From the NCBI RefSeq assembly GCF_027359395.1, contig NZ_CP114778.1, positions 744,001-808,000 of the forward strand: DNA of 64,000 nucleotides, in the 5' to 3' direction. The stretch comes from Prochlorococcus marinus str. MIT 1013 (GTDB taxonomy: Bacteria > Cyanobacteriota > Cyanobacteriia > PCC-6307 > Cyanobiaceae). The notes under the pieces were generated by a model, which saw only the letters and a list, made by a program, of their open reading frames with translations, had not been told where the DNA came from and did no database searches. This document shows positions 1 to 64,000 of the stretch, one piece after another. Position 1 is the stretch's first letter. The number at the start of each line of letters is the position of its first letter. The position numbers were made by a program, and so were the translations under genes.

Positions 1-122
1 AAGCGAATCTAATAATACTATCTGTTATAGAAGATCTAGCTCTATCCTGGTTCTTCGTTGGTTTAGTTTAATTCATCACTTATTCTCACTTGTCTCAAAA
101 ACACAACCTTTCGTCTCAAAAG

Positions 123-158
123 GTTAGACTAAATTGTTAGACTAAAACTTAGTCTAAC
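123..158. repeat. Inverted repeat downstream of engD
   Basis: GTTAGACTAA at 136-145 and TTAGTCTAAC at 149-158 form a perfect 10-bp inverted repeat around a 3-nt loop, and a third copy of TTAGACTAA sits at 123-131. It lies just past the engD stop codon. On the engD strand no T-run follows, so a simple intrinsic terminator is not supported; a transcript-end hairpin or protein site is possible. Nothing else recognisable is seen in 1-187. Confidence 0.5.
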
Positions 159-187
159 TGATGAGAAGACTTGGTATAACTGAATTT

Positions 188-1279
188 TTAGACGTTGAAT
201 AAAAACTCCATAACGTCTCCCTCGTTTACGACATATTCTTTACCTTCACTTCTTAACCAACCTTTGTTTCGGGCCTCAGAGAGAGATCCTGCTTCAAGTA
301 GTTTTTTATAAGAAATTGTTTGAGCCCGAATAAATCCCTTTTCAAAATCTGTATGAATCACCCCAGCGGCTTGAGGAGCTGTCATCCCATCAGATATAGT
401 CCAGGCTTTAGTTTCTTTTTCTCCAGTAGTGAAATAAGTGCTTAAACCCAACAATCGATATGTAGCTTTAATAAGACTAATTAAACCTCCTTCTTCAACT
501 CCTAAGCCATTTAAATAATCATCTCTTTCCTCATCCCCCAATTCAATTAATTCAGCCTCGACTTGGGCTGAAATCTTCACGCATTCAGAACCTTCTTTCG
601 TTGCCAGTTTATTTACTTCCTCTGAAAAGGGATTACCCTTCGCAAGTTCATCTTCCCCAAGATTAGTTGCATAAATAATTGGTTTTTCCGTTAATAAGCC
701 TAGTGGTTTAATTAATTTTTTCTCTTCATCAGTTAACGAAACACTTCTAACTGTCTTTTCATTCTCAAGGGCTTCGCTTAATTTTTCCAACACCTCATCT
801 TCTAACTTTGATTCCTTATTAGTACTTAATTGTTTTTTTAATCTAGTTCTACGTTTTTCTATCTGATTTAAATCAGACAATGCTAATTCTAAATTTATTA
901 TCTCAATATCTCTAGATGGGTCTACTGATCCAGAAACATGAATAACTTCATCATCGCTAAAACACCTAATCACATGAACTATTGCATCGACCTCTCTTAT
1001 ATTTGCTAAGAATTTATTACCCAGTCCCTCACCTTTACTTGCGCCCTTAACAAGACCTGCAATATCAACAAATTCTATTCTAGTAGGAATAATTTGCTTA
1101 CTATTACTAAGTTCACCAAGTAAATTCAAACGTTGATCCGGTACTGAAACAGAGCCTACATTGGGTTCAATCGTACAAAAAGGAAAGTTTGCTGCTTGAG
1201 CTTGAGCATTCGCAACAAGTGCATTAAACAAAGTGGACTTTCCAACATTCGGGAGTCCAACAATTCCGGCCTTAAGCAT
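188..1279 (-). CDS. engD: YchF/EngD-type P-loop NTPase
   Basis: This is a ribosome-associated YchF (Obg-family) NTPase, which in this family usually prefers ATP over GTP. The 363-residue length matches the family. The Walker A motif GLPNVGKST sits at about residues 8-16, and [20 protein letters not shown] supplies the switch region. The C-terminal half carries the TGS domain, with [11 protein letters not shown] and the terminal [12 protein letters not shown]. It is transcribed leftwards and diverges from the adaptor gene at 1445. The ATG start puts the P-loop at the expected distance. Family assignment is near certain; the exact role (stress or translation quality control) is inferred from homologues. 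Confidence 0.97.
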
Positions 1280-1444
1280 TGAAATGGGTCTTTGAAAGAC
1301 GCCAGCTGATTAATTTGACTAAATTAAACCCAATAGTGCCCTTTAACAGCGAAAATATAGTTATAAATCTCCAAAGGAAAGTTTTACGCTTTTTCTTAAC
1401 GTCATCCAAACTTCTAAAACTCTTGAGCACTTGATTTTCACAAA

Positions 1445-2518
1445 ATGATTTGGAAAAACTTCAAAAATAAAAAATTTTTAAGCCTCATTGCGCTTTCAGT
1501 CTTAAGTTTTGGTGGAATAAGTTTGAAACTTTCACAAGAGAATAGATCAAATAAAGACATAACTGAATTTACAATCGCAGCTGAAAGCGGCAGCTTGCCG
1601 GGCTTAATAACAGCAAGTGGTGAATTAAAAGCTAATAAAAGCGTCAATGTAAGTCCAAAAAGGCAAGGAATACTTGATGAAATTTTCGTGGAGGAAGGGG
1701 ATCAGGTCAAGAAAGGAGATCTAATTGCAAAAATGGATTTTGGAGACTTGGAATTTAGGATTAACGAAATAAAAGCAAATTATGAGACTCAAAAAGCGAG
1801 TTACCAGAGAAGGAAAATGCTTTTCAATGAAGGTGCTATAAGTGCAGAAGAGTATGAAGAATATAAAAATAAATTTTTAAGAAGCGAAGCTAAATTTAAA
1901 CAAATAGAAGTTGAGGAGAATGAGACAAACATAAGAGCACCATTTAAAGGAGTAATAACGAGCAGATATGCTGTCCCTGGTGCATTCGTAACTCCTACGA
2001 CTTCTTCTTCTTCATCAAGAGAGGGGGGAGCTACAAGCTCATCAATAGTTAAACTTTCTCAAGGGCTTGAAATAATTGCGAAAGTTCCTGAGAGTGATAT
2101 TGGAAGAATAAGAACAGGTCAAGATGCAACTATTAGAGTAGATGCTTTTCCTGACAAGCGCTTTAAGGCATTTGTTTCCAAAATCTCTCCAAGTGCAATC
2201 AAGAACAACAACGTAACTTCATTTGAAGTTACGTTGTTGTTGGGCAATAGGCCTGAAGATTTACGCCTGGGAATGACATCTGATATCAACTTTCAAACAG
2301 GAGCAACCAAAATCAGCACCCTTATTCCAACAGTTGCAATTGTCACGGAAGAGGGGAAGACCGGGGTTCTTATAGTTGGCAAAAACAATCAACCAGAATT
2401 TAAAAAAGTTGAATTAGGTACAAGTAGTGGTAGCAAGACTGCAATAATATCTGGGTTAGAACCAGGAGAGAAAGTTTTTATTGATCTTCCTCCTTGGGCT
2501 AAAAAAAGAAAAAGTTAA
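1445..2518 (+). CDS. HlyD/MacA-type periplasmic adaptor (membrane fusion protein)
   Basis: A 357-residue efflux-type adaptor that would bridge an inner-membrane ABC or RND pump to the outer membrane. An N-terminal hydrophobic anchor (about residues 9-27) is followed by a lipoyl-like segment (FVEEGDQVKKGDLIAKMDFG, about 80-100), a coiled-coil hairpin rich in E, K and R (about 103-155), a second lipoyl half (NIRAPFKGVITSRY) and beta-barrel/proximal domains ending in GLEPGEKVFID. A Ser-rich loop (TTSSSSSREGG) interrupts the barrel region. No transporter subunit lies next to it: polA follows after 25 bp. The pump partner and substrate are therefore unknown. A perfect 38-nt palindrome lies inside the coding sequence at 2204-2241. 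Confidence 0.88.
   Translation: MIWKNFKNKKFLSLIALSVLSFGGISLKLSQENRSNKDITEFTIAAESGSLPGLITASGELKANKSVNVSPKRQGILDEIFVEEGDQVKKGDLIAKMDFGDLEFRINEIKANYETQKASYQRRKMLFNEGAISAEEYEEYKNKFLRSEAKFKQIEVEENETNIRAPFKGVITSRYAVPGAFVTPTTSSSSSREGGATSSSIVKLSQGLEIIAKVPESDIGRIRTGQDATIRVDAFPDKRFKAFVSKISPSAIKNNNVTSFEVTLLLGNRPEDLRLGMTSDINFQTGATKISTLIPTVAIVTEEGKTGVLIVGKNNQPEFKKVELGTSSGSKTAIISGLEPGEKVFIDLPPWAKKRKS
2204..2241. repeat. Perfect 38-nt palindrome inside the adaptor gene
   Basis: The left arm AACAACAACGTAACTTCA (2204-2221) is exactly complementary to the right arm (2224-2241), with a two-base TT loop. It is fully coding and translates to an Asn-rich stretch followed by a Leu-rich one. A strong hairpin would form in single-stranded DNA or in the mRNA. 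Confidence 0.95.
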
Positions 2519-2543
2519 TAAACAAACTCACTGTGACTGATTC

Positions 2544-5504
2544 ATGAAAGAAATAAAAAAGCCAACTTTATTATTGATTGATGGCCATTCGTTAGCTTTT
2601 AGAAGTTTTTATGCTTTTAGCAAGGGGGGGGAAGGAGGTCTTACAACCAAAGATGGTTTTCCTACGAGTGTTACCTATGGTTTTCTAAAAAGCCTTTTAG
2701 ATAATTGCAAATCTATAGAACCTAATGGAATTACAATTGCTTTTGATACCGCTGAGCCAACATTTCGCCACAAAGAAGATCCGAACTACAAAGCAAATAG
2801 AGATGTCGCACCTGATATATTTTTTCAAGATTTAGACAAGCTTGAAGAGATTCTTAAAGAAAACCTGAATCTCTCAATCTGCAAAGCCCCAGGCTATGAA
2901 GCGGATGATGTCTTAGGAACTCTTGCTAACGATGCCGCTGAAAAAGGATGGAGTGTCAGAATCCTCTCTGGAGATAGAGACTTATTCCAATTAGTGGATG
3001 ATGCAAGAGATATAGCAGTCTTGTATATGGGAGGAGGTCCCTACGCAAAAAGCGGAAATCCTAAACTTATTAAGGAAGAGGGCGTAAGGGAGAAACTTGG
3101 AGTCAATCCAAACAAGGTTATTGATCTGAAAGCCTTAACTGGTGATAGCTCAGATAATATTCCTGGAGTCAAAGGAGTTGGTCCAAAAACGGCTATAAAT
3201 CTTTTAAACGAAAACAATGATCTTGATGGAGTTTATAAATCACTCCAAGAGCTAGAGAAAGAAGGCGAAAAAGCTAAACGAGGCGCCATAAAAGGAGCCG
3301 TAAGATTAAAGCTAAAAGCAGACAAAGACAATGCATATCTCTCAAGAAAACTTGCAGAAATATTAATTAAAATCCCTATAAGTCCAAAAATAGAATATAA
3401 CTTAGAAGGTATTAACGAATCAAAACTAACTGAAAGCCTTGAAAAACTTGAGTTACATAGTTTATTAAAACAAGTTCCAACTTTTAAAGCTTTATTTTCT
3501 AAAGAAGGCTTATCAGAGAAAAACAATAGTCGCTCATTAAAAGAAAGTAAGATCGTTAATAATAAGAGCGAGAATATTGAACTAACTAGGCTTAATGAAA
3601 CAAAAGAGATTCCTCAGATAGAGCCTAAAATTATAGATAATCTGGAAGAACTTAATAATTTCGTTGCACAAATAATGAAACATACTGATACTACAAAACC
3701 AATAGCTATTGATACCGAAACAACCAATTTAAATCCTTTTAAAGCTGAACTTGTTGGCTTAGGATTTTGTTTTGGTGAATCATTAAAAGATATAGTTTAT
3801 ATACCAATAGGACATAAAAACAAAGAAGCCGATTTAATAGAAATTAATCAAATAAATCAATTAAAGATAGAAGAAGTTATTGTTGCACTTCAGGGTTGGT
3901 TCTCTAGCAATGAAAATCCTAAAACCCTACAGAATGCAAAATACGACAGATTGATTTTGCTAAGACACGGAATCATATTAAATGGCGTGGTAATTGACAC
4001 TTTACTTGCAGATTATATATATGATGCAACTCTTAAACATAGTTTAGATGAAATTGCTTATAGAGAATTTGGATTTAAGCCCAAAAGTTTTTCTGATGTT
4101 GTCAAAAAAGGAGAAGACTTCTCTTATGTGGACATTAAGTCTGCAAGTATGTACTGCGGGATGGACGTTTATTTAACAAGAAAATTAGCAATTATTTATA
4201 TTAATAGATTAAAAGAAACTAGTATAAAATTAATAAACTTACTAAAAGAAGTTGAACAACCACTTGAGCAGGTTTTAGCGGAAATCGAATCCACAGGCAT
4301 CATTATTGATACACCTTATCTAAAAGATTTATCTTTAGAGCTAACAAAAACATTAAATACTATCGCGAAAGAAGTTTATAAGGTTGCAGGAAATGAGTTT
4401 AACCTTTCATCACCTAAACAATTAGGTGAATTACTTTTTGAGAAACTTGATTTAGATAGGAAAAAATCAAGAAAAACAAAAACAGGATGGAGTACAGATG
4501 CAGGTGTATTGGAAAAGCTGGAATCAGACCATCCAATAGTAAAAATGATCATTGAACATCGCACTATAAGTAAGTTGCTTAATACTTATGTAGATGCTTT
4601 GCCTCAGCTTATTGAAAAAGAGACAGGAAGAGTACATACAGATTTCAATCAAGCTGTAACCGCTACTGGAAGATTAAGTAGCAGCAATCCAAATCTCCAA
4701 AATATCCCGGTCAGAACTGAATTTAGTAGACGAATAAGAAAAGCTTTTATTCCGCAAAAAGATTGGAAACTTCTAAGCGCAGACTATTCACAAATTGAAC
4801 TTCGTATACTCACACATCTTTCAGGTGAAGAAGTACTAAAAAATGCTTATTTAAAAAATGAAGATGTCCACTCTTTAACAGCAAAAATTTTATTTGAAAA
4901 AGATGCGATTGACGCCGACGAAAGAAGAATAGGAAAAACAATAAATTTTGGGGTTATTTATGGTATGGGGGCTCAAAGGTTTGCAAGATCAACGGGCGTT
5001 TCATTAATAGAAGCAAAATATTTTTTAAGTAAATTCAAAGAACGTTATCCAGCCGTTTTTCAATTTTTAGAATATCAAGAAAGACTTGCCCTTAGCCAAG
5101 GTTTTGTTGAAACATTGCTAGGGAGAAGACGATATTTTCATTTCAATAGAAATGGGCTTGGAAGACTTCTGGGAACTCCACCAAATGAAATTGATTTAAC
5201 TACTGCCAGAAGAGCAGGGATGGAAGCACAACAATTAAGAGCCGCAGCGAACGCACCTATTCAAGGCTCAAGCGCAGACATAATTAAGCTAGCAATGATT
5301 CAATTGCATTCAGCTTTAAGAAAGACTGGATTGGCAGCGAAAATTCTACTTCAAGTGCATGATGAACTCGTGCTAGAAGTTAATCCCAAAGATTTGGAGG
5401 AAACAAAACTCCTTGTCCAAAACACTATGGAAAATGCTGTAAAACTTAGTGTCCCTCTTATCGTTGAAACTGGCGTTGGAGTAAATTGGATGGAGGCAAA
5501 ATAG
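2544..5504 (+). CDS. polA: DNA polymerase I
   Basis: DNA polymerase I, used for Okazaki-fragment processing and repair synthesis. At 986 residues it is a full three-domain enzyme. The N-terminal 5' nuclease/FEN domain (about 1-300) has LLIDGHSLAFRSFYAF, YEADDVLGTLA and GDSSDNIPGVKGVGPKTA. The 3'-5' exonuclease domain begins near residue 385, and IDTETTNLNP keeps the acidic metal ligands, so proofreading may be active. The polymerase domain has motif A DYSQIELRIL (about 747), motif B RRIGKTINFGVIYGMG and motif C QVHDELVLEV (about 935). A charged, poorly conserved linker separates FEN and exonuclease (about 320-365). It begins 25 bp after the adaptor gene and is followed 43 bp later by cysS. 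Confidence 0.98.
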   Translation: MKEIKKPTLLLIDGHSLAFRSFYAFSKGGEGGLTTKDGFPTSVTYGFLKSLLDNCKSIEPNGITIAFDTAEPTFRHKEDPNYKANRDVAPDIFFQDLDKLEEILKENLNLSICKAPGYEADDVLGTLANDAAEKGWSVRILSGDRDLFQLVDDARDIAVLYMGGGPYAKSGNPKLIKEEGVREKLGVNPNKVIDLKALTGDSSDNIPGVKGVGPKTAINLLNENNDLDGVYKSLQELEKEGEKAKRGAIKGAVRLKLKADKDNAYLSRKLAEILIKIPISPKIEYNLEGINESKLTESLEKLELHSLLKQVPTFKALFSKEGLSEKNNSRSLKESKIVNNKSENIELTRLNETKEIPQIEPKIIDNLEELNNFVAQIMKHTDTTKPIAIDTETTNLNPFKAELVGLGFCFGESLKDIVYIPIGHKNKEADLIEINQINQLKIEEVIVALQGWFSSNENPKTLQNAKYDRLILLRHGIILNGVVIDTLLADYIYDATLKHSLDEIAYREFGFKPKSFSDVVKKGEDFSYVDIKSASMYCGMDVYLTRKLAIIYINRLKETSIKLINLLKEVEQPLEQVLAEIESTGIIIDTPYLKDLSLELTKTLNTIAKEVYKVAGNEFNLSSPKQLGELLFEKLDLDRKKSRKTKTGWSTDAGVLEKLESDHPIVKMIIEHRTISKLLNTYVDALPQLIEKETGRVHTDFNQAVTATGRLSSSNPNLQNIPVRTEFSRRIRKAFIPQKDWKLLSADYSQIELRILTHLSGEEVLKNAYLKNEDVHSLTAKILFEKDAIDADERRIGKTINFGVIYGMGAQRFARSTGVSLIEAKYFLSKFKERYPAVFQFLEYQERLALSQGFVETLLGRRRYFHFNRNGLGRLLGTPPNEIDLTTARRAGMEAQQLRAAANAPIQGSSADIIKLAMIQLHSALRKTGLAAKILLQVHDELVLEVNPKDLEETKLLVQNTMENAVKLSVPLIVETGVGVNWMEAK

Positions 5505-5547
5505 TTGCTGACAAATTCAATAATTTCTCACATTTTTATCTAAGAAA

Positions 5548-7050
5548 TTGTCCTTAAGATTCACAAACACCTTATCCAAAAAGAAAGAGGATTTTATTTC
5601 TATAAATCCTAATCAAGTTAAAATATATTGTTGTGGTGTAACTGTTTATGATCTTTGTCATCTTGGTCATGCAAGAAGTTATCTTAATTGGGATACATTA
5701 AGACGATTTTTAATTTGGAAAGGATTTGAAGTTAAATTCGTACAAAACTTCACTGATATTGATGACAAAATTATTAATCGAGCAAATAAAGAAGGATGTT
5801 CTACTGATGAATTAAGTGAAAGAAATATTAATGAATTTCACAAAGATATGGATACTCTTTCCATTCTTAGACCAAGTAGCATGCCAAGAGCAACAAAATG
5901 CCTTCATCAAATTATTAATTTTATAGAAGAATTAGAACAAAAAAAAGTAGCTTACTCATCAAATGGTGATGTTTATTTTTCAGTAGATAAACATAAAAAT
6001 TATGGTAAACTTAGTGGAAGAGAAATTGAGAAACAGATAGATAATGCAGCAGGGAGATTAAAAATAAATCAAAAAGAAAGTAAAAAGAACTCGCTTGATT
6101 TTGCTCTCTGGAAAGAATCCAAATCAGGTGAGGTTAGTTACTCTTCGCCTTGGGGAAACGGCAGACCAGGTTGGCATATTGAGTGTTCAGCAATGGTTAA
6201 ACAAGAATTAGGAGAAAGTATTGATATTCACCTTGGTGGCTCAGACCTGATATTTCCTCATCATGAGAATGAAATAGCTCAATCTGAAGCCTGTAATGGG
6301 AAAGAGTTAGCAAAATACTGGCTACACAATGGGATGGTTAATGTGGGGGGTGAAAAGATGAGTAAATCACTAGGGAATTTTACAACCATTAGGTCTTTAT
6401 TAGATGAAGATATTTCACCTATGACTTTAAGATTTTTTGTGTTACAAACTAATTACCGAAAACCCCTAGATTTCACTGAAGAAGCGCTAAAAGCTGCTTC
6501 AAAAGGGTGGGAAAGATTAAATAATTGCCTATCTTTTGGATATATTTATAAAATTAAAGATCAACCTAAAAACGAACTAAACCTAAACAAACCTATAAAA
6601 AGATCTGCCAAAAGTAAACTTGATAAAGACTCATTTAAATTATTATCAGACTTTGAAAACTATATGGATGACGACCTAAATACATCTGGGGCTTTATCTA
6701 TACTTTTTGAATTATCACAACCTATTAGAAAGTGCCTAAATTTATTAAAAGGAAAAGATATAAATGAAGTTGACGAAGATATTTTAAATCAAGTTTTTAA
6801 CAAATGGGAACTACTCACTGAGTTGGCAGGAGTTCTGGGCTTAAGAGTAAATTTAAATCAAGAAAAACAAAAAATCAATACTGAACTTGACACTAATAAA
6901 ATTGAAGAACTTATCAAGAATAGATCCTTAGCAAAAGCTAATAAAGACTTTTTACTCGCTGATAAAATAAGAGCTGATTTGAAAAATATTGGAATAGATT
7001 TAATTGATAAACCTAAAGGGGTTACTGAATGGGAACAACTTTCAGATTAA
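5548..7050 (+). CDS. cysS: Cysteinyl-tRNA synthetase
   Basis: This class I aminoacyl-tRNA synthetase charges tRNA-Cys with cysteine. Of its 500 residues, HLGH at 38-41 is the HIGH motif and KMSKS lies at about 269-273. The zinc-site cysteines (YCCGVTVYD, Cys29) and HHENE are present. The start is a TTG codon giving the normal N-terminus SLRFTNTLSKKK; no in-frame ATG fits better. The 3' end overlaps the convergent transporter gene by 4 bp. The C-terminal anticodon-binding region is Lys/Asn-rich, as is common in AT-rich genomes. Confidence 0.97.
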   Translation: MSLRFTNTLSKKKEDFISINPNQVKIYCCGVTVYDLCHLGHARSYLNWDTLRRFLIWKGFEVKFVQNFTDIDDKIINRANKEGCSTDELSERNINEFHKDMDTLSILRPSSMPRATKCLHQIINFIEELEQKKVAYSSNGDVYFSVDKHKNYGKLSGREIEKQIDNAAGRLKINQKESKKNSLDFALWKESKSGEVSYSSPWGNGRPGWHIECSAMVKQELGESIDIHLGGSDLIFPHHENEIAQSEACNGKELAKYWLHNGMVNVGGEKMSKSLGNFTTIRSLLDEDISPMTLRFFVLQTNYRKPLDFTEEALKAASKGWERLNNCLSFGYIYKIKDQPKNELNLNKPIKRSAKSKLDKDSFKLLSDFENYMDDDLNTSGALSILFELSQPIRKCLNLLKGKDINEVDEDILNQVFNKWELLTELAGVLGLRVNLNQEKQKINTELDTNKIEELIKNRSLAKANKDFLLADKIRADLKNIGIDLIDKPKGVTEWEQLSD

Positions 7051-8372
7051 GCAAATGTTTCTATTGTAGATAAGACTGTTAAATAAAGTCCTATAGCAAT
7101 AACTGGTGGAGACACCCAGCGCAACATAAACTTTAGATACCTTCTAACTCTTAAATTAGAATTTGAATTTGCAAGATCCTCATCATAACGATTTGGAACA
7201 ATCCAACCCAAAAGAATTGAAATCAGAAGACCTCCTAATATCAAGAGTGTATTACAGATAGCATCGGACTTGCCTAAAAAGTCTGTAGAAATAGCAGACG
7301 GTATTCCAATCAAGAAGATCAATAATGTTGAAGTCCAAACGGCCTTCTTTCTACTCCAATTCAGCCTGTCCATTAAAGAAGATACTGGTACTTCCATTAA
7401 TGAAATAGAAGAAGTAATAGCAGCTAAAAAGGCCAATCCGAAGAAAACGGCAGCAATAAATCTCCCAAACAAACCAAGATCAGCAAATCCAGTTGGAAGA
7501 GCAATAAATAAAGTCCCAACAGTTGATTCACTGATAACATCTTTCAAACCAAAACTCATAACGACAGGGAATGTAATCAGCCCTGCAAGTAAACCCACAG
7601 CAGTATCCAAAGTTGCAACTCTCAAAGCTTCTTTAGGAAGATGATTTTTACGATTTAGATATGAAGAATAAGCAACCATAATTCCAATACCCAAACTTAA
7701 AGAAAAGAAAGCTTGTTTAAATGCATTACTTATTGTGTTTTTATCAAAAAGTTGAGCTGAATCCCATTTAAGTAAAAACGATGTATATCCTTCCCATGCC
7801 CCAGATAAAGTTGCAGCCCATATAGCTAACAACAAAAGGAGTCCAAATAAAAATGGCATTGCCCATTTTGTTAGTTTTTCAATACCTCCACGAACGCCTG
7901 CAACAACAACAAAAGCAGTTAACAATAAGCTGATTATTTGACCTACAAATACACTATTACCACTGCTTATTTTACCAAAAAATTCTCCCGCCTCAGTCAT
8001 ATCTGAGGGTAGACCAATAAATAAGGAATGGAAGAAAGTATCAATTGTCCATCCCATTATCACTGCGTAATAAGAAAGAATTCCACAAGAAGCTATGGCA
8101 AATAACCAACCGAGAGGCTTCCAATTCTCTCCAGCAGCTTTGATTGGAGCAAGGAAAGGACTACTTGCAGTGCTTCTCCCCAAGACCATCTCTGCAACTA
8201 AGACAGGCAGACAAACAACTAAAACAACCAATACATAAAGGATAAGAAAAGCAAGTCCACCCCCTTGAGATGACCTATAAGCAAAGCCCCAAAGATTTCC
8301 AAGGCCTACAGCACTACCGGCCGCGGCGAGTGAGAATCCCAGTCCTGATCTCCATTGTTCCCTTTCTTGCAT
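7047..8372 (-). CDS. Sodium-dependent (SNF/NSS) transporter
   Basis: A neurotransmitter:sodium symporter family protein (LeuT/TnaT-like fold), predicted to import an amino acid or similar solute with Na+. The 441 residues contain about eleven to twelve hydrophobic segments. TM1 has GSAVGLGNLWGFAY, equivalent to the unwound GNVWRFPY segment of the family, with Trp-Gly replacing the usual Trp-Arg. TM6-like SLGIGIMVAYSSYL and the TM8 region SSISLMEV are also recognisable. The substrate cannot be read from sequence. The gene converges on cysS (4-bp overlap) and diverges from dxr, leaving about 90 bp for two promoters. Confidence 0.92.
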   Translation of the reverse strand: MQEREQWRSGLGFSLAAAGSAVGLGNLWGFAYRSSQGGGLAFLILYVLVVLVVCLPVLVAEMVLGRSTASSPFLAPIKAAGENWKPLGWLFAIASCGILSYYAVIMGWTIDTFFHSLFIGLPSDMTEAGEFFGKISSGNSVFVGQIISLLLTAFVVVAGVRGGIEKLTKWAMPFLFGLLLLLAIWAATLSGAWEGYTSFLLKWDSAQLFDKNTISNAFKQAFFSLSLGIGIMVAYSSYLNRKNHLPKEALRVATLDTAVGLLAGLITFPVVMSFGLKDVISESTVGTLFIALPTGFADLGLFGRFIAAVFFGLAFLAAITSSISLMEVPVSSLMDRLNWSRKKAVWTSTLLIFLIGIPSAISTDFLGKSDAICNTLLILGGLLISILLGWIVPNRYDEDLANSNSNLRVRRYLKFMLRWVSPPVIAIGLYLTVLSTIETFA

Positions 8373-8464
8373 AATAAATCTCTATTAAAATCCAGAAGAA
8401 ACTGGTAAATATATAACTGGGTTATACCTTTAAATGGGAGACTGGTCATACTTGACTTCACAAT

Positions 8465-9703
8465 GTGAAAGCCATAAGCGTTTTAGGCTCAACAGGATCT
8501 ATCGGAACTCAAACACTTCAAATTGCAGAAGAGTTTCCTGATCAATTCAAAATTGTTGCACTAACAGCAGGCAAGAATCTTGATTTAGTAATCAAACAAA
8601 TTGAAACTCATCAACCTGAAGTCGTTTCACTAGCCGATGAGTCTCTTTTGCCAGAGCTGTCTAGCAGAATAAATAGTTTCAATGAAGATTCAAAAATATT
8701 CAAAAAGCCCTTATTGATGGCGGGAGCCGAAGGACTTAATACTGCAGCAGCTTGGGGAAGTGCTGATCTTGTTGTAACTGGAATAGTTGGCTGTGCTGGC
8801 CTCCTGCCAACACTTGCAGCTATTGAAGCAGGGAAGGACCTGGCTCTAGCAAATAAAGAAACTTTGATTGCAGCAGGACCAGTTGTCATTCCTGCTTTAA
8901 AAAAAAGTGGAAGTAGGCTCTTGCCTGCGGATTCTGAACACTCAGCGATATTTCAATGTCTCCAAGGAACGCCATGGGCTGACAATGCAAGACTTTCAAC
9001 TGGAGTGCCTACTCCAGGATTTAAATCAATACAATTAACTGCATCAGGAGGAGCATTTAGAGATTGGAAAGCAGAAGATTTAGTGAAAGCAACTGTTGAG
9101 GATGCGACTAGCCACCCTAATTGGAGCATGGGAAAGAAAATAACTGTAGATTCTGCAACCCTTATGAATAAGGGACTCGAAGTCATTGAAGCGCATTACC
9201 TTTTTGGTCTTTCATATGACCAAATCGAAATCATTATCCATCCACAAAGCATCATTCACTCGATGGTTGAATTGGATGATTCATCAGTTTTAGCTCAATT
9301 GGGATGGCCAGATATGAAGCTCCCTATTTTGTATTGTTTAAGTTGGCCTGGTCGACTTAAAACACCATGGCCAAGATTAAAGCTTACTGAAATAGGCAAT
9401 TTAACTTTTAAAGAACCAGATACTAAAAAATATCCATGTATGGAACTTGCTTACAGTGCAGGAAAATTAGGGGGCACAATGCCAGCAGTACTTAATGCCG
9501 CTAATGAAAAAGCAGTAGAACTATTTCTAGAAGAAAGGTTTAAATTTATCGATATTCCAAAAGTAATTGAGACGATTTGCGAGAAACATAAATGCGACCT
9601 AAATCTAAATCCAAGCCTCAGTGAAATTCTTGAAATTGACATCTGGGCCAGAGAAGAAGTCTTAGATTATTCAGAAAAAAATATTACAAAAATGCATTTT
9701 TAG
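8465..9703 (+). CDS. dxr: 1-deoxy-D-xylulose 5-phosphate reductoisomerase
   Basis: DXR converts DXP to MEP with NADPH, the committed step of the non-mevalonate isoprenoid pathway that feeds carotenoid and chlorophyll side-chain synthesis. The 412 residues begin with the NADPH-binding [10 protein letters not shown] (about 8-17). The metal/substrate motifs [45 protein letters not shown] and [11 protein letters not shown] are intact. The start is GTG: an ATG two bases upstream is in another frame and meets a stop at once. It converges on the hydrolase gene with one base between the stops. Confidence 0.97.
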
Positions 9704-9704
9704 A

Positions 9705-10811
9705 TTAAAAAGTATTTAAAGATAAAAACCATTTAGAAACAACTTGATCCCCCCAACAACCTTGAACCCCATGAAATCCATTGTGTCCTCCTTTCTCAGT
9801 AAAAATAAATTGATTAGCTATTTTATTATTAGAAAATTTCATTTTTTCCATTAGTTTTTCAGCAGCTAAAAAAGGTACCCAAGGATCATCTTTAGATTGA
9901 ATAAATAATGTTTTAGGAAGAGATTTTTTATTTTCTATAAGAGAGAAGAAAGGAGATGCTTTTGCATAATAATCTCCAACATCTTTATATCCCCACCTTG
10001 GAGCAGTTATCAAATTATCAAAAGATCTAATATCATTTATTTTTCTTTCTTTATCCTTTCCATTGATTAACAATGCATTCTTTTCACTTTCTTCTATCCC
10101 AAAAGGATCTTCTAAAGTTTGCCTAATTAAACGATTTAACAACCATTTTTGATAAATAAAATTTCTTGGTCTTTCAATAGAAGAGCTACATTCATTCAAA
10201 TCCAAAGGACTACTTATACATACCAATCCATCTAATAAAGACTCATCACAAATGCAAGCATTTAAAAGAATAGTTCCACCCAAAGAGATCCCAGCTCCAA
10301 AGACAGGAATATTTTTTGAAGATTGATAGTCTTCAGTTAATTGATATGAAATCTCTCTGGCACGCCTTAATACAGGAATCAAATCACTATTGCATTCAGC
10401 AGCATAGGTACCATCAACAAAATCCCTACAAGGATCTGAACCTCTCAGATTAAGCTTCAAAACAGCGAAATTTGATTGCACCAAAGCACTCGCCATTCTG
10501 GTCAAACCTCTTCTGCGAGTAGAACCACCAAGACCATGCAGAAGTAGAACTAAACCATGAATGCTCGATACACTTGATGGCTTATCCAAGTAGGCAACTA
10601 AGAAGCCTCCTCCTGTCTTTCTACTTTTAAGAGGTGGGACTTTTATACGAATTTCAGATGAATAGGCATTAGGCAATTCATCTGAGGCAAAAGTATCTCT
10701 TAGTGTCTGAAGGTCAGGACCGATCCATGGGAGACGCTCTTTAAAAGGGCTTATTCCTAAATCTGAAAGTAAATCTTCTTTTTTTAAATTATCCTTTACT
10801 CCCAACTCCAA
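9705..10811 (-). CDS. YheT-family alpha/beta hydrolase
   Basis: A 368-residue alpha/beta hydrolase of the YheT/COG0429 type. The oxyanion region LLLHGLGGSTRRRG, the nucleophile elbow GISLGG, an acidic residue in QSKDDPWVPF and the catalytic His in GGHNGFHG are all seen, so it should be active. The substrate is unknown; the family includes esterases. Its start lies 23 bp inside the 3' end of pntB on the same strand, which points to co-transcription and probably translational coupling with the pnt operon. No link to transhydrogenase function is established. Confidence 0.88.
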   Translation of the reverse strand: MELGVKDNLKKEDLLSDLGISPFKERLPWIGPDLQTLRDTFASDELPNAYSSEIRIKVPPLKSRKTGGGFLVAYLDKPSSVSSIHGLVLLLHGLGGSTRRRGLTRMASALVQSNFAVLKLNLRGSDPCRDFVDGTYAAECNSDLIPVLRRAREISYQLTEDYQSSKNIPVFGAGISLGGTILLNACICDESLLDGLVCISSPLDLNECSSSIERPRNFIYQKWLLNRLIRQTLEDPFGIEESEKNALLINGKDKERKINDIRSFDNLITAPRWGYKDVGDYYAKASPFFSLIENKKSLPKTLFIQSKDDPWVPFLAAEKLMEKMKFSNNKIANQFIFTEKGGHNGFHGVQGCWGDQVVSKWFLSLNTF

Positions 10812-12228
10812 GCTCCTTTAATTCCAATAAAAGATCTCCAAGAACCTTTTTTGCATCACCAAAGACCATAGAGGTATTTTGCAAATCAAAAAGGTCATTT
10901 TTTATTCCTGAATATCCAGCACTCATTCCTCTCTTAACAACAAATACAGTTCTAGCCTCTTGAACATCTAAAACTGGCATTCCATACAAAGGTGAAGTCT
11001 GATCATTCTTGGCCTGAGGGTTAACCACATCATTCGCTCCTAAAACTAATACAACATCCGTCGCGGGAAATTCAGGATTGATAACATCCATTTCTTTTAA
11101 TTGCTCATAAGGAACATCTGCTTCGGCCAACAGAACGTTCATATGACCAGGCATTCTTCCTGCAACAGGATGAATAGCATATGTGACTTCAATGTCGGCG
11201 TTTTCTAAAACTCTGGTGACCTCTCTTAGTGTGTGCTGAGCCTGAGCTACAGCAAGACCATAACCAGGAACAATCACTACTCTCTCAGCCGCCTCAAGAG
11301 TAAGTGCACATTCTTCTGGGCTGCAACTAGTAATATTTGTATATTCTCCCCCTCCACCTCCTGAAGTAACAGAACTAGCTCCAAGTGCACCCCCAAACAA
11401 TACAGAAACTAAAGATCTGTTCATGCCATCGCACATCACTTGAGTAAGAATTAATCCAGCAGCTCCAACCATGGCACCTGCGACAATCAACAGTTGACTA
11501 CCGACAACAAATCCTGCCGCTGCTGCTGCAACTCCTGAGTAGCTATTTAGCAAAGATATAACTACTGGCATATCGGCTCCTCCAATAGGAAGAGTCACTC
11601 CAATACCCAGCAAAGATGAAGCAATTACAATAAGAAAAAGACCATTTTGTCCATCGATTGCAAGATACATTCCACCTATCAAAGCAATAACAGCAAAAAG
11701 AATATTGAAGAAATGCCTAGCTTTGCTTTGGGTCCAAGAAGGTGTAGACACCCAACCTTGAAGCTTGGCCATTGCAACAATTGATCCAGAGAATGTAATG
11801 GCTCCAACAAAGAGTGAAACGACTATTGAGAAATTTCTAATAAGTTCACCGACTACACCATCTGAGCCGTCTGTCGACGGGAACAAAGCCACACCAAGTG
11901 CCACCAATAGCGATGACATCCCTCCACAACCGTTAAACAAAGCTACTATCTCAGGCATCGCAGTCATTGGAACCCTTTTAGCAGTTAAGGCACCTAAAAG
12001 ACCTCCGATTAAAGTTCCACAAATTATCCAAATCCAAGAGTTAATAGAAATGCCTATAGTTCCTTGAGAGTTAAGCAATACTCCAAAAGCAGCCAATATC
12101 ATTGCCATGGCGGCAAGCCTATTCGCCTCTCTTGCTGATCTAACTTTTGAAAGGCCTTTGATACCTAAAGCAAGCAATAAAACTGCCAGCAGATCAATAG
12201 CAAACTTAACGGGAGCAATAAAAGTCAT
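10789..12228 (-). CDS. pntB: NAD(P) transhydrogenase beta subunit
   Basis: This is the membrane and NADP(H)-binding subunit of proton-translocating transhydrogenase, which couples hydride transfer between NADH and NADP+ to the proton gradient. The 479 residues have many N-terminal membrane segments (domain II) and a C-terminal NADP domain with VPGYGLAVAQAQHTLRE, AIHPVAGRMPGHMNVLLAEADV and VLVLGANDVVNP, all typical. It lies 11 bp downstream of pntA-2 in the order pntA-1, pntA-2, pntB, hydrolase. Confidence 0.97.
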   Translation of the reverse strand: MTFIAPVKFAIDLLAVLLLALGIKGLSKVRSAREANRLAAMAMILAAFGVLLNSQGTIGISINSWIWIICGTLIGGLLGALTAKRVPMTAMPEIVALFNGCGGMSSLLVALGVALFPSTDGSDGVVGELIRNFSIVVSLFVGAITFSGSIVAMAKLQGWVSTPSWTQSKARHFFNILFAVIALIGGMYLAIDGQNGLFLIVIASSLLGIGVTLPIGGADMPVVISLLNSYSGVAAAAAGFVVGSQLLIVAGAMVGAAGLILTQVMCDGMNRSLVSVLFGGALGASSVTSGGGGGEYTNITSCSPEECALTLEAAERVVIVPGYGLAVAQAQHTLREVTRVLENADIEVTYAIHPVAGRMPGHMNVLLAEADVPYEQLKEMDVINPEFPATDVVLVLGANDVVNPQAKNDQTSPLYGMPVLDVQEARTVFVVKRGMSAGYSGIKNDLFDLQNTSMVFGDAKKVLGDLLLELKELGVGSKG

Positions 12229-12239
12229 AAGAGATAATC

Positions 12240-12533
12240 CTATTTACGAGTTTTTTTACGACTAAACATTGCAAGCATCCTGTCTGTAACAAGGAAGCCA
12301 CCAATCACATTAAACAAAGCAAATCCAAGAGATATTGATCCAATTATTAGTAAAGGTAAATTGTCTCCGGATTTTATTATTAAAGTTAAAGCTGCAAGCA
12401 TCGTGATGCCTGAAATTGCATTAGCCCCACTCATTAGTGGAGTGTGCAAAGTTGGAGGGACTTTTCCTATTAGCTCTAATCCCAAAAGGCTTCCAAGGAG
12501 AAGCACCCAAAGAGCTTCACTAAAAAAACTCAT
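12240..12533 (-). CDS. pntA2: NAD(P) transhydrogenase alpha subunit, membrane part
   Basis: A 97-residue membrane protein equal to the C-terminal transmembrane piece of PntA in species with a single alpha chain. It has about three hydrophobic helices, and the motif VPPTLHTPLMSGANAISGI is characteristic. Split alpha subunits are normal in cyanobacteria. The start overlaps the end of pntA-1 by 4 bp (ATGA type), implying coupled translation. Confidence 0.96.
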   Translation of the reverse strand: MSFFSEALWVLLLGSLLGLELIGKVPPTLHTPLMSGANAISGITMLAALTLIIKSGDNLPLLIIGSISLGFALFNVIGGFLVTDRMLAMFSRKKTRK

Positions 12534-13675
12534 GACCTAGTTCCTCCATTCTCAATAATCTCTGATTTGAGTATTACTCCATCCTTACTAATCAAAGAAC
12601 CAGCAATAAGCTCATCATCGTTATCAATTAAAAACTTACCCTCTTTAAACATTGGCTGAAGAAGAGACAATAAATTTCTCGAATATAAGGAACTTGCATG
12701 GTTTGGTATTGAGCAAGGGAGATTAGAAGCACCCACAATCTTGACCCCTTTCCTAACAATAGTTTCTCCTGGTATTGAACATGCACAATTGCCACCACTA
12801 AGCACAGCAAGATCAACCACTACAGAACCAGGACGCATATCATCCAACATATTTTCATCAATAAGTTTGGGAGCTTTTTTACCAGGCACCTGAGCAGTAC
12901 AAATTGCCACGTCAGCTTCAGACAATTGAATTGCCAATTCTTTCCTTTGTGCAATCAGAAATTCATCAGAAACTTGTTTTGCATATCCGCCTGACTCTGA
13001 TGGTGTTTCATCAATCTTTGGAAGCTCAATAAATCTTGCTCCTAGTGATTCAACTTGCTCCTTTACTGCCTCTCGAATATCACTCACATAAACCACAGCA
13101 CCTAGTCTTTTTGCAGTTGCAATAGCTTGAAGTCCTGCCACTCCAGCGCCTAAAACAACAACTTTTGAAGGCTGAATAGTACCAGCAGCAGTCATTAACA
13201 TTGGAAAATATCGATCAAGAGCACTAGCAGCTAAAAGTACAGATTTATATCCAGCTATATTTGCTTGAGAAGATAATGCATCTGATGATTGAGCTCTGCT
13301 AATTCTCGGAAGCAACTCCAAAGATATTGCAGAAATTTTTTGGGATTTTAATATTTCGGCTAATTCTTTATTCCCATAAGGATCCAAAAGGCCAACAAGG
13401 AAAGATCCATATTTTAAATGTGACAGGAATTTTTCTTCAGGAGGTTGAACGCAGAGAACAATATCAACTAATTTTTTTACCTCATTATTTTCCTTTTCAA
13501 CCAATTCAGCCCCAGCCTTCACATAATAATTATCTAGAAAGCCAGCAGCCTCTCCTGCACCTTTTTCAAAAAAAACTTTACAGCCCAAATCCAAAAACTT
13601 TTTAACAGTATCTGGAGTCGCTGAAACGCGTGTTTCCCCTAAAGCTGATTCGCAGGGAATTAAGAAACTAACCAA
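12530..13675 (-). CDS. pntA1: NAD(P) transhydrogenase alpha subunit, NAD-binding part
   Basis: The soluble NAD(H)-binding domain I of transhydrogenase, 381 residues, related to alanine dehydrogenase. The N-terminus carries the ETRVSATPDTVKKF signature, and the Rossmann motif GAGVAGLQAIATAKRLGA lies near residue 177. RAQSSDALSSQANIAGYKSV is the RQD-loop region. It is the first gene of a leftward operon and diverges from the gene at 13809, with about 130 bp between them for both promoters. Confidence 0.96.
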   Translation of the reverse strand: MVSFLIPCESALGETRVSATPDTVKKFLDLGCKVFFEKGAGEAAGFLDNYYVKAGAELVEKENNEVKKLVDIVLCVQPPEEKFLSHLKYGSFLVGLLDPYGNKELAEILKSQKISAISLELLPRISRAQSSDALSSQANIAGYKSVLLAASALDRYFPMLMTAAGTIQPSKVVVLGAGVAGLQAIATAKRLGAVVYVSDIREAVKEQVESLGARFIELPKIDETPSESGGYAKQVSDEFLIAQRKELAIQLSEADVAICTAQVPGKKAPKLIDENMLDDMRPGSVVVDLAVLSGGNCACSIPGETIVRKGVKIVGASNLPCSIPNHASSLYSRNLLSLLQPMFKEGKFLIDNDDELIAGSLISKDGVILKSEIIENGGTRS

Positions 13676-13808
13676 AGTAAAAATATTTATCCTCCTTCAG
13701 ATTAGGAGAGGAAAGGTTTGAATACCACCATTTTTAGTTAAGAAAGGTTTTCCTAATAGTTTTCCATGGCTATGAAGGAAATGAGAAAATGTTATCGATC
13801 AAGAAAAA

Positions 13809-14387
13809 ATGAGCCTCACCGCTATCGAATGTCCTGATGGTGTTTGTCATAGCCATCACGGTGGGCATGCTGTTCCAAGAACAGCCATGCAAAAAAATCT
13901 GCAAAGCCATGGAAAAGAATGGTGTGAGCGATTAGCTGAAAGAATTTACGAAATGTCTGTAGACACTTTTTCACAAACAGTGATGCCAAGCCTTCATTCT
14001 TCTGGTTGGCAGAGGAAACATCTCGACTGGGAATTCAAACTGGCAAACAAAGAATCTGAACCAGACGAAGCCTTGGTTGAAGGTATCATCAACGCGACTG
14101 AAAGTTTTTTAAGAAGTAGCGAGGTACATCGACTATTTATTCAAGAACTTGTGCAAGGCACATTTGCCGAGGCTAAAGATGATAAATTACCATCTAAGGC
14201 TGTTAGGAAAGTAATAGAGAATGAAATAATTGTAATGATTGAAGGTAAAAAAGAAGAATTAACTAATAAGATAGCAAAAGCTTTGGAAGAAGAAGCTAAT
14301 GGTGATTTTGAATTAGCTAAAGATGCTGCGATTGAGGGTATTAATGATGTTGAAAAACTATTAATAAATCATACAGAAGCAGTTTAA
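13809..14387 (+). CDS. Conserved picocyanobacterial protein, function unknown
   Basis: A 192-residue soluble protein that I recognise only as the kind conserved among marine picocyanobacteria. It starts with a Cys/His-rich stretch (ECPDGVCHSHHGGHAVP, about 7-23) that could bind a metal. The remainder is predicted helical and strongly acidic, ending in a Glu/Ala-rich helix. No enzyme motif is visible. It stands alone, divergent from pntA1. The metal-binding idea rests only on the residues seen. Confidence 0.8.
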   Translation: MSLTAIECPDGVCHSHHGGHAVPRTAMQKNLQSHGKEWCERLAERIYEMSVDTFSQTVMPSLHSSGWQRKHLDWEFKLANKESEPDEALVEGIINATESFLRSSEVHRLFIQELVQGTFAEAKDDKLPSKAVRKVIENEIIVMIEGKKEELTNKIAKALEEEANGDFELAKDAAIEGINDVEKLLINHTEAV

Positions 14388-14594
14388 CTTGTTAGCAAAT
14401 AAATATCTAAAGAATCGCATTAATTAGCTATCAATATTGCCTCTGCCATAAAAGAACACTTATAAATCCAAATATTAAGGAAATCTTAAATCTTAAGTGA
14501 TAATTTCGTTTTCCAGACAAAACGCAAATTTGTACCAAAAAACACAAGTTAATCTACCAATGGCATGTCATGGTGTGGTCGTTGGGGATTAATT

Positions 14595-14825
14595 ATGAAT
14601 GCTTCTTTCAACAAGAGAATAAGTATAGCAAGCTGTTGGGCAGCAAGCAGAATAGCTTTACTTGATAGCGTGGAAAGATATGAAGATAGTTACGCTATCA
14701 ACCAGGAATTCTGTGAATGGATTACATGTGTCAATACTTACCCTGAGGGAGTAAAAGCCTCAACCCTACAAGTTCCTAATTTTCAAAAAGAAAATTTTGA
14801 CGCTGATGAACTTTTAGAGCTTTGA
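14595..14825 (+). CDS. Small protein of the EWI-motif family
   Basis: A 76-residue acidic protein of unknown function. I prefer the ATG at 14595, which gives an N-terminus MNASFNKRIS, over an in-frame ATG 30 bp upstream. The stretch NQEFCEWITCVN matches QEYREWINCIS in the gene at 41275 and QEFKEWIINS in the gene at 44605. All three have about 35 helical residues before the motif and a variable tail. They look like paralogues of a small soluble family. Confidence 0.65.
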   Translation: MNASFNKRISIASCWAASRIALLDSVERYEDSYAINQEFCEWITCVNTYPEGVKASTLQVPNFQKENFDADELLEL

Positions 14826-14927
14826 TTTTCATTAAATTTGAGATTTAAAAATAATCCTTTCTATGCTTTAGATACACTTTCAAGATTTTTTCTTATATCG
14901 TGTAAGTCAGTTTGATATTGGTATGGC

Positions 14928-16304
14928 ATGCCAGCCGAGAAAAAAAAATTAAAAACTGAGAATTTAGTAATTGTAGGCTCAGGACCCGCTGGATATACCG
15001 CTGCTATATATGCGGCAAGAGCAAATCTTCAGCCATTGCTTATTACTGGTTTTGAAAAAGGTGGAATCCCTGGTGGTCAATTAATGACGACAACATTTGT
15101 AGAGAATTTCCCAGGTTTTCCTAATGGAGTTCAAGGACCAGAATTGATGGATTTAATCAAAGCTCAAGCTGTTAGATGGGGGACAAAATTAATTGAAGAA
15201 GATGCCATATCAATTGATCTAAGCAAAAGACCCTTTTCTATTGTTACTTCAACTCAAAATATTAAATCAAACTCGTTAATAATCTCCACTGGAGCAAGCG
15301 CCAATCGTCTAGGTCTAAAAAACGAGAATTCGTTCTGGAGCAAAGGTATTAGTGCCTGTGCAATTTGCGATGGGGCAACTCCTCAATTTAGAAACGAAGA
15401 ATTAGCAGTAGTGGGAGGAGGAGACTCAGCCTGTGAAGAAGCTGAATATCTAACTAAATACGGTAGCCATGTACATTTACTAGTCAGATCAAAAAAGTTA
15501 AGGGCTTCTGCTGCAATGGCCGATAGAGTAAAAGCCAATTCCAACATTTCTATTCATTGGGAGACTGAGCTTTTAGATGTTTTAGGTAATGAATGGTTGG
15601 AGAAATTAAAAGTTAAAAGAAGAAATACTAACCAGGAAGATGAAATTTCAGCTAAGGGGCTTTTTTACGCAATTGGTCATACTCCTAATACGTCTTTATT
15701 CACTAATCAGTTAAATACAGACTCAAAAGGTTACTTACTAACAGAACCTGGAAGACCAGAAACTTCGCTAGAAGGTGTTTACGCAGCTGGAGATGTTGCC
15801 GATTCGGAATGGCGTCAAGGCATCACAGCTGCAGGCAGTGGTTGCAAAGCAGCTCTAGCCGCTGAAAGATGGCTAACAAAAAATAACCTAGCAACTCTTA
15901 TCAAACGAGATGAATTAGAGCCATCAAAGGCTGAGACGACAAAAACTTTAGAAGTAAGTAACGAGGAAAATTTTGATCCCGAGAAAACTTGGCAAAGAGG
16001 AAGTTATGCACTGAGAAAGTTGTACCATGAGACCAAAAAACCTCTTTTTGTAATATATACATCTAGTAGTTGTGGGCCTTGCCACATACTCAAGCCACAA
16101 CTTCACAGAGTTCTTAACGAATCAAATGGAAAAGCAATAGGTGTTGAGATTGACATTGAAAAAGATCAAGATATTGCTAAACAAGCAAAAGTTAGCGGAA
16201 CTCCAACAGTACATCTTTTCAAAAATAAGGAATTAAAAAAACAATGGAAAGGTGTCAAAGCAAGAAGTGAATATAAATCCGCGTTAGATGAACTAGTGAA
16301 TTAG
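14928..16304 (+). CDS. trxB: NADPH thioredoxin reductase-thioredoxin fusion (NTRC)
   Basis: A 458-residue NTRC. The N-terminal reductase (about 1-315) has the FAD motif [16 protein letters not shown], the redox pair CAIC at Cys144/Cys147, the NADPH motif [13 protein letters not shown] and the second FAD motif [10 protein letters not shown]. After a linker, the C-terminal thioredoxin domain (about 355-458) has CGPC at 382-385 and the cis-Pro segment SGTPTVHLF. In plants and cyanobacteria this fusion reduces 2-Cys peroxiredoxins and helps regulate chlorophyll synthesis. It is convergent with infA, with 4 bp between stops. Confidence 0.95.
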
Positions 16305-16308
16305 CTAA

Positions 16309-16578
16309 TTATCTTTTCCTTGGCCCTCCTGGTCTATTACCGCCTTGCCTTCCACCTCCAGGACCTACATTTCTTTCTCTATAGGTAATACGACCTCTTG
16401 TTAAATCATAGGGACTTATTTCAACAAGAACTTTATCTCCTGCGAGCAATTTTATTCTAAATTTTGTCAACTTACCTGCTGCCCTACACAAGCATTGATG
16501 TCCAGCGGGCTGTTCAAGAGTTACAAGATAGAATCCATTTCCTTGCTCTTTTTCAATCACGCCGGATGTTTCAATCAT
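16309..16578 (-). CDS. infA: Translation initiation factor IF-1-like S1-fold protein
   Basis: An 89-residue OB/S1-fold protein. The core LLAGDKVLVEISPYDLTRGRI is the IF-1 signature, so it is called IF-1. It differs from standard IF-1 in the middle (GHQCLCRAAGKL in place of the usual HVVTAHISGKM type) and has a Gly/Arg/Pro-rich tail of about 20 residues. Such genomes normally carry a canonical infA in the ribosomal protein cluster, which would make this a second, divergent copy; that cluster is outside the window, so this is inference. Confidence 0.85.
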   Translation of the reverse strand: MIETSGVIEKEQGNGFYLVTLEQPAGHQCLCRAAGKLTKFRIKLLAGDKVLVEISPYDLTRGRITYRERNVGPGGGRQGGNRPGGPRKR

Positions 16579-16654
16579 GTGTTTTTTTTTGCATCACTAA
16601 TTAACTAAAATGATTGTATTCTAAAAAGTCTTTAATTAACCAATAAATGTATAT

Positions 16655-16870
16655 TTAACTAAAAATGTCTTGCAACTCTCGAGCAGTTTGAAATTGTCCA
16701 TAATAATAATTCGCGGAAGCTCTTAAACTGGCGTCAGACAAACCATCAAAAGCTTCAAATCCAATACTTTTCCATAACTCATTACCACATAACTTATCTA
16801 GTTCTGAAGAAGCTTCTTTAGATAGATTTTCGAGTCTTCTATTAAGGTTCTTGATTTGACTAATTGACAT
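16655..16870 (-). CDS. Small conserved protein, function unknown
   Basis: A 71-residue soluble protein with a predicted N-terminal coiled helix (SISQIKNLNRRLENLSKEASSE written in part) and a Tyr-rich segment ANYYYGQFQTARELQ near the C-terminus. No family is recognised beyond likely conservation in picocyanobacteria. It lies between infA and ycf39 on the same strand, but gaps of 50 to 75 bp make an operon uncertain. Confidence 0.7.
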   Translation of the reverse strand: MSISQIKNLNRRLENLSKEASSELDKLCGNELWKSIGFEAFDGLSDASLRASANYYYGQFQTARELQDIFS

Positions 16871-16922
16871 CAGAAGAGAGATTTTCCTTAATAGTACATA
16901 TTAACTATATTTTTGCAATAGG

Positions 16923-17885
16923 TCATATTGGGAATTTCTTTTTTTCTTCAATATCAAGATCAACTCCAATATCTTTAAGCCTTTTCAATATGACTCCGTA
17001 ATATTCTTTTATATACCCCTCCATTGTTGTTGAATCGACTTGATTCAAGCCAAAAGCATCATAAGTATCATCCATGGGTGCATCCAATTTGCCTCCACTA
17101 CCGCTCAATTCAGAGAAAGAAAGCCTTTCGGCGACATTTAAGGTTGGTTCAAAAAACGATACAACTGATTGAGCAACGGAAATTATTGTTGGAGAAACTT
17201 TTAGTACTCTTGCTCTTTTTTCACTGAACTTTTCACATAGATCTACTAATTCTTTAGCGCTCCAAGCTTTAGGGCCAACGATAGGGAATCTTCTTTTTAT
17301 GGTTTGGGGCCTATCTAAAGCTGCAACAGCAAATCGAGCTATGTCCTGCGTATTCATGTAAGCAATATCAGTGGGATTTCCACTTATCCAAACTGGCTCA
17401 TTATTTAAAATAGGAATAGCAAATTGACCTATTACCCCTTGCATGAAAGCAACACCTTGCAAGATGGTGTAGTCCAAAGCTGAACTTACCAATAATTCTT
17501 CAGTACAGTATTTAATGTCCATTAATGGGATCTTTCTATAATTTTCTGCACCTAACAAAGATAGAAATACAACTCTTTTCACATTTTTTTCTTCGCAAGC
17601 ATTATATAAATTTAATTTTCCATCCCAATCTATTTCATAAACGCTGCGAGGATCATCTGGTCTGCTAGTAGCTGCATCAATAACGGCATCAACCCCATCA
17701 AGAGCGTACTCAATATCTTTTTTGTTTATTAAGTTGCCACGAGTTAATTCACAACCCCACTCTTGAAGAAATGAAGCAGATTTTGGTTTTCTAACCATAC
17801 AGCGCACTTTATGCCCTGCATCTATGGCATTTTTGGCTATTTGGCGACCAAGAGTTCCTGTGCCACCAATCACCAGAACTTGCAT
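16923..17885 (-). CDS. ycf39: Ycf39/HCF244-like NmrA-family protein
   Basis: An atypical short-chain dehydrogenase of the NmrA/Ycf39 group, 320 residues. The Rossmann motif VLVIGGTGTLGRQIA starts at residue 3, followed by VRCMVRKPKSASFL and GVDAVIDAATSRPDDPRS. In Synechocystis and plants, Ycf39/HCF244 acts early in photosystem II assembly, with D1 synthesis and pigment delivery. I use the inner ATG at 17885; another in-frame ATG at 17897 adds four residues. petM lies just upstream on the same strand, 55 bp away. Confidence 0.9.
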   Translation of the reverse strand: MQVLVIGGTGTLGRQIAKNAIDAGHKVRCMVRKPKSASFLQEWGCELTRGNLINKKDIEYALDGVDAVIDAATSRPDDPRSVYEIDWDGKLNLYNACEEKNVKRVVFLSLLGAENYRKIPLMDIKYCTEELLVSSALDYTILQGVAFMQGVIGQFAIPILNNEPVWISGNPTDIAYMNTQDIARFAVAALDRPQTIKRRFPIVGPKAWSAKELVDLCEKFSEKRARVLKVSPTIISVAQSVVSFFEPTLNVAERLSFSELSGSGGKLDAPMDDTYDAFGLNQVDSTTMEGYIKEYYGVILKRLKDIGVDLDIEEKKKFPI

Positions 17886-17940
17886 AGTTGAATTCATTAC
17901 AAGATTGGAGCTTAAATGGGCAAACTATGGATTGTGGAAA

Positions 17941-18039
17941 TTAATCACCTTGAAGTTTCAAAAGAAGTACTCCTCCTAAAAGCCCAACGGGAATTAAAAC
18001 CCAAAAGACTGCAGCGATTCCAAAAATTTCTGATGCCAT
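17941..18039 (-). CDS. petM: Cytochrome b6f complex subunit VII
   Basis: A 32-residue single-span membrane peptide read directly from the minus strand: it starts [19 protein letters not shown] and ends KLQGD. This is the PetM signature, a small peripheral helix of the thylakoid cytochrome b6f complex. It is complete from ATG to TAA and its length is normal. Its neighbour downstream on the same strand is ycf39, which suits a photosynthesis context. Confidence 0.95.
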
Positions 18040-18182
18040 TCAGATAATTTAACTCATTTACTATTAAAACCTAAAGCCCTTACATTCAGATAACAATCCA
18101 AAGGCATCCACAAGTTTTTAAAATAAACTTAAACTGGAATGAAAAATAATAAAACTCAAAGTTAACGTGAGTTTCGAACTAA

Positions 18183-19154
18183 ATGCAGTCAAATATTTTT
18201 AATAAAGACCCTTTCATTGGATCCCCTGACTGGGGTGAATCTAAATATTGGAGCTACAAAGATCTTAGGGTTCACTTCAGAGTGACTGGAAATGAATCTA
18301 ATCCTCCCATTGTTCTAATTCATGGTTTTGGAGCGAGCAGTGATCACTGGAGGAATAATGCAGAAGTATTTGCTTCAGAAGGTTTTAGGGTCTTCGGAAT
18401 AGATTTAATAGGTTTTGGAAAATCGGAGCAAAATCTTCAAGGAAAAATAGAGTATTTAGAAAATCAATTTTGGGCAAATCAATTAGCTTCTTTTCTTGAT
18501 GAAATTGTAGATATAAAAAAAAACGGTAAGGTTATATTAATTGGAAACTCCCTGGGAGCTTTAACAGCAATCACAACCCTCTCTGAGAGACCTGAGTTAA
18601 TAAAAACAATAATTGCAGCGCCTATACCAGAGCCAGTTTTTCTTAATCCAATTAAATTTTCTTTTCCAAGTTGGCTAATAAAAGTTAAAACTTTTTTGAT
18701 AAAAATTGTTTTTCATTTTTTTCCACTTAACACCTTAATAAATTTAATATCAAGAACAAAATTAATTACTTTTGCTCTTCAAAGCGCTTATTTTCGTTCA
18801 ATTTCAAATGACACTCCATTAAAAAGGATAGTTACAGTCCCTGCGAGGAGAATCAATGCCTCCAAAGCTCTTAGAGCTATGTGCATTGGAATGAGCAATC
18901 GACCCAATTCTGCAAAAGGTCCATCTATCATTGAAAAGATTAAAAACCTTCCAAATCGACCACCAATTTTATTGATTTGGGGCAAACAGGATAAATTGAT
19001 ACCAATATTTTTAGCAAAAAAACTAATAAAGCTCCATCCTTGGCTTAAATTATATGTAATTAATGAAGCAGGGCATTGCCTCCACGATGAATTACCTCAA
19101 CATTTCAATCAAATTGTTCTGAAATGGCTGAAGAACTTAAAAACTTCTAAGTAA
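18183..19154 (+). CDS. Alpha/beta hydrolase
   Basis: A 323-residue alpha/beta-hydrolase fold protein. It shows the [10 protein letters not shown] oxyanion loop, the nucleophile elbow GNSLGA, an Asp in WGKQDKLIP and the catalytic His in [12 protein letters not shown]. The lid region (about 150-210) is hydrophobic and basic, suggesting a lipid-like substrate. Related cyanobacterial and plastid enzymes include chlorophyll dephytylases and pheophytinases, but nothing here fixes the substrate. It is followed by ilvH after 5 bp, so the two are probably co-transcribed. Confidence 0.88.
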
Positions 19155-19159
19155 AAAAT

Positions 19160-19669
19160 ATGAAGCACACACTTTCAGTTTTAGTTGAAGATGAATCTGG
19201 AGCATTAAGCAGGATTGCAGGCCTTTTTGCACGAAGAGGATTTAATATTGATAGCTTGGCTGTTGGACCTGCAGAAGCAAAAGGAATATCTAGATTAACA
19301 ATGGTCGTGCAAGGGGACGAATCAACGCTTCAACAAATGACTAAACAACTCAATAAATTAATAAATGTTTTAGAAGTTCTAGATTTAACCACTTTACCAG
19401 CTGTAGAAAGAGAGTTAATGCTCTTGAAGGTCTCTGCATCATCAGAGAACAGAGGGAAAATCTTAGATCTTGTTCAAGTTTTTAGAGCAAAAGTTGTAGA
19501 TGTTTCTGATAATGCTTTGACACTTGAAGTTGTGGGAGATCCAGGCAAACTTGTTGCTCTAGAAAACTTATTGAAACCTTATGGGATTTTAGAAATAGCC
19601 AGGACGGGAAAAGTTGCTCTTAAAAGGGCCTCAGGGGTCAATACAGAAATGTTAAAAGCTAAAAAATAA
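19160..19669 (+). CDS. ilvH: Acetolactate synthase small subunit
   Basis: The regulatory subunit of acetohydroxyacid synthase, which catalyses the first common step of valine, leucine and isoleucine synthesis and confers valine feedback. Its 169 residues are normal. The N-terminal ACT domain reads [23 protein letters not shown] with [13 protein letters not shown], and a second ACT-like half follows from about residue 80. The catalytic subunit gene ilvB is not in this window. Confidence 0.97.
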
Positions 19670-19679
19670 TATTTTCCAA

Positions 19680-20390
19680 TCAAGAATCAACTCTTTTTGC
19701 TTCAATAATAAAATCTTCTTCTTCAATCAAATCAACTATATTCATACCACTAATCACTTTTCCAAAAACAGCAAACCTTCCATCAAGTTCTGGAAAAGAT
19801 TTTAGCAATATATAAAACTGCAAACTTGCTGAATTTACTGCTTTTGATCTTGCCATAGATAAATATGATCTTTTATGCTTAAGTTCGATATTATTTATTT
19901 GACTAGACGCATCAATTTCTTTTCCATATGTTGGTAAATTATTCGTTTTTAGTTTTATTTCTAAAGGAATGTATCTTATTTTTCCTGTTTTAGTGTCTAG
20001 AAAGTTATTTTTATTTTCTATTAAATTATTTTCTCCACCTCTAATTAAAAAGGGATAAGGTTGTTTTATAACCCTATTGAAAATTGTTTTATTATATAAA
20101 CCTTTTTCAACCAAGTCTATAAAATTACCAACAGTTATTGGGGCCGATTTTCCATAAAGCTCTAATTTTATATTCCCTTTATTAGTTATTAACAAGACAT
20201 ATTCATTTGATGTTAAGCAGGGAGATTTTGTAGATGAACATATATCTATATTTTCATTTTTCTTTAAAGCAGAACAACCAGTTATTAATATCAAATTGAC
20301 AATTAAAACAATATAAACTGGTTGAAAAAATCTATAAGTTGAATTATTTGAAATCTTTGCAATTTTATTCCTCTTTTTAAATTCCTTCAA
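19680..20390 (-). CDS. Cyclophilin-type peptidyl-prolyl isomerase, probable lipoprotein
   Basis: A 236-residue cyclophilin-like protein. The N-terminus is basic, then hydrophobic (about 21-37), then ITGCSA, a plausible lipobox with the lipidated Cys near residue 39, so it is probably membrane-anchored on the lumen or periplasm side. The isomerase domain begins with [22 protein letters not shown] and includes [17 protein letters not shown] and [15 protein letters not shown]. The usual FHRV-I-GFMIQGG core is altered ([15 protein letters not shown]), so catalysis may be weak. It overlaps the end of ycf4 by 14 bp on the same strand. Confidence 0.85.
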
Positions 20391-20952
20391 GGTTAACCTC
20401 TAAAAATCTCGCAATTTCAGCACCTTCATTCTCTAAATCCAATAATGGTTTAGGAGATCCAACTCTTGATATTGGTAAGTCCTTCCTTCCTTTAATTCTT
20501 AAAGATACTCTTCTTAGTGGATTAAAACCTTCTCTAACCTCTAATTTCACACCCTTAATCTCATCAATAGGGATTTCTATTTCTATATTCTTCAATAATC
20601 CTCTCCTTGATAAAGATAATACTCCTTTATTTTTATCAAATCTATTAACGCCAGAACCATAATCGATACTTATAAGTCTCCAAAAATAAAGAGCCAACAA
20701 GAAAGCCGCTACACCATATAGACCCATAACCAAACCTTGAGGGACGAAAATCAGGGTAGAAGGGTTCCCTAGTGGTAGAAGGTCTCTTCCAAAATAACTA
20801 GAGAATGATGCCAACAAAAATCCAACACCACCAATGCTGAGCATCGATGCAACTAGATAGTTCGAAACCTTACGTGAACCTTTAATTTTTTGTTCTAGAA
20901 CCAAACCAGATACTTCTTTTTCTGATTGGCTTAACTTTGATTCAGATGTCAT
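20377..20952 (-). CDS. ycf4: Photosystem I assembly protein Ycf4
   Basis: Ycf4 is a thylakoid membrane scaffold for photosystem I assembly. The 191 residues include two hydrophobic spans (about 32-50 and 70-92, [15 protein letters not shown] and [15 protein letters not shown]), followed by the soluble domain with [21 protein letters not shown] and IKGRKDLPI. The length matches the family (about 185). It is transcribed away from psbD, leaving about 200 bp for the psbD promoter region. Confidence 0.95.
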
Positions 20953-21152
20953 AATCTCATGAAATTGGGAAGCACATCCCTTTCAAAACATTATATAGAC
21001 TAAGTTTTTGACAATTAATAAGTAGCAATAAAAAAAATTGATTTTATCTCATTTCAATACAAGGGATTTCATCAAGTTAAAGATTTACCCACAAACCCCG
21101 TCATCGTTGTTAAAGTCCTCGACGTATACAAAAGCTCAGCAACGCTCCTCCC

Positions 21153-22229
21153 ATGACGATCGCTGTTGGAAGCGCAACAGAACGAGGTTGGTTTGACGCC
21201 CTCGATGACTGGTTAAAGCGCGACCGATTCGTATTTGTTGGTTGGTCTGGACTACTTCTCTTCCCTACAGCTTTCCTAGCTATTGGTGGATGGTTTACAG
21301 GTACAACCTTCGTTTCTTCCTGGTACACCCATGGTGTAGCCAGTTCTTACCTTGAGGGATGCAACTTCCTCACTGCCGCTGTTAGTACTCCTGGCGATGC
21401 CATGGGTCACAGTCTTCTATTCCTTTGGGGACCAGAAGCTCAGGGCGATTTAACACGTTGGTTCCAGCTTGGTGGCCTATGGAATTTCGTTGCTCTACAC
21501 GGTGCATTCAGTCTTATTGGCTTCATGCTTCGTCAATTCGAAATTGCAAGACTAGTTGGTATCCGTCCATATAACGCACTTGCTTTCTCAGCAGTTATTG
21601 CAGTATTTACGGCTTGCTTCCTTATCTATCCATTAGGACAGCACAGTTGGTTTTTCGCTCCTTCTTTTGGAGTTGCAGCAATATTCCGTTTCATCCTCTT
21701 CATCCAAGGATTCCACAATATTACGCTTAACCCATTCCACATGATGGGAGTAGCAGGAATTCTTGGAGGTGCTCTTCTTTGTGCTATTCATGGCGCAACA
21801 GTTCAGAACACTCTTTACGAAGATTCAAGTCAGTATTCTGAAGGTAAAGCTCAGAGTTCTACTTTTAGAGGTTTCGATCCAGTACAAGAAGAAGAAACTT
21901 ACTCATTTATTACGGCAAACCGTTTCTGGAGTCAGATTTTCGGTATTGCTTTCTCAAATAAGCGTTTCCTTCACTTCTTGATGCTCTTTGTACCAGTAAC
22001 AGGTATGTGGGCTGCATCAATTGGAATCGTTGGACTAGCTCTAAACCTTCGTGCTTACGATTTCGTTAGCCAAGAAATCAGGGCTGCTGAAGATCCTGAA
22101 TTCGAAACTTTCTACACTAAAAATATCCTTCTTAATGAAGGTATGCGTGCATGGATGTCTTCTGTAGACCAGCCACACGAAAACTTTGTATTCCCTGAGG
22201 AGGTACTCCCACGTGGAAACGCCCTTTAA
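21153..22229 (+). CDS. psbD: Photosystem II reaction centre protein D2
   Basis: D2 binds the reaction-centre chlorophylls, pheophytin and plastoquinone QA with D1. The 358 residues include [34 protein letters not shown], the QA and iron-ligand region [20 protein letters not shown] and the C-terminal [15 protein letters not shown]. It is about six longer than the usual 352 because the stromal D-E loop (about residues 223-235, [16 protein letters not shown]) is extended. The 3' end overlaps psbC, the standard psbDC arrangement. Confidence 0.98.
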
Positions 22230-23595
22230 TAGTTTACTCAACGCTCCTAATCAAAGTCTTGAAGAGACTGGTTATGCCTGGTATGTAGGAAATGCACGGC
22301 TAATCAACCTTTCTGGAAGACTACTAGGTGCTCACATTGCTCACGCAGGACTAATTGTTTTCTGGGCTGGCGCGATGATGCTTTTCGAAGTAAGTCACTT
22401 CACAATGGATAAACCCATGTGGGAACAAGGCTTAATTTGCATGCCTCACGTGGCCATGTTTGGATACGGTATTGGTCCAGGCGGAGAAGTAACTGATGTT
22501 TGGCCTTTCTTCATTGCTGGTGTTATTCACCTAGTCGCATCTGGGATTCTTGGCTTTGGAGGTGTTTTTCACTCTCTTGCTGGCCCAGAAAAGCTAGAAG
22601 AAGATTTCCCATTCTTCTCAACAGACTGGAGAGATAAAAATCAAATGACCAACATTCTTGGTTTTCATTTGGTTGTTCTAGGGGTTGGAGCTCTTTTATG
22701 GTCCATTAATTGGATGTACATAGGAGGTGCTTACGACACTTGGGCTCCTGGTGGTGGAGAAGTTAGGTTGATCAACCCAACACTTGATCCAAGAATTATT
22801 TTTGGATATCTACTATCAACCCCTTGGGGTGGTGGTGGTTGGATGGTTGGTGTTAACTCAATGGAAGATATTGTCGGAGGACATGTTTACCTGGGTGTGA
22901 TTGAAATAATTGGTGGTCTTTTCCATATCTTCACTCAGCCTTATGGATGGGCTAGAAGAGCCTTTATCTGGAACGGTGAAGGACTTCTAAGTTATGCGTT
23001 AGGTGGAATTTGTGTTGCAAGTTTTGTTGCTTCATGTTTCATCTGGTTCAACAACACAGCTTATCCATCTGAGTTCTACGGTCCAACAAACGCTGAAGCC
23101 TCTCAGGCCCAGAGTTTTACATTCCTAGTTCGTGACCAACGAATTGGAGCAAATGTAGGTTCAACAATGGGACCAACTGGTTTAGGTAAATACCTAATGC
23201 GTTCTCCTACTGGTGAAATCATCTTTGGTGGAGAGACGATGCGTTTTTGGGATTTCCGAGGACCATGGCTTGAGCCACTTAGAGGACCAAATGGCCTCAG
23301 CCTCGAAAAGATTCAAAATGATATTCAGCCTTGGCAAGTTCGCCGTGCTGCTGAATACATGACACATGCTCCTAATGCTTCAATCAACTCTGTTGGTGGA
23401 ATTATTACCGAGCCAAATGCTGTTAACTTTGTTAACTTGCGTCAATGGCTTGCAGGTGCTCAGTTCTTCCTTGGCTGGTTTACTTTTGTAGGCCATCTTT
23501 GGCATGCAGGTCGTGCGAGAGCCGCTGCAGCTGGATTTGAAAAAGGTATTAGTCGTTCACAAGAGCCTGCTCTTTCAATGCCTGATCTAGATTAG
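22213..23595 (+). CDS. psbC: Photosystem II CP43 antenna protein
   Basis: CP43 is the core antenna of photosystem II and contributes a ligand to the Mn cluster. The start is GTG at 22213, giving [10 protein letters not shown], 17 bp inside psbD and preceded by the ribosome-binding sequence GAGGAGG at about 22197. This GTG start inside psbD is conserved in cyanobacteria; an in-frame ATG at 22186 is not used. The protein is 460 residues with six spans, [18 protein letters not shown], and the large lumenal loop with the [20 protein letters not shown] signature. Confidence 0.98.
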
Positions 23596-23611
23596 ATCCA
23601 TTAATAAATAA

Positions 23612-23640
23612 AAAAGTCCTCTATATTGAGGGCTTTTTTT
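23612..23640 (+). terminator. Intrinsic terminator after psbC
   Basis: AGTCCTC and GAGGGCT pair around a short AT loop and are followed by seven or more T residues. It lies 17 bp after the psbC stop codon and just before the convergent maf gene. Confidence 0.85.
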
Positions 23641-23644
23641 ATGT

Positions 23645-24301
23645 TCAAAAATATTTGATCTTATTATTTTTTTCTAAAAGCAACTCAGATAAACCTAGTT
23701 TTTCTAAATTAATTTTCAACCAAGGCAAGCTAAGTCCAATTACGTTACTAAAACATCCATCAATTTTTTTTATAAATAGTCCTCCATATCCTTCAATTGC
23801 AAAACCGCCTGCGCAATTGTATGGTTCTTGAATTGAAGCATATTTTATGATCTCAATATTGGATAAAGTCATAAATTCAATTTTCGTGCTCACAACCCCA
23901 TCAGAATATTGATTTAATGAATAACTTTCCATATCTAATTTGGAACTATCATGCGAAATTAAATAGTGACCTGTATGCAAAAAACCAGACTTACCAGACA
24001 TCCTTTGCCATCTGGATATCAATTGCTCTTTATTAATTGGCTTTTCGAAAATTTCACCCTCAAACTCAAACAAAGAGTCACAACCCAATAAAGCTTGAAA
24101 AGTATCTAAGTCATGATTTTCTTTTATCAACTTTTTTAATGCACTATCAGATTTACCCTTAGCTAATAATTTGACCTTCAAAATGGGATCTGGTTCTTGA
24201 ATCTGTGTCTCATCAAAATCACTTACAATAACTTTGTGTCTCAAAGCTATTTGATCAAGTAATTTTTGACGAGCTTTGGATGCCGAGGCAAGAACAAACA
24301 T
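23645..24301 (-). CDS. maf: Maf-like nucleotide pyrophosphatase
   Basis: A Maf/YhdE-family pyrophosphatase that hydrolyses non-canonical or canonical NTPs (house-cleaning or septum-related). The 218 residues begin with FVLASASKARQKLLDQI, the SxSxxR phosphate-binding signature. GCDSLFEFEGEIFEKP fills the catalytic Asp position and YNCAGGFAIEGYGG is the conserved C-terminal motif. It is convergent with psbC. Confidence 0.93.
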   Translation of the reverse strand: MFVLASASKARQKLLDQIALRHKVIVSDFDETQIQEPDPILKVKLLAKGKSDSALKKLIKENHDLDTFQALLGCDSLFEFEGEIFEKPINKEQLISRWQRMSGKSGFLHTGHYLISHDSSKLDMESYSLNQYSDGVVSTKIEFMTLSNIEIIKYASIQEPYNCAGGFAIEGYGGLFIKKIDGCFSNVIGLSLPWLKINLEKLGLSELLLEKNNKIKYF

Positions 24302-24372
24302 AGAAAACTAAATTTTTTAATGCTTAAGATCATTATTGATCTTCTATTTAAAAAATAAATCCATTTAATTAA

Positions 24373-24747
24373 ATGTCGCTGATTGACCAAAAAATCTTTA
24401 TAAGAGCGAAAAAAGGGATTAGGAATTGTCCCTTTAACTTATTTCTTTTTCAAAGTCTTCAAAAAGAAAGTCTCAGTGCTCAAGACGTTTTTGAGAATAA
24501 ATCAAAATATTTGAATAAAGAATTTATGTTTATCAATAGTTCTTTATTCATAGAGAATGAATTTCTTAAATTAATTAAAATTGGTGTCTTAAGAAGAGAA
24601 GTTGACGGCCAAGGTCTTACTTCAAAAGTTCGTATTACACCAATAGGAAGACAAATTTTAGAAAGCCGTGCAAATTTATTTACTAAAAAAATATCACCTA
24701 TAAAAAAATTAATTACATGTCTAAAATATCAATTATCAGCAAGATGA
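24373..24747 (+). CDS. Small cyanobacterial protein upstream of cobQ (possibly Npun_F0494 family)
   Basis: A 124-residue protein with a helix-rich N-terminal half and a segment ILRREVDGQGLTSKVRITPIGRQILE-like (here GVLRREVDGQGL then RITPIGRQILES) that resembles a winged-helix wing plus recognition helix. I tentatively place it in the Npun_F0494 family from memory of this position in cyanobacterial genomes. Its stop overlaps the cobQ start by 4 bp (ATGA), so the two should be co-translated. A DNA-binding role is only a guess from the fold impression. Confidence 0.75.
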   Translation: MSLIDQKIFIRAKKGIRNCPFNLFLFQSLQKESLSAQDVFENKSKYLNKEFMFINSSLFIENEFLKLIKIGVLRREVDGQGLTSKVRITPIGRQILESRANLFTKKISPIKKLITCLKYQLSAR

Positions 24748-26258
24748 AAATAGAACTCAAACGTACTCCAATAATGGTTTTAGGGACCTCTAGTGGTGCA
24801 GGTAAAACACTTATCGCTACTGCAATCTGCAGATGTTTAAAAAGAAAAGGGGAACAGCCAATACCTTTTAAGGGCCAAAACATGAGCAATAACGCCTGGG
24901 TTGATACTCAGGGAAGAGAAATGGCATATTCACAAGCCCTTCAATCTTGGTCTGCAGGCTTAGAGCCAAGTGCTGAAATGAATCCTGTTCTTCTGAAGCC
25001 AAAAGGGGATTGTACAAGTGAAGTAATTCATCTAGGCAAAAGTGTCGGCACTAGTAAAGCAATAAGTTATTACGAAGATTGGTTCGATTCAGGGTGGGAA
25101 GCTATTAAAAAAGGCCTAGCAATATTATTAAATAACAAAAAAGATGGAAGACTTATTCTTGAAGGGGCTGGCAGTCCAGTAGAAGTAAATTTGCAACATA
25201 AAGATCTTACAAATTTGAAATTAGCAAAATTTTTAAATGCAAATTGTATTTTAGTAGCAGATATTGAAAGAGGAGGCGTTTTTGCTCAAATCATTGGAAC
25301 AATTGCATTAATGCAACCTGATGAAAAAAGATTAATTAAAGGAATAATTATTAATAGATTCAGAGGCGATAAAGCCTTATTCGAGTCAGGGGTTACATGG
25401 ATAGAAAAAGAAACAGGAATCCCAGTTTTAGGAATATTACCTTGGCTAAAAGAGATTTTCCCACCAGAAGATTCGCTTGATTTACTTGAAAGGAAACAAA
25501 TAAATCAAAGTGCAGAAATAGAAATAGCAATAATAAAATTACCTAGAATTAGCAACTTTTCTGATCTAGATCCTTTCTTTAGCGATCCAACTATTGAAAT
25601 GAGATGGATAGAACCTGGACAAGAGCTAGGAGAACCAGATGTATTAATAATTCCTGGAAGCAAGCAAACAATTAAAGATTTAGAGAGTTTAAATAACTCT
25701 GGTTTGAGCAATCAAATAAAAGATTATGCAAAAAAAGGGGGAAATGTTTTTGGCATTTGTGGAGGTTTACAAATGATAGGAAAATCATTAAAGGACCCCC
25801 ATAACCAGGAAAATATTAATGAGCTAAGGACATTTTCAAATATAGGTATGAATCTTCTCCCAATCAAAACAACCTTTGGAGAGATCAAGCACACTTCACA
25901 AAGAGAAGAACTAGTTTTATGGCCAGATTCACAAAATATAAAGGGGTTTGAGATGCATTACGGAGAAAGTGATTTAATCAATAATAAAAAGTCCGATGTT
26001 ATTTCTCTATTCAAAAACAGTTCTTTAGGATGGGTAGTTGAAAAAAAAGATAAAAGTTTTATTGGAGGAACTTATTTACATGGAATCTTTGAAAATGATG
26101 AATGGCGTAGGCAATGGATAAATAAAATAAGACAGAGCAAGGGATTAAATAAACTAAGTACTAAAGAAGAGAAGAATCTCGATAAAAGAGAGAAGTTATT
26201 AGATTTACTAACTGATGCCTTTGAAAGAAATATCAACATAGATAATTTAATCAAATGA
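24744..26258 (+). CDS. cobQ: Cobyric acid synthase
   Basis: CobQ amidates four carboxylates of adenosyl-cobyrinic acid a,c-diamide in (pseudo)cobalamin synthesis, with glutamine and ATP. From the ATG at 24744 it has 504 residues: an N-terminal P-loop synthetase domain (VLGTSSGAGKTLIATAICR, FKGQNMSNNAWV) and a C-terminal class I glutamine amidotransferase domain with the nucleophile in GNVFGICGGLQMIG and the His in GTYLHGIFEN. The chosen start forms ATGA with the upstream stop and its own stop overlaps the ferredoxin start by 4 bp. Confidence 0.96.
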   Translation: MKIELKRTPIMVLGTSSGAGKTLIATAICRCLKRKGEQPIPFKGQNMSNNAWVDTQGREMAYSQALQSWSAGLEPSAEMNPVLLKPKGDCTSEVIHLGKSVGTSKAISYYEDWFDSGWEAIKKGLAILLNNKKDGRLILEGAGSPVEVNLQHKDLTNLKLAKFLNANCILVADIERGGVFAQIIGTIALMQPDEKRLIKGIIINRFRGDKALFESGVTWIEKETGIPVLGILPWLKEIFPPEDSLDLLERKQINQSAEIEIAIIKLPRISNFSDLDPFFSDPTIEMRWIEPGQELGEPDVLIIPGSKQTIKDLESLNNSGLSNQIKDYAKKGGNVFGICGGLQMIGKSLKDPHNQENINELRTFSNIGMNLLPIKTTFGEIKHTSQREELVLWPDSQNIKGFEMHYGESDLINNKKSDVISLFKNSSLGWVVEKKDKSFIGGTYLHGIFENDEWRRQWINKIRQSKGLNKLSTKEEKNLDKREKLLDLLTDAFERNINIDNLIK

Positions 26259-26500
26259 TCTTAAGAATGAAAAATGTAAAAATCAACTGGCCTAATAAGA
26301 AATCAACTAATTGCTCTCCAGGAGTTGATTGGTTAAAAGCTGCATATGATGCAAGTATCGATATCCCTACTGGATGCCTAGGAGGAAGCTGCGGGGCGTG
26401 CGAAATAGAAGTCAATGGAGAAGTAATAAGAGCATGTATTGCAAAAGTTCCAGACAGAAAGGAACTTAATGTTGAATTTTTCAGTGACCCATATTGGTAA
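26255..26500 (+). CDS. Small [2Fe-2S] ferredoxin
   Basis: An 81-residue plant-type ferredoxin fold protein. The cluster ligands are visible as GCLGGSCGACEIEVNG (Cys-x4-Cys-x2-Cys) and the fourth Cys in IRACIAKV. It is shorter than photosynthetic PetF, so an electron donor for a specific enzyme is more likely. The start overlaps the cobQ stop as ATGA; another ATG four codons in is possible. Being coupled to cobQ suggests, but does not prove, a role in corrinoid metabolism. Confidence 0.88.
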   Translation: MILRMKNVKINWPNKKSTNCSPGVDWLKAAYDASIDIPTGCLGGSCGACEIEVNGEVIRACIAKVPDRKELNVEFFSDPYW

Positions 26501-26528
26501 AAAAATATATGTCCAAATTATTAGATAA

Positions 26529-27170
26529 TCAATAATATTTCTCTGCTCTTCTAATAGCTTTAATAGAACCTTTATAATCTCCAATTTTATACTTCGATTC
26601 ACTAATAATTTCTAGTTTATTTATTACCTCCTTTATCCTTTTATCACTAATTTTCTTTTTATAATCTGCAATTAAATCATATTTACTTTTTTGTATTTTA
26701 GAGCCTTTAATCAAGACATTGTATTTAGGTTCTAGATTTATTTTTATAAAAGTACCTAACAAAATATTTTTATAATCTATTTTAGTATTATCTAATTCCT
26801 TGGATTTATCGATTTCCAAAAATCTAATTTTTTTTGCTTTTCTTTTATCCTCTATTGCCCCATAAAAATCTCCGTTCTTATACCTAGAATTACTTCTTCC
26901 ACTAAATGAAATATCTTTAGACCTTTGTTTTATAATATCTAATTTAGCTTCAAAACAAATTGACCTTGAGAAGTCATCTATAGCAGATAGATTATCTCCC
27001 AATTTATCATTCAAAAATCCACAATTTAAATATGCTAAAGCAATATCATCTTGGCTTTGAAGACTATCAATATTCTTTTTAATAGATTTAATAGCCCCCT
27101 CATAATCATCTGAATCGATCAAGTTAATTGCTTCATCATAAAAAGATGAAGACTCATCTAGTTTTTTCAA
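26529..27170 (-). CDS. TPR-like helical repeat protein
   Basis: A 213-residue Lys- and Ile-rich soluble protein. Repeated segments of the form DYEGAIKSIKKNID, DNLSAIDDFSRSI, DFYGAIEDKRKAKK and DYKGSIKAIRRAEK are TPR-like, so a protein-protein scaffold is likely. No signal peptide or enzyme domain is seen. It sits between the cobQ-ferredoxin operon and the tRNA-fragment repeats at 27265-27354, so it may belong to an older part of the island. Base composition is very AT-rich. Confidence 0.7.
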   Translation of the reverse strand: MKKLDESSSFYDEAINLIDSDDYEGAIKSIKKNIDSLQSQDDIALAYLNCGFLNDKLGDNLSAIDDFSRSICFEAKLDIIKQRSKDISFSGRSNSRYKNGDFYGAIEDKRKAKKIRFLEIDKSKELDNTKIDYKNILLGTFIKINLEPKYNVLIKGSKIQKSKYDLIADYKKKISDKRIKEVINKLEIISESKYKIGDYKGSIKAIRRAEKYY

Positions 27171-27264
27171 ATGATTTCCACTTCTTTTTTATTTTAAGCA
27201 CATTAAATACAGTCAGTTTAAAAGTCTTCAAAAAAATATGCAGGAGAAAAGCAAATGCTGAATG

Positions 27265-27354
27265 ATACGGAGAAGGTGTCAGTCGCTTTAGGTGATTTCA
27301 GGACTTCTGGTAGACAGGAGAGGACAAAGAGAATGCGGAGAGGGTGGTAGTCGA
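27265..27354. repeat. tRNA-Ser 3'-end fragments (attachment-site-like scars)
   Basis: AATGCGGAGAGGGTGG at 27332-27347 is identical to 31523-31538, which covers the 3' end and downstream flank of the tRNA-Ser gene, in the same orientation. Extending to 27354 gives 21 of 23 matches. An imperfect copy, ATACGGAGAAGGTG, lies at 27265-27278. A fragment this short is not a tRNA gene; it matches the outer attachment site left by integration at a tRNA 3' end. The two copies suggest more than one integration or a decayed event. Confidence 0.75.
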
Positions 27355-27416
27355 TTTGCGTTTAGGAGGGACGGTGAGGGCATAAAGAGGAACAATAAGT
27401 CGAGATCGGGGTAAAA

Positions 27417-27571
27417 ATCCCACAACAAATCCCACAACATTATTCACATCACTTTTACAGGAGACTCATAAAAACCAGAAGATCAGTCATACCAATCGAT
27501 CTAAAGAAATCCCACAACACTGGGTTTTATCCCACAACATTTCCAAAAATCCCACAACAAAATCCCACAAC
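27417..27571. repeat. Six-copy ATCCCACAAC iteron-like cluster
   Basis: ATCCCACAAC occurs at 27417, 27429, 27509, 27529, 27549 and 27562, all in the same orientation, with start-to-start spacing of 12, 80, 20, 20 and 13 bp. Two spacings of 20 bp and two of 12-13 bp suggest helical phasing. It lies directly inside the outer tRNA fragment and fills most of the gene-free stretch 27171-27649. Recombinase arm sites or replication iterons would look like this; no binding protein is known here. Confidence 0.8.
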
Positions 27572-27649
27572 ATTTTGCGTTTCCACTAAAGCGATTTCAA
27601 GTTCGTGCCATCTCAAAAAGATCCGATAAAGTTGGCAAAATCGTTGAAG

Positions 27650-28120
27650 ATGATAAGACTGAAAAAGTTTAAAATCTATTTTGCTCCAATATTGTTCTGG
27701 ACAATTCTGCTTTCTGGATCCTTAAGTCATAAGGTTGTGGCACAAAGTAAACCTAAGAATATTCAAACTTCTACAGAAGAATTGAATCAAATGTATTCTA
27801 AATGTGTAGATAGTTTTGGTCACGGTATTAATAATGGAGTTGTTGCTTTTTGTTCAGACAAAGTAATAACTGAAGCAAAAACAACCATTAATTCAAAACT
27901 TTTAGAAGCGGAAGAGAAAATAACTCCTAAAAATGCCTTTCTACTAACAAAAGGACAATTCTTGGAAAGTCAATCTCTTTGGGAGAAATACATGAAATCA
28001 CAATGCATCTTGCAAACAAAACTGATAGGTATGGCAATGGAAGGATATTGCCCAATGAAAAAATATCTACAGAGAAATAAGGAATTGGATTTCCTTTTAT
28101 ACCGAAAAGGGGAATTCTGA
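27650..28120 (+). CDS. Secreted LprI/DUF1311-like protein
   Basis: Starting at the ATG 27650, this 156-residue protein has a basic N-terminus and a hydrophobic signal segment (about 9-27, ending near VVAQS). The mature part holds four Cys. The C-terminal half, with QFLESQSLWEKYMKSQCIL and later GYCPMKKYLQRNKEL, resembles the LprI/DUF1311 pattern (Gln/Trp-x-Tyr-x3-Cys, then Cys before a helix), a family linked to lysozyme inhibition in some bacteria. An upstream GTG at 27605 would add 15 residues and spoil the signal peptide. It lies in the putative island. Confidence 0.65.
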   Translation: MIRLKKFKIYFAPILFWTILLSGSLSHKVVAQSKPKNIQTSTEELNQMYSKCVDSFGHGINNGVVAFCSDKVITEAKTTINSKLLEAEEKITPKNAFLLTKGQFLESQSLWEKYMKSQCILQTKLIGMAMEGYCPMKKYLQRNKELDFLLYRKGEF

Positions 28121-28154
28121 GTTCCCACTGATTCAATTTGATTTTCAATCAGTC

Positions 28155-28604
28155 TTAGAAAATCATTCTGCAATTATTAGAAACATGCCAAAAGTCATTA
28201 ATTGCAGAATAAATTGCAGGATTGTTTATTTGCTCTCTTTTATCGCTATACCAAAGGGATCTACCTAACTCAATAAGAAGAACTCTTCTCTTATAACTGG
28301 AAGAGTTATTTGATCGCCCACGAACTGGATATTCTCCTCTAAAGCGCACTACTGATTTCCAATTTTTATTGGGATCTGTCCTCCACCAATATCCTGATAA
28401 ACCTTCAGATACCAAATCCAAATAAATTGGTGAAATTTTTTGCCCTTCATAGACCAATTGACCTTGCCACTCCGTCTTCACGAAATCCTTTTGACTAAGA
28501 CCAGGGAATTTAATCAATACTTCTGGAGTTACATCACTTCGCCATTCACATGAAAATGCTGGTTCAATCGTAATTAATGCTGCTAATAGTAGAAGTGACT
28601 TCAT
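28155..28604 (-). CDS. Secreted protein of unknown function
   Basis: A 149-residue protein with a clear short signal peptide (MKSLLLLAALITIEPAFSC, cleavage near residue 18). The mature part is Trp/Arg/Ser-rich, with GLSGYWWRTDPNKNW and RVLLIELGRSLWYSD, suggesting a beta-rich fold. Two Cys (CEWRSD near the N-terminus and NNCRMIF near the end) may form a disulfide. No family is recognised. It faces the LprI-like gene tail to tail inside the island. Confidence 0.7.
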   Translation of the reverse strand: MKSLLLLAALITIEPAFSCEWRSDVTPEVLIKFPGLSQKDFVKTEWQGQLVYEGQKISPIYLDLVSEGLSGYWWRTDPNKNWKSVVRFRGEYPVRGRSNNSSSYKRRVLLIELGRSLWYSDKREQINNPAIYSAINDFWHVSNNCRMIF

Positions 28605-28701
28605 CTCTATATTCTATAAAAATAAAAAAAGGCATATACGAAATACGCTTTAGAATTTGCGAAGAGAGATGCTGATGCCTCATCTGCTTTTAAATTTGTA
28701 A

Positions 28702-31428
28702 ATGATTGATCTCGAAAGAAATAGCAAAAAAGAACCTGTTCCAGCGAAGGGAAGAAGAACGAGAAATATCTACACACCCAATCAGACAAGCGACTTCAAA
28801 CTCAGCAGAAGTAAGTTCTCTGACTTCTTAACTTGTAAAAGATGTTTCTATCTAGATCGTGTTAAAGGTCTTAAACCACCAGGAACTCCAGGTTGGAGTT
28901 TGAACGCTGCAACTGACGAATTATTAAAAAAAGAATTTGACCATTGTAGAAAGCAACAAATTCCTCATCGACTTTTTGCGCCTAATGGATTAAAGGATGT
29001 TGTCCCTTTTGATCATCCTGAAATGGATCATTGGAGAGATTCACTACGACATGGATTAATACATAGATATAAAAAAAAGAAAAATATTATTTTGTCGGGT
29101 GGTATCGACGATATTTGGCAAAATACAATTACGAAAAAGTTAATAGTCGTAGATTATAAATCTCAGGCAAAAAATGCTGAGGTTAATACTGAGGAATATT
29201 TAAGTGATCCATACCATCACGGATACAAAATCCAAATGGATTTCTATGCTTATTTACTTTCAGAGATGGGTTTTGATGTTGATAAGACATCATATTTTCT
29301 AGTTTGTAATGCTCAAAAAGATAAAGCAGGTTTTAATAAAGCAATGCATTTTAATGAATATTTAGTTCCTTACCAATGGGATACCTCCTGGATAGAAAAA
29401 AAGATTGATGAAATGATTACTTTAATGGACCAAAATAAGATTCCAAGTCCAAATCAATGCTGCAATAATTGTGCATACTCAAATGAATATGCACAATTAT
29501 TAAAAACATCAAAAAATGAAATCCATGTTAAAGATACAAATATAAATTCTTCAAGAAGTAGTCATTCAGAAGAAAAGAAAGTTTCAAAGCAAGAAAAACC
29601 TATTGCGAACATAGATAAGAAAGAAGAAATGAATAATTTAGATATAAAAGAGATTCAAAAGAGTGATAATTTAATTGTCAATAAAAACCCAATTACCAAC
29701 TCAAATTCAAACTTAGAAATAGATCAATTAGCAGAGAGAATAACTGTTCTAATTCATGGAGATTCCTTTTTTGGGTCGGGTGTCTTAATAAGAAATAAAA
29801 ATAATTTATATAGTGTTTTAACTGCAAAGCATTTATTTTCTAACTTAAAAAATCAAAATACAATAAAAATTAAAACTTACGACAATGTTACCCATTCGCC
29901 GATTTTTGAATCAATTGAATTATTCGCAAATATAGATTTAGCAACCTTAATTTTTGAGTCAAGATATTCTTATTTAACTGCTTCAGTTGATTCTGCAATT
30001 AATGTAAAAAGAGGTGATGAGATTTGGGTAACTGGATTCCCTCCAATCAATTTAATCACCGAAAATGTAATACCTATGCTTTATCCAGGGAGATTAATTG
30101 GTAAGCAAATTAAAACTTTTCAAGGAGAAGAACTTCTTTATAGCAATCCAACACAACCTGGCACTAGTGGAGGAGCAATTCTTAATCAGAATGGAAAATT
30201 AGTAGGAATAAATCATGGGGCATGTCCAAATGAAAGAGCATTAGAAAAAAGTATTGAAGTTAGTAGCGGAATTAATCTAGGAATACCAATTGATTATTAT
30301 CTAGATCGACAAAAACTTCCCTTAAAAAACTCAAATGTATATTTAAATAATGCCCTTATTAAAGTTAATTCTTGTGACTGGTCAGGAGCAATAGTTGATT
30401 GCAAAAAAGCACTAGAAATTAACCCAACTAATTATGCGGCGTATATGACCCGTGGACTTGCCAAGAGCGAAATGAAAGATTATCCAGGGGCAATATCCGA
30501 TCTCGATAAGGCAATAGAAATTAACCCAATGGATTGTGCTTTGTATTACAATCGTGCGATTATCAAGGGCAATTTAAAAGATTGTCCAGGGGCAATATCT
30601 GATCTCGATAAGGCAATAGAAATTAACCCCATTTATGTTGATTCGTATTACAATCGTGCGATTATCAAGAGCGTATTAAAAGATTATTCAGGGGCAATAT
30701 CTGATTGCAATAAAGCAATAGAAATCAACCCAATGGGTTCTGATTTATATAACCTTCGTAGCAAATCTAAGAACGAATTAAAAGACTATTCAGGGGCAAT
30801 ATCTGATTGCAATAAAGCAATCGAAATTAATCCAATAGATTATAAGGCGTATATGACCCGTGGACTTGCCAAGAGCGTATTAAAAGATTATTCAGGCGCA
30901 ATATCTGATTACAATAAAGCAATAGAAATCAACCCAACTGAATATTTATTGTATTCAAACAGAGCAGTTGCCAAGAACGAAATGAAAGATTATTCAGGCG
31001 CAATATCCGATTACAATAAAGCAATAGAAATCAACCCAATGGATTATGTAACTTATAGATTTCGTGGAGCATGCAAGGGTGAGTTAGGAGATTATTCAGG
31101 GTCAATATCTGATTTCGACAAGGCAATAGAAATTAACTCAATGGATGATGTAGCGTATTACAGTCGTGCGATTTCCAAGGGCAATTTAAAAGATTATCCA
31201 GGGGCAATATCTGATCTCGATAAGGCAATAGAAATTAACCCAATGGATTATAAGGCGTATATGAACCGTGGACTTGCTAAGAGCGAGATGAAAGATTATC
31301 CAGGGGCAATAACTGATTACAAAAAGGTACTAAAAATAAACCCCAAAAATGATAATGCATATACCCAAATTTTAATTTGCAAGGGTAAATTAGGAATTTT
31401 TTCAGAAGAAATATCTGATTTTAATTAA
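28702..31428 (+). CDS. PD-(D/E)XK nuclease / trypsin-like protease / TPR fusion protein
   Basis: A 908-residue three-part protein. Residues 30-265 look like a RecB/Cas4-type PD-(D/E)XK nuclease: Asp136-Asp137 in GGIDD, Asp151-x-Lys153 in VVDYKS and a following QMDFYAYL helix, with Cys45/Cys48 before and Cys253/254/257 after the core that could hold an Fe-S cluster. After a charged linker, residues 345-535 look like a chymotrypsin-fold protease with His377 (TAKH), Asp412 (NIDLATL) and Ser489 (GTSGGAI). Residues about 550-908 are ten TPRs plus a partial one. No signal peptide is seen, so it should be cytoplasmic. Both catalytic centres look intact. A sensor-effector or defence role is inference from the architecture and island position. 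Confidence 0.85.
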   Translation: MIDLERNSKKEPVPAKGRRTRNIYTPNQTSDFKLSRSKFSDFLTCKRCFYLDRVKGLKPPGTPGWSLNAATDELLKKEFDHCRKQQIPHRLFAPNGLKDVVPFDHPEMDHWRDSLRHGLIHRYKKKKNIILSGGIDDIWQNTITKKLIVVDYKSQAKNAEVNTEEYLSDPYHHGYKIQMDFYAYLLSEMGFDVDKTSYFLVCNAQKDKAGFNKAMHFNEYLVPYQWDTSWIEKKIDEMITLMDQNKIPSPNQCCNNCAYSNEYAQLLKTSKNEIHVKDTNINSSRSSHSEEKKVSKQEKPIANIDKKEEMNNLDIKEIQKSDNLIVNKNPITNSNSNLEIDQLAERITVLIHGDSFFGSGVLIRNKNNLYSVLTAKHLFSNLKNQNTIKIKTYDNVTHSPIFESIELFANIDLATLIFESRYSYLTASVDSAINVKRGDEIWVTGFPPINLITENVIPMLYPGRLIGKQIKTFQGEELLYSNPTQPGTSGGAILNQNGKLVGINHGACPNERALEKSIEVSSGINLGIPIDYYLDRQKLPLKNSNVYLNNALIKVNSCDWSGAIVDCKKALEINPTNYAAYMTRGLAKSEMKDYPGAISDLDKAIEINPMDCALYYNRAIIKGNLKDCPGAISDLDKAIEINPIYVDSYYNRAIIKSVLKDYSGAISDCNKAIEINPMGSDLYNLRSKSKNELKDYSGAISDCNKAIEINPIDYKAYMTRGLAKSVLKDYSGAISDYNKAIEINPTEYLLYSNRAVAKNEMKDYSGAISDYNKAIEINPMDYVTYRFRGACKGELGDYSGSISDFDKAIEINSMDDVAYYSRAISKGNLKDYPGAISDLDKAIEINPMDYKAYMNRGLAKSEMKDYPGAITDYKKVLKINPKNDNAYTQILICKGKLGIFSEEISDFN
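30370..31425 (+). repeat. Tandem 102-bp TPR-coding repeats
   Basis: About ten direct repeats of 102 bp inside the fusion gene, each coding for a 34-residue TPR around DYSGAISDYNKAIEINPMD. Neighbouring units are nearly identical at the DNA level (for example the segments around 30480 and 31200), including synonymous positions. That implies recent unit duplication or gene conversion rather than old TPRs. Confidence 0.9.
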
Positions 31429-31526
31429 TATGGAAATTTGATTCTAATTCAAGAAAAGTGTCCTCTCTAAAAATTAAAAATTCTAAGAGCAGGTTTGTAC
31501 ATCATCTAAAAAAGATTATAAAAATG

Positions 31527-31613
31527 CGGAGAGGGTGGGATTCGAACCCACGGATAGTTTTAGCTATCAAACGATTTCGAGTCGTTCGCTTTCGACCACT
31601 CAGCCACCTCTCC
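31527..31613 (-). tRNA. tRNA-Ser (anticodon CGA)
   Basis: Read on the minus strand, an 87-nt class II tRNA: acceptor GGAGAGG pairs with CCTCTCC, discriminator G, anticodon loop CTCGAAA with CGA, a long variable arm (GATAGCTAAAACTATC) and T arm GGGTTCGAATCCC. It decodes UCG. Its 3' end is duplicated at 27332, making it the likely integration target. Confidence 0.97.
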
Positions 31614-31686
31614 CCGAAACAAGCTTAAGGCAATCTTCTATTTTCTCTTAATAATAATCAGAATTAAAAATTTAATTTTTAATTAT

Positions 31687-32712
31687 TTAATCCCAACCTG
31701 CCTTTCTCATTAGCTTGATTGCTTTTTTATTATTTGCTCCTAATTGATCAATGGTCACACTATCAGGTGTAAATTCTCCAAATTGTTTAACTTCATCCGT
31801 TTTATTAAAACCAACTAAGGGATGTTCAAATGTTGGGCCTGCTAATCCACGACTCCCATCAGGAGAAGCAAGGTATTCTAGGAGTTGAATAGCTTCTTCT
31901 TTATTTTCAGCATATCTAGCAATTCCACCTGCGCTAACATTCACATGAGCAGGATTAGGAGTAAGAACATTTACTTTTTTAGCCAACCTTTGATCTTTAC
32001 TACCATTAACACCGGCTAGCATCCTTGAAACATAATAGTGATTAACTATCCCTACTCCACACTTACCCTGTGCAACAGCTCTTATAACTCCTATATCACC
32101 GGGGAAAAAAGGCTGCGAAATATTTGAAATCATACCTTTTAACCATTCTTTAGTTTTTGCTTCTCCTTTATTGACAATTTGATTGGCAACTAAAGATTGA
32201 TTGTATGGACTGCTCCTTTTCCTCACACAAACAAGGCCCTCCAAAGCAGGATTAGCAAGATCTGAATAATCTTTTATTGAGTTTATATCAACTTTTTTAG
32301 GATTAGCGACCATAACCCTCACCCTTCTAGTTAATGCATACCACCTTGCTTGAGGATCTCGATATTCGACCGGAACATTTTTATCTAATTCATTAGATCT
32401 ATATGACTGAAGAAGACCACTTTTTGCAGCATTGCTAATTCTAGCCGCATCAACAAGAAGAATCACATCTGCTTTGGAATTCGTGCCCTCCCTTTTCAAT
32501 CTTTCAACTAGAGAAATACCTGTAGCCTCAATTAACCGAATTTTTATCCCAGTCTCCTTGGCAAATTTCTTATAGATCTGCTTATCAGTGTTGTAATGCC
32601 TGCCTGAATAAATCCTTACTTCTCTATCGGAGGCTTTTGCATAACTAAAACCCGTAAAAACAAGCAAAGAACTCACGACAGCTGAAGTAAAAAGACGCTT
32701 GATTAAATTCAT
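31687..32712 (-). CDS. idiA: Iron(III) ABC transporter substrate-binding protein (IdiA/FutA)
   Basis: The periplasmic ferric-binding protein of a FutABC-type uptake system, a common iron-stress protein in marine cyanobacteria. The 341 residues have a signal peptide (about 1-26, ending SYAKA), then EVRIYSGRHYNTDKQIYKKF with the conserved Tyr. ANPAHVNVSAGGIARYA, and GIVNHYYVSRML containing the paired Tyr ligands, mark the family. No permease or ATPase gene is adjacent. It diverges from the PiuC-like gene with 147 bp between; I could not identify a convincing Fur box in that AT-rich stretch. Confidence 0.95.
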   Translation of the reverse strand: MNLIKRLFTSAVVSSLLVFTGFSYAKASDREVRIYSGRHYNTDKQIYKKFAKETGIKIRLIEATGISLVERLKREGTNSKADVILLVDAARISNAAKSGLLQSYRSNELDKNVPVEYRDPQARWYALTRRVRVMVANPKKVDINSIKDYSDLANPALEGLVCVRKRSSPYNQSLVANQIVNKGEAKTKEWLKGMISNISQPFFPGDIGVIRAVAQGKCGVGIVNHYYVSRMLAGVNGSKDQRLAKKVNVLTPNPAHVNVSAGGIARYAENKEEAIQLLEYLASPDGSRGLAGPTFEHPLVGFNKTDEVKQFGEFTPDSVTIDQLGANNKKAIKLMRKAGWD

Positions 32713-32859
32713 TAAACTATAAAGAAAGTTTTTAAATCTTTTAACAGATTAAACAAGAAGAGTGGGATGAATATCCTTTTGCAAGGTTTATACGTATTTT
32801 AGTATAAATTGATATTTTCTTTATACTTTAGGATGATTATTAATTCCTAATTACTAAAG

Positions 32860-33525
32860 ATGGAATATTTAACTCATTCTCTCATTGAGAAATCAGAAGC
32901 AATTGAAATAACTCAAAAACTAAAAGCAGATAATTCTTCCTGGCAAGATGGGAAAAGGACTGCAGGTAGCCTTGCTGCAGAAATAAAGAATAATTTTCAA
33001 CTAGATAAAACCTCAAAAATCTCCAAAGAAATTAAAGATCTTGTTGTCATGAAAATAATCTCAAATTCTCTTATAAAAAGCTTTACTCTTCCAAGCCTTA
33101 TTCATGGTGTAATGTGTACAAAATCACTCCCAGGGAATGGTTATGGAATGCACGTTGATAATCCATATATGCCATCTGGAAGAAGTGATTTGTCTTTTAC
33201 ATTATTTTTAAACGAGCCTGAGAATTATGAAGGAGGTAACCTTTGTATACAAACAATTAATGAAACGAAGCAAATAAAACTTTCTGCCGGAGAAATTATT
33301 ATTTATCCAAGTACAAAGCTTCATTCAGTGTCTCAAGTTAAAAAGGGAGAACGTTTTGTTTGTGTTGGCTGGATACAAAGTTATATACAAAATAACGAAG
33401 ATAGAAATTTCTTATTTGGTCTAGATGCAGGAGCAAAAGGTTTACTCGCTAAGCATGGAAGGTCAGACGAATTAGATTTAGTTTTCCAGGCATATAGCAA
33501 TCTCTTAAGAAGACTTGGAGATTGA
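32860..33525 (+). CDS. PKHD-type Fe(II)/2-oxoglutarate dioxygenase (PiuC/YbiX-like)
   Basis: A 221-residue prolyl-4-hydroxylase-like dioxygenase of the PKHD group. The iron ligands are His98 and Asp100 (GMHVDNPYM) and His155 (STKLHSVSQV), with the 2-oxoglutarate-binding basic residue in GERFVCVGW. Homologues (PiuC) sit beside siderophore or iron-uptake genes in proteobacteria and are also common in marine cyanobacteria and cyanophages. Being divergent from idiA fits iron-linked regulation, which is inference. The substrate is unknown. Confidence 0.92.
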   Translation: MEYLTHSLIEKSEAIEITQKLKADNSSWQDGKRTAGSLAAEIKNNFQLDKTSKISKEIKDLVVMKIISNSLIKSFTLPSLIHGVMCTKSLPGNGYGMHVDNPYMPSGRSDLSFTLFLNEPENYEGGNLCIQTINETKQIKLSAGEIIIYPSTKLHSVSQVKKGERFVCVGWIQSYIQNNEDRNFLFGLDAGAKGLLAKHGRSDELDLVFQAYSNLLRRLGD

Positions 33526-33611
33526 GATTAATCCTTTATACAAACAATCGTAAAAAATGAACTTTCATTGATAGACTTTAGCTATCAAAATATATTTAAA
33601 ATCAACTACAT

Positions 33612-33857
33612 ATGTCTAAAAAAACTCCTGTAGGAATATTCCTAGCTGCAGCAGCGGCTTTAGCTACTAATGCAATTATTCCAGACAATTCAATGGCTGG
33701 AGAGAAACATGGAGACATGGGTGGTTTAAAAGAATGGACCTCTGATCAAGAAGCAGATGAAGATGGGAAGCTTGATGAAGCAGCTCAAAAAGCTGCTGAT
33801 AAAGCTAAGAAATCAAATGTCTGCATTCCTATTGGTGAGGGTGAGAATTGCTGGTAA
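33612..33857 (+). CDS. Small secreted acidic protein with C-terminal Cys pair
   Basis: An 81-residue protein with a hydrophobic signal (about 7-24) and a likely cleavage after MAG near residue 30. The mature part is acidic and helical (DQEADEDGKLDEAAQKAADKA) and ends NVCIPIGEGENCW, with two Cys seven residues apart that could form a disulfide or bind metal. I do not recognise a named family. It has its own terminator immediately downstream and follows the PiuC-like gene by 86 bp. Confidence 0.72.
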   Translation: MSKKTPVGIFLAAAAALATNAIIPDNSMAGEKHGDMGGLKEWTSDQEADEDGKLDEAAQKAADKAKKSNVCIPIGEGENCW

Positions 33858-33868
33858 AGCTTTGACAT

Positions 33869-33896
33869 AAAAAAGGTCCACCAGGGACCTTTTTTT
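33869..33896 (+). terminator. Intrinsic terminator after the small secreted protein
   Basis: AAAAGGTCC and GGACCTTTT pair around a five-base loop and seven T residues follow. It is 12 bp after the stop codon of the 33612 gene. Confidence 0.9.
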
Positions 33897-33902
33897 AATG
33901 CA

Positions 33903-33931
33903 AAAAAAACGCCCCTTTAAGGGGCGTTTTT
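33903..33931. terminator. Bidirectional terminator before the porin gene end
   Basis: AAACGCCCC and GGGGCGTTT pair around TTTAA, with an A-run on the left and a T-run on the right. It can stop leftward porin transcripts and act as a backup for rightward ones. Confidence 0.9.
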
Positions 33932-33952
33932 AAATGAACTAATTTATTTAGA

Positions 33953-35200
33953 TTAGAACCTGAATTCAGTTAGAAGAACTGCTCCAGTGACGTCTTTGCC
34001 TTCAGCTTCAACATCTGTACTACCAAACACTGCTGGTGTAACTGTTACGCCATCATTAACTTTGAAGGAGTAATAGGCTTCCCAAACAGAGTTATCCTCT
34101 GAAGGATCAGAACCACCGCCAACAATATTTGTAGCGCTAACTCTTGAACCAACAGCAAGTCCTGCTCTGTTTCCATCCATGAATAGATCTTTCCAATTAA
34201 GGCCAACCATCCATCCTGATGCTTCATCTGCATTACCAGTTCCAGCATCATCGATACTAGATGTGTCATAACCAAGCTGAACTGAAGGAAGCGCACCTGT
34301 GTTATCTGGCTTCCAATATGCTCTTAAACCAATTGCAGTTTCAGAACTTCCTGAAGCTCTTGACTTACCTTTGGCTGTTGTGAAATAGCTATCAGACCAG
34401 CCATTATCTTTGAAAGCAACGGCTCCAGATACTTGCCATTGTGGTGTGCCATATTCAAGCTTAGTCAACAAAGCTGACTTAGCATCATCTCCAAATAAGC
34501 CTTGACCTTCTGCAGACTTAGCACCGCCCTGACTTGTATAAGCAGTACTTAATGCCCATCTACCTTCTGAAGGATCTTCAGTTTGCTGAGTCCATGCAGC
34601 ACCAAAACCAGCTTTAGTACTTGAACCATAAACTGTTCCATTTCCACCAAGACTAAATTGCTTAGTTACTGGCTTATAAATAGAAGGAGAACTTGCAAGC
34701 ATGTAATAGTTCTCAATTTTTGGTCCAACCCAAACAGTTAGGCTTTCTCCAACTGGGAACTGGTACCAAATCTTGTCAACTTTTAAAGCGTCAGATGTGT
34801 TTTTACCAGCTGAAAGATAAGTACCTTGTCCTTTGTCTACAAAGTGATCAGATACATTACCAGCCTTAATTCTTGTATATAGAAGATCTTCACCAGTGAA
34901 ACTTGTATTCATGTTCAACTGATACATATATTCCATAGTGATGGAATCAGTATCTGTTTCATTATCATCATCAACATAACCAGTGATGAAAGCAGCCTTA
35001 CCGCTCATCTTTGTAGATGAAGAGAACTGGCCAGCCATGATTTCGCCGAGTTGAGATTCAACACCATCAACACGAGCTTGAATGACTTCAGAACTTAAGT
35101 CTGAATCGTTAGATACCGAAGTAACATCGGCATTTGCAGCTAATGGAGCCATTAGGCCCAAAGCAGCAGGAGCTACCAGCAAACGCTGAAAAAGCTTCAT
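33953..35200 (-). CDS. Cyanobacterial outer-membrane porin
   Basis: A 415-residue outer-membrane beta-barrel protein of the cyanobacterial porin (Som/OprB-like) group. I start it at the ATG at 35200, where a signal peptide (MKLFQRLLVAPAALGLMAPL, cleavage near AANA) begins; longer reading frames lack one. An N-terminal coiled segment (VIQARVDGVESQLGEIM) is followed by alternating amphipathic strands with many Gly, Tyr and Trp, and the protein ends in Phe (LLTEFRF), as barrel proteins do. The usual N-terminal SLH domain appears absent or reduced. Codon use looks like that of a highly expressed gene. Confidence 0.88.
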   Translation of the reverse strand: MKLFQRLLVAPAALGLMAPLAANADVTSVSNDSDLSSEVIQARVDGVESQLGEIMAGQFSSSTKMSGKAAFITGYVDDDNETDTDSITMEYMYQLNMNTSFTGEDLLYTRIKAGNVSDHFVDKGQGTYLSAGKNTSDALKVDKIWYQFPVGESLTVWVGPKIENYYMLASSPSIYKPVTKQFSLGGNGTVYGSSTKAGFGAAWTQQTEDPSEGRWALSTAYTSQGGAKSAEGQGLFGDDAKSALLTKLEYGTPQWQVSGAVAFKDNGWSDSYFTTAKGKSRASGSSETAIGLRAYWKPDNTGALPSVQLGYDTSSIDDAGTGNADEASGWMVGLNWKDLFMDGNRAGLAVGSRVSATNIVGGGSDPSEDNSVWEAYYSFKVNDGVTVTPAVFGSTDVEAEGKDVTGAVLLTEFRF

Positions 35201-35354
35201 TGTGTCCTCACACAAATATTGTCGAATCAATAATAGTGTATTCAATGAGACATTACAGAGCCTAAACCCCTAAAAGTATCTTTTTATACATCACTGGATA
35301 TTATCCGATCTATCTATTATCTATAAAAGCTAAATTGTTACTTGGTGTTAACAG

Positions 35355-36224
35355 CTAATTTAAACAAAGAGGAAAATTTAGAGACTCTCTTTCTTCCAAC
35401 CAAGCCTCAGCAACTTTTCGAGCCAAAGATCGAATTCTTGCAATAATCTTGGTTCTTTCGGTAACAGATATAACTCCTCTTGCCTCTAATAAATTAAATG
35501 TATGGCTACATTTTAGAACATAGTCAAGGGATGGAGCAGGTAGTCTCTTTTCTATTAATTGATGAGCCTCCTCCTCATAAATTTCAAAAAGTTTTCTTAA
35601 ATTATCAGAGTTAGATTCTTCAAAATTATATTGACATTGACCCTTTTCAAAAGGAAGCCAGATATCACCATATTTATTATTTTTGTTCCAGGAAAGATCC
35701 CAAATACTTTCAACATTTTGCAAATACATTGCCAATCTTTCAAGGCCATAAGTGATCTCAATCGAGACAGGCTTGCAATCAAGACCACCACATTGTTGAA
35801 AATAAGTAAATTGGGTTACCTCCATACCATCAAGCCAAACTTCCCATCCCACTCCCCAAGCGCCTAAAGTTGGAGATTCCCAATTATCTTCAACAAATCG
35901 AATATCGTGTTCAGTAGGCGAAATCCCTAATGCTTCAAGCGAAGACAAATAAATTTCCTGTATGCCGTCGAGAGAAGGCTTAATAAGAACTTGATACTGA
36001 AAATAATGCTGTGCTCTATTGGGATTATCTCCATACCTACCATCAGTTGGTCTTCGACAGGGCTCAGGATAAGCGACAGCCCAAGGCTCCGGACCTATGG
36101 CTCTCAAAAAAGAATGAGGGCTCATTGTCCCTGCGCCCTTCTCTAAGTCATATGGCAGGAGCAGCAAACAACCTTTCTCACTCCAGAAATTATTGAGGTT
36201 AGAAATTATGTCCTGAAAGTACAC
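35355..36224 (-). CDS. glyQ: Glycyl-tRNA synthetase alpha chain
   Basis: The catalytic alpha subunit of the heterotetrameric bacterial GlyRS, which charges tRNA-Gly; the beta subunit gene is not in the window. I start at GTG 36224, giving (M)[17 protein letters not shown], the normal N-terminus, and 289 residues. An upstream ATG at 36281 would add 19 residues coded partly by the GGAGAAC repeat cluster, which argues against it. [40 protein letters not shown] and [18 protein letters not shown] are hallmark class II motifs. Confidence 0.96.
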
Positions 36225-36260
36225 TATACAGTCCTCCCAATGTTTTTGAAGCTCAGATTT

Positions 36261-36341
36261 AGGAGAACAAGGGGAGAACAACGATTCAAAACAAACTTAG
36301 GAGAACAGATGTGCGATGTGTCAAAAGAACGATAGGAGAAC
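36261..36341. repeat. GGAGAAC repeat cluster upstream of glyQ
   Basis: GGAGAAC occurs at 36262, 36273, 36300 and 36335, all in one orientation, three times as AGGAGAAC and three times followed by A. The cluster lies between the probable glyQ start and the accessory zone. On the glyQ strand it reads GTTCTCC. Possible roles: regulator or recombinase binding sites. Confidence 0.7.
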
Positions 36342-36688
36342 GAAATCGTCATTTTCAATTTTTTCCCCTTTTCTTTTACTCAACTAATCCTATCTATTTG
36401 TGTAATCAATGACACTCAAATATCCATGAACAATCAAACAGATCGCTCTATCCATAGGGAGTAATATATGTATTTCTCTGCTATCCAATGAATGGAGATG
36501 GTTAGATAAAAGAAGTAAGTGGAGGTAAGCGTATGAGTAGAAAAGTTAAATACTATTTGTGAATGGATATGTTGTCACACCTTATTCCTATTTCTCAAAA
36601 TAGAAAAATAATATAAAGACCTACTTTTATTCTTGCACTAACTTACGCTATAAGTAAAAAAGTGATTGCTATCAAAAGATAAGCATAG
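36342..36688. other. Gene-free stretch between glyQ and the GT41 gene
   Basis: No open reading frame of useful length and no RNA gene is recognised. The segment around 36527 (GTGGAGGTAAGCGT before an ATG) looks like a ribosome-binding site but its frame closes after nine codons, so it may be a decayed gene start. The last 100 bp are AT-rich and may hold the promoter of the gene at 36689. Confidence 0.5.
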
Positions 36689-38632
36689 ATGAAACAATCT
36701 GGTGATAAAAATCAAGGGGGAGAAGAAGTCTTTGAAGTAACTACATTCACAATTCCTTTTGCTTTAGAAGAAACTCAAGGAAATCTTACTATTAATACAA
36801 ATGCCCCTTCGAAACTTTCAAATGAAGAAATAATCAATCAAGCATTGCATTTTCATTCACAAGGAAATATTACAGAAGCAGCAAAATGCTATCAAAAGTT
36901 AATAAATAAAGGATTTAGGGAAGCATTTATTTTTTCTAATTATGGAGTCATTTTAAAAGATGTTGGCAAACTAAAAGAGGCTGAATTAGCACAACGCAAA
37001 GCAATAGAAATAAATCCATATTACGCAGAAGCACATTCAAATCTGGGAAATATATTGAGACATATTGGCGAATTGAAAGAAGCTGAATTATCAACTCGCA
37101 AAGCAATAAAAATCAAACCTGATTACGCAGAAGCATATTCAAATCTGGGAAATATATTGAGACATATTGGCAAATCAAAAGAAGCTGAATTATCAATTCG
37201 TAAAGCAATCGAAATAAAGCCTGATTTGAGCTCCGCTCATTTAAATCTTGGAATACTATTGAGAGAGAATGGTAACAATGAAGAAGCAATTAAAAGCCAA
37301 AAAAAAGCTCTAAAGTTAAATCCTTTTTCATCCTCTGCTAGAGCTGAATTGATTAGATCTAAAAAAGATATTTGCGATTGGAGTAATCAAGAAATAGAAA
37401 ATAATTGGCTAGAAAATATTGGAATTGAAGGAGAAGCTGTTAACCCATGGGATTTCTTATTTGTAGAAGATAATCCTATAAAAAGTTTAAAAAGATCCAA
37501 AAAATACTATAAAGATAACTATATCAAGAAATCCTTTAAAATAGCTTCTTTTAAAAATAAAAAAATTCATTTAGGTTACTTCTCTTCTGATTTTTACGAG
37601 CACGCAACAATGAATCTAATTGCTTCTATTCTAGAATTACATGATAAGTCTAAGTTCGAAATATATTTATACTCATTTACTCCTAAAGAAGATGAATATA
37701 CTGAAAGAGCTAAAGCATCTGGATGTTTTTTTAGAGATATAAAGAAATTAAATACTATTGAAAGTGTTAAATTAGCAAGAAGCGACAGGCTAGATATAGC
37801 AATTGATCTAAAAGGATATACTAAGAATAATAGAATGGATATCTTTTCTCATAGAGTAGCTCCAATACAAATAAATTATCTTGGATACCCCGGTTCACTT
37901 GGAGCAGATACTATTGATTATATTCTCTCAGATAAGATTATAATTCCTGAAGAATATGAAAAATTTTATTCTGAAAAAGTAATACGAATGCCAAGTTGTT
38001 ATCAATGTAACGACAATAAAAAAGAAATATCTATGGAACCTATTAAACGTAATGATTTTAAACTGCCTGAACAAGGATTTGTCTTTACATGTTTTAATGC
38101 TAATAGAAAAATATCACCAAATGAATTTAATATTTGGATGAGATTACTTAAAGAAATAAAAGGAAGTGTACTATGGTTATATCAATCTAATTTATTGGCA
38201 AGACAAAATTTATACAAAGAAGCCGAAATAAGAAATGTAGATACAAATAGATTGATTTTTGCTAATAAATTGTGCTTGGATAAACATTTAGCAAGATATT
38301 CTCTAGGAGACCTTGGACTTGATACATTTAATTGTAATGGTCATACAACGACATCAGATGCTTTATGGGCTGGCTTACCCGTGCTAACAAAAGTAGGCGA
38401 GAGCTTTGCTTCGAGAGTATCTGCCAGTTTGCTCACTTCTCTAGGAATCACGGAGCTGATTACTTACAATGAAAGTGAATATGAAGAAAAGGCTCTACAC
38501 ATTGCAAGGAACCCGGAAATACTTCTAAGACTGAAAAGTTTGGTAGCTAACTTAAGATATAAATCTCAACTTTTTAATTCGGAATTATTTACAAAAAGCC
38601 TAGAGAATAAATTGGAAAAACTTCTTATATAA
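36689..38632 (+). CDS. TPR-GT41 (O-GlcNAc-transferase/SPINDLY-like) glycosyltransferase
   Basis: A 647-residue protein with N-terminal TPRs (about 48-215) and a C-terminal GT41 catalytic region like that of eukaryotic OGT and SPINDLY. Diagnostic pieces are HLGYFSSDFYEHATMNLI, IAIDLKGYTKNNRMDIFSHRVAPIQINYLGYPG (in part), FTCFNANRKISPNEFNIWMRLL and HTTTSDALWAGLPVLTKVG. In bacteria such enzymes O-glycosylate proteins such as flagellins or unknown targets; the donor sugar and acceptor are unknown here. Two TPR units around 37030 and 37130 are almost identical in DNA. No membrane segment or signal is seen. It opens the accessory zone after glyQ. Confidence 0.88.
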   Translation: MKQSGDKNQGGEEVFEVTTFTIPFALEETQGNLTINTNAPSKLSNEEIINQALHFHSQGNITEAAKCYQKLINKGFREAFIFSNYGVILKDVGKLKEAELAQRKAIEINPYYAEAHSNLGNILRHIGELKEAELSTRKAIKIKPDYAEAYSNLGNILRHIGKSKEAELSIRKAIEIKPDLSSAHLNLGILLRENGNNEEAIKSQKKALKLNPFSSSARAELIRSKKDICDWSNQEIENNWLENIGIEGEAVNPWDFLFVEDNPIKSLKRSKKYYKDNYIKKSFKIASFKNKKIHLGYFSSDFYEHATMNLIASILELHDKSKFEIYLYSFTPKEDEYTERAKASGCFFRDIKKLNTIESVKLARSDRLDIAIDLKGYTKNNRMDIFSHRVAPIQINYLGYPGSLGADTIDYILSDKIIIPEEYEKFYSEKVIRMPSCYQCNDNKKEISMEPIKRNDFKLPEQGFVFTCFNANRKISPNEFNIWMRLLKEIKGSVLWLYQSNLLARQNLYKEAEIRNVDTNRLIFANKLCLDKHLARYSLGDLGLDTFNCNGHTTTSDALWAGLPVLTKVGESFASRVSASLLTSLGITELITYNESEYEEKALHIARNPEILLRLKSLVANLRYKSQLFNSELFTKSLENKLEKLLI

Positions 38633-38660
38633 ATTAATAAATAATATAGATCTTATATAT

Positions 38661-38903
38661 ATTAAAAAAAGACAATCCAATAACAAGAAAAAAGGTCATA
38701 TTTCAAAAGCATTGCAATATTATAAAGAGTTAACAAATCAAGGCTTAAAAGATCACAGAGTATTTGTTAATCATGGAAACATATTGAAGAATCTTGGCAA
38801 ATAGAAAGACACGGAATTATCAACTCGCAAAGCAGTTGAACTCAATCATAATTTTGGTGCACACATTAGCCTAGGAGTTCCAATAAGACTAGAAAAAGAA
38901 TGA
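38661..38903 (+). pseudogene. Broken TPR paralogue of the GT41 protein
   Basis: In one frame this codes for KGHISKALQYYKELTNQG, then NHGNILKNLGK, an in-frame TAG at 38802, then ELSTRKAVELNHNFGAH and a stop at 38901. These pieces align with the TPR part of the gene just upstream (GNITEAAKCYQKLINKG and ELSTRKAIKIKPDY). No start codon or catalytic domain remains, so it is a decayed duplicate of the N-terminal region. Confidence 0.75.
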
Positions 38904-39390
38904 GTCTTAGTATCCATTGCTTTGAAGGTTTTATCTAATGCTGCACTGAAAATACATTAGTTTTGATAAAACTGTAATTTAAGGTTATAGGTATAACTTG
39001 ATTGGGCTAATTAACAAGAAGTATTGCAAAAGATCCTGGGCTTAAATAGCCAAACCGAGAAAATTAATTAAAAGCTAAATCAACTACTGAGCATTTAAGC
39101 TTGGGTAGTGAGACGAGGAAAAACGGATGACCATATAAGTATATATACTTAGAAGAGAATTATAGCTAAAATATTCAACAGTATAGTCACTCGATAAGCT
39201 CTATAAATACCACTAATAGCCATAACAAAAGCAAGATAAGTTCTGAAGAATTATATAAATATTCATTATGCAAACATTGTAGATTATTGATCTAATTATC
39301 TGTTGATTAGCCTTAATCTCAGCCGAGGCTAGCATAGTAAATTTATTTATAAATATAAATCATGCATAAATAAACAGAATTCCCCGACGA
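38904..39390. other. Gene-free, decayed-looking stretch
   Basis: AT-rich with stops in all frames; no tRNA, terminator or sizeable frame is seen. It probably contains the promoter of the small-gene operon that begins at 39391, since no gene reads into it. Confidence 0.5.
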
Positions 39391-40122
39391 ATGAAGAAGA
39401 AAATTAAAAAAAAATCAAGCCTAAGCAAGAAAATAGTACATCAGTATCCATTGTTCCGATTCGACACAAGGCTTATATTAAACAGGTATTTAGTCAAGTC
39501 TATGGACTTATCGCCAACCGAAGTGGTTGACCTAGAAAGTATTCCGCTCAATAACGAGGTCATCAGGGGCCTCGTACCCGCCCAGATAGAATTTGTAAAA
39601 GAGTCAGTTGTCGAAATAAATGAAGAACTAGGTTATGTTGGACAGTCACTTAGGGCAGTAGCGGCCAACCTCGCAGATATAAAGAGTAATATCAAGCCGG
39701 GGAATTGGAGGGCCTTCTTGAAGTCAGGCGCAATCAACTGTTCCGAAAGATTTGCTGTCGATCTTGTAAGCGCATACACAAATTGGCTGGGCGGCTCTGA
39801 TATAGACGACAATCTACTTGCCTCTCTAACGCCAAGATCGCTAGCACTTATGGGAAGCAAAGGAGTGACCGACAAAGAGCGTCAAAAGGTATTCCAGGCC
39901 GTTGAAAATGGTGAAAGAATGACAGAAGCAGCCGTACGAGTCCTGGTGAAAGGGAGTAAAAAAAAGAAGAATGCATATTCCAAAAAGACTGAAAGCGAAA
40001 AGGTAAAGTCCCTAAAAGATAAGATTGAAACTTATAGAAAGATAATTAATAATCTACAAGATGAGAACAAGAAACTAAGTATCTTGCTTTCAAATAGAGA
40101 AAAAATAGAACCTCTGGTTTAA
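39391..40122 (+). CDS. Unknown protein heading a five-gene operon, with C-terminal coiled coil
   Basis: A 243-residue basic protein. The N-terminus is Lys-rich. The middle (about 75-185) contains GQSLRAVAANLADIKSNIKP, GNWRAFLKSGAINCSERFA and AYTNWLGG, a pattern that reminds me of the DUF3102-type phage/plasmid domain (helix, Gly-x-Trp, helix-turn-helix-like). A poly-Lys linker leads to a coiled coil (about 205-240). Three lines counted by hand (39541-39720) give 84 of 180 G+C, about 47 percent, against 11 of 60 at 40981-41040, so it looks foreign. Its stop overlaps the next start by one base (TAATG). Confidence 0.65.
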   Translation: MKKKIKKKSSLSKKIVHQYPLFRFDTRLILNRYLVKSMDLSPTEVVDLESIPLNNEVIRGLVPAQIEFVKESVVEINEELGYVGQSLRAVAANLADIKSNIKPGNWRAFLKSGAINCSERFAVDLVSAYTNWLGGSDIDDNLLASLTPRSLALMGSKGVTDKERQKVFQAVENGERMTEAAVRVLVKGSKKKKNAYSKKTESEKVKSLKDKIETYRKIINNLQDENKKLSILLSNREKIEPLV

Positions 40123-40343
40123 TGAACAGTCCGCAATTACTTACTCTGCAATATCAATTTCAGAATATGAACCACATCAACTCATCTCCAGGAATGATTT
40201 TCCCAAAAAAAACCAAACTTTATCATATCGAGAATTCAAGTCAAAGAAAAACGTCAAAAATGCAAGAAAAGTTCAAGTCTAGCAAATCTCTCCTCGAAAT
40301 GGTGCCCATGGGAAATAGGCAAGTTAAAAATAGAGTGGGTTAA
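40122..40343 (+). CDS. Small unknown protein, operon gene 2
   Basis: A 73-residue basic protein rich in Asn, Gln, Ser and Lys with no recognised motif; it is probably flexible. Its ATG shares one base with the stop of the 39391 gene (TAATG), and its stop is 4 bp before the next start, so its reality rests mainly on operon position. Confidence 0.5.
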   Translation: MNSPQLLTLQYQFQNMNHINSSPGMIFPKKTKLYHIENSSQRKTSKMQEKFKSSKSLLEMVPMGNRQVKNRVG

Positions 40344-40347
40344 CTTC

Positions 40348-40509
40348 ATGAATATGAATTCAAAATCTAGAAATGGTTTTATCCATTTGTACAACCCCAA
40401 AGAAGAAGGGCTAGGATCTTACGATGTTAACTATATAAACGCCTACAAAAAAGATAAACATTTAAAAAGTATATATAAGAAAAACGACAAAGAGAGCTAC
40501 GCGGCATGA
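40348..40509 (+). CDS. 53-residue unknown protein, operon gene 3
   Basis: Read directly: it begins MNMNSKSRNGFIHLYNPKEE and ends NDKESYAA, 53 residues, with many Lys, Tyr and Asn. The start is 4 bp after gene 2 and its TGA overlaps the ATG of gene 4 as ATGA at 40506-40509. That packing supports a genuine short gene. No family is recognised. Confidence 0.55.
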   Translation: MNMNSKSRNGFIHLYNPKEEGLGSYDVNYINAYKKDKHLKSIYKKNDKESYAA

Positions 40510-40826
40510 TTACATTCATCAGAAGTCTTTCAGAGTTAATGGCAATAACAGAGCCGAGAGACAAACAAACGAATCTCTCGATACATAATGAGATCATCAG
40601 CACAACAATGGATAGTGCTCAAAGGAAGAGGTATATAAGATCACTAAACAAAAAAGGAGTCGATCTGCCTACCATACCTAAAACAATAAGAAATAAATGG
40701 ATCAAGAATAAAGAAGCTTTATCAAAATTTATTGATACATTAGATTATAACAATCAAATACAATCATCATATGATCTCACTTTATTAGAAAGACAACAAC
40801 AGAGAAACCAAAAGGATGTTGCCTAG
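40506..40826 (+). CDS. Small unknown basic protein, operon gene 4
   Basis: A 106-residue helical, basic protein. The central segment MDSAQRKRYIRSLNKKGVDLP and IPKTIRNKWIKNKEALSKFID could be a small nucleic-acid-binding helical domain, but no family is recognised. It starts by ATGA overlap with gene 3 and ends 2 bp before gene 5. Confidence 0.6.
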   Translation: MITFIRSLSELMAITEPRDKQTNLSIHNEIISTTMDSAQRKRYIRSLNKKGVDLPTIPKTIRNKWIKNKEALSKFIDTLDYNNQIQSSYDLTLLERQQQRNQKDVA

Positions 40827-40828
40827 TT

Positions 40829-41170
40829 ATGAATAAAAACAAAGTCATCTATCTCATAGAATATTTATCAATGGGCTTAGTATTATCATATTTTATTATT
40901 CACAATATCTATTTTGTTTTAATTGGAATTACTTTTTCAATATACTTGATTAATATTGAGCTAATTAATAGTATTAAAGGATCGATCTATAAAAGTCTGG
41001 ATATAAAAAATATATCTAGAAACTTAATAAAAAACATTAAGGAAGTGAAATCTAATTCTAATGAGATAAAAATAACTACAGAAGAAAGCAAGCTTACATT
41101 AGTTGAAGCAATAGAAGAATTTGGATTTATACCATCACAAGATACGCATAATGATATTAATGGTGCATAA
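40829..41170 (+). CDS. Small membrane protein, operon gene 5
   Basis: A 113-residue protein with one long or two short hydrophobic segments (about 9-50: LIEYLSMGLVLSYFIIHN, then IYFVLIGITFSIYLINIEL), followed by a charged Lys/Glu-rich cytoplasmic-type tail. It begins 2 bp after gene 4, so it is the last gene of the operon. A membrane partner at the end of an operon of small soluble proteins is notable, but no function can be assigned. Confidence 0.6.
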   Translation: MNKNKVIYLIEYLSMGLVLSYFIIHNIYFVLIGITFSIYLINIELINSIKGSIYKSLDIKNISRNLIKNIKEVKSNSNEIKITTEESKLTLVEAIEEFGFIPSQDTHNDINGA

Positions 41171-41274
41171 TAAATTATTTATATTTAAATAGTAAATAAA
41201 AATGAATTATTTAGCTATTTGTATCTTTACAAATAAATGAATAGAGGGTAATCTGGAATACATGCAAAATATTA

Positions 41275-41469
41275 ATGAACGAAGATCAAAGAAACATAGA
41301 AAAGATTTTGATAACAGGTTTATCTGATATTTTAAAACGAACATTGGAGGTAGATCCTGGAGGTCAACTTGCTATTGCCCAAGAGTATAGAGAGTGGATA
41401 AACTGTATATCAGCGAGTGATTTCTCAAAACAAGAAATACTTGTTGTAAATAAGTTTACATTTAAATAA
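41275..41469 (+). CDS. Small protein of the EWI-motif family
   Basis: A 64-residue protein containing AQEYREWINCISASDFSKQE. It matches the genes at 14595 (NQEFCEWITCVN) and 44605 (YQEFKEWIINSD) in order and spacing: about 35 helical residues, the EWI motif, then a short tail. The ATG follows AATATTA; upstream ATGs close at once. No function is known. Confidence 0.6.
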   Translation: MNEDQRNIEKILITGLSDILKRTLEVDPGGQLAIAQEYREWINCISASDFSKQEILVVNKFTFK

Positions 41470-42032
41470 AATATGTATTTGAAGGATAAAATCTACAACC
41501 ATAACTTATAAATTTACTAATAAAACATTTAATATGATCAATAAATTATCTTATATGATAGAAGGTTCTAAAATTTAATATATGAATGTTGACAATTAAA
41601 AGAAGTCTTAATTATCAAAAATACTATTCTAAATAATTCACTATATATACTTAAACACAAAAAATATATATAAATATTTTAAAATTGAGTCTTTTATATA
41701 TTTATTTGCATTTAGGTGCTTCAACTATCTTACATCAATCAAATTAGTTTGTAAATTTAAATTGAGATTATATTATATTATTTAAAAGAAACTATTAATC
41801 AAATAAATTACCTTACATAAAAGCATTAAATTGGCCAACACAAACAAGGCAGAGAATTGACAAGTAGTAATACAGATGTATTATAGTGCATTACGTTATT
41901 CGGATCGAAGAATCTCAATTTTTTCCACCCGCTCTAACAACATCATTTAGTTAAAAAACATGCTTAATAGAACGCTCAATAAAGGCACGGGGTTCTTCTC
42001 GTATTTAGTCAACCAATTAACTGGAGTATCTA
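41470..42032. other. AT-rich gene-free stretch
   Basis: From 41470 to about 41870 it is almost pure A/T with stops in every frame; no gene, RNA or strong hairpin is recognised. From about 41880 G+C rises and a frame of 56 codons (41960-42130) appears, overlapping the 47-codon frame listed separately; only one, if either, is likely to be real. Confidence 0.5.
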
Positions 42033-42176
42033 ATGGAATCATCAAGCACTTCAAGCTGGAAATCAATAACGAGCCTAAAGCTTTCAAGCGGACTAGGAAT
42101 AGGAACAGAAGCCCTCATAACAAGATCTAAAAGAGAGTTAGTTGAATTTTATTGGACAAATCGAAAGCGGTATTAA
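42033..42176 (+). CDS. Possible 47-residue small protein
   Basis: An ATG preceded by GGAG seven bases upstream opens a 47-codon frame starting MESSSTSSWKSITSLKLSSG and ending FYWTNRKRY. The local G+C is higher than in the surroundings, which favours coding, but a frame of 56 codons overlaps it in another phase. No family is recognised and expression is unproven. Confidence 0.3.
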   Translation: MESSSTSSWKSITSLKLSSGLGIGTEALITRSKRELVEFYWTNRKRY

Positions 42177-42324
42177 GGAGGTTACATAGGCTTCTCATCT
42201 GAAGCAAGTAGGTACCATGGGGAATAAATACTGAACTTGAAATTTCTTATTTGTGTTTTTACGGTCTAAATAGATAATTAATTATTAAGCCTATTGAAAA
42301 TAAAAATAAAAGAATAACTTATTG

Positions 42325-42543
42325 TTATTCTTTATCATTAATTAGTTGATATGAATTAGGAGCAAGTATTAAAAATACTATCCACCAAACAAAAATAAAA
42401 AAGCCAATAATCGAAGTAATTATAATGTTATTAAATATTTTCCAACTAAAAATTGGAACTAAAACTCCGAAACTAATAATAGACCAAGGTTGACACCAGT
42501 ATGGCTTTGAATCCCAGAATTTTTTTTTTGAATTTGTATCCAT
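42325..42543 (-). CDS. Small membrane protein (possibly DUF6737)
   Basis: A 72-residue protein with two membrane segments. The N-terminal motif FWDSKPYWCQPWSIISFG resembles the KPWWCQPWSI pattern that I associate with the cyanobacterial DUF6737 family. I use the ATG at 42543, directly before the motif; an in-frame ATG at 42576 would add 11 residues. It lies downstream of the Pro/Glu repeat gene on the same strand. Function unknown. Confidence 0.65.
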   Translation of the reverse strand: MDTNSKKKFWDSKPYWCQPWSIISFGVLVPIFSWKIFNNIIITSIIGFFIFVWWIVFLILAPNSYQLINDKE

Positions 42544-42585
42544 TAAAAAACGTGAGAAATTATTAAATATATCCAATACTAGCGA

Positions 42586-43035
42586 TTACTCAAGCTTTTC
42601 TTCTTCATCGGGCTTTGCTTCTTCAACAGGCCTTTCTTCTTCAACAGGCCTTTCTTCTTCAACAGGCCTTTCTTCTTCAACAGGCCTTTCTTCTTTAACA
42701 GGCTTTGCTTCTTCAACAGGCTTTGCTTCTTCAACAGGCTTTGCTTCTTCAACAGGCCTTTCTTCTTCAACAGGCTTTGCTTCTTCAACAGGCCTTTCTT
42801 CTTCAATCGGCTTAATTTCAACTATGTTTTCAATTGAAGAAGAGGTCTCAGGGTTCGTAAAAATCTGAGAACCCTCCTGAACCGAATCAGATTCAGAGTC
42901 CTTAAGTAAAAACTTTAAAACATATCGAAGAGAGACAAACAAAGCTATTGGGAGGAAAAGTCCTAAAAGCAATTTATAGAGGATTATTCCTATTCCAAGG
43001 ACACCAATAGCAATAAGAATGTTCTTCCTGTTCAT
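42586..43035 (-). CDS. Membrane-anchored Pro/Glu hexapeptide-repeat protein
   Basis: A 149-residue protein with an N-terminal membrane segment (about 5-35, ILIAIGVLGIGIILYKLLLG), an acidic spacer and twelve tandem six-residue repeats (PVEEAK or PVEEER) up to the C-terminus. Alternating acid and Lys/Arg suggests an extended, rigid charged rod on one face of the membrane, in the style of TonB-like spacers, although no C-terminal domain follows. No family is recognised. Confidence 0.7.
   Translation of the reverse strand: MNRKNILIAIGVLGIGIILYKLLLGLFLPIALFVSLRYVLKFLLKDSESDSVQEGSQIFTNPETSSSIENIVEIKPIEEERPVEEAKPVEEERPVEEAKPVEEAKPVEEAKPVKEERPVEEERPVEEERPVEEERPVEEAKPDEEEKLE
42595..42810 (-). repeat. 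Twelve-copy 18-bp tandem repeat
   Basis: Twelve units of 18 bp, coding PVEEAK or PVEEER variants, run without interruption. The two unit types differ mainly in the last two codons and are intermixed, which points to slippage or unequal exchange. Because 18 is divisible by three, the other frames stay open too, creating false overlapping frames. Confidence 0.95.
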
Positions 43036-43150
43036 ATGAGCTAATTGAATAGATACTAAATCTAAGCTATTTCTGAGTTATCTTCATCACTTGCCTTTAA
43101 CACGATGTCTATTTAAATAATCTAAATTGTGATTATTAACATAGAATTCA

Positions 43151-43576
43151 ATGCTCATCAAAGAAAAAGAATTAAAAAAATTCTTTAATTTATCTTATGG
43201 AGAACAAGCTCCATCTAGAGAAAAATGGGAAACTTTATATAACAAACAAGTTAAATTCATCGATCCTACCCAAGAAAGAAATGGAATTGATGCATATATC
43301 AAAGCACAAGAAGGATTAATCAAAAGATGTGATGATATTTATTTAGAATCACACTCAATTGCCATAAATAAGGATTTTGCTTTCGTTGAATGGACAATGG
43401 GATTGAAAATAAAAGGTCTCGAATTTTTATACGATGGAACAACAAGACTAATTTTTGACGAAGAAGGGAAGGTGAAAGAACATAGAGATTATTTTGATTT
43501 TTGTTCAGGAACATTTGGTAATATTCCCGTTATCGGAGCATTCTTTAAATGGTTATACTCAAGATTTATTGATTAA
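43151..43576 (+). CDS. SnoaL/NTF2-like protein
   Basis: A 141-residue protein of the nuclear transport factor 2-like fold. NKQVKFIDPTQERNGIDAYIKAQEG and FVEWTMGLKIKG, then TRLIFDEEGKVKEHRDYFDF, follow the usual cone-barrel pattern of SnoaL-like proteins. Members can be small isomerases or binding proteins; the ligand here is unknown. A conserved His-Arg-Asp-Tyr near the C-terminus is typical. It stands alone in the accessory zone. Confidence 0.8.
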   Translation: MLIKEKELKKFFNLSYGEQAPSREKWETLYNKQVKFIDPTQERNGIDAYIKAQEGLIKRCDDIYLESHSIAINKDFAFVEWTMGLKIKGLEFLYDGTTRLIFDEEGKVKEHRDYFDFCSGTFGNIPVIGAFFKWLYSRFID

Positions 43577-43838
43577 AATAATTTAAATTTATTTAATACA
43601 GAAATTCAAATCATTGATTATCATTGATTAATTTCAATAAAAGTTTGCTTTATTCTCTTAACAAGCAATTAAACGTTCTCAATTTTTTTTACTTTATTCT
43701 AATACTAAAACAATAAAAGAACTAGTATATTTACCTAATTGAAGTCCACGAAAATAATATTTAGTTTTTTTGAATTTTGTTTGATTACGTAATTAAATTT
43801 TTTATTAGCTATAACACTAGGGGTGATGGAAGAATTAA

Positions 43839-44198
43839 ATGGGAAGATTAGTTGATTTAATCAAAGAGACTTACGACCATAATGCATGCCTAGAGATCGC
43901 CAGTAGTGGTTGCTCTGAAGGGGCATGCACAAGACATAACTATCAAGCTGACACTCTCTTGCTCTATTTGAGTTACTCAGAGGAGATCATCAAATACACG
44001 TCAGATAAACTCGGAAGCTCTTTTCTTTCTAATCTTGCAAGAGATTTTGGGTCACCACTAAAAGCAAATAACGATCAAGATGATTTCTCATGGCAAGAGG
44101 TAGTATCGGCTTGTCCAAATAAGGACGACTACAAACATGCCCTTGTATGGAAATTTATAGAATTAGTCGCCAAAGAGAAAACTTTAGAACACTACTAA
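43839..44198 (+). CDS. Conserved picocyanobacterial protein, function unknown
   Basis: A 119-residue soluble helical protein. The N-terminal part has three Cys (NACLEIASSGCSEGACTRH), which may bind metal or form a disulfide, and the C-terminal part ends WKFIELVAKEKTLEHY. No domain is recognised; it looks like a small protein shared among Prochlorococcus genomes. About 260 bp of AT-rich, gene-free DNA precede it. Confidence 0.65.
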   Translation: MGRLVDLIKETYDHNACLEIASSGCSEGACTRHNYQADTLLLYLSYSEEIIKYTSDKLGSSFLSNLARDFGSPLKANNDQDDFSWQEVVSACPNKDDYKHALVWKFIELVAKEKTLEHY

Positions 44199-44245
44199 TC
44201 AGCATCAACATTAATTGAAAATACATTCTCCAGGACTTTAACGAT

Positions 44246-44434
44246 TTAAGCTACAGATAAATTACTTTTCAAAAAAACATCAAACACAGCTCTTATCCAT
44301 TGAGGTTGAAAAATCAAATAAACTACAATAAAGAACAAAATAGCACCTATTATTCCATAAAATTGAACCTCAATTTCTTCCCAAATCTCCTCAATCCAAA
44401 TAAGCAAAGATTTATTTTTACTTTCTTTATCCAT
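44246..44434 (-). CDS. Small single-span membrane protein
   Basis: A 62-residue protein with a charged N-terminus (MDKESKNKSLLIWIEEIWEE) and one hydrophobic helix (YGIIGAILFFIVVYLIFQP, about 27-45). No family is recognised. It converges with the gene at 43839, 47 bp away. Confidence 0.55.
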   Translation of the reverse strand: MDKESKNKSLLIWIEEIWEEIEVQFYGIIGAILFFIVVYLIFQPQWIRAVFDVFLKSNLSVA

Positions 44435-44604
44435 TGAAAGATAGATTAGAATTCAATTATATACGTAAAAAAAGATATAAAATAATATTTATTAAAAAAA
44501 CTTTGATTTATATTCAATTGATAAATTGAATATAAAATTATGGTCAAAAATACTCGTCAGTGAAGATTTTTTACTAGATTATAAATAGACACCCAAAACG
44601 AAGA

Positions 44605-44805
44605 TTGAAGAATAACCCCTCTATTGAAGAAATTATTACTGTCACTCTAAGCTGTACCTTAATTAGGATGACTGAAATAAATAAAATAGATAGATCCTTT
44701 CTTTATCAGGAATTTAAAGAATGGATTATAAATTCAGATAAAAATGAACAGAACCAAGAAATTTTATGCTTGCGGTACTTAAAAAACGATAGAAAGATGT
44801 ATTAG
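44605..44805 (+). CDS. Small protein of the EWI-motif family, TTG start
   Basis: A 66-residue protein with YQEFKEWIINSD, the same motif and layout as the genes at 14595 and 41275. No ATG gives this frame a full N-terminus; a TTG at 44605 does, so the start is less sure than the frame. The tail is Lys/Asn-rich. Confidence 0.5.
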   Translation: MKNNPSIEEIITVTLSCTLIRMTEINKIDRSFLYQEFKEWIINSDKNEQNQEILCLRYLKNDRKMY

Positions 44806-44897
44806 AATAACTAATTAATTAATTGTCTGTTTGCAGAAAAAAATAAAAAATCCTCGTCCAAGAATAAAAAACACTAATATAAAGTAAATCTAAAGAA

Positions 44898-45173
44898 ATG
44901 TTCGCTTCTTTGTTTTCCTTATTTTTCTCTACTTTGCTTTGGGTTCAAGTGCCCCAATGGAGCGATAATTGGTCAAAGTGTGCAGTAGACGTCCCCGACA
45001 CTGCTTGCCATTGGTATATAGTTTCTCCTGATAATACTTTTGGGAAAGGATTCAATTGGGCAACAGCTCCTTGGTTTGATGCAAACGGTTTGAATGATGT
45101 TGCGAAAATCTCGTCTGAAACAGTTCTAGAAAAACTACAATCAGGAGAAAATTCTAGCAAATTAATCTATTGA
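44898..45173 (+). CDS. Small secreted or membrane-anchored protein
   Basis: A 91-residue protein with a strong N-terminal hydrophobic segment (MFASLFSLFFSTLLWVQVP). The rest is Trp/Asp-rich with two Cys (NWSKCAVDVPDTACHWY) that could form a disulfide outside the membrane. I recognise no family. It converges with the bcp gene, 67 bp away. Confidence 0.6.
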   Translation: MFASLFSLFFSTLLWVQVPQWSDNWSKCAVDVPDTACHWYIVSPDNTFGKGFNWATAPWFDANGLNDVAKISSETVLEKLQSGENSSKLIY

Positions 45174-45240
45174 TGATTTCATGAACAATTAAGGTACTAA
45201 ATATTCAAATCAAATATATAGATAGAATATAGATAGAAAA

Positions 45241-45696
45241 TTAATTTCTTATTTCACCCAATACCCTAAGTGCCTCATTAACGTGAGCAGGACCATTTAA
45301 AAGGTCATTAAAAATATGTCTAATAACGCCTTTTGAATCAATAATATAAGTCACACGACCATCCAGCAAGCCAAGAACTTTAGGCACACCAAAAGCTCTT
45401 CTCAAAGAATTATCCTTATCACACAATAAGGGAAAAGGAAGTTTATTTTTGTCGGCAAAAGATCTATGACTCGCTTCATCATCCCCACTCACCCCCCATA
45501 CTTCAGCACCAAATAGTTTAAAAAGATCGTATTTATCTCTAAAGCCACAATTTTCAGCTGTGCAACCAGGAGTATCATCTTTTGGATAAAAAAATAGAAC
45601 TAGTGGCCTACCTTTAGCTTGCTTATTAGTCCTAGAAACTCCTAGTTGATCAGAGAGTGTGAAATTAGGTATTTGATCGCCTAACTTTAAAGGCAT
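45241..45696 (-). CDS. bcp: PrxQ/BCP thiol peroxidase
   Basis: A thioredoxin-dependent peroxiredoxin Q that reduces hydrogen peroxide and alkyl hydroperoxides. The 151 residues contain FFYPKDDTPGCTAENCGF, with peroxidatic Cys45 and, five residues later, the partner Cys50 typical of PrxQ. Length is normal. The electron donor could be the thioredoxin system, of which NTRC at 14928 is one member (inference). Confidence 0.95.
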   Translation of the reverse strand: MPLKLGDQIPNFTLSDQLGVSRTNKQAKGRPLVLFFYPKDDTPGCTAENCGFRDKYDLFKLFGAEVWGVSGDDEASHRSFADKNKLPFPLLCDKDNSLRRAFGVPKVLGLLDGRVTYIIDSKGVIRHIFNDLLNGPAHVNEALRVLGEIRN

Positions 45697-45890
45697 TTGA
45701 TTCCTTAACTATATTAATTTATTATATAAAAAATCAAGGCATATTGGAGCTAAAAAGAGTTATTAAAATAGCATTCACTCTATAGTTTATAAATAAACAG
45801 CTAGTAAGTAGCTTGTAAACTATGGATTTATTAAGCTAAATAATAAGATTTTTAGGTTTTAGTATAATAGCATTAGTTAAATAAAAATCA

Positions 45891-48233
45891 TTGAGTGGTT
45901 TCGGGAAAAAGAAAAAAGAGAATAAAGGCTCTTCTAAAAAACTCCAGAATCTTTCAGAACAAGATCTGAAAGCAAAATCAATAAACTATCATATAAGAGG
46001 TAACTTAGATGAAGCAGAAAAAGGTTATATAGCTTTTATAAAAAATGGGTATTCTGATGCAGATATAATTTCAAACTATGCACTTATATGTGAAGAAAAA
46101 GAAGAAAATGAAAAAGCTATAAAACTATATATAAAATGTAATGAAAGTTTTCCAAATCATATTTACTCAAAATTAAATTTATCTTTCTTATATTATAAAC
46201 TAAATAATTTAGGAAAAGCAAAAATAATTATTGATGAAGCAATTAAATTAAAACCAAGCCTACCAAATGGATATTGTATTAGAGGATTAATTTTAAAAGG
46301 TTTAAATAAATATGACGAGTCAAAATTATCACTTAAAAAAGCAATAGAATTAGATAAGAATTTTATTGATGCATATATCAACCTAGGTTTACTAAATAAA
46401 GATTCTAATAAATATGATGAGGCAGAAAAATATTATTTAAAAGCTTTAGAAATAAATAATAAATCTGCTATCGCTCATTTGAATCTAGGTGCATGCTACA
46501 AAGAGAAACAAGAAATAGAAAAGGCTATATTACATACAAAGATGGCAATTGATTTAGATAATGAATTAGAAAACTGTTATTTAAATCTAGCTACAATATA
46601 TAACCAAATTGGTGATTACAAAAAATCATTATTACTTACAAAAAAAGAACTTTTATTAAACAAAAATAGTGAATTAGGTTTTAAACTAATAAGTGAATTA
46701 ATTAAAAAAGGAGAATTATTAAACACATCAGAAAAAGATAATAGAGAATTACTTAAAAAGATATTTAATAGAAAAGATATTTCTCATCGAGAATTATTTG
46801 GGAATATAAACAGTCTAATCTCAAAAGAAATATTAGAAAAATTATCTATTATAAAATCCGGATTGTTTGAAGATCATGAATTTAATATTCTTATTAAGGA
46901 CAAGGAATTAGTAAAAGCATTATCTCTACTAATATTTTGCTCTCCTTTATGGGAAAAAGTGTTAGGAAATATACGCAAAAATATTCTTATAAGCTATTCA
47001 GAAAAAGGTAAGATAAATAATAGTATTCTTAACTTTACTATTGCACTTGGAGCTCAATGTTTCTTAAATGAGTATGTTTATTACATCTCCAAAGAAGAAA
47101 AGGATAGACTAAATCAAATCAAGAGAACAATCAAAAATCAAAATAAAAATCAAGACTATAAATTAGCTATAATCTCATGTTACCAATCTCTATTTTCAAT
47201 AAATGATGAAATAATTAATTTAAATACATATATATCAGATAATAAAGAATTTAATAATCTACTTAATTTACAATTTAAAGAGTTAAATGATGAAAAAAAG
47301 ATTTCAAACGGAATTAAAAATATAGGTAATATAAATGATTCTATATCTAAGGAAGTAAAAAAACAGTATGAAATAAATCCATATCCTAGATGGAGATATA
47401 ATTCATATACTAAAGAAAAAAAATTAAATTTTTTATCAGTTATCAATTCTGAAATTTATCCAAATATAATTAAATCTAATTCAACTCAATTAGAAAATAA
47501 AAAAATAAATTTACTTATAGCTGGTTGTGGAACGGGAATTCAAATACTTGAAGCATCTCAATATAGTAATTGTGAAATAACAGCAATTGATTTAAGCAAT
47601 TCAAGTATCTCATATGCAAAGAGAAAGGTCGATGAATATGGATTCAAAAATGTAGATTTTATAGAAATGGATTTACTTGAATTGACATCACTAAATAAAA
47701 GATTTGATTTAATAGAATGTTCAGGTGTTCTTCATCATATGAATGATCCTATTAAAGGATTATCAAATCTATTTGATGTTTTAGAACCTAAAGGTTTTTT
47801 AAAGTTAGGTTTGTACAGCAAGTATGCAAGAAAAGAAATACTAAAAGCGAGAGAACTAATCAAAGAAAAAGATATTAAACCAAACCTTGATGGAATAAGA
47901 AGCTTCCGAAATGATATTCTTAATGGAGAAATAAAACAGTTAAATAAAATAACTAATTGGTCAGATTTCTATTCAACATCAATGTGTAGAGATCTCTGCT
48001 TTCACAGTCATGAAAACTGTTACTCACTAATTGAAATTAAAAAAATGTTAAAAATATCTAATCTGGAATTCCTAGGTTTTACTCTCTCAAAAGATATAAA
48101 AGATAAATGTCAGAGAGCTAATAAAAATAAAGACTCTTTAAAAGATTTAGAATTATGGGATAAATTTGAAAAATTAAATCCTAATTCTTTTAGAGAAATG
48201 TATCAATTCTGGGCTAGAAAATCAATTAAATAG
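45891..48233 (+). CDS. TPR protein with C-terminal SAM methyltransferase
   Basis: A 780-residue protein. After a basic N-terminus (SGFGKKKKENKGSSKKL), TPR units cover about residues 30-275. A middle region of unclear fold (about 290-500) follows, then a class I methyltransferase (about 535-660) with motif I LLIAGCGTGIQILEAS, AIDLSNSSISYAKRKV and IECSGVLHHMNDPIKGL. The motif I GCGTG and post-motif Asp suggest SAM binding is intact. The start is TTG at 45891. This TPR-methyltransferase layout is common in marine picocyanobacteria; substrates are unknown. Its last 12 bp overlap the convergent gene at 48222. Confidence 0.85.
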   Translation: MSGFGKKKKENKGSSKKLQNLSEQDLKAKSINYHIRGNLDEAEKGYIAFIKNGYSDADIISNYALICEEKEENEKAIKLYIKCNESFPNHIYSKLNLSFLYYKLNNLGKAKIIIDEAIKLKPSLPNGYCIRGLILKGLNKYDESKLSLKKAIELDKNFIDAYINLGLLNKDSNKYDEAEKYYLKALEINNKSAIAHLNLGACYKEKQEIEKAILHTKMAIDLDNELENCYLNLATIYNQIGDYKKSLLLTKKELLLNKNSELGFKLISELIKKGELLNTSEKDNRELLKKIFNRKDISHRELFGNINSLISKEILEKLSIIKSGLFEDHEFNILIKDKELVKALSLLIFCSPLWEKVLGNIRKNILISYSEKGKINNSILNFTIALGAQCFLNEYVYYISKEEKDRLNQIKRTIKNQNKNQDYKLAIISCYQSLFSINDEIINLNTYISDNKEFNNLLNLQFKELNDEKKISNGIKNIGNINDSISKEVKKQYEINPYPRWRYNSYTKEKKLNFLSVINSEIYPNIIKSNSTQLENKKINLLIAGCGTGIQILEASQYSNCEITAIDLSNSSISYAKRKVDEYGFKNVDFIEMDLLELTSLNKRFDLIECSGVLHHMNDPIKGLSNLFDVLEPKGFLKLGLYSKYARKEILKARELIKEKDIKPNLDGIRSFRNDILNGEIKQLNKITNWSDFYSTSMCRDLCFHSHENCYSLIEIKKMLKISNLEFLGFTLSKDIKDKCQRANKNKDSLKDLELWDKFEKLNPNSFREMYQFWARKSIK

Positions 48234-48389
48234 TTGCTCTTCCAATCCTGGAATAAACAATTTACATAGGGAAAAAATAAATAATATCGCAAGAACATTA
48301 CCCAGCATTGCTATTGCAAACCGAATTCTTAGATCCTTAGCAAATGGTAGAAGGTTTTCCCAAAGTTGTAATAATGGTCCGCCTGCCAT
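48222..48389 (-). CDS. 55-residue single-span membrane protein
   Basis: Read directly on the minus strand: MAGGPLLQLWENLLPFAKDL, then a basic turn (RIRF) and a hydrophobic helix (AMLGNVLAILFIFSLCKLF), ending EEQLFN. It is complete from ATG to TGA and its 3' end overlaps the TPR-methyltransferase gene by 12 bp. Its size and layout suit a small thylakoid or plasma membrane subunit, but it matches no photosystem peptide I know. Confidence 0.6.
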   Translation of the reverse strand: MAGGPLLQLWENLLPFAKDLRIRFAIAMLGNVLAILFIFSLCKLFIPGLEEQLFN

Positions 48390-48488
48390 TGGGTATTAAT
48401 GTTTAATTACTCGTAGTTTACAGTGGGACTACCCTATTGGCTACAAGAAAACCAAGATTTAAAGCAAAAAGATTTTGTTTATATCTTT

Positions 48489-48755
48489 CTATTTTAATTT
48501 GCTTCTCATAACAAATAGAAGTATCAAACCTATCAATATTAGTGCTAAAGGGTAAAGGAATATAAAGAATAGATCTGTTAAGTTTTCTGGTCTATTAAGA
48601 ATAAATAAACCTACTATGAAAATTATTATTGGCAAAAGGATAAGTGATTTTATTAATAGGCCTTCATTCCATTTTTTAATCTCATTCTCTTCATCTAATA
48701 AAGTATCCAATTTATCCTTTAAAACTTTATCATTAAAATCAGACTGCTCACTCAT
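48489..48755 (-). CDS. Small two-span membrane protein
   Basis: An 88-residue protein with a charged N-terminus (MSEQSDFNDKVLKDKLDTLL) and two hydrophobic helices (LILLPIIIFIVGLFI and FIFLYPLALILIGLILLFV) joined by a short loop. No family is recognised. It diverges from the SemiSWEET gene by 83 bp. Confidence 0.65.
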   Translation of the reverse strand: MSEQSDFNDKVLKDKLDTLLDEENEIKKWNEGLLIKSLILLPIIIFIVGLFILNRPENLTDLFFIFLYPLALILIGLILLFVMRSKLK

Positions 48756-48838
48756 AAGATTTTGATACTACTAACGCAAGATGGAACTATATAATAATTT
48801 ATTATATAGTTCTGATTTATATTTTTTATAACCAAAGC

Positions 48839-49114
48839 ATGAATCACTTTAATTATATAGATTCATTTGGGTTTTTAGCTGCTTTACTAACTACCATAGC
48901 CTTTTTACCCCAGTTATATAAAACATGGAAAACGAAATCAGCAGAGGATGTTTCATTAATTATGTTGATTCTATTTATAATAGGTCTTATTTGTTGGATT
49001 ATCTATGGTTCAAAAATTGATTCAACTCCAATCATAATTGCTAATGTCGTTACCTTTATTTTTAATTTTTCAATTTTAATTTTAAAAATCACTTATACAG
49101 AAAGAAAAGAATAA
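48839..49114 (+). CDS. SemiSWEET-type sugar transporter
   Basis: A 91-residue three-helix PQ-loop protein. FGFLAALLTTIAFLPQLYKT contains the PQ motif, followed by KSAEDVSLIMLILFIIGLICWIIYG with the conserved Trp-x3-Gly, and a third helix. SemiSWEETs dimerise to carry sugars across membranes by alternating access. Length (85-100) and helix order match. The natural sugar is unknown. Confidence 0.9.
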   Translation: MNHFNYIDSFGFLAALLTTIAFLPQLYKTWKTKSAEDVSLIMLILFIIGLICWIIYGSKIDSTPIIIANVVTFIFNFSILILKITYTERKE

Positions 49115-49194
49115 TGAATTTGTTTTATATATATTAAATATTTTTTATTGCGCTCCTTTAGAAGCTATAGTTGTAAAAGAATTAAATTAATTAA

Positions 49195-49356
49195 ATGTCA
49201 GGAGAAGAACTACAACTAATTGGTAGATCTCTAGCTTTACATCCTCCTGTGATGATAATCACTCTTAGTTTATTCATGTACATAAGAGGTAAAGCTATTG
49301 CAAGTAGCAACCCTACAAAAAAGGTTACTCCATTTTTTCCTTTCAGAAACGTCTGA
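49195..49356 (+). CDS. 53-residue single-span membrane protein
   Basis: A complete frame starting MSGEELQLIGRSLALHPPVM, with one hydrophobic segment (VMIITLSLFMYIRG) and ending PFFPFRNV. It is too short for routine gene calling, yet it sits between the SemiSWEET gene and the convergent gene at 49413, in a run of small membrane proteins. No family is recognised. Confidence 0.5.
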   Translation: MSGEELQLIGRSLALHPPVMIITLSLFMYIRGKAIASSNPTKKVTPFFPFRNV

Positions 49357-49412
49357 AAATATAATTAATTCTCAACACCTGTAAAAAATAAAATAAATAT
49401 TTAACTTAGAGA

Positions 49413-49934
49413 TTAACCAAAAGGGTTACTACCCATTAGTGGTCCTACAAATAAAAATTCCATAACCGCTCCAGTTATTGCAACTGGGAAAACCCAAATA
49501 GACATAAATCTAATTCCCATGAATTTCATTCCACCTTTCCCTGCGAATGCATCTTTAGTCATTGTGTACACAGTTTCAGTATCTTGAACTGTGTATGCAC
49601 TTTCACCAGGATTAGAGTAAGGCTGTGCAAAATTCAAATTGTTAATTAGATTTCTAACTTTGTTGTGAAAGACTATGGGCCAAACCCATAAGAAAAATAT
49701 CCGACTTGCAAATGCAAAAGTATCAGATTGGGGAATACCTAATTGCTGATTAGCTTTATCCTTTGGAAAAGCATCCTCAATAATAGATGAAATTAAATTT
49801 TGATCTGTTGGAAATAGCTCTTTTTTATTAACGTTTTCTGGTTGTTTATCTACGGAAACAATATCAGCAGCATTATTTTCTAAAACAGCTGTTGAGCTAT
49901 TATTTTCATTCAGATTTGTTTCTTGACTTTCCAT
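49413..49934 (-). CDS. Membrane protein of the PsbF-like cluster, function unknown
   Basis: A 173-residue protein: a polar N-terminal half (residues 1-65, Asn/Asp/Glu-rich) then two membrane segments, FAFASRIFFLWVWPIVFHN and FMSIWVFPVAITGAVMEFLFV, separated by a hydrophilic loop with YTVQDTETVYTMTKDAFAGKGG. The end, GPLMGSNPFG, is Gly/Pro-rich. It is not PsaL or PsaF, whose signatures are absent. It lies 155 bp downstream of the PsbF-like gene, past a terminator, on the same strand. Confidence 0.7.
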   Translation of the reverse strand: MESQETNLNENNSSTAVLENNAADIVSVDKQPENVNKKELFPTDQNLISSIIEDAFPKDKANQQLGIPQSDTFAFASRIFFLWVWPIVFHNKVRNLINNLNFAQPYSNPGESAYTVQDTETVYTMTKDAFAGKGGMKFMGIRFMSIWVFPVAITGAVMEFLFVGPLMGSNPFG

Positions 49935-50043
49935 AACAAACTTTTTTCTTACCAGATTATAAGCTTTCTAAGTCGCTTTTGATTAAAGAAATATATAATT
50001 TAAAAATTATCAATAGAAATTTAAAAATCTCTTTTTATTCCAT

Positions 50044-50080
50044 AAAAAAAGGCCTATCAAAAGATAAGCCTTTTTATTTT
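50044..50080. terminator. Bidirectional terminator after the PsbF-like gene
   Basis: AAAAAGGC and GCCTTTTT plus TATC and GATA pair around AAAA, with A-runs on the left and T-runs on the right. Placed 10 bp past the stop of the minus-strand PsbF-like gene, it should separate that gene from the one at 49413. Confidence 0.85.
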
Positions 50081-50089
50081 TATTTTTAT

Positions 50090-50428
50090 TTATGCGTTTA
50101 TTACACCACGGCGAATAAATTGCATTGCAAAAATAGCGCCAAGGAAAAAAACTGTTGGGATTCCCAATGCGTTTACCGCCAAGGTTCTAACAGTAAAAAC
50201 TGGGTAGCCACCAGCAGGTCTTCCTTTATCAGCAACGATCGCAGTATCTTCCCAAACTTGCTCGTTTTTAATAGTAGGGCCATTATCCCAAACAAATACT
50301 CCCCACCTACGTAACCAATAATCAGCAAAGGCAAGAGTAAAAATAACTGGAGAAAGAACCAGCAATAATTTAAGTGTGTTCATCCATCTAGGATATTTAT
50401 GTGACAAATCCTGGCATATGAGAGCCAA
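50090..50428 (-). CDS. PsbF-like (cytochrome b559 beta-like) membrane protein lacking the haem His
   Basis: A 112-residue protein with an N-terminal membrane helix ([21 protein letters not shown]), a hydrophilic loop ([18 protein letters not shown]) and a C-terminal segment [15 protein letters not shown], then [18 protein letters not shown]. The latter aligns almost residue for residue with PsbF (YPIFTVRWLAVHALA, then IPxVFFLGxIAAMQF). The haem-ligand His is Asn86 (codon 50171-50173), so it should not bind haem as PsbF does. Protein length is more than twice PsbF and it extends past the usual end with GVINA. The start shown is TTG; an ATG at 50383 is also possible. Confidence 0.72.
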
Positions 50429-50575
50429 AAAGGCTTAACAAGAAGAAGACCCTAAGGATTCTGTAACAAATTGGGCCGAATTTAGAAGCTTTAATAACTC
50501 TCTAAGTTGACTCGCATTACTTCTGATATGGTGGAACCATTGCCTGTAAAGGGCGTAAATTAATCGGTTTGATTT

Positions 50576-50827
50576 ATGGAATTCGGTTTTAAAGAAATTC
50601 TTTTCGGACTAGCTGGAGTCAGCATGGTTGCTTGGGCTGGCATAATTGGCCTCTGGCATACTTATATGTTTCCAAGATTTTTCAAAGAAGATTCCAGTCG
50701 AATTAATAGCACTTCTCAAGTAATTGCCGAGGCTCAATCAGCTCCTATAAACAACAGCACAAACAAGCCATGGTTCCTCAGTGACGAGGGGGGGCTCTTA
50801 CACCTCAAACCGCGATGGGAGCAATAG
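50576..50827 (+). CDS. Small membrane protein divergent from the PsbF-like gene
   Basis: An 83-residue protein with one N-terminal membrane helix (FGLAGVSMVAWAGIIGLWHTYMF, about 11-33) and a polar tail ending GGLLHLKPRWEQ. A His follows the helix (WHTYMFP). No family is recognised. It shares the roughly 150-bp divergent promoter region with the PsbF-like gene and overlaps the next gene by 13 bp, so the two rightward genes should be co-translated. Confidence 0.65.
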   Translation: MEFGFKEILFGLAGVSMVAWAGIIGLWHTYMFPRFFKEDSSRINSTSQVIAEAQSAPINNSTNKPWFLSDEGGLLHLKPRWEQ

Positions 50828-51012
50828 GTCTTACAGATAGAGGAAAATACAGCAAAAAATCCTTTGTAGTTGCTGATTTCAATCCTGTTGAATCTGGTTA
50901 TGGAGTTAACAGGCTTTATTCTTCGGTTTTAATTGGTTTGGCAATAAGTACTTTTGTAATCATTTCCTTTGGACTTCAGAGTGGTTTTGGAATGATGGGA
51001 CCTAACTTATAA
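50815..51012 (+). CDS. Small single-span membrane protein, partner of the 50576 gene
   Basis: A 65-residue protein: a polar N-terminus (GLTDRGKYSKKSFVVADFNP), a segment ESGYGVNRLYSSV, then a hydrophobic helix (VLIGLAISTFVIISFGLQ) and a Gly-rich end (GFGMMGPNL). The part NP-x5-GVNRLYSSVLIG weakly recalls PsbL (ELNRTSLYLGLLL), but I do not consider that proven. It starts inside the 3' end of the 50576 gene. Confidence 0.6.
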   Translation: MGAIGLTDRGKYSKKSFVVADFNPVESGYGVNRLYSSVLIGLAISTFVIISFGLQSGFGMMGPNL

Positions 51013-51479
51013 ATTGATTCAATTAAAACTTTAAAGGATAGACTCAGTAATCAAAATTTAAATTTTCTAATACCCATAGGGCTTCATAAACTCAAGATTT
51101 AAAATTATTTAATTTGAAAATCAACTGCTTGAATCTAAAAAATGCAAATGTTTTCAGATAAAGATCTTTAACAAGAGACTTTTTTGACTGATTTTAAAGT
51201 CTTTTTCTCAAGTTAATTACAAATCCATAGCAATCAATTTTTCTTTCGAATACTTTTTTAAGTTTTTCCTCTGAGACCCCTTTTATAGACTGGGTTTAAG
51301 AATCATGATTGTCACGAGAAACAATATTAGAAATTAGTTTGCTAGAAAGCAAAGCAATAAATATTGACTTATTAATGTATCAAAAATCAATATTTAATAG
51401 ACAAGAAAATTTAAAAAAAACCAAATCCACTCCAAATGTGCAAAGCTGCTTTAAAATATTCTTGATTTTAAATTGCTCC
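51013..51479. other. AT-rich leader region before flavodoxin
   Basis: No gene or RNA is recognised. A frame open from 51309 into isiB lacks a coding look and is rejected. The repeated AGACTTTTTTGACT and AAAGTCTTTTTC pieces at 51177-51210 form an imperfect hairpin with T-rich flanks, perhaps a terminator for the upstream gene pair. The rest is a probable isiB promoter region. Confidence 0.45.
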
Positions 51480-51995
51480 ATGACTGTAGGAATCTACTTC
51501 GCTACAACAACAGGTAAAACCGAAGATATAGCTGAACGGCTGCACGGATTACTTGACTCTGCTGAAGGTCCAAAGGATATTTCAGATGTCGATGACCTTA
51601 GTGAATTAGCTGGACATGATGGGGTCATTTGTGGAATCCCTACATGGAATACCGGTGCAGACTCTGAGAGATCAGGAACTGCTTGGGACTCAATCCTTGA
51701 AGACATTGGAGAACTAAATCTCAGTGGTAAGAAAGTTGCTATTTTCGGTTTAGGTGATTCCTCTACTTACACCGAGAACTATTGCGATGCAATGGAAGAG
51801 CTTCACAGGTACTTCAAGCAAGCAGGTGCTTCAATGGTTGGATACACTGCAAAGACTGATTACACTTTTGACGAGTCAAAAAGTGTAGTGGGAGAAGAAT
51901 TCTGCGGATTACCTCTTGACGAAGACAGTGAATCAGACATGACTGACGAAAGGCTTGCAGGATGGGCTGAAAAACTTAAAGGCGAAATGTTTTAA
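51480..51995 (+). CDS. isiB: Flavodoxin
   Basis: A long-chain flavodoxin that replaces ferredoxin as electron carrier from photosystem I, typically under iron limitation. The start is the ATG at 51480 (MTVGIYFATTTGKTEDIAE), giving 171 residues, the normal length. The FMN phosphate loop is TTTGKTE at residues 9-15. GIPTWNTGADSERSG with its aromatic and FGLGDSSTYTENYCDAMEEL are the other FMN-contact loops. A frame open upstream to 51309 adds unrelated residues. A strong terminator follows. Confidence 0.97.
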   Translation: MTVGIYFATTTGKTEDIAERLHGLLDSAEGPKDISDVDDLSELAGHDGVICGIPTWNTGADSERSGTAWDSILEDIGELNLSGKKVAIFGLGDSSTYTENYCDAMEELHRYFKQAGASMVGYTAKTDYTFDESKSVVGEEFCGLPLDEDSESDMTDERLAGWAEKLKGEMF

Positions 51996-52015
51996 GCCTT
52001 AATCAAAATTGTTAG

Positions 52016-52049
52016 ATCTTCCTGAGAATTACTTAGGAAGATTTTTTTT
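52016..52049 (+). terminator. Intrinsic terminator after flavodoxin
   Basis: ATCTTCCTGAG pairs with CTTAGGAAGAT around AATTA, followed by eight T residues. It ends 54 bp past the isiB stop codon. Confidence 0.92.
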
Positions 52050-52171
52050 GCATTTTTAATTCAAATAAAAATGCAAAAAAGAAAAGTTGAAAATATCCCC
52101 AAAAAATTCATTTTCTAAAGGTATTCAAAGGAAAGACCCAAAAGGACCAGCGATATCTTAATGTTTTCTTT

Positions 52172-52411
52172 ATGAACTCAAATAATTGCTCAGATCAAAG
52201 CGTTTCTATAAACGTAAACCTTTCTTTAAAGGTTGAGACTTTGCGGATTTTGATAGAGATGTCAAACGATATGGGTGCAAGCCTTGAGGATGTCATAAGC
52301 TCAATAACTGAAGACTCGGTAATTGATTTAGAGAGGCTTCAGGATGAATTAGGTATTATTATAATCCCAGAAAAATGCAGTGAACAAGATTTAATAAATT
52401 CAATTCAATAG
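52172..52411 (+). CDS. Small acidic protein, function unknown
   Basis: A 79-residue acidic protein predicted helical: VETLRILIEMSNDMGASLEDVISSI and ERLQDELGIIIIPEKC. The layout recalls small ribbon-helix-helix or DNA-binding antitoxin-like proteins but is too short on motif to assign. It is convergent with the glycosyltransferase gene at 52426, 14 bp away. Confidence 0.6.
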   Translation: MNSNNCSDQSVSINVNLSLKVETLRILIEMSNDMGASLEDVISSITEDSVIDLERLQDELGIIIIPEKCSEQDLINSIQ

Positions 52412-52425
52412 ATTTTGAAAGTTTT

Positions 52426-54264
52426 TTAAAATCTTTCTGGTCTAGGGTTTTTCCAAGTAGAAACAAAACCATCTGTTTTCAAAGATTTAGCTCGCCTTTC
52501 AAGAATTTCTCTATTAAGTCTCCAAACGCTATATACCCCGAAGTTACCTAAGACTTTTGGATTAAGTCCTTGCCAATAAGGTTTTTCCACTGATCTTTTA
52601 TCAATAAGTAAAAGGATAGTTTCTGAGCCATTGGAACCATAGATAGGTATCCCTTCCCAGCCTCTTCTCTTCTCATTTTTAAGTCGATCTATAACATTTA
52701 TCAAAGCATTTTTAGATCTACCTTCAAAAACAATGACCTGATTAGTATAAAAATGAATTGATGGTTTCATAGCCCCTACCATAACTAAAGGCTCGTTTCT
52801 ATTTTGAGAATTTATAAGTAATTCTGAAGCTTGCCTTAACGGAAGTTGTCTTAACCTATCTGCCAATTCAAAAGTTGGTAACACAATCAGAAAATGGAAT
52901 ACAACTATAGGAATTTGTAAAATCAATAGTTTTCCATATATTTTTCTAGAGGAAAACATAATTCCTAGAACAGCAATTAAAAGGAATATGAATCCAGCTT
53001 TTTCAATTAAAAGACTATGGGTTAATTCTTCGGAAAACCTGGGTATCTCCGGATCATTAAGTAGCTGAATCCATAGTTTTGAAGAGAAGAGAATTATGGA
53101 AAAGAGTATGGATAAAAATATTGTTAATTTCCAAGCCAAAGATTTTAGGAATTCCTCTTTAAAATCATTAGTTAAGGAAAATGATATTAAAATTGATGCT
53201 GCAGGAGTTGCAGGAAGCCAATAGCTAGGTAGCTTTGTTGCTGAAATAGTAAAGAAGACAAAAACAGAAATTAACCAAAAAAATGAAAACTCAAATAACG
53301 ACTTATCTGGTTTTTTAATAACCCTTCTAGAGCATTTAAATATATTACAAAAATTCTTCCAAATACTTATCAATAAAAATGGAGTAAACGGTAAAGAAGC
53401 AATACATAATACTATTAAAAAAAACCACCAAGATTCTCCATGTGAATTTACTACTGACGTAAATCTTTGAAGATTGTGATACCCAAAGAAACTATCTAAA
53501 AAAGGTTTGCCCTCTATTAACAATTCAATTAAGTACCAAGGAAAACTAATAATAAAAACAATAAAAAATCCCGGAATTACCCTTAATGTTTTTAAAGTTC
53601 TAAAAAAATCATTTTGAAATAAAGCAAAAAAGAAAATTGTTAACCCAGATAGCACCAATGAGACAGGACCTTTAGTTAAAACTGCCAATGACAAAAAGAT
53701 CCAAGACAGCCACCAAACTTCTCCTTCTGGATTAGCGTATCTTCTCCATTTAAAAAGTAAGCAAACACCTAGAGTGCTGCAAAGCAGAGCATCACTTACG
53801 GCAATCCTTCCCCAAATTATTACTAAAGGCGACAATGCAAATAACAACGAAGTAGAAACTGCAGTTCTTCTAGTGAAATTATTTTCTTCTTGGGGATATC
53901 TCATCATTGTGTCCCCTAAAACAAGCATTAAAAAAATTGTTGATAATGCCGAGGGAAGTCTGGCAGCCCATGTTCCTAGAGGGTCCCAAGAAGTATTACC
54001 TGGAAATGAAAATCCTATCCCCATCAACCAATAAACCAAAGGAGGTTTATCAAAGCGAGGTAGTCCATTTACTTGAGGAGTTAACCAATTTCCTGTTTCT
54101 GCCATTGTTCTACTTGCTGCAGCAAACAGGGGGGGTGTTTCGTCAACTAAACCTGTTGTGCCTAATTGAAAAACAAAGATTATTAATCCAAAAAATAAAA
54201 TACAAAGAAGACCTCTTCTTCTTTGCTTCAAAGTTGGGGGAAATGATTTCGTTAAACTTTTCAA
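52426..54264 (-). CDS. GT39/ArnT-like polyprenyl-phosphate glycosyltransferase
   Basis: A 612-residue integral membrane glycosyltransferase of the PMT/ArnT type, which moves sugars from polyprenyl phosphate to lipid or protein acceptors on the periplasmic side. About eleven to thirteen membrane segments; the first loop has GLVDETPPLFAAASRTMAETGNWLTPQVNG, with the catalytic Asp-Glu typical of GT39/GT83, and NGLPRFDKPPLVYWLM. It is the last gene of a leftward three-gene operon (6 bp after the GT4 gene). Confidence 0.9.
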   Translation of the reverse strand: MKSLTKSFPPTLKQRRRGLLCILFFGLIIFVFQLGTTGLVDETPPLFAAASRTMAETGNWLTPQVNGLPRFDKPPLVYWLMGIGFSFPGNTSWDPLGTWAARLPSALSTIFLMLVLGDTMMRYPQEENNFTRRTAVSTSLLFALSPLVIIWGRIAVSDALLCSTLGVCLLFKWRRYANPEGEVWWLSWIFLSLAVLTKGPVSLVLSGLTIFFFALFQNDFFRTLKTLRVIPGFFIVFIISFPWYLIELLIEGKPFLDSFFGYHNLQRFTSVVNSHGESWWFFLIVLCIASLPFTPFLLISIWKNFCNIFKCSRRVIKKPDKSLFEFSFFWLISVFVFFTISATKLPSYWLPATPAASILISFSLTNDFKEEFLKSLAWKLTIFLSILFSIILFSSKLWIQLLNDPEIPRFSEELTHSLLIEKAGFIFLLIAVLGIMFSSRKIYGKLLILQIPIVVFHFLIVLPTFELADRLRQLPLRQASELLINSQNRNEPLVMVGAMKPSIHFYTNQVIVFEGRSKNALINVIDRLKNEKRRGWEGIPIYGSNGSETILLLIDKRSVEKPYWQGLNPKVLGNFGVYSVWRLNREILERRAKSLKTDGFVSTWKNPRPERF

Positions 54265-54270
54265 TTAATC

Positions 54271-55374
54271 TTAAAATTCTGCAGATAAATTTTTATTTAA
54301 GCCTTTATTAAGCCAATTCTCAACACGTTCTGCAAAAACTTTATTGGTGGCTTTCTTTTCAAACCAATCCCTACAATTTTTTCTTTTGATTTTAGAGACA
54401 AGTTTTGTTGCTTTTATCATTCCTTCTATATCATTAGGCTTAACCAAAAAGCCATTGAATCCATCTTCTATCAATTCACCAGGTCCTCCAAGATCATATG
54501 CAATCACTGGAACTCCACAAGCCATCGCTTCAACAATAACGTTCCCGTAAGCTTCATTCCATTTAGGAGTGTTTATTAAAGCCCTACATCTTCCTAGTTG
54601 TTCCTGAAATTTATTCGTTGGAATGAATCCTTTCCACTCAATAATTTCTTTTTTAAAAATGTTTTCAGTTTTTGATGCATATTCTTTATCTTCAATAAGT
54701 CCCCAAACTAATAATTTTTCACCTAAATCATTTGCAACTCTTACTGCATCTTCTAAACCTTTCTCTGGTGCGATTCTTCCAGCCCAACCTAAAGGACCAT
54801 TTTCATTTTTATTGTATAAATAATTTTTCTTATCAAAACCATTACCAACAATTATTGGATCAGTTTTTAAGTCGTAATCTTTTGATTGTATTTTTGTATG
54901 AAAAGCCAACTGAAAAGGGAATAAATGACTTATTTCACTAATAATTTCTTTCATTATTAGTGATTCAGCACCCATACTAATTAAATGAAATATTTTAATT
55001 CCTTGAGTCTTTGTTAACCATAACGGAAGCCAATCGTATGCAAAGTTAATAACTGCGTCAGCTTGATTTGCTAAATCAAGCGCAGCTTCCCATAGCTTCG
55101 GTAAAACACTATTAGAGGGAATTATAACTGGATCTGTTTTATTCTGATGTTGCCAACTAGGTTGATCAATTCCATCGATTAATTTTATTTCAAGTAATTC
55201 ACTTTCAAAAGGTAATTTTGACCCTTTTGGTGCAATTAAAATAATTTTATGACCTAATAAAATTAATCCTTTTATAAGAGAAATAATAGTAAGTTCAACT
55301 CCACCACCTTTACCACTCCCTAGGCAACCTATAGGTGTGCTTACAAGAATAAGTTTTAATTGCTTATTGACCAA
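54271..55374 (-). CDS. GT4-family glycosyltransferase
   Basis: A 367-residue GT-B retaining glycosyltransferase. It has a Gly-rich N-terminal motif (GCLGSGKGGGVELTIISLIKGL), a central LGWAGRIAPEKGLEDAVRVA and the C-terminal NEAYGNVIVEAMACGVPVIAYDLGGPGELI, the EX7E-type nucleotide-sugar site. Cell-envelope polysaccharide synthesis is likely given its operon with the GT39 enzyme (6-bp gap) and the EamA transporter upstream (5-bp gap). The donor and acceptor are unknown. Confidence 0.92.
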   Translation of the reverse strand: MVNKQLKLILVSTPIGCLGSGKGGGVELTIISLIKGLILLGHKIILIAPKGSKLPFESELLEIKLIDGIDQPSWQHQNKTDPVIIPSNSVLPKLWEAALDLANQADAVINFAYDWLPLWLTKTQGIKIFHLISMGAESLIMKEIISEISHLFPFQLAFHTKIQSKDYDLKTDPIIVGNGFDKKNYLYNKNENGPLGWAGRIAPEKGLEDAVRVANDLGEKLLVWGLIEDKEYASKTENIFKKEIIEWKGFIPTNKFQEQLGRCRALINTPKWNEAYGNVIVEAMACGVPVIAYDLGGPGELIEDGFNGFLVKPNDIEGMIKATKLVSKIKRKNCRDWFEKKATNKVFAERVENWLNKGLNKNLSAEF

Positions 55375-55379
55375 TTAAA

Positions 55380-56330
55380 TCAAGCCTCTTCTATTAATTT
55401 CTTATTACTATTACCACCCCAGAACCTTCTTCTCTGGCTAACAAATAGTACTGACATTAAAACCAAAACAACTCCAACCCACTGAAGTAGAAAAAGTCTC
55501 TCGCCTAACCAAATTCCACCAGTAATCAATGCAAATACAGGAGTTAAAAATGCAAGAGTACTAAAGCTTGTTAATTCTTTACGGCTTGCAAACCAAAAAA
55601 ATAATCCATAGGCCAATGCGCTTCCAAACAAACTTGAATAAGACATCAAAGTCCATTCAAAAGCAGACCAATCAGGTACCAATGGCCAATTTTTATCGAA
55701 GACATGCCAAAAAAGAAGGGGGACGCTGCCTAAAACCATGTGCCATCCTGTTACTGCGACAGGATCACTGTTTTTACAAGCGAAACGAATAAGCACCGTC
55801 CCTAAAGCCATAGAGCCGGCTGCGCATATCATCCAAACCTCTCCATGGCTTAAAAAATTACTTCCTGATTCAAATTTGCCAAGCAAAAACCAATTTCCAA
55901 GCAACTCAGTAGGAACTCCGAGACAAATTATTCCCACCAAACCAAGTATCAAGCCGATCCATCCAATTGGATTTATTGCATCTCCAAACAAAATTCTTGC
56001 TAATAAAGCAACCATCAGAGGTTGGGAATCTATAAGAACAGAACCCAAACCTGCTCCTGTTTCCATTAAACCTTTTGCTAGAAAAATCTGAAAAAGGGTT
56101 GCGTCAATCAAAGTAAATACGAAAAACCACACCAAATCATCTTTTGAAATATTCCAACTTCTCTTTAAGAAAGGCACTGAAGCCAAAACCACTAAACCTG
56201 CGGGCAAAAGCCTTAGTGAGGCAACAATCTCGGGTCCCGCGGCATTAACCAAAGGCGCCATAGCCGCCATTGAGGTACCCCAAAGAGCGAACGGCAAGAT
56301 CATCAAAAACCAATTCCAAATGACAAACAT
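55380..56330 (-). CDS. EamA/DMT-family transporter
   Basis: A ten-helix drug/metabolite transporter with two EamA halves. From the ATG at 56330 it has 316 residues and begins MFVIWNWFLMILPFALWG, the usual first helix; upstream in-frame residues are unrelated. Halves begin near residue 9 and near AAGSMALGTVLIRFACKNSD. The family exports amino acids or other metabolites; the substrate is unknown. It heads the leftward operon with two glycosyltransferases and is divergent from sppA (53-bp gap). Confidence 0.9.
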   Translation of the reverse strand: MFVIWNWFLMILPFALWGTSMAAMAPLVNAAGPEIVASLRLLPAGLVVLASVPFLKRSWNISKDDLVWFFVFTLIDATLFQIFLAKGLMETGAGLGSVLIDSQPLMVALLARILFGDAINPIGWIGLILGLVGIICLGVPTELLGNWFLLGKFESGSNFLSHGEVWMICAAGSMALGTVLIRFACKNSDPVAVTGWHMVLGSVPLLFWHVFDKNWPLVPDWSAFEWTLMSYSSLFGSALAYGLFFWFASRKELTSFSTLAFLTPVFALITGGIWLGERLFLLQWVGVVLVLMSVLFVSQRRRFWGGNSNKKLIEEA

Positions 56331-56383
56331 AAGGTCAGAAAGCAATCTCCTTTTTAAGATCAATAAAGTTATGCATAATTTGA

Positions 56384-57193
56384 ATGATTTGGCCCTTGAG
56401 ACGCAAATCCAAAAAAAGGATGGCACGAATCTGTATTGAAGGTCCTATCAATGCAGAAACTCGAAAAAATGTTCTAAAAGCATTAAAGCAAATTGAAGAA
56501 AGAGAGTTCCCAGCCCTATTACTTCGCATTGATAGTCCTGGAGGAACAGTTGGTGATAGCCAAGAAATCCATAGTGCTCTCTTGAGACTAAGAGAAAAAG
56601 GTTGTCATGTTGTAGCCAGTTTTGGCAATATTTCAGCCTCAGGAGGAGTCTATATAGGAGTAGGTGCTGAAAAAATTGTTGCCAACCCAGGAACAATAAC
56701 AGGCTCTATTGGTGTGATTTTAAGAGGAAATAACTTATCTAAGTTATTAGAAAAAGTTGGTATTAAATTTGAGACGGTGAAAAGTGGAATTTATAAAGAC
56801 ATCCTTTCACCTGATCGAGCTTTATCAACTGAAGAAAGGGCACTACTTCAATCTCTAATTGATAGCAGTTATGAACAATTTGTTATGGCAGTTTCAAGAG
56901 GAAGAAATTTAACACCAGAAGTTGTTAAGAGTTTTGCCGATGGGAGAGTTTTTACCGGAGAGCAAGCTAAAGAATTTGGTCTGGTTGATGAGATTGGTGA
57001 TGAAAACGATGCAAAATTACTTGCTATTAAAATTGCAAACCTAGATGAAAAAACAAAGCCAATCACCTTTGGTAAATCCAAAAAGAAATTATTAGGGTTT
57101 TTACCAGGTGGAAAATTAATCCACAATCTTCTAAATACATTAAACATGGAGTTCGAGGGAAATGGACAAATCCTTTGGCTCTATAAACCATGA
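56384..57193 (+). CDS. sppA: Signal peptide peptidase SppA
   Basis: A 269-residue SppA36-type serine protease that degrades cleaved signal peptides at the membrane. The nucleophile is Ser86 (SASGGVYIG) and the general-base Lys is Lys138 in SGIYKD, 52 residues apart as in characterised SppA36 enzymes. FADGRVFTGEQAKEFGLVDEIGD is a family hallmark. A clear N-terminal membrane span is missing, so it may be a soluble or peripherally attached form. The stop overlaps aroH by 4 bp. Confidence 0.94.
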   Translation: MIWPLRRKSKKRMARICIEGPINAETRKNVLKALKQIEEREFPALLLRIDSPGGTVGDSQEIHSALLRLREKGCHVVASFGNISASGGVYIGVGAEKIVANPGTITGSIGVILRGNNLSKLLEKVGIKFETVKSGIYKDILSPDRALSTEERALLQSLIDSSYEQFVMAVSRGRNLTPEVVKSFADGRVFTGEQAKEFGLVDEIGDENDAKLLAIKIANLDEKTKPITFGKSKKKLLGFLPGGKLIHNLLNTLNMEFEGNGQILWLYKP

Positions 57194-57567
57194 ATTTCCA
57201 AAATGAATTTACTAATCTCTGTGCATTGAGAGGGGCAACGACTTGTGAAAACAATTCTGTTGAGTCAATCACTTCAGCGGTAGAAGAATTGCTAGTTGAA
57301 TTAGTCTCAAGAAATAATTTGATCCCAGATCAAATTATTTCTGTTACTTTTTCCGTCACATCAGACTTAGATGCTTGTTTCCCCGCCTCTATTGCTAGAA
57401 AAAAAACAGGCTGGGAAAAAATCGCACTTTTAGACTGCCAACAAATGTTTGTTAAAGACGACTTATCGAAATGTATTCGACTTCTTGCTTACGTTTCTTT
57501 AGCAAATAATCAGACACCCCAAAATCCTTATCTAGGGAAAGCAAAAAATTTACGTCCAGACAGATAA
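57190..57567 (+). CDS. aroH: Chorismate mutase, AroH type
   Basis: A monofunctional chorismate mutase of the trimeric AroH fold, converting chorismate to prephenate for Phe/Tyr synthesis. The 125 residues include LCALRGATTCENNSVESI and SVTFSVTSDLDACFPASIAR, the active-site stretch, and CIRLLAYVS. The ATG overlaps the sppA stop as ATGA, so the two are translationally coupled, though their roles are not linked. Confidence 0.95.
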   Translation: MNFQNEFTNLCALRGATTCENNSVESITSAVEELLVELVSRNNLIPDQIISVTFSVTSDLDACFPASIARKKTGWEKIALLDCQQMFVKDDLSKCIRLLAYVSLANNQTPQNPYLGKAKNLRPDR

Positions 57568-57663
57568 ATTAAGATTTTTCCCAACAACCACTTATATTTA
57601 AAAAAATCATGCTTATCCACTTGAAAATATTCAAGTGATTTATATTTCTGAAAAATTCAAATT

Positions 57664-58239
57664 ATGTCCAAGAAGAAATCATTATCAACCATCAAGAAAT
57701 TTGTTTTTATTGGATTTTCAGCTTTTTTGTTTGGAACAGGTGCTTCTCTCTTCACTCCAAAGTCTTCTGCATCCCCAGGATTCTTTGAACACCAATGGGA
57801 TCCAGAGCCAGGATACAAAAGATTAAAATATTATCAATCTGCTTCCGAAAGAAATGAAAGAGCTACTTATTACCTCTTTCTTAGAGGCAAGGAAAGAAAA
57901 GAAGATATTGTCAAATTGACCATTGCAGTTCCAAATTATTTTAAAGCAAAAATTAAGACCAAAAAATTAAGTCTCTGTAAAGTAAAAGTCGGAGGATATA
58001 CTGAAAGGACTCGTTGTATAGAAAATATTCCTTCTCTAATTGAAGTTAACAATAAACAAACTTCTATTGAAATCTTTCCAGAAAAGCCAATTCCATCCAA
58101 CAAGGATAATTACGCTGTAGTAATGAAAATATTTAATCCTAGAAAAAGAGGCATGTTTCAATTTCGAGCACTCTCTCAGAAATCAGGAGACATTCCTATC
58201 TCAACATATTTGGGCACTTGGAACATAGACGTTCAATGA
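57664..58239 (+). CDS. DUF2808 secreted protein
   Basis: A 191-residue protein with an N-terminal signal (about 13-36, FVFIGFSAFLFGTGASLF) and a beta-rich mature part typical of DUF2808, with WDPEPGYKRLKYYQS near the N-terminus and PSNKDNYAVVMKIFNPRKRGMFQFRA near the end. Such proteins are common in cyanobacteria and likely periplasmic or envelope-linked; function is unknown. Two Cys (LCKVKV and RCIENI) may form a disulfide. Confidence 0.85.
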   Translation: MSKKKSLSTIKKFVFIGFSAFLFGTGASLFTPKSSASPGFFEHQWDPEPGYKRLKYYQSASERNERATYYLFLRGKERKEDIVKLTIAVPNYFKAKIKTKKLSLCKVKVGGYTERTRCIENIPSLIEVNNKQTSIEIFPEKPIPSNKDNYAVVMKIFNPRKRGMFQFRALSQKSGDIPISTYLGTWNIDVQ

Positions 58240-58287
58240 GCTGATAAATTAACATCTATATCTAATCCAATACGAGAATAAATAAAA

Positions 58288-58425
58288 ATGACAAAAAGGA
58301 CCTTTGGAGGAACTAGTAGAAAAAGGAAAAGAGTTTCCGGCTTTAGAGTGAGAATGAGATCTCATACTGGAAGAAGAGTTGTGAGAACTCGCAGGAAACG
58401 TGGAAGAGCTCGTTTAACAGTCTAA
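58288..58425 (+). CDS. rpmH: 50S ribosomal protein L34
   Basis: A 45-residue basic protein read directly: [20 protein letters not shown], then a second half [13 protein letters not shown]. That is bacterial L34, with the conserved [11 protein letters not shown] and [13 protein letters not shown] signatures. It heads the rpmH-rnpA-yidC cluster conserved near bacterial replication origins, though in cyanobacteria this location is not a sign of an origin. Confidence 0.97.
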
Positions 58426-58464
58426 ACATTCTTTTAAAGATACTTACAAGTAAAGTTTCTTCTA

Positions 58465-58851
58465 ATGGTTTTACCAAAACATATGCGACTCAAAGGTCAT
58501 AGATGTTTTGACTTCATTTATAAAGAGGGCTCAAGGTTTTATAGCCCTTCAATGGTTCTAAGGATTACAAAAGCAAATACAAAGCTTCAATCAAAAGGAT
58601 TTAACTCACATATTGGGTCCTCCATAAAATGTGCCATTTCAATAAGCAATAAAGTAAGCAAAAAATCAGTTACAAGAAATAAGCTTCGACGGTTATTTCA
58701 CCATCACTTGTCAGAAAGACTTTCTAATATCTCTTATGAAAATGAAGTTTGGGCTTTTATTTCCTTGAAACCTTCTTGCATGAAAAATTCTAATAGTGCG
58801 CTGCTTAGAGAATGTGACAAACTACTCTATAAGGCTGGAATAACAAAATGA
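58465..58851 (+). CDS. rnpA: Ribonuclease P protein component
   Basis: The protein subunit that assists the RNase P RNA in cutting the 5' leader of pre-tRNAs. The 128 residues include the RNR box in SNKVSKKSVTRNKLRRLF, with the N-terminal MRLKGHRCFDFIYKEGSRFYSPSMVLR. It follows rpmH by 39 bp and its stop overlaps the PH-domain gene by 4 bp (ATGA). Confidence 0.94.
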   Translation: MVLPKHMRLKGHRCFDFIYKEGSRFYSPSMVLRITKANTKLQSKGFNSHIGSSIKCAISISNKVSKKSVTRNKLRRLFHHHLSERLSNISYENEVWAFISLKPSCMKNSNSALLRECDKLLYKAGITK

Positions 58852-59258
58852 AAAACGGTCCTAACGAAGACATTTTTTACGAAGGCGGCCCTGCCAATGG
58901 TGATTTAATAATAAATTTGATGGCTGGTATAACACTTATAGGTTTACCTTTTACTTTTGGAGCGCTGGTTAGAGCTTTGTGGGTCAGATACAAAATTACG
59001 ACTCGTCGAATATCTGTTACAGGTGGCTGGCTAGGCAGAGACAAAACTCAAGTTGTTTATAGTCAAATAAGTGAAATCAGGGCAATTCCAAGAGGTTTAG
59101 GGTCTTATGGTGATATGGTTTTAGTCCTTAAAGATGGAGCTCGCTTAGAGATGAGATCACTTCCAAATTTTAGAGAAACAGAATCATATATTCTTCAAAA
59201 AATAGAAAATTCACCCACCAATAAACTTGTTAAAGACGTTCAGGGCTTTTCAAACTAA
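58848..59258 (+). CDS. PH-domain (YdbT/bPH2-like) membrane protein
   Basis: A 136-residue protein with one or two N-terminal membrane segments (LMAGITLIGLPFTFGALVRALW) and a bacterial PH-like domain: YKITTRRISVTGGWLGRDKTQVVYSQISEI and GDMVLVLKDGARLEMRSLPNF. It lies between rnpA and yidC, where many cyanobacteria have it, so a membrane-insertion-related role is plausible but unproven. Confidence 0.85.
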   Translation: MKNGPNEDIFYEGGPANGDLIINLMAGITLIGLPFTFGALVRALWVRYKITTRRISVTGGWLGRDKTQVVYSQISEIRAIPRGLGSYGDMVLVLKDGARLEMRSLPNFRETESYILQKIENSPTNKLVKDVQGFSN

Positions 59259-59342
59259 TGAGCCCTCGCAAATATGTGAGACAAGAACACATCTTCTAAG
59301 GCAAACTGGCCTAACAAACTCAATCTTTCTAAATTAAAAACC

Positions 59343-60491
59343 GTGATCGGGTACATCTCAGACAATCTACTTATCCCGATCCTAGATTTTTTCTACGGAT
59401 TAGTTCCTAGTTATGGACTAGCGATTGTCGCATTAACTATAGTTATACGTCTAGCACTTTTTCCTCTTAGCGCTGGCTCCATCAGAAGCGCGAGAAGGAT
59501 GAAGATAGCTCAGCCTGTAATGCAAAAAAGGCAGGCTGAGATCAAAAGTCGCTACGCAAGCAATCCTCAAAAGCAACAAGAAGAGTTAGGGAAATTAATG
59601 GGTGAATTTGGTAGTCCTTTAGCTGGATGCCTTCCTCTTCTTGTTCAGATGCCTATCTTGTTTGCATTATTTGCAACTTTGAGGGGTTCACCTTTTGCTG
59701 ACGTACCATATCTGGTAAATATTAAAGTTCTGCCTTCAGACCAATTAGCTGCTGTAGAACCCAAACCTTTCAAGACAGCAAAACATTCCATATTTATTAC
59801 TGAAAAAAATCATTTTCCTGTTATTGCATCTCTTCCTGGAGGCACAAAAATAGGTTCAGGTGAGAAAGTTAAAATCAATTTACAAACAATTAGTGGTGAT
59901 TCATACGTCAACGAATTGCAGAAATACGAAAATGGAGCTAAATTTTCTCCTTCTTGGAAAGTCACAAAAGGAGAAGAGGTTGTACAAGTATCCGCAGACG
60001 GAACTGTAAGTGCAATTAATCCTGGTGATGCGACAGTCGAAGCGAAGATTCCAGGTTTAGCAGCTAAAAGCGGTTTCTTGTTTATAAAAGCACTAGGAAA
60101 TGTTGGCTTTTATGTAGATGGTGCCATTCATTGGGATATTGCCATTCTAGTAGCAGGCTTTGGTTTAACACTTGTCATTTCGCAGGTCCTTTCGGGAAGA
60201 GGGATGCCTGTAAACAAACAACAATCAACTGCTAATAAAATTACACCTGTAATGATAACTGGAATGTTTTTATTCTTCCCTCTACCTGCTGGTGTTTTGC
60301 TTTATATGGTCATTGCAAATATTTTCCAAGGGTTACAAACTTTTCTTCTTAGTAGAGAATCTCTACCAGAGAATTTACAAAAAATTCTTGATGACCAATT
60401 AAAACAGCAAGATAAGACTTCGGTTTCTGTTACTGCAGAAGTAATATCAGATTCAGATAGATTACCTTTTGAACCAAAAAGTAATAAATAA
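59343..60491 (+). CDS. yidC: Membrane protein insertase YidC
   Basis: YidC/Oxa1/Alb3 insertase; in cyanobacteria it also serves thylakoid proteins. The start is GTG at 59343 ([19 protein letters not shown]). The 382 residues have the first Oxa1 helices ([23 protein letters not shown]), a cytoplasmic hairpin ([20 protein letters not shown], in part), [16 protein letters not shown], a long non-membrane insert (about 125-255) as in the cyanobacterial form, and the last helices [17 protein letters not shown]. Confidence 0.96.
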
Positions 60492-60548
60492 TTTCAGGAC
60501 CAACTTATTATATAAATGATGTCTTATCTATAATCATAGATTCAACTT

Positions 60549-62027
60549 ATGTCTCATTGGGACGAACAACTTGATCTACTAATTAGAGCAAGAACTCCAA
60601 TTATTTGGATAAGGAGTAATGAAGAAGAAAGAGTTGAAACTCTTTTAAAAAATTCTACTAAGAGACTTTCGCCAAGAAGACTTGCAACTTGGGATTATAT
60701 AGATGGGATTGGTAATATTCTTAATTCCAATAAAATTGGCTCTAGGCAGCCAATGGCTGTTCTTGAATGGATTAAAAAACTGGATGAAAGTTCTCCAACG
60801 ATACTTTTGTTAAAAGATTTTCACCATTTTTGTGAAGATCCAGGCATCCTAAGAATGTTGAAAAATTTAACTGTCTATCTTAGATCAAAGCCTCATTCAA
60901 TAATTATTAGTTCTGGCTTATGGAGCCCGGCAAACGATTTAGAAGAGGACCTAACTATTCTTGATCTCCCTCTACCTAAAGAAAATGAAATCAAAACACT
61001 TTTATCAAATATCTCTAAGGCAAGTAGTTCTCATTTAGAGGATAACGTTCTCAAGGAACTTACAAACGCATGTGGAGGTCTTAGTGAATCCAGAATTCGT
61101 AAAGTAGCTGCTAGAGCTCTGGCTCAAAGGGGTCAAATTGGCAAAGAAGATTTAATAGAAGTACTGGAAGAAAAACGCCAATCTATTGCTCGTAGCGAGG
61201 TGCTGGAATATTGCAAGACAGATAAGTCGCCAAATGATGTTGGAGGTTTACAAATATTGAAAGATTGGTTGAAGCAAAGAAAACAAGCTTTCTCAGAAGA
61301 AGCAAAAGATTTTGGATTGCCTTTACCCAAAGGGGTTTTGCTAGTCGGCCCTCAAGGAACAGGAAAATCTCTAGTAGCTAAAGCAATAGCAAATAGTTGG
61401 TCTATGCCCTTATTAAGACTTGATGTAGGTAGATTATTTGCTGGCTTAGTAGGAGCCAGTGAAGCACGAACAAGAGAAACCATTCAGCGCGCTGAAGCTA
61501 TGGCCCCTTGCATTTTGTGGATTGACGAAATTGACAAGGCTTTTGGTGGAGATGGAAGAAGTGATGGAGGAACCAGTCAAAGAGTCCTTGCAAATATTCT
61601 TACTTGGATGTCAGAAAAAACTTCTTCTGTTTTTCTTGTGGCCACTGCAAATGGAATTGATAAGCTTCCTGCTGAACTACTCAGAAAAGGAAGATTCGAT
61701 GAAATTTTCATGCTGGAATTACCCTCTAGGAATGAAAGACATCGCATCCTTGAACTTCATCTTCAAAAACGAAGACCTAATTTACAAATTGATTTAAAGG
61801 CTGCTGTTGATAGAACTGAGGGATTCTCTGGAGCAGAATTAGAACAAACTGTCATAGAAGCAATGTATTTTGCATTTGCAGAGAAAAGAGAGCTTCTTGA
61901 AGGAGATTTGATACTTGCTACAAGTCAACTTGTCCCTCTTTCTAGAACGGCAAGAGAACAACTTGAATCTTTAAAAGAATGGGCATCTGGTGGAAGAGCA
62001 AGAGCTTCATCACCAAAACTTTTTTAG
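60549..62027 (+). CDS. Ycf46-like AAA ATPase
   Basis: A 492-residue AAA+ protein of the Ycf46 group. The N-terminal half (about 1-230) is a degenerate AAA-like region. The C-terminal AAA module has Walker A GPQGTGKSLVAKAIA, Walker B ILWIDEIDKAFGG, an arginine-finger region LLRKGRFDEIFMLELPS and the helical lid with GFSGAELEQTVIEAMY. Ycf46 proteins are linked to photosynthesis regulation in cyanobacteria, e.g. CO2 uptake; the role here is inferred. Confidence 0.92.
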   Translation: MSHWDEQLDLLIRARTPIIWIRSNEEERVETLLKNSTKRLSPRRLATWDYIDGIGNILNSNKIGSRQPMAVLEWIKKLDESSPTILLLKDFHHFCEDPGILRMLKNLTVYLRSKPHSIIISSGLWSPANDLEEDLTILDLPLPKENEIKTLLSNISKASSSHLEDNVLKELTNACGGLSESRIRKVAARALAQRGQIGKEDLIEVLEEKRQSIARSEVLEYCKTDKSPNDVGGLQILKDWLKQRKQAFSEEAKDFGLPLPKGVLLVGPQGTGKSLVAKAIANSWSMPLLRLDVGRLFAGLVGASEARTRETIQRAEAMAPCILWIDEIDKAFGGDGRSDGGTSQRVLANILTWMSEKTSSVFLVATANGIDKLPAELLRKGRFDEIFMLELPSRNERHRILELHLQKRRPNLQIDLKAAVDRTEGFSGAELEQTVIEAMYFAFAEKRELLEGDLILATSQLVPLSRTAREQLESLKEWASGGRARASSPKLF

Positions 62028-62150
62028 ATTTCTAGTTGTTTTTAGTTTTAACAAAAGAAAAAGTAGTTCTTAATCCAGAAGAAATTAACAAGGGTGATTA
62101 TTTTTAGGAACAATTAACGATTAGGCTAAAGGGACTTAAATATTTAGATA

Positions 62151-63431
62151 GTGATAGACCAGCGAATTCTTAGGGAGAATCCTAATTTAATTAAGGAAGG
62201 ACTTATATCAAGAGGAATGGATGTTGATTTAGGCCCTCTTCAAAAATTATGCAAAGATCTAAAAGAGCTTGAGGAAAAAAGAAGCACTTTACAAGCACAG
62301 GGAAATTCAATAGGCAAAGAGGTTGGACAAAAAATAAAAAAAGGTCTTTCTCCAAATTCTGAAGAGATCTCAAACCTACGAATCAAAGGAAACCAAATAA
62401 AAAAACAAGTTTCGGTTATTGAAGAGGAAGAAAAATCTATTTCACAAAGATTAAATGAACAAATACTTTGTTTACCCAACCTTCCAGAGAAAAATGCTAT
62501 TAAAGGAAAAAACGAAAAAGATAACAAGGAAATAAGAAGATGGGGTGAACCTTCATCGGGAAATAATCTCAAAGAGCATTGGGAAATTGCTAGTAAATTA
62601 AACCTCTGGGATAGTGAGAAATCATCATTAATAGCCAAAAGTCGATTTGTAACCCTTTTCAACCAGGCTGCAAAACTTGAGAGATCACTCATAAACTTCA
62701 TGCTTGATTTGCATGTTAAAAAGGGATATTTAGAAGTTCTTCCTCCAGCACTTGTAAACACAGCAAGTCTTACTGGATCAGGACAGTTACCAAAATTTGC
62801 AGAAGAAAGTTTTCGATGTGCTGATGATGATTTATGGCTTACTCCTACTGCTGAAGTTCCATTAACGTCTCTTCATAGAGGTGAAATAATCCCTAAAGAT
62901 TTGCTCCCATTAAAGTACGTTGCTTATAGTCCCTGCTTCAGAAGAGAAGCTGGGAGTTACGGTAGAGACACTAGAGGCCTAATCAGACTTCATCAATTCA
63001 ATAAAGTAGAACTATATTGGTTCTCTAGTCCTGAAAAGTCTAAAGAAGCTTTAGAACAAATGACTTGTGATGCAGAATCTGTGCTGCAAGAACTAGAACT
63101 TCCTTATAGAGTAATTCAGCTTTGCACAGGAGATTTAGGTTTCTCAGCAAAAAGAACATACGATCTGGAGGTTTGGCTGCCAGGTGCAAATAGCTTTAGA
63201 GAAATATCTAGTTGCAGCAATTGCGGAGACTTTCAAGCTAGAAGATCTTCAATACGAACAAAAGATAACAATAAAAAAAATATACTTTTACATACTTTAA
63301 ATGGTAGTGGACTGGCGATAGGTCGCACTATGGCTGCGATTCTGGAAAATGGTCAACAATCTGATGGAAGTATCAATTTACCAAAAGCCTTAATACCTTA
63401 CTTCGGTTCGGACAAATTACAGCCAGAATAA
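62151..63431 (+). CDS. serS: Seryl-tRNA synthetase
   Basis: A class II synthetase that charges tRNA-Ser, including the tRNA at 31527. The start is GTG at 62151, giving 426 residues. The N-terminal coiled-coil arm (about 30-105) clamps the long variable arm. Motif 2 (FRREAGSYGRDTRGLIRLHQF) and motif 3 (NGSGLAIGRTMAAILEN) are intact, with ISSCSNCGDFQARR between. It is followed 19 bp later by the RseP gene. Confidence 0.97.
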   Translation: MIDQRILRENPNLIKEGLISRGMDVDLGPLQKLCKDLKELEEKRSTLQAQGNSIGKEVGQKIKKGLSPNSEEISNLRIKGNQIKKQVSVIEEEEKSISQRLNEQILCLPNLPEKNAIKGKNEKDNKEIRRWGEPSSGNNLKEHWEIASKLNLWDSEKSSLIAKSRFVTLFNQAAKLERSLINFMLDLHVKKGYLEVLPPALVNTASLTGSGQLPKFAEESFRCADDDLWLTPTAEVPLTSLHRGEIIPKDLLPLKYVAYSPCFRREAGSYGRDTRGLIRLHQFNKVELYWFSSPEKSKEALEQMTCDAESVLQELELPYRVIQLCTGDLGFSAKRTYDLEVWLPGANSFREISSCSNCGDFQARRSSIRTKDNNKKNILLHTLNGSGLAIGRTMAAILENGQQSDGSINLPKALIPYFGSDKLQPE

Positions 63432-63450
63432 CTCAATCAAAATCTAATTA

Positions 63451-64000
63451 ATGAACGTTCTCTTATCTATAGCTGTACTTGGCCTTCTTATTTTTTTTCA
63501 TGAGGCTGGTCATTTTTTAGCAGCTGTTATTCAAAAAATTAAAGTTAGTGGGTTTTCAATTGGTTTTGGACCAGCTCTTTTAAAAAAGGAAATAAATGGA
63601 ATTACTTATTCACTTAGATCTCTTCCTTTAGGGGGGTTTGTCTCCTTCCCTGATGAAGAAACAGATTCACTAGTTAAACCCAATGACCCTGATCTTTTAA
63701 AGAATAGGCCAATTCACCAAAGAGCAATAGTTATTTCTGCAGGGGTTGTAGCAAATTTATTACTTGCTTGGATTGTACTTATTGGTCAAGCAAGCTTTGC
63801 AGGGATTCCTACTCAACCTGAGCAAGGTGTCATAATTATGGGAATTCAGCCAGACGAGCCTGCATTTAAATCAGGATTAGTTGCTGGAGACAAAATAATA
63901 AGCGTAAACGGTCAACCATTAGGCAGAGGGAAAGAAGGGATCATAAATTTAGTCAATATTATTCAGACATCCTCAGGGGAAGAATTACTTTTCGAGAGAG
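63451..64000 (+). CDS. rseP: RseP-type site-2 metalloprotease, 5' part
   Basis: A truncated reading at the window edge: 183 codons from the ATG at 63451. The zinc-binding HEAGH is at about residues 17-21 (FFHEAGHFLAAV), followed by FSIGFGPALLKKEINGITYSLRSLPLGGFV and a second hydrophobic segment, then the start of a PDZ domain (GIQPDEPAFKSGLVAGDKI). M50 site-2 proteases cut transmembrane regulators. The frame is open to the last base. Confidence 0.93.
   Translation, partial: MNVLLSIAVLGLLIFFHEAGHFLAAVIQKIKVSGFSIGFGPALLKKEINGITYSLRSLPLGGFVSFPDEETDSLVKPNDPDLLKNRPIHQRAIVISAGVVANLLLAWIVLIGQASFAGIPTQPEQGVIIMGIQPDEPAFKSGLVAGDKIISVNGQPLGRGKEGIINLVNIIQTSSGEELLFER

Follow-up and report, generated by a model that had tools for sequence, protein, structure and literature searches.

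A conserved microprotein operon with a candidate LexA box beside glyQ in Prochlorococcus

Gene content and conservation of the locus

The locus lies in a 64-kb stretch of DNA of Prochlorococcus marinus MIT 1013, which was analysed as a whole and is referred to in the following as the window; the host genome is complete (2.05 Mb). It comprises five closely spaced genes and, 104 bp downstream of the fifth, a sixth conserved gene on the same strand.

39502 to 40122, + strand: gene 1 (product p1), 206 aa, predicted SopB/KorB-like DNA-binding domain and C-terminal coiled coil, proposed autoregulator
40167 to 40343, + strand: gene 2 (p2), microprotein of 58 aa, ATG and frame conserved in relatives
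40348 to 40509, + strand: gene 3 (p3), 53 aa, core HLYNPKxEGLGSYDVxYINAYKK, C-terminal -AA
40506 to 40826, + strand: gene 4 (p4), 106 aa, motifs RSLSELMAIT, SGQRKRY and LDYNNQIQSSYDLTLLERQ, C-terminal -VA
40829 to 41170, + strand: gene 5 (p5), small membrane protein of 113 aa, C-terminal LVExIEExGFIPS, mostly ending in -AA
41275 to 41469, + strand: gene 6 (p6), 64 aa, conserved DQLAIAQEYKEWINC, recognized by its dN/dS and by homologues in elements

The five frames listed in an earlier, sequence-only reading of this DNA (from 39391, 40122, 40348, 40506 and 40829) are all present, and the starts of the first two have been revised. In about half of the relatives an in-frame stop falls between aa 12 and 38 of the frame first assigned to gene 1, and a conserved promoter fills this stretch, where the DNA is conserved and the protein frame is not; gene 1 therefore starts at 39502, i.e. 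at aa 38 of the longer frame, and not at 39391. Likewise, the ATG of gene 2 that is conserved in the alignment of relatives lies at 40167 instead of 40122, so that the TAATG overlap described between genes 1 and 2, which is not common to the relatives, is no conserved feature, the real gap in the window being 44 bp. The other junctions (a 4-bp gap between genes 2 and 3, the ATGA overlap of genes 3 and 4, and a 2-bp gap between genes 4 and 5) were described correctly and are kept in nearly all relatives.

Of 40 same-genus genomes, 27 contain an orthologue of gene 1 with its frame kept, and the frame, order and spacing of genes 3-5 and of gene 6 are kept in up to 27 relatives. The common order begins with glyQ as the left core gene; the module follows after 0.45 to about 9 kb, and right core DNA sets in at about 41900. 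Nine of the 13 genomes without p1 also lack glyQ; of the remaining four, three have contigs that break off no more than about 700 bp past glyQ towards the module, while the last (G017) runs for about 2.9 kb after glyQ, longer inserts being found at the same place in other genomes. As the genomes without p1 either lack glyQ or have a short contig past it, no empty site was seen in the 40 same-genus genomes, with glyQ and contig ends checked.

The median dN/dS of p1 to p6 is 0.04, 0.50, 0.22, 0.25, 0.41 and 0.10, respectively, with weak constraint on p2 and moderate constraint on p5. Thus, the loss of short frames in relatives, which had been named beforehand as what would speak against the operon, is not found for genes 1, 3, 4, 5 and 6; gene 2 is the weakest frame, with a dN/dS above 1 in four of the five listed pairs of window and relative. 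Judged by these alignments, the operon is real and under selection. The pairwise distances of p1 plus p4 follow those of glyQ with a Mantel r of 0.53, a value reached in 23 of 2000 permutations, and this is modestly compatible with vertical descent accompanied by some recombination.

The fall in G+C along the operon had been counted exactly (84/180 over 39541-39720, 11/60 over 40981-41040). Because the orthologues show it too, with medians of 44% for gene 1 and 21% for gene 5, the gradient is, on this comparison, old and no patchwork, and is perhaps due to expression-related codon choice. The third positions of p1 are G+C rich for the host genome.

Promoter architecture and properties of the encoded proteins

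The region upstream of gene 1, and a second region to the right of gene 6, carry the following features.

39435 to 39448, + strand: candidate LexA (SOS) box AGTACATCAGTATC, match to a position weight matrix (PWM) at a constant position
39451 to 39456, + strand: -35-like TTGTTC, conserved
39451 to 39469, + strand: candidate dyad operator TTGTTCCGATTCGACACAA, 19 bp, over the -35 and the spacer
39474 to 39479, + strand: -10-like TATATT, conserved
41869 to 41882, + strand: second candidate LexA box AATACAGATGTATT, top site with the symmetrized PWM, at the start of a second putative SOS unit
41960 to 42130, + strand: ORF A, 56 aa in the window, overlapping ORF B, a frame in most but not all relatives
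42033 to 42176, + strand: ORF B, 47 aa in the window and 50-68 aa in most relatives, ELVEFYWTNRKRF, kept in nearly all checked

A conserved block consisting of AGTACATCAGTATC, TTGTTC, a 17-bp spacer and TATATT precedes gene 1. Column identity is 0.83-0.98 at -69 to -23, and 0.92-0.98 in the operator, as against about 0.46 further upstream and 0.68 at the third positions of gene 1. A recombination boundary was considered as the cause of the sharp conservation edge upstream and dropped; since the spacing to the next block is nearly constant and the edge meets the LexA box and the operator, it is better seen as the border of an unconstrained AT-rich spacer.

With a PWM built from 42 published cyanobacterial LexA sites (PMC3091678), 39435-39448 is the best LexA site of the window (14.9 bits, as GATACTGATGTACT; 11.0 and 14.9 bits on the two strands). 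It lies at -67 from the start of gene 1 in 28 of 28 orthologues, abuts the -35, and matches the type of the published cyanobacterial consensus (AGTACWNWTGTACT, or RGTACNNNDGTWCB; PMC3091678), which several orthologues fit fully. Boxes of the same type stand at recA of the host genome and, before the ATG, at its lexA gene (G000:C1:899788-899979; PF01726, E 2.8e-22). From this pattern of sites, it is likely that LexA controls the operon. When the PWM is symmetrized, 41869-41882 becomes the top site of the window and the p1 box the second, well above the third; the module is thus flanked by the two highest-ranking LexA sites of the window. A box is found at the same place as 41869-41882 in nearly all relatives checked, and ORF A and ORF B, small frames overlapping in different registers downstream of it, probably belong to a second SOS microprotein unit.

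Elsewhere in the host genome, two paralogous genes of 66-76 aa (L053, G000:C1 near 435080, and L058, near 1538070) end in ...KKHVQLAFA and ...NTHVQLAFA; a LexA box that is a perfect palindrome marks the 5' end of both. To the right of ORF B, the minus strand of the window at 42586-43035 encodes a 149-aa protein with PVEEAKPVEEERPVEE-type repeats, a stretch that aligns in several registers in relatives.

TTGTTCCGATTCGTCACAA, the operator consensus of the genus, forms an imperfect dyad. If up to two mismatches are allowed, there is one copy per genus genome, always at gene 1, and no copy that good occurs in the genus genomes without assembled p1. The AlphaFold model of p1 (pLDDT 85 at full length, 93.8 for the domain alone) is all-helical with a C-terminal coiled coil. 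In VIA-align comparisons, all with Z below 8 for the domain, it matches the DNA-binding domain of SopB (Z 6.2, 104 aligned residues) and KorB with its operator DNA (Z 5.6, 96 aligned), and these alignments span nearly the whole p1 domain; Raf1, a cyanobacterial protein for which we know of no DNA role, scores Z 5.7, and the next unrelated row 3.8. Full-length p1 matches Spo0J with Z 5.8. Foldseek searches of the PDB with full p1 and with the domain gave nothing below E 1, and a profile search of PDB sequences gave nothing. Taken together, the model suggests a SopB/KorB-like DNA-binding fold. Of 24 p1 members, one reaches E 0.0066 with DUF3102 (PF11300), a value short of the gathering score, and L067, distantly homologous to p1, clearly belongs to DUF3102 (E 1e-11). 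Profile searches of the module proteins against Pfam, PHROGs, NCBIfam and PADLOC, proposed at the outset, otherwise returned only noise, and a search of Rfam returned nothing useful. Since a predicted DNA-binding fold is encoded behind a unique dyad at its own promoter, autoregulation is the most economical role for p1, and it is probable that p1 controls its own operon.

The microproteins share a feature at their C-termini. An AA or VA ending is found in 28 of 28 p3, 24 of 28 p4, 19 of 27 p5 and 12 of 26 p2 sequences, the background being 4 of 433 ORFs of at least 150 aa (0.9%). The tmRNA tag of the host genome, ANNIVSFSRQTAPVAA, ends in VAA, and ClpXP is known to read ssrA C-termini as well as the C-degron exposed by LexA cleavage (PMC5742171). 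Because of this resemblance, a short life of the -AA/-VA microproteins is likely, and the tails themselves would rather probably act as degrons. As to the single proteins, p2 of relatives has 53-61 aa and a GITxxLLEKYKPK motif that has diverged in MIT 1013, and the hydropathy of p5 peaks near residue 23, at about 2.2; p6, which does not end in -AA, is probably the last member of the module, possibly with a promoter of its own. The LexA/operator promoter, the common -AA/-VA tails and the element homologues described below are absent from the sequence-only reading.

Homologous loci, mobile elements and the glyQ hotspot

In a family-wide search, p1 relatives were found in 42 of 400 genomes, and outside the genus they are sporadic. 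A search for the same gene order in phages, plasmids and islands of other picocyanobacteria had been suggested in the sequence-only reading: tblastn of p1 found no match in phages and plasmids, whereas integrase-bearing loci of other picocyanobacteria do carry the family. The single match in a viral contig (L068) was spurious on inspection, domain alignment finding none in viral contigs. A tyrosine integrase lies beside p1 at L050, L061, L066, L114 and L124 and is also present in the L063 element; L039 retains integrase fragments. L063 (1552-10073, G026:C1) is an 8-9-kb element from a complete genome of the Prochlorococcus genus, where it separates glyQ from the module; the element encodes a tyrosine integrase of 517 aa, a p1 homologue, a DUF1651 gene and a single-subunit T7-like RNA polymerase of 813 aa (phrog_414, E 1.5e-137), part of whose gene recurs in the related element L066, and could be prophage- or satellite-like.

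The promoter plan is also shared. Non-core p1 promoters present a LexA box, 3-6 bp and then a dyad, with some loci (L064, L065, L051, L115, L119 and L120) having a dyad and no clear LexA box. The element operators are close to GGACGA-N1/2-TCGTCC and occupy, in the homologous loci, the place of the core dyad; a dyad score of at least 10/12 is reached at most non-core p1 loci as against 1 of 250 control windows, and among 60 genomes searched only one has the perfect element dyad TGGACGA-N-TCGTCCA, which there immediately precedes a p1 homologue. Downstream of non-core p1 genes, AA/VA tails end 16 of 49 small ORFs on the same strand and 0 of 39 on the opposite one.

Other module genes recur as well: a p2 homologue follows the element p1 in L061, with a score reached in 0 of 3320 shuffles, the elements L066 and L061 have p6 homologues, and element membrane proteins share the QRKRY motif with p4 (0 of 3320 shuffles). 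Peptides like p3 in L108 and L118, and a likeness to the p4 N-terminus in L050 and L115, were suggestive by eye and insignificant after multiple testing. In the p1 tree the genus copies group together (97/99); next to them stand L108 and L050, the latter an integrase-bearing element from a different genus. The link to mobile elements proposed in the sequence-only reading is thus borne out by gene 1 homologues that adjoin tyrosine integrases and small downstream genes under the same promoter plan, and an origin of the module from elements is likely, slightly less so than its control by LexA.

The left neighbour of the module provides a further connection, for which two features have to be considered.

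36200 to 36223, no strand assigned: attB-like site TAGAAATTATGTCCTGAAAGTACA, in the 5' end of glyQ
38933 to 38956, no strand assigned: possible degenerate right att copy, 15/24 matches with CTGAAAATACA exact, within chance range when taken alone

Genomes without an insert have a single TAGAAATTATGTCCTGAAAGTACA copy about 480 bp left of p1. Inserts at glyQ vary in length and content among relatives; at the end of the insert towards p1, a second att copy is good in G026, which carries the 8-9-kb element, and in G018, and fair in G039. By these repeats, the 5' end of glyQ is an attachment site and a hotspot bordering the module. The window has a perfect left copy, and the degenerate right one proposed here would close a 2.7-kb insert with a GT41 gene, so that the GT41 glycosyltransferase region at 36.2-38.9 kb is plausibly an insert at the glyQ site. 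Within this variable gap, a TPR glycosyltransferase gene (GT41, OGT-like) occupies 36689-38632 and is followed by the apparent remnant of a broken TPR gene (about 38680-38940). Right of the module no att repeat above chance was found, nor is there a tyrosine recombinase beside the window module.

Interpretation and relation to known systems

With a probability of roughly 0.6, the locus is a vertically inherited, element-derived SOS operon of the genus core that produces a self-limited pulse of unstable microproteins. In the chain of events that we infer, in which LexA binding in vivo, autorepression, degron function and a physiological effect are deduced steps and not observations, the operon would go back to a family of modules carried by integrative elements of picocyanobacteria. 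On damage to the DNA, LexA would cleave itself and leave the box at 39435-39448, whereupon the operon would be transcribed; p1, as the first product, would bind the 19-bp dyad over the -35 and the spacer and switch its own promoter off. The outcome would be a short pulse of the four microproteins p2-p5, one of them membrane-bound, whose ssrA-like -AA/-VA tails would target them for fast degradation, with ClpXP as the probable protease. Where the same promoter sits in an integrase-bearing element, it would tie that element to damage suffered by the host. The pulse might transiently restrain cell division or replication, by a logic like that of YneA, SidA and SulA, although such a brake is a doubtful part of the scheme. 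A wider proposal, which we hold tentatively and at a little under even odds, is that the chromosomes and integrative elements of picocyanobacteria share an undescribed SOS effector system, and that one streamlined genus, Prochlorococcus, has kept a copy as a DNA-damage checkpoint of its own; in the same tentative reading, the system would consist of a LexA box and a private KorB-like autoregulator, leading to a self-limited pulse of degradation-tagged microproteins.

The best placed of the alternatives, although unlikely, is that of a resident module which an earlier element left behind and which now serves immunity or control, being retained because p1 or a microprotein governs the integration or excision of related elements at the neighbouring glyQ site. 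The module does border an integration hotspot, element p1 genes do adjoin integrases, and in G026 the space between glyQ and the module holds an element that brings a p1 homologue, an integrase and a T7-like RNA polymerase of its own. However, the core operator TTCCGATTCGTCA differs from the element GGACGA-N-TCGTCC (8/12 positions), and direct cross-repression is therefore doubtful; moreover, intact modules are found beside an element in G026 and beside element remnants in G036.

Slightly less probable is a housekeeping operon with an unrelated constitutive role, whose palindrome is bound by a repressor other than LexA. Cyanobacterial genomes contain other LexA-like sites without proven LexA binding (PMC3091678), and some homologous loci have no LexA box, but the box of gene 1 is of the type found at recA and lexA, keeps a constant spacing and abuts the -35. 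An anti-phage or abortive-infection function, by which DNA damage from a phage would trigger a membrane-active microprotein that stops the cell, is less probable again: the SOS-type promoter, the small membrane protein p5 and carriage by elements would suit it, whereas the earlier suggestion of a defence module finds no support in PADLOC, which gave matches only at noise level (E 0.005-0.013), the module is absent from the phages, plasmids and viral contigs searched, and strict genus-wide conservation at a single locus with low dN/dS is unlike turnover-prone defence genes. The role in element partition or maintenance that had also been put forward is very improbable, for, despite the predicted SopB/KorB-like fold, p1 has only about 37 residues before its DNA-binding domain, i.e. 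no room for the ParB CTPase domain, and no Pfam ParB match, no parA was recognized among the ORFs adjoining it, the operator is single and lies within the promoter, and the module was not found on plasmids.

For the SOS operon as preferred here, the nearest framework is the cyanobacterial LexA regulon (Li et al. 2010, PMC3091678), with which it shares a 14-bp palindrome of the same type at the promoter; the difference is that the palindrome here precedes a set of unnamed microprotein genes with the gene of a predicted ParB/KorB-like regulator at their head, and in the main text of that study we saw no reference to the operon. The KorB/SopB/ParB family resembles p1 in predicted domain fold, at a sequence identity of only 10-14%, and in the use of a 13-14-bp dyad operator as for KorB, but p1 lacks the N-terminal CTPase and a recognized ParA partner and has a C-terminal coiled coil. 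A likeness to DUF3102 (PF11300) is provided through the distant homologue L067, the p1 members themselves missing the gathering score. Tycheposons, which Hackl reportedly described in Prochlorococcus in 2023, and other tyrosine-recombinase integrative elements offer a further parallel, p1-family genes being found beside tyrosine recombinases in picocyanobacterial elements; in contrast, no recombinase belongs to the module of the window, which always occupies one and the same locus, and the hotspot is glyQ and not a tRNA gene. One element module would have turned into a fixed chromosomal operon beside an integration hotspot, and mobile elements of a streamlined ocean bacterium would be tied to the damage response of their host.

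To our knowledge, neither an SOS inhibitor of cell division nor a microprotein acting as SOS effector has been assigned in Prochlorococcus, and the operon represents a concrete candidate for such an effector, with a precise promoter. Elsewhere, TisB, SulA, SidA and YneA are SOS-induced, short-lived microproteins. The products of the operon are like them in predicted LexA control, in small size, in including one membrane protein and in a putative degradation tag; they show no sequence relation to them, and differ in that four microproteins are encoded together in one operon with a dedicated regulator.
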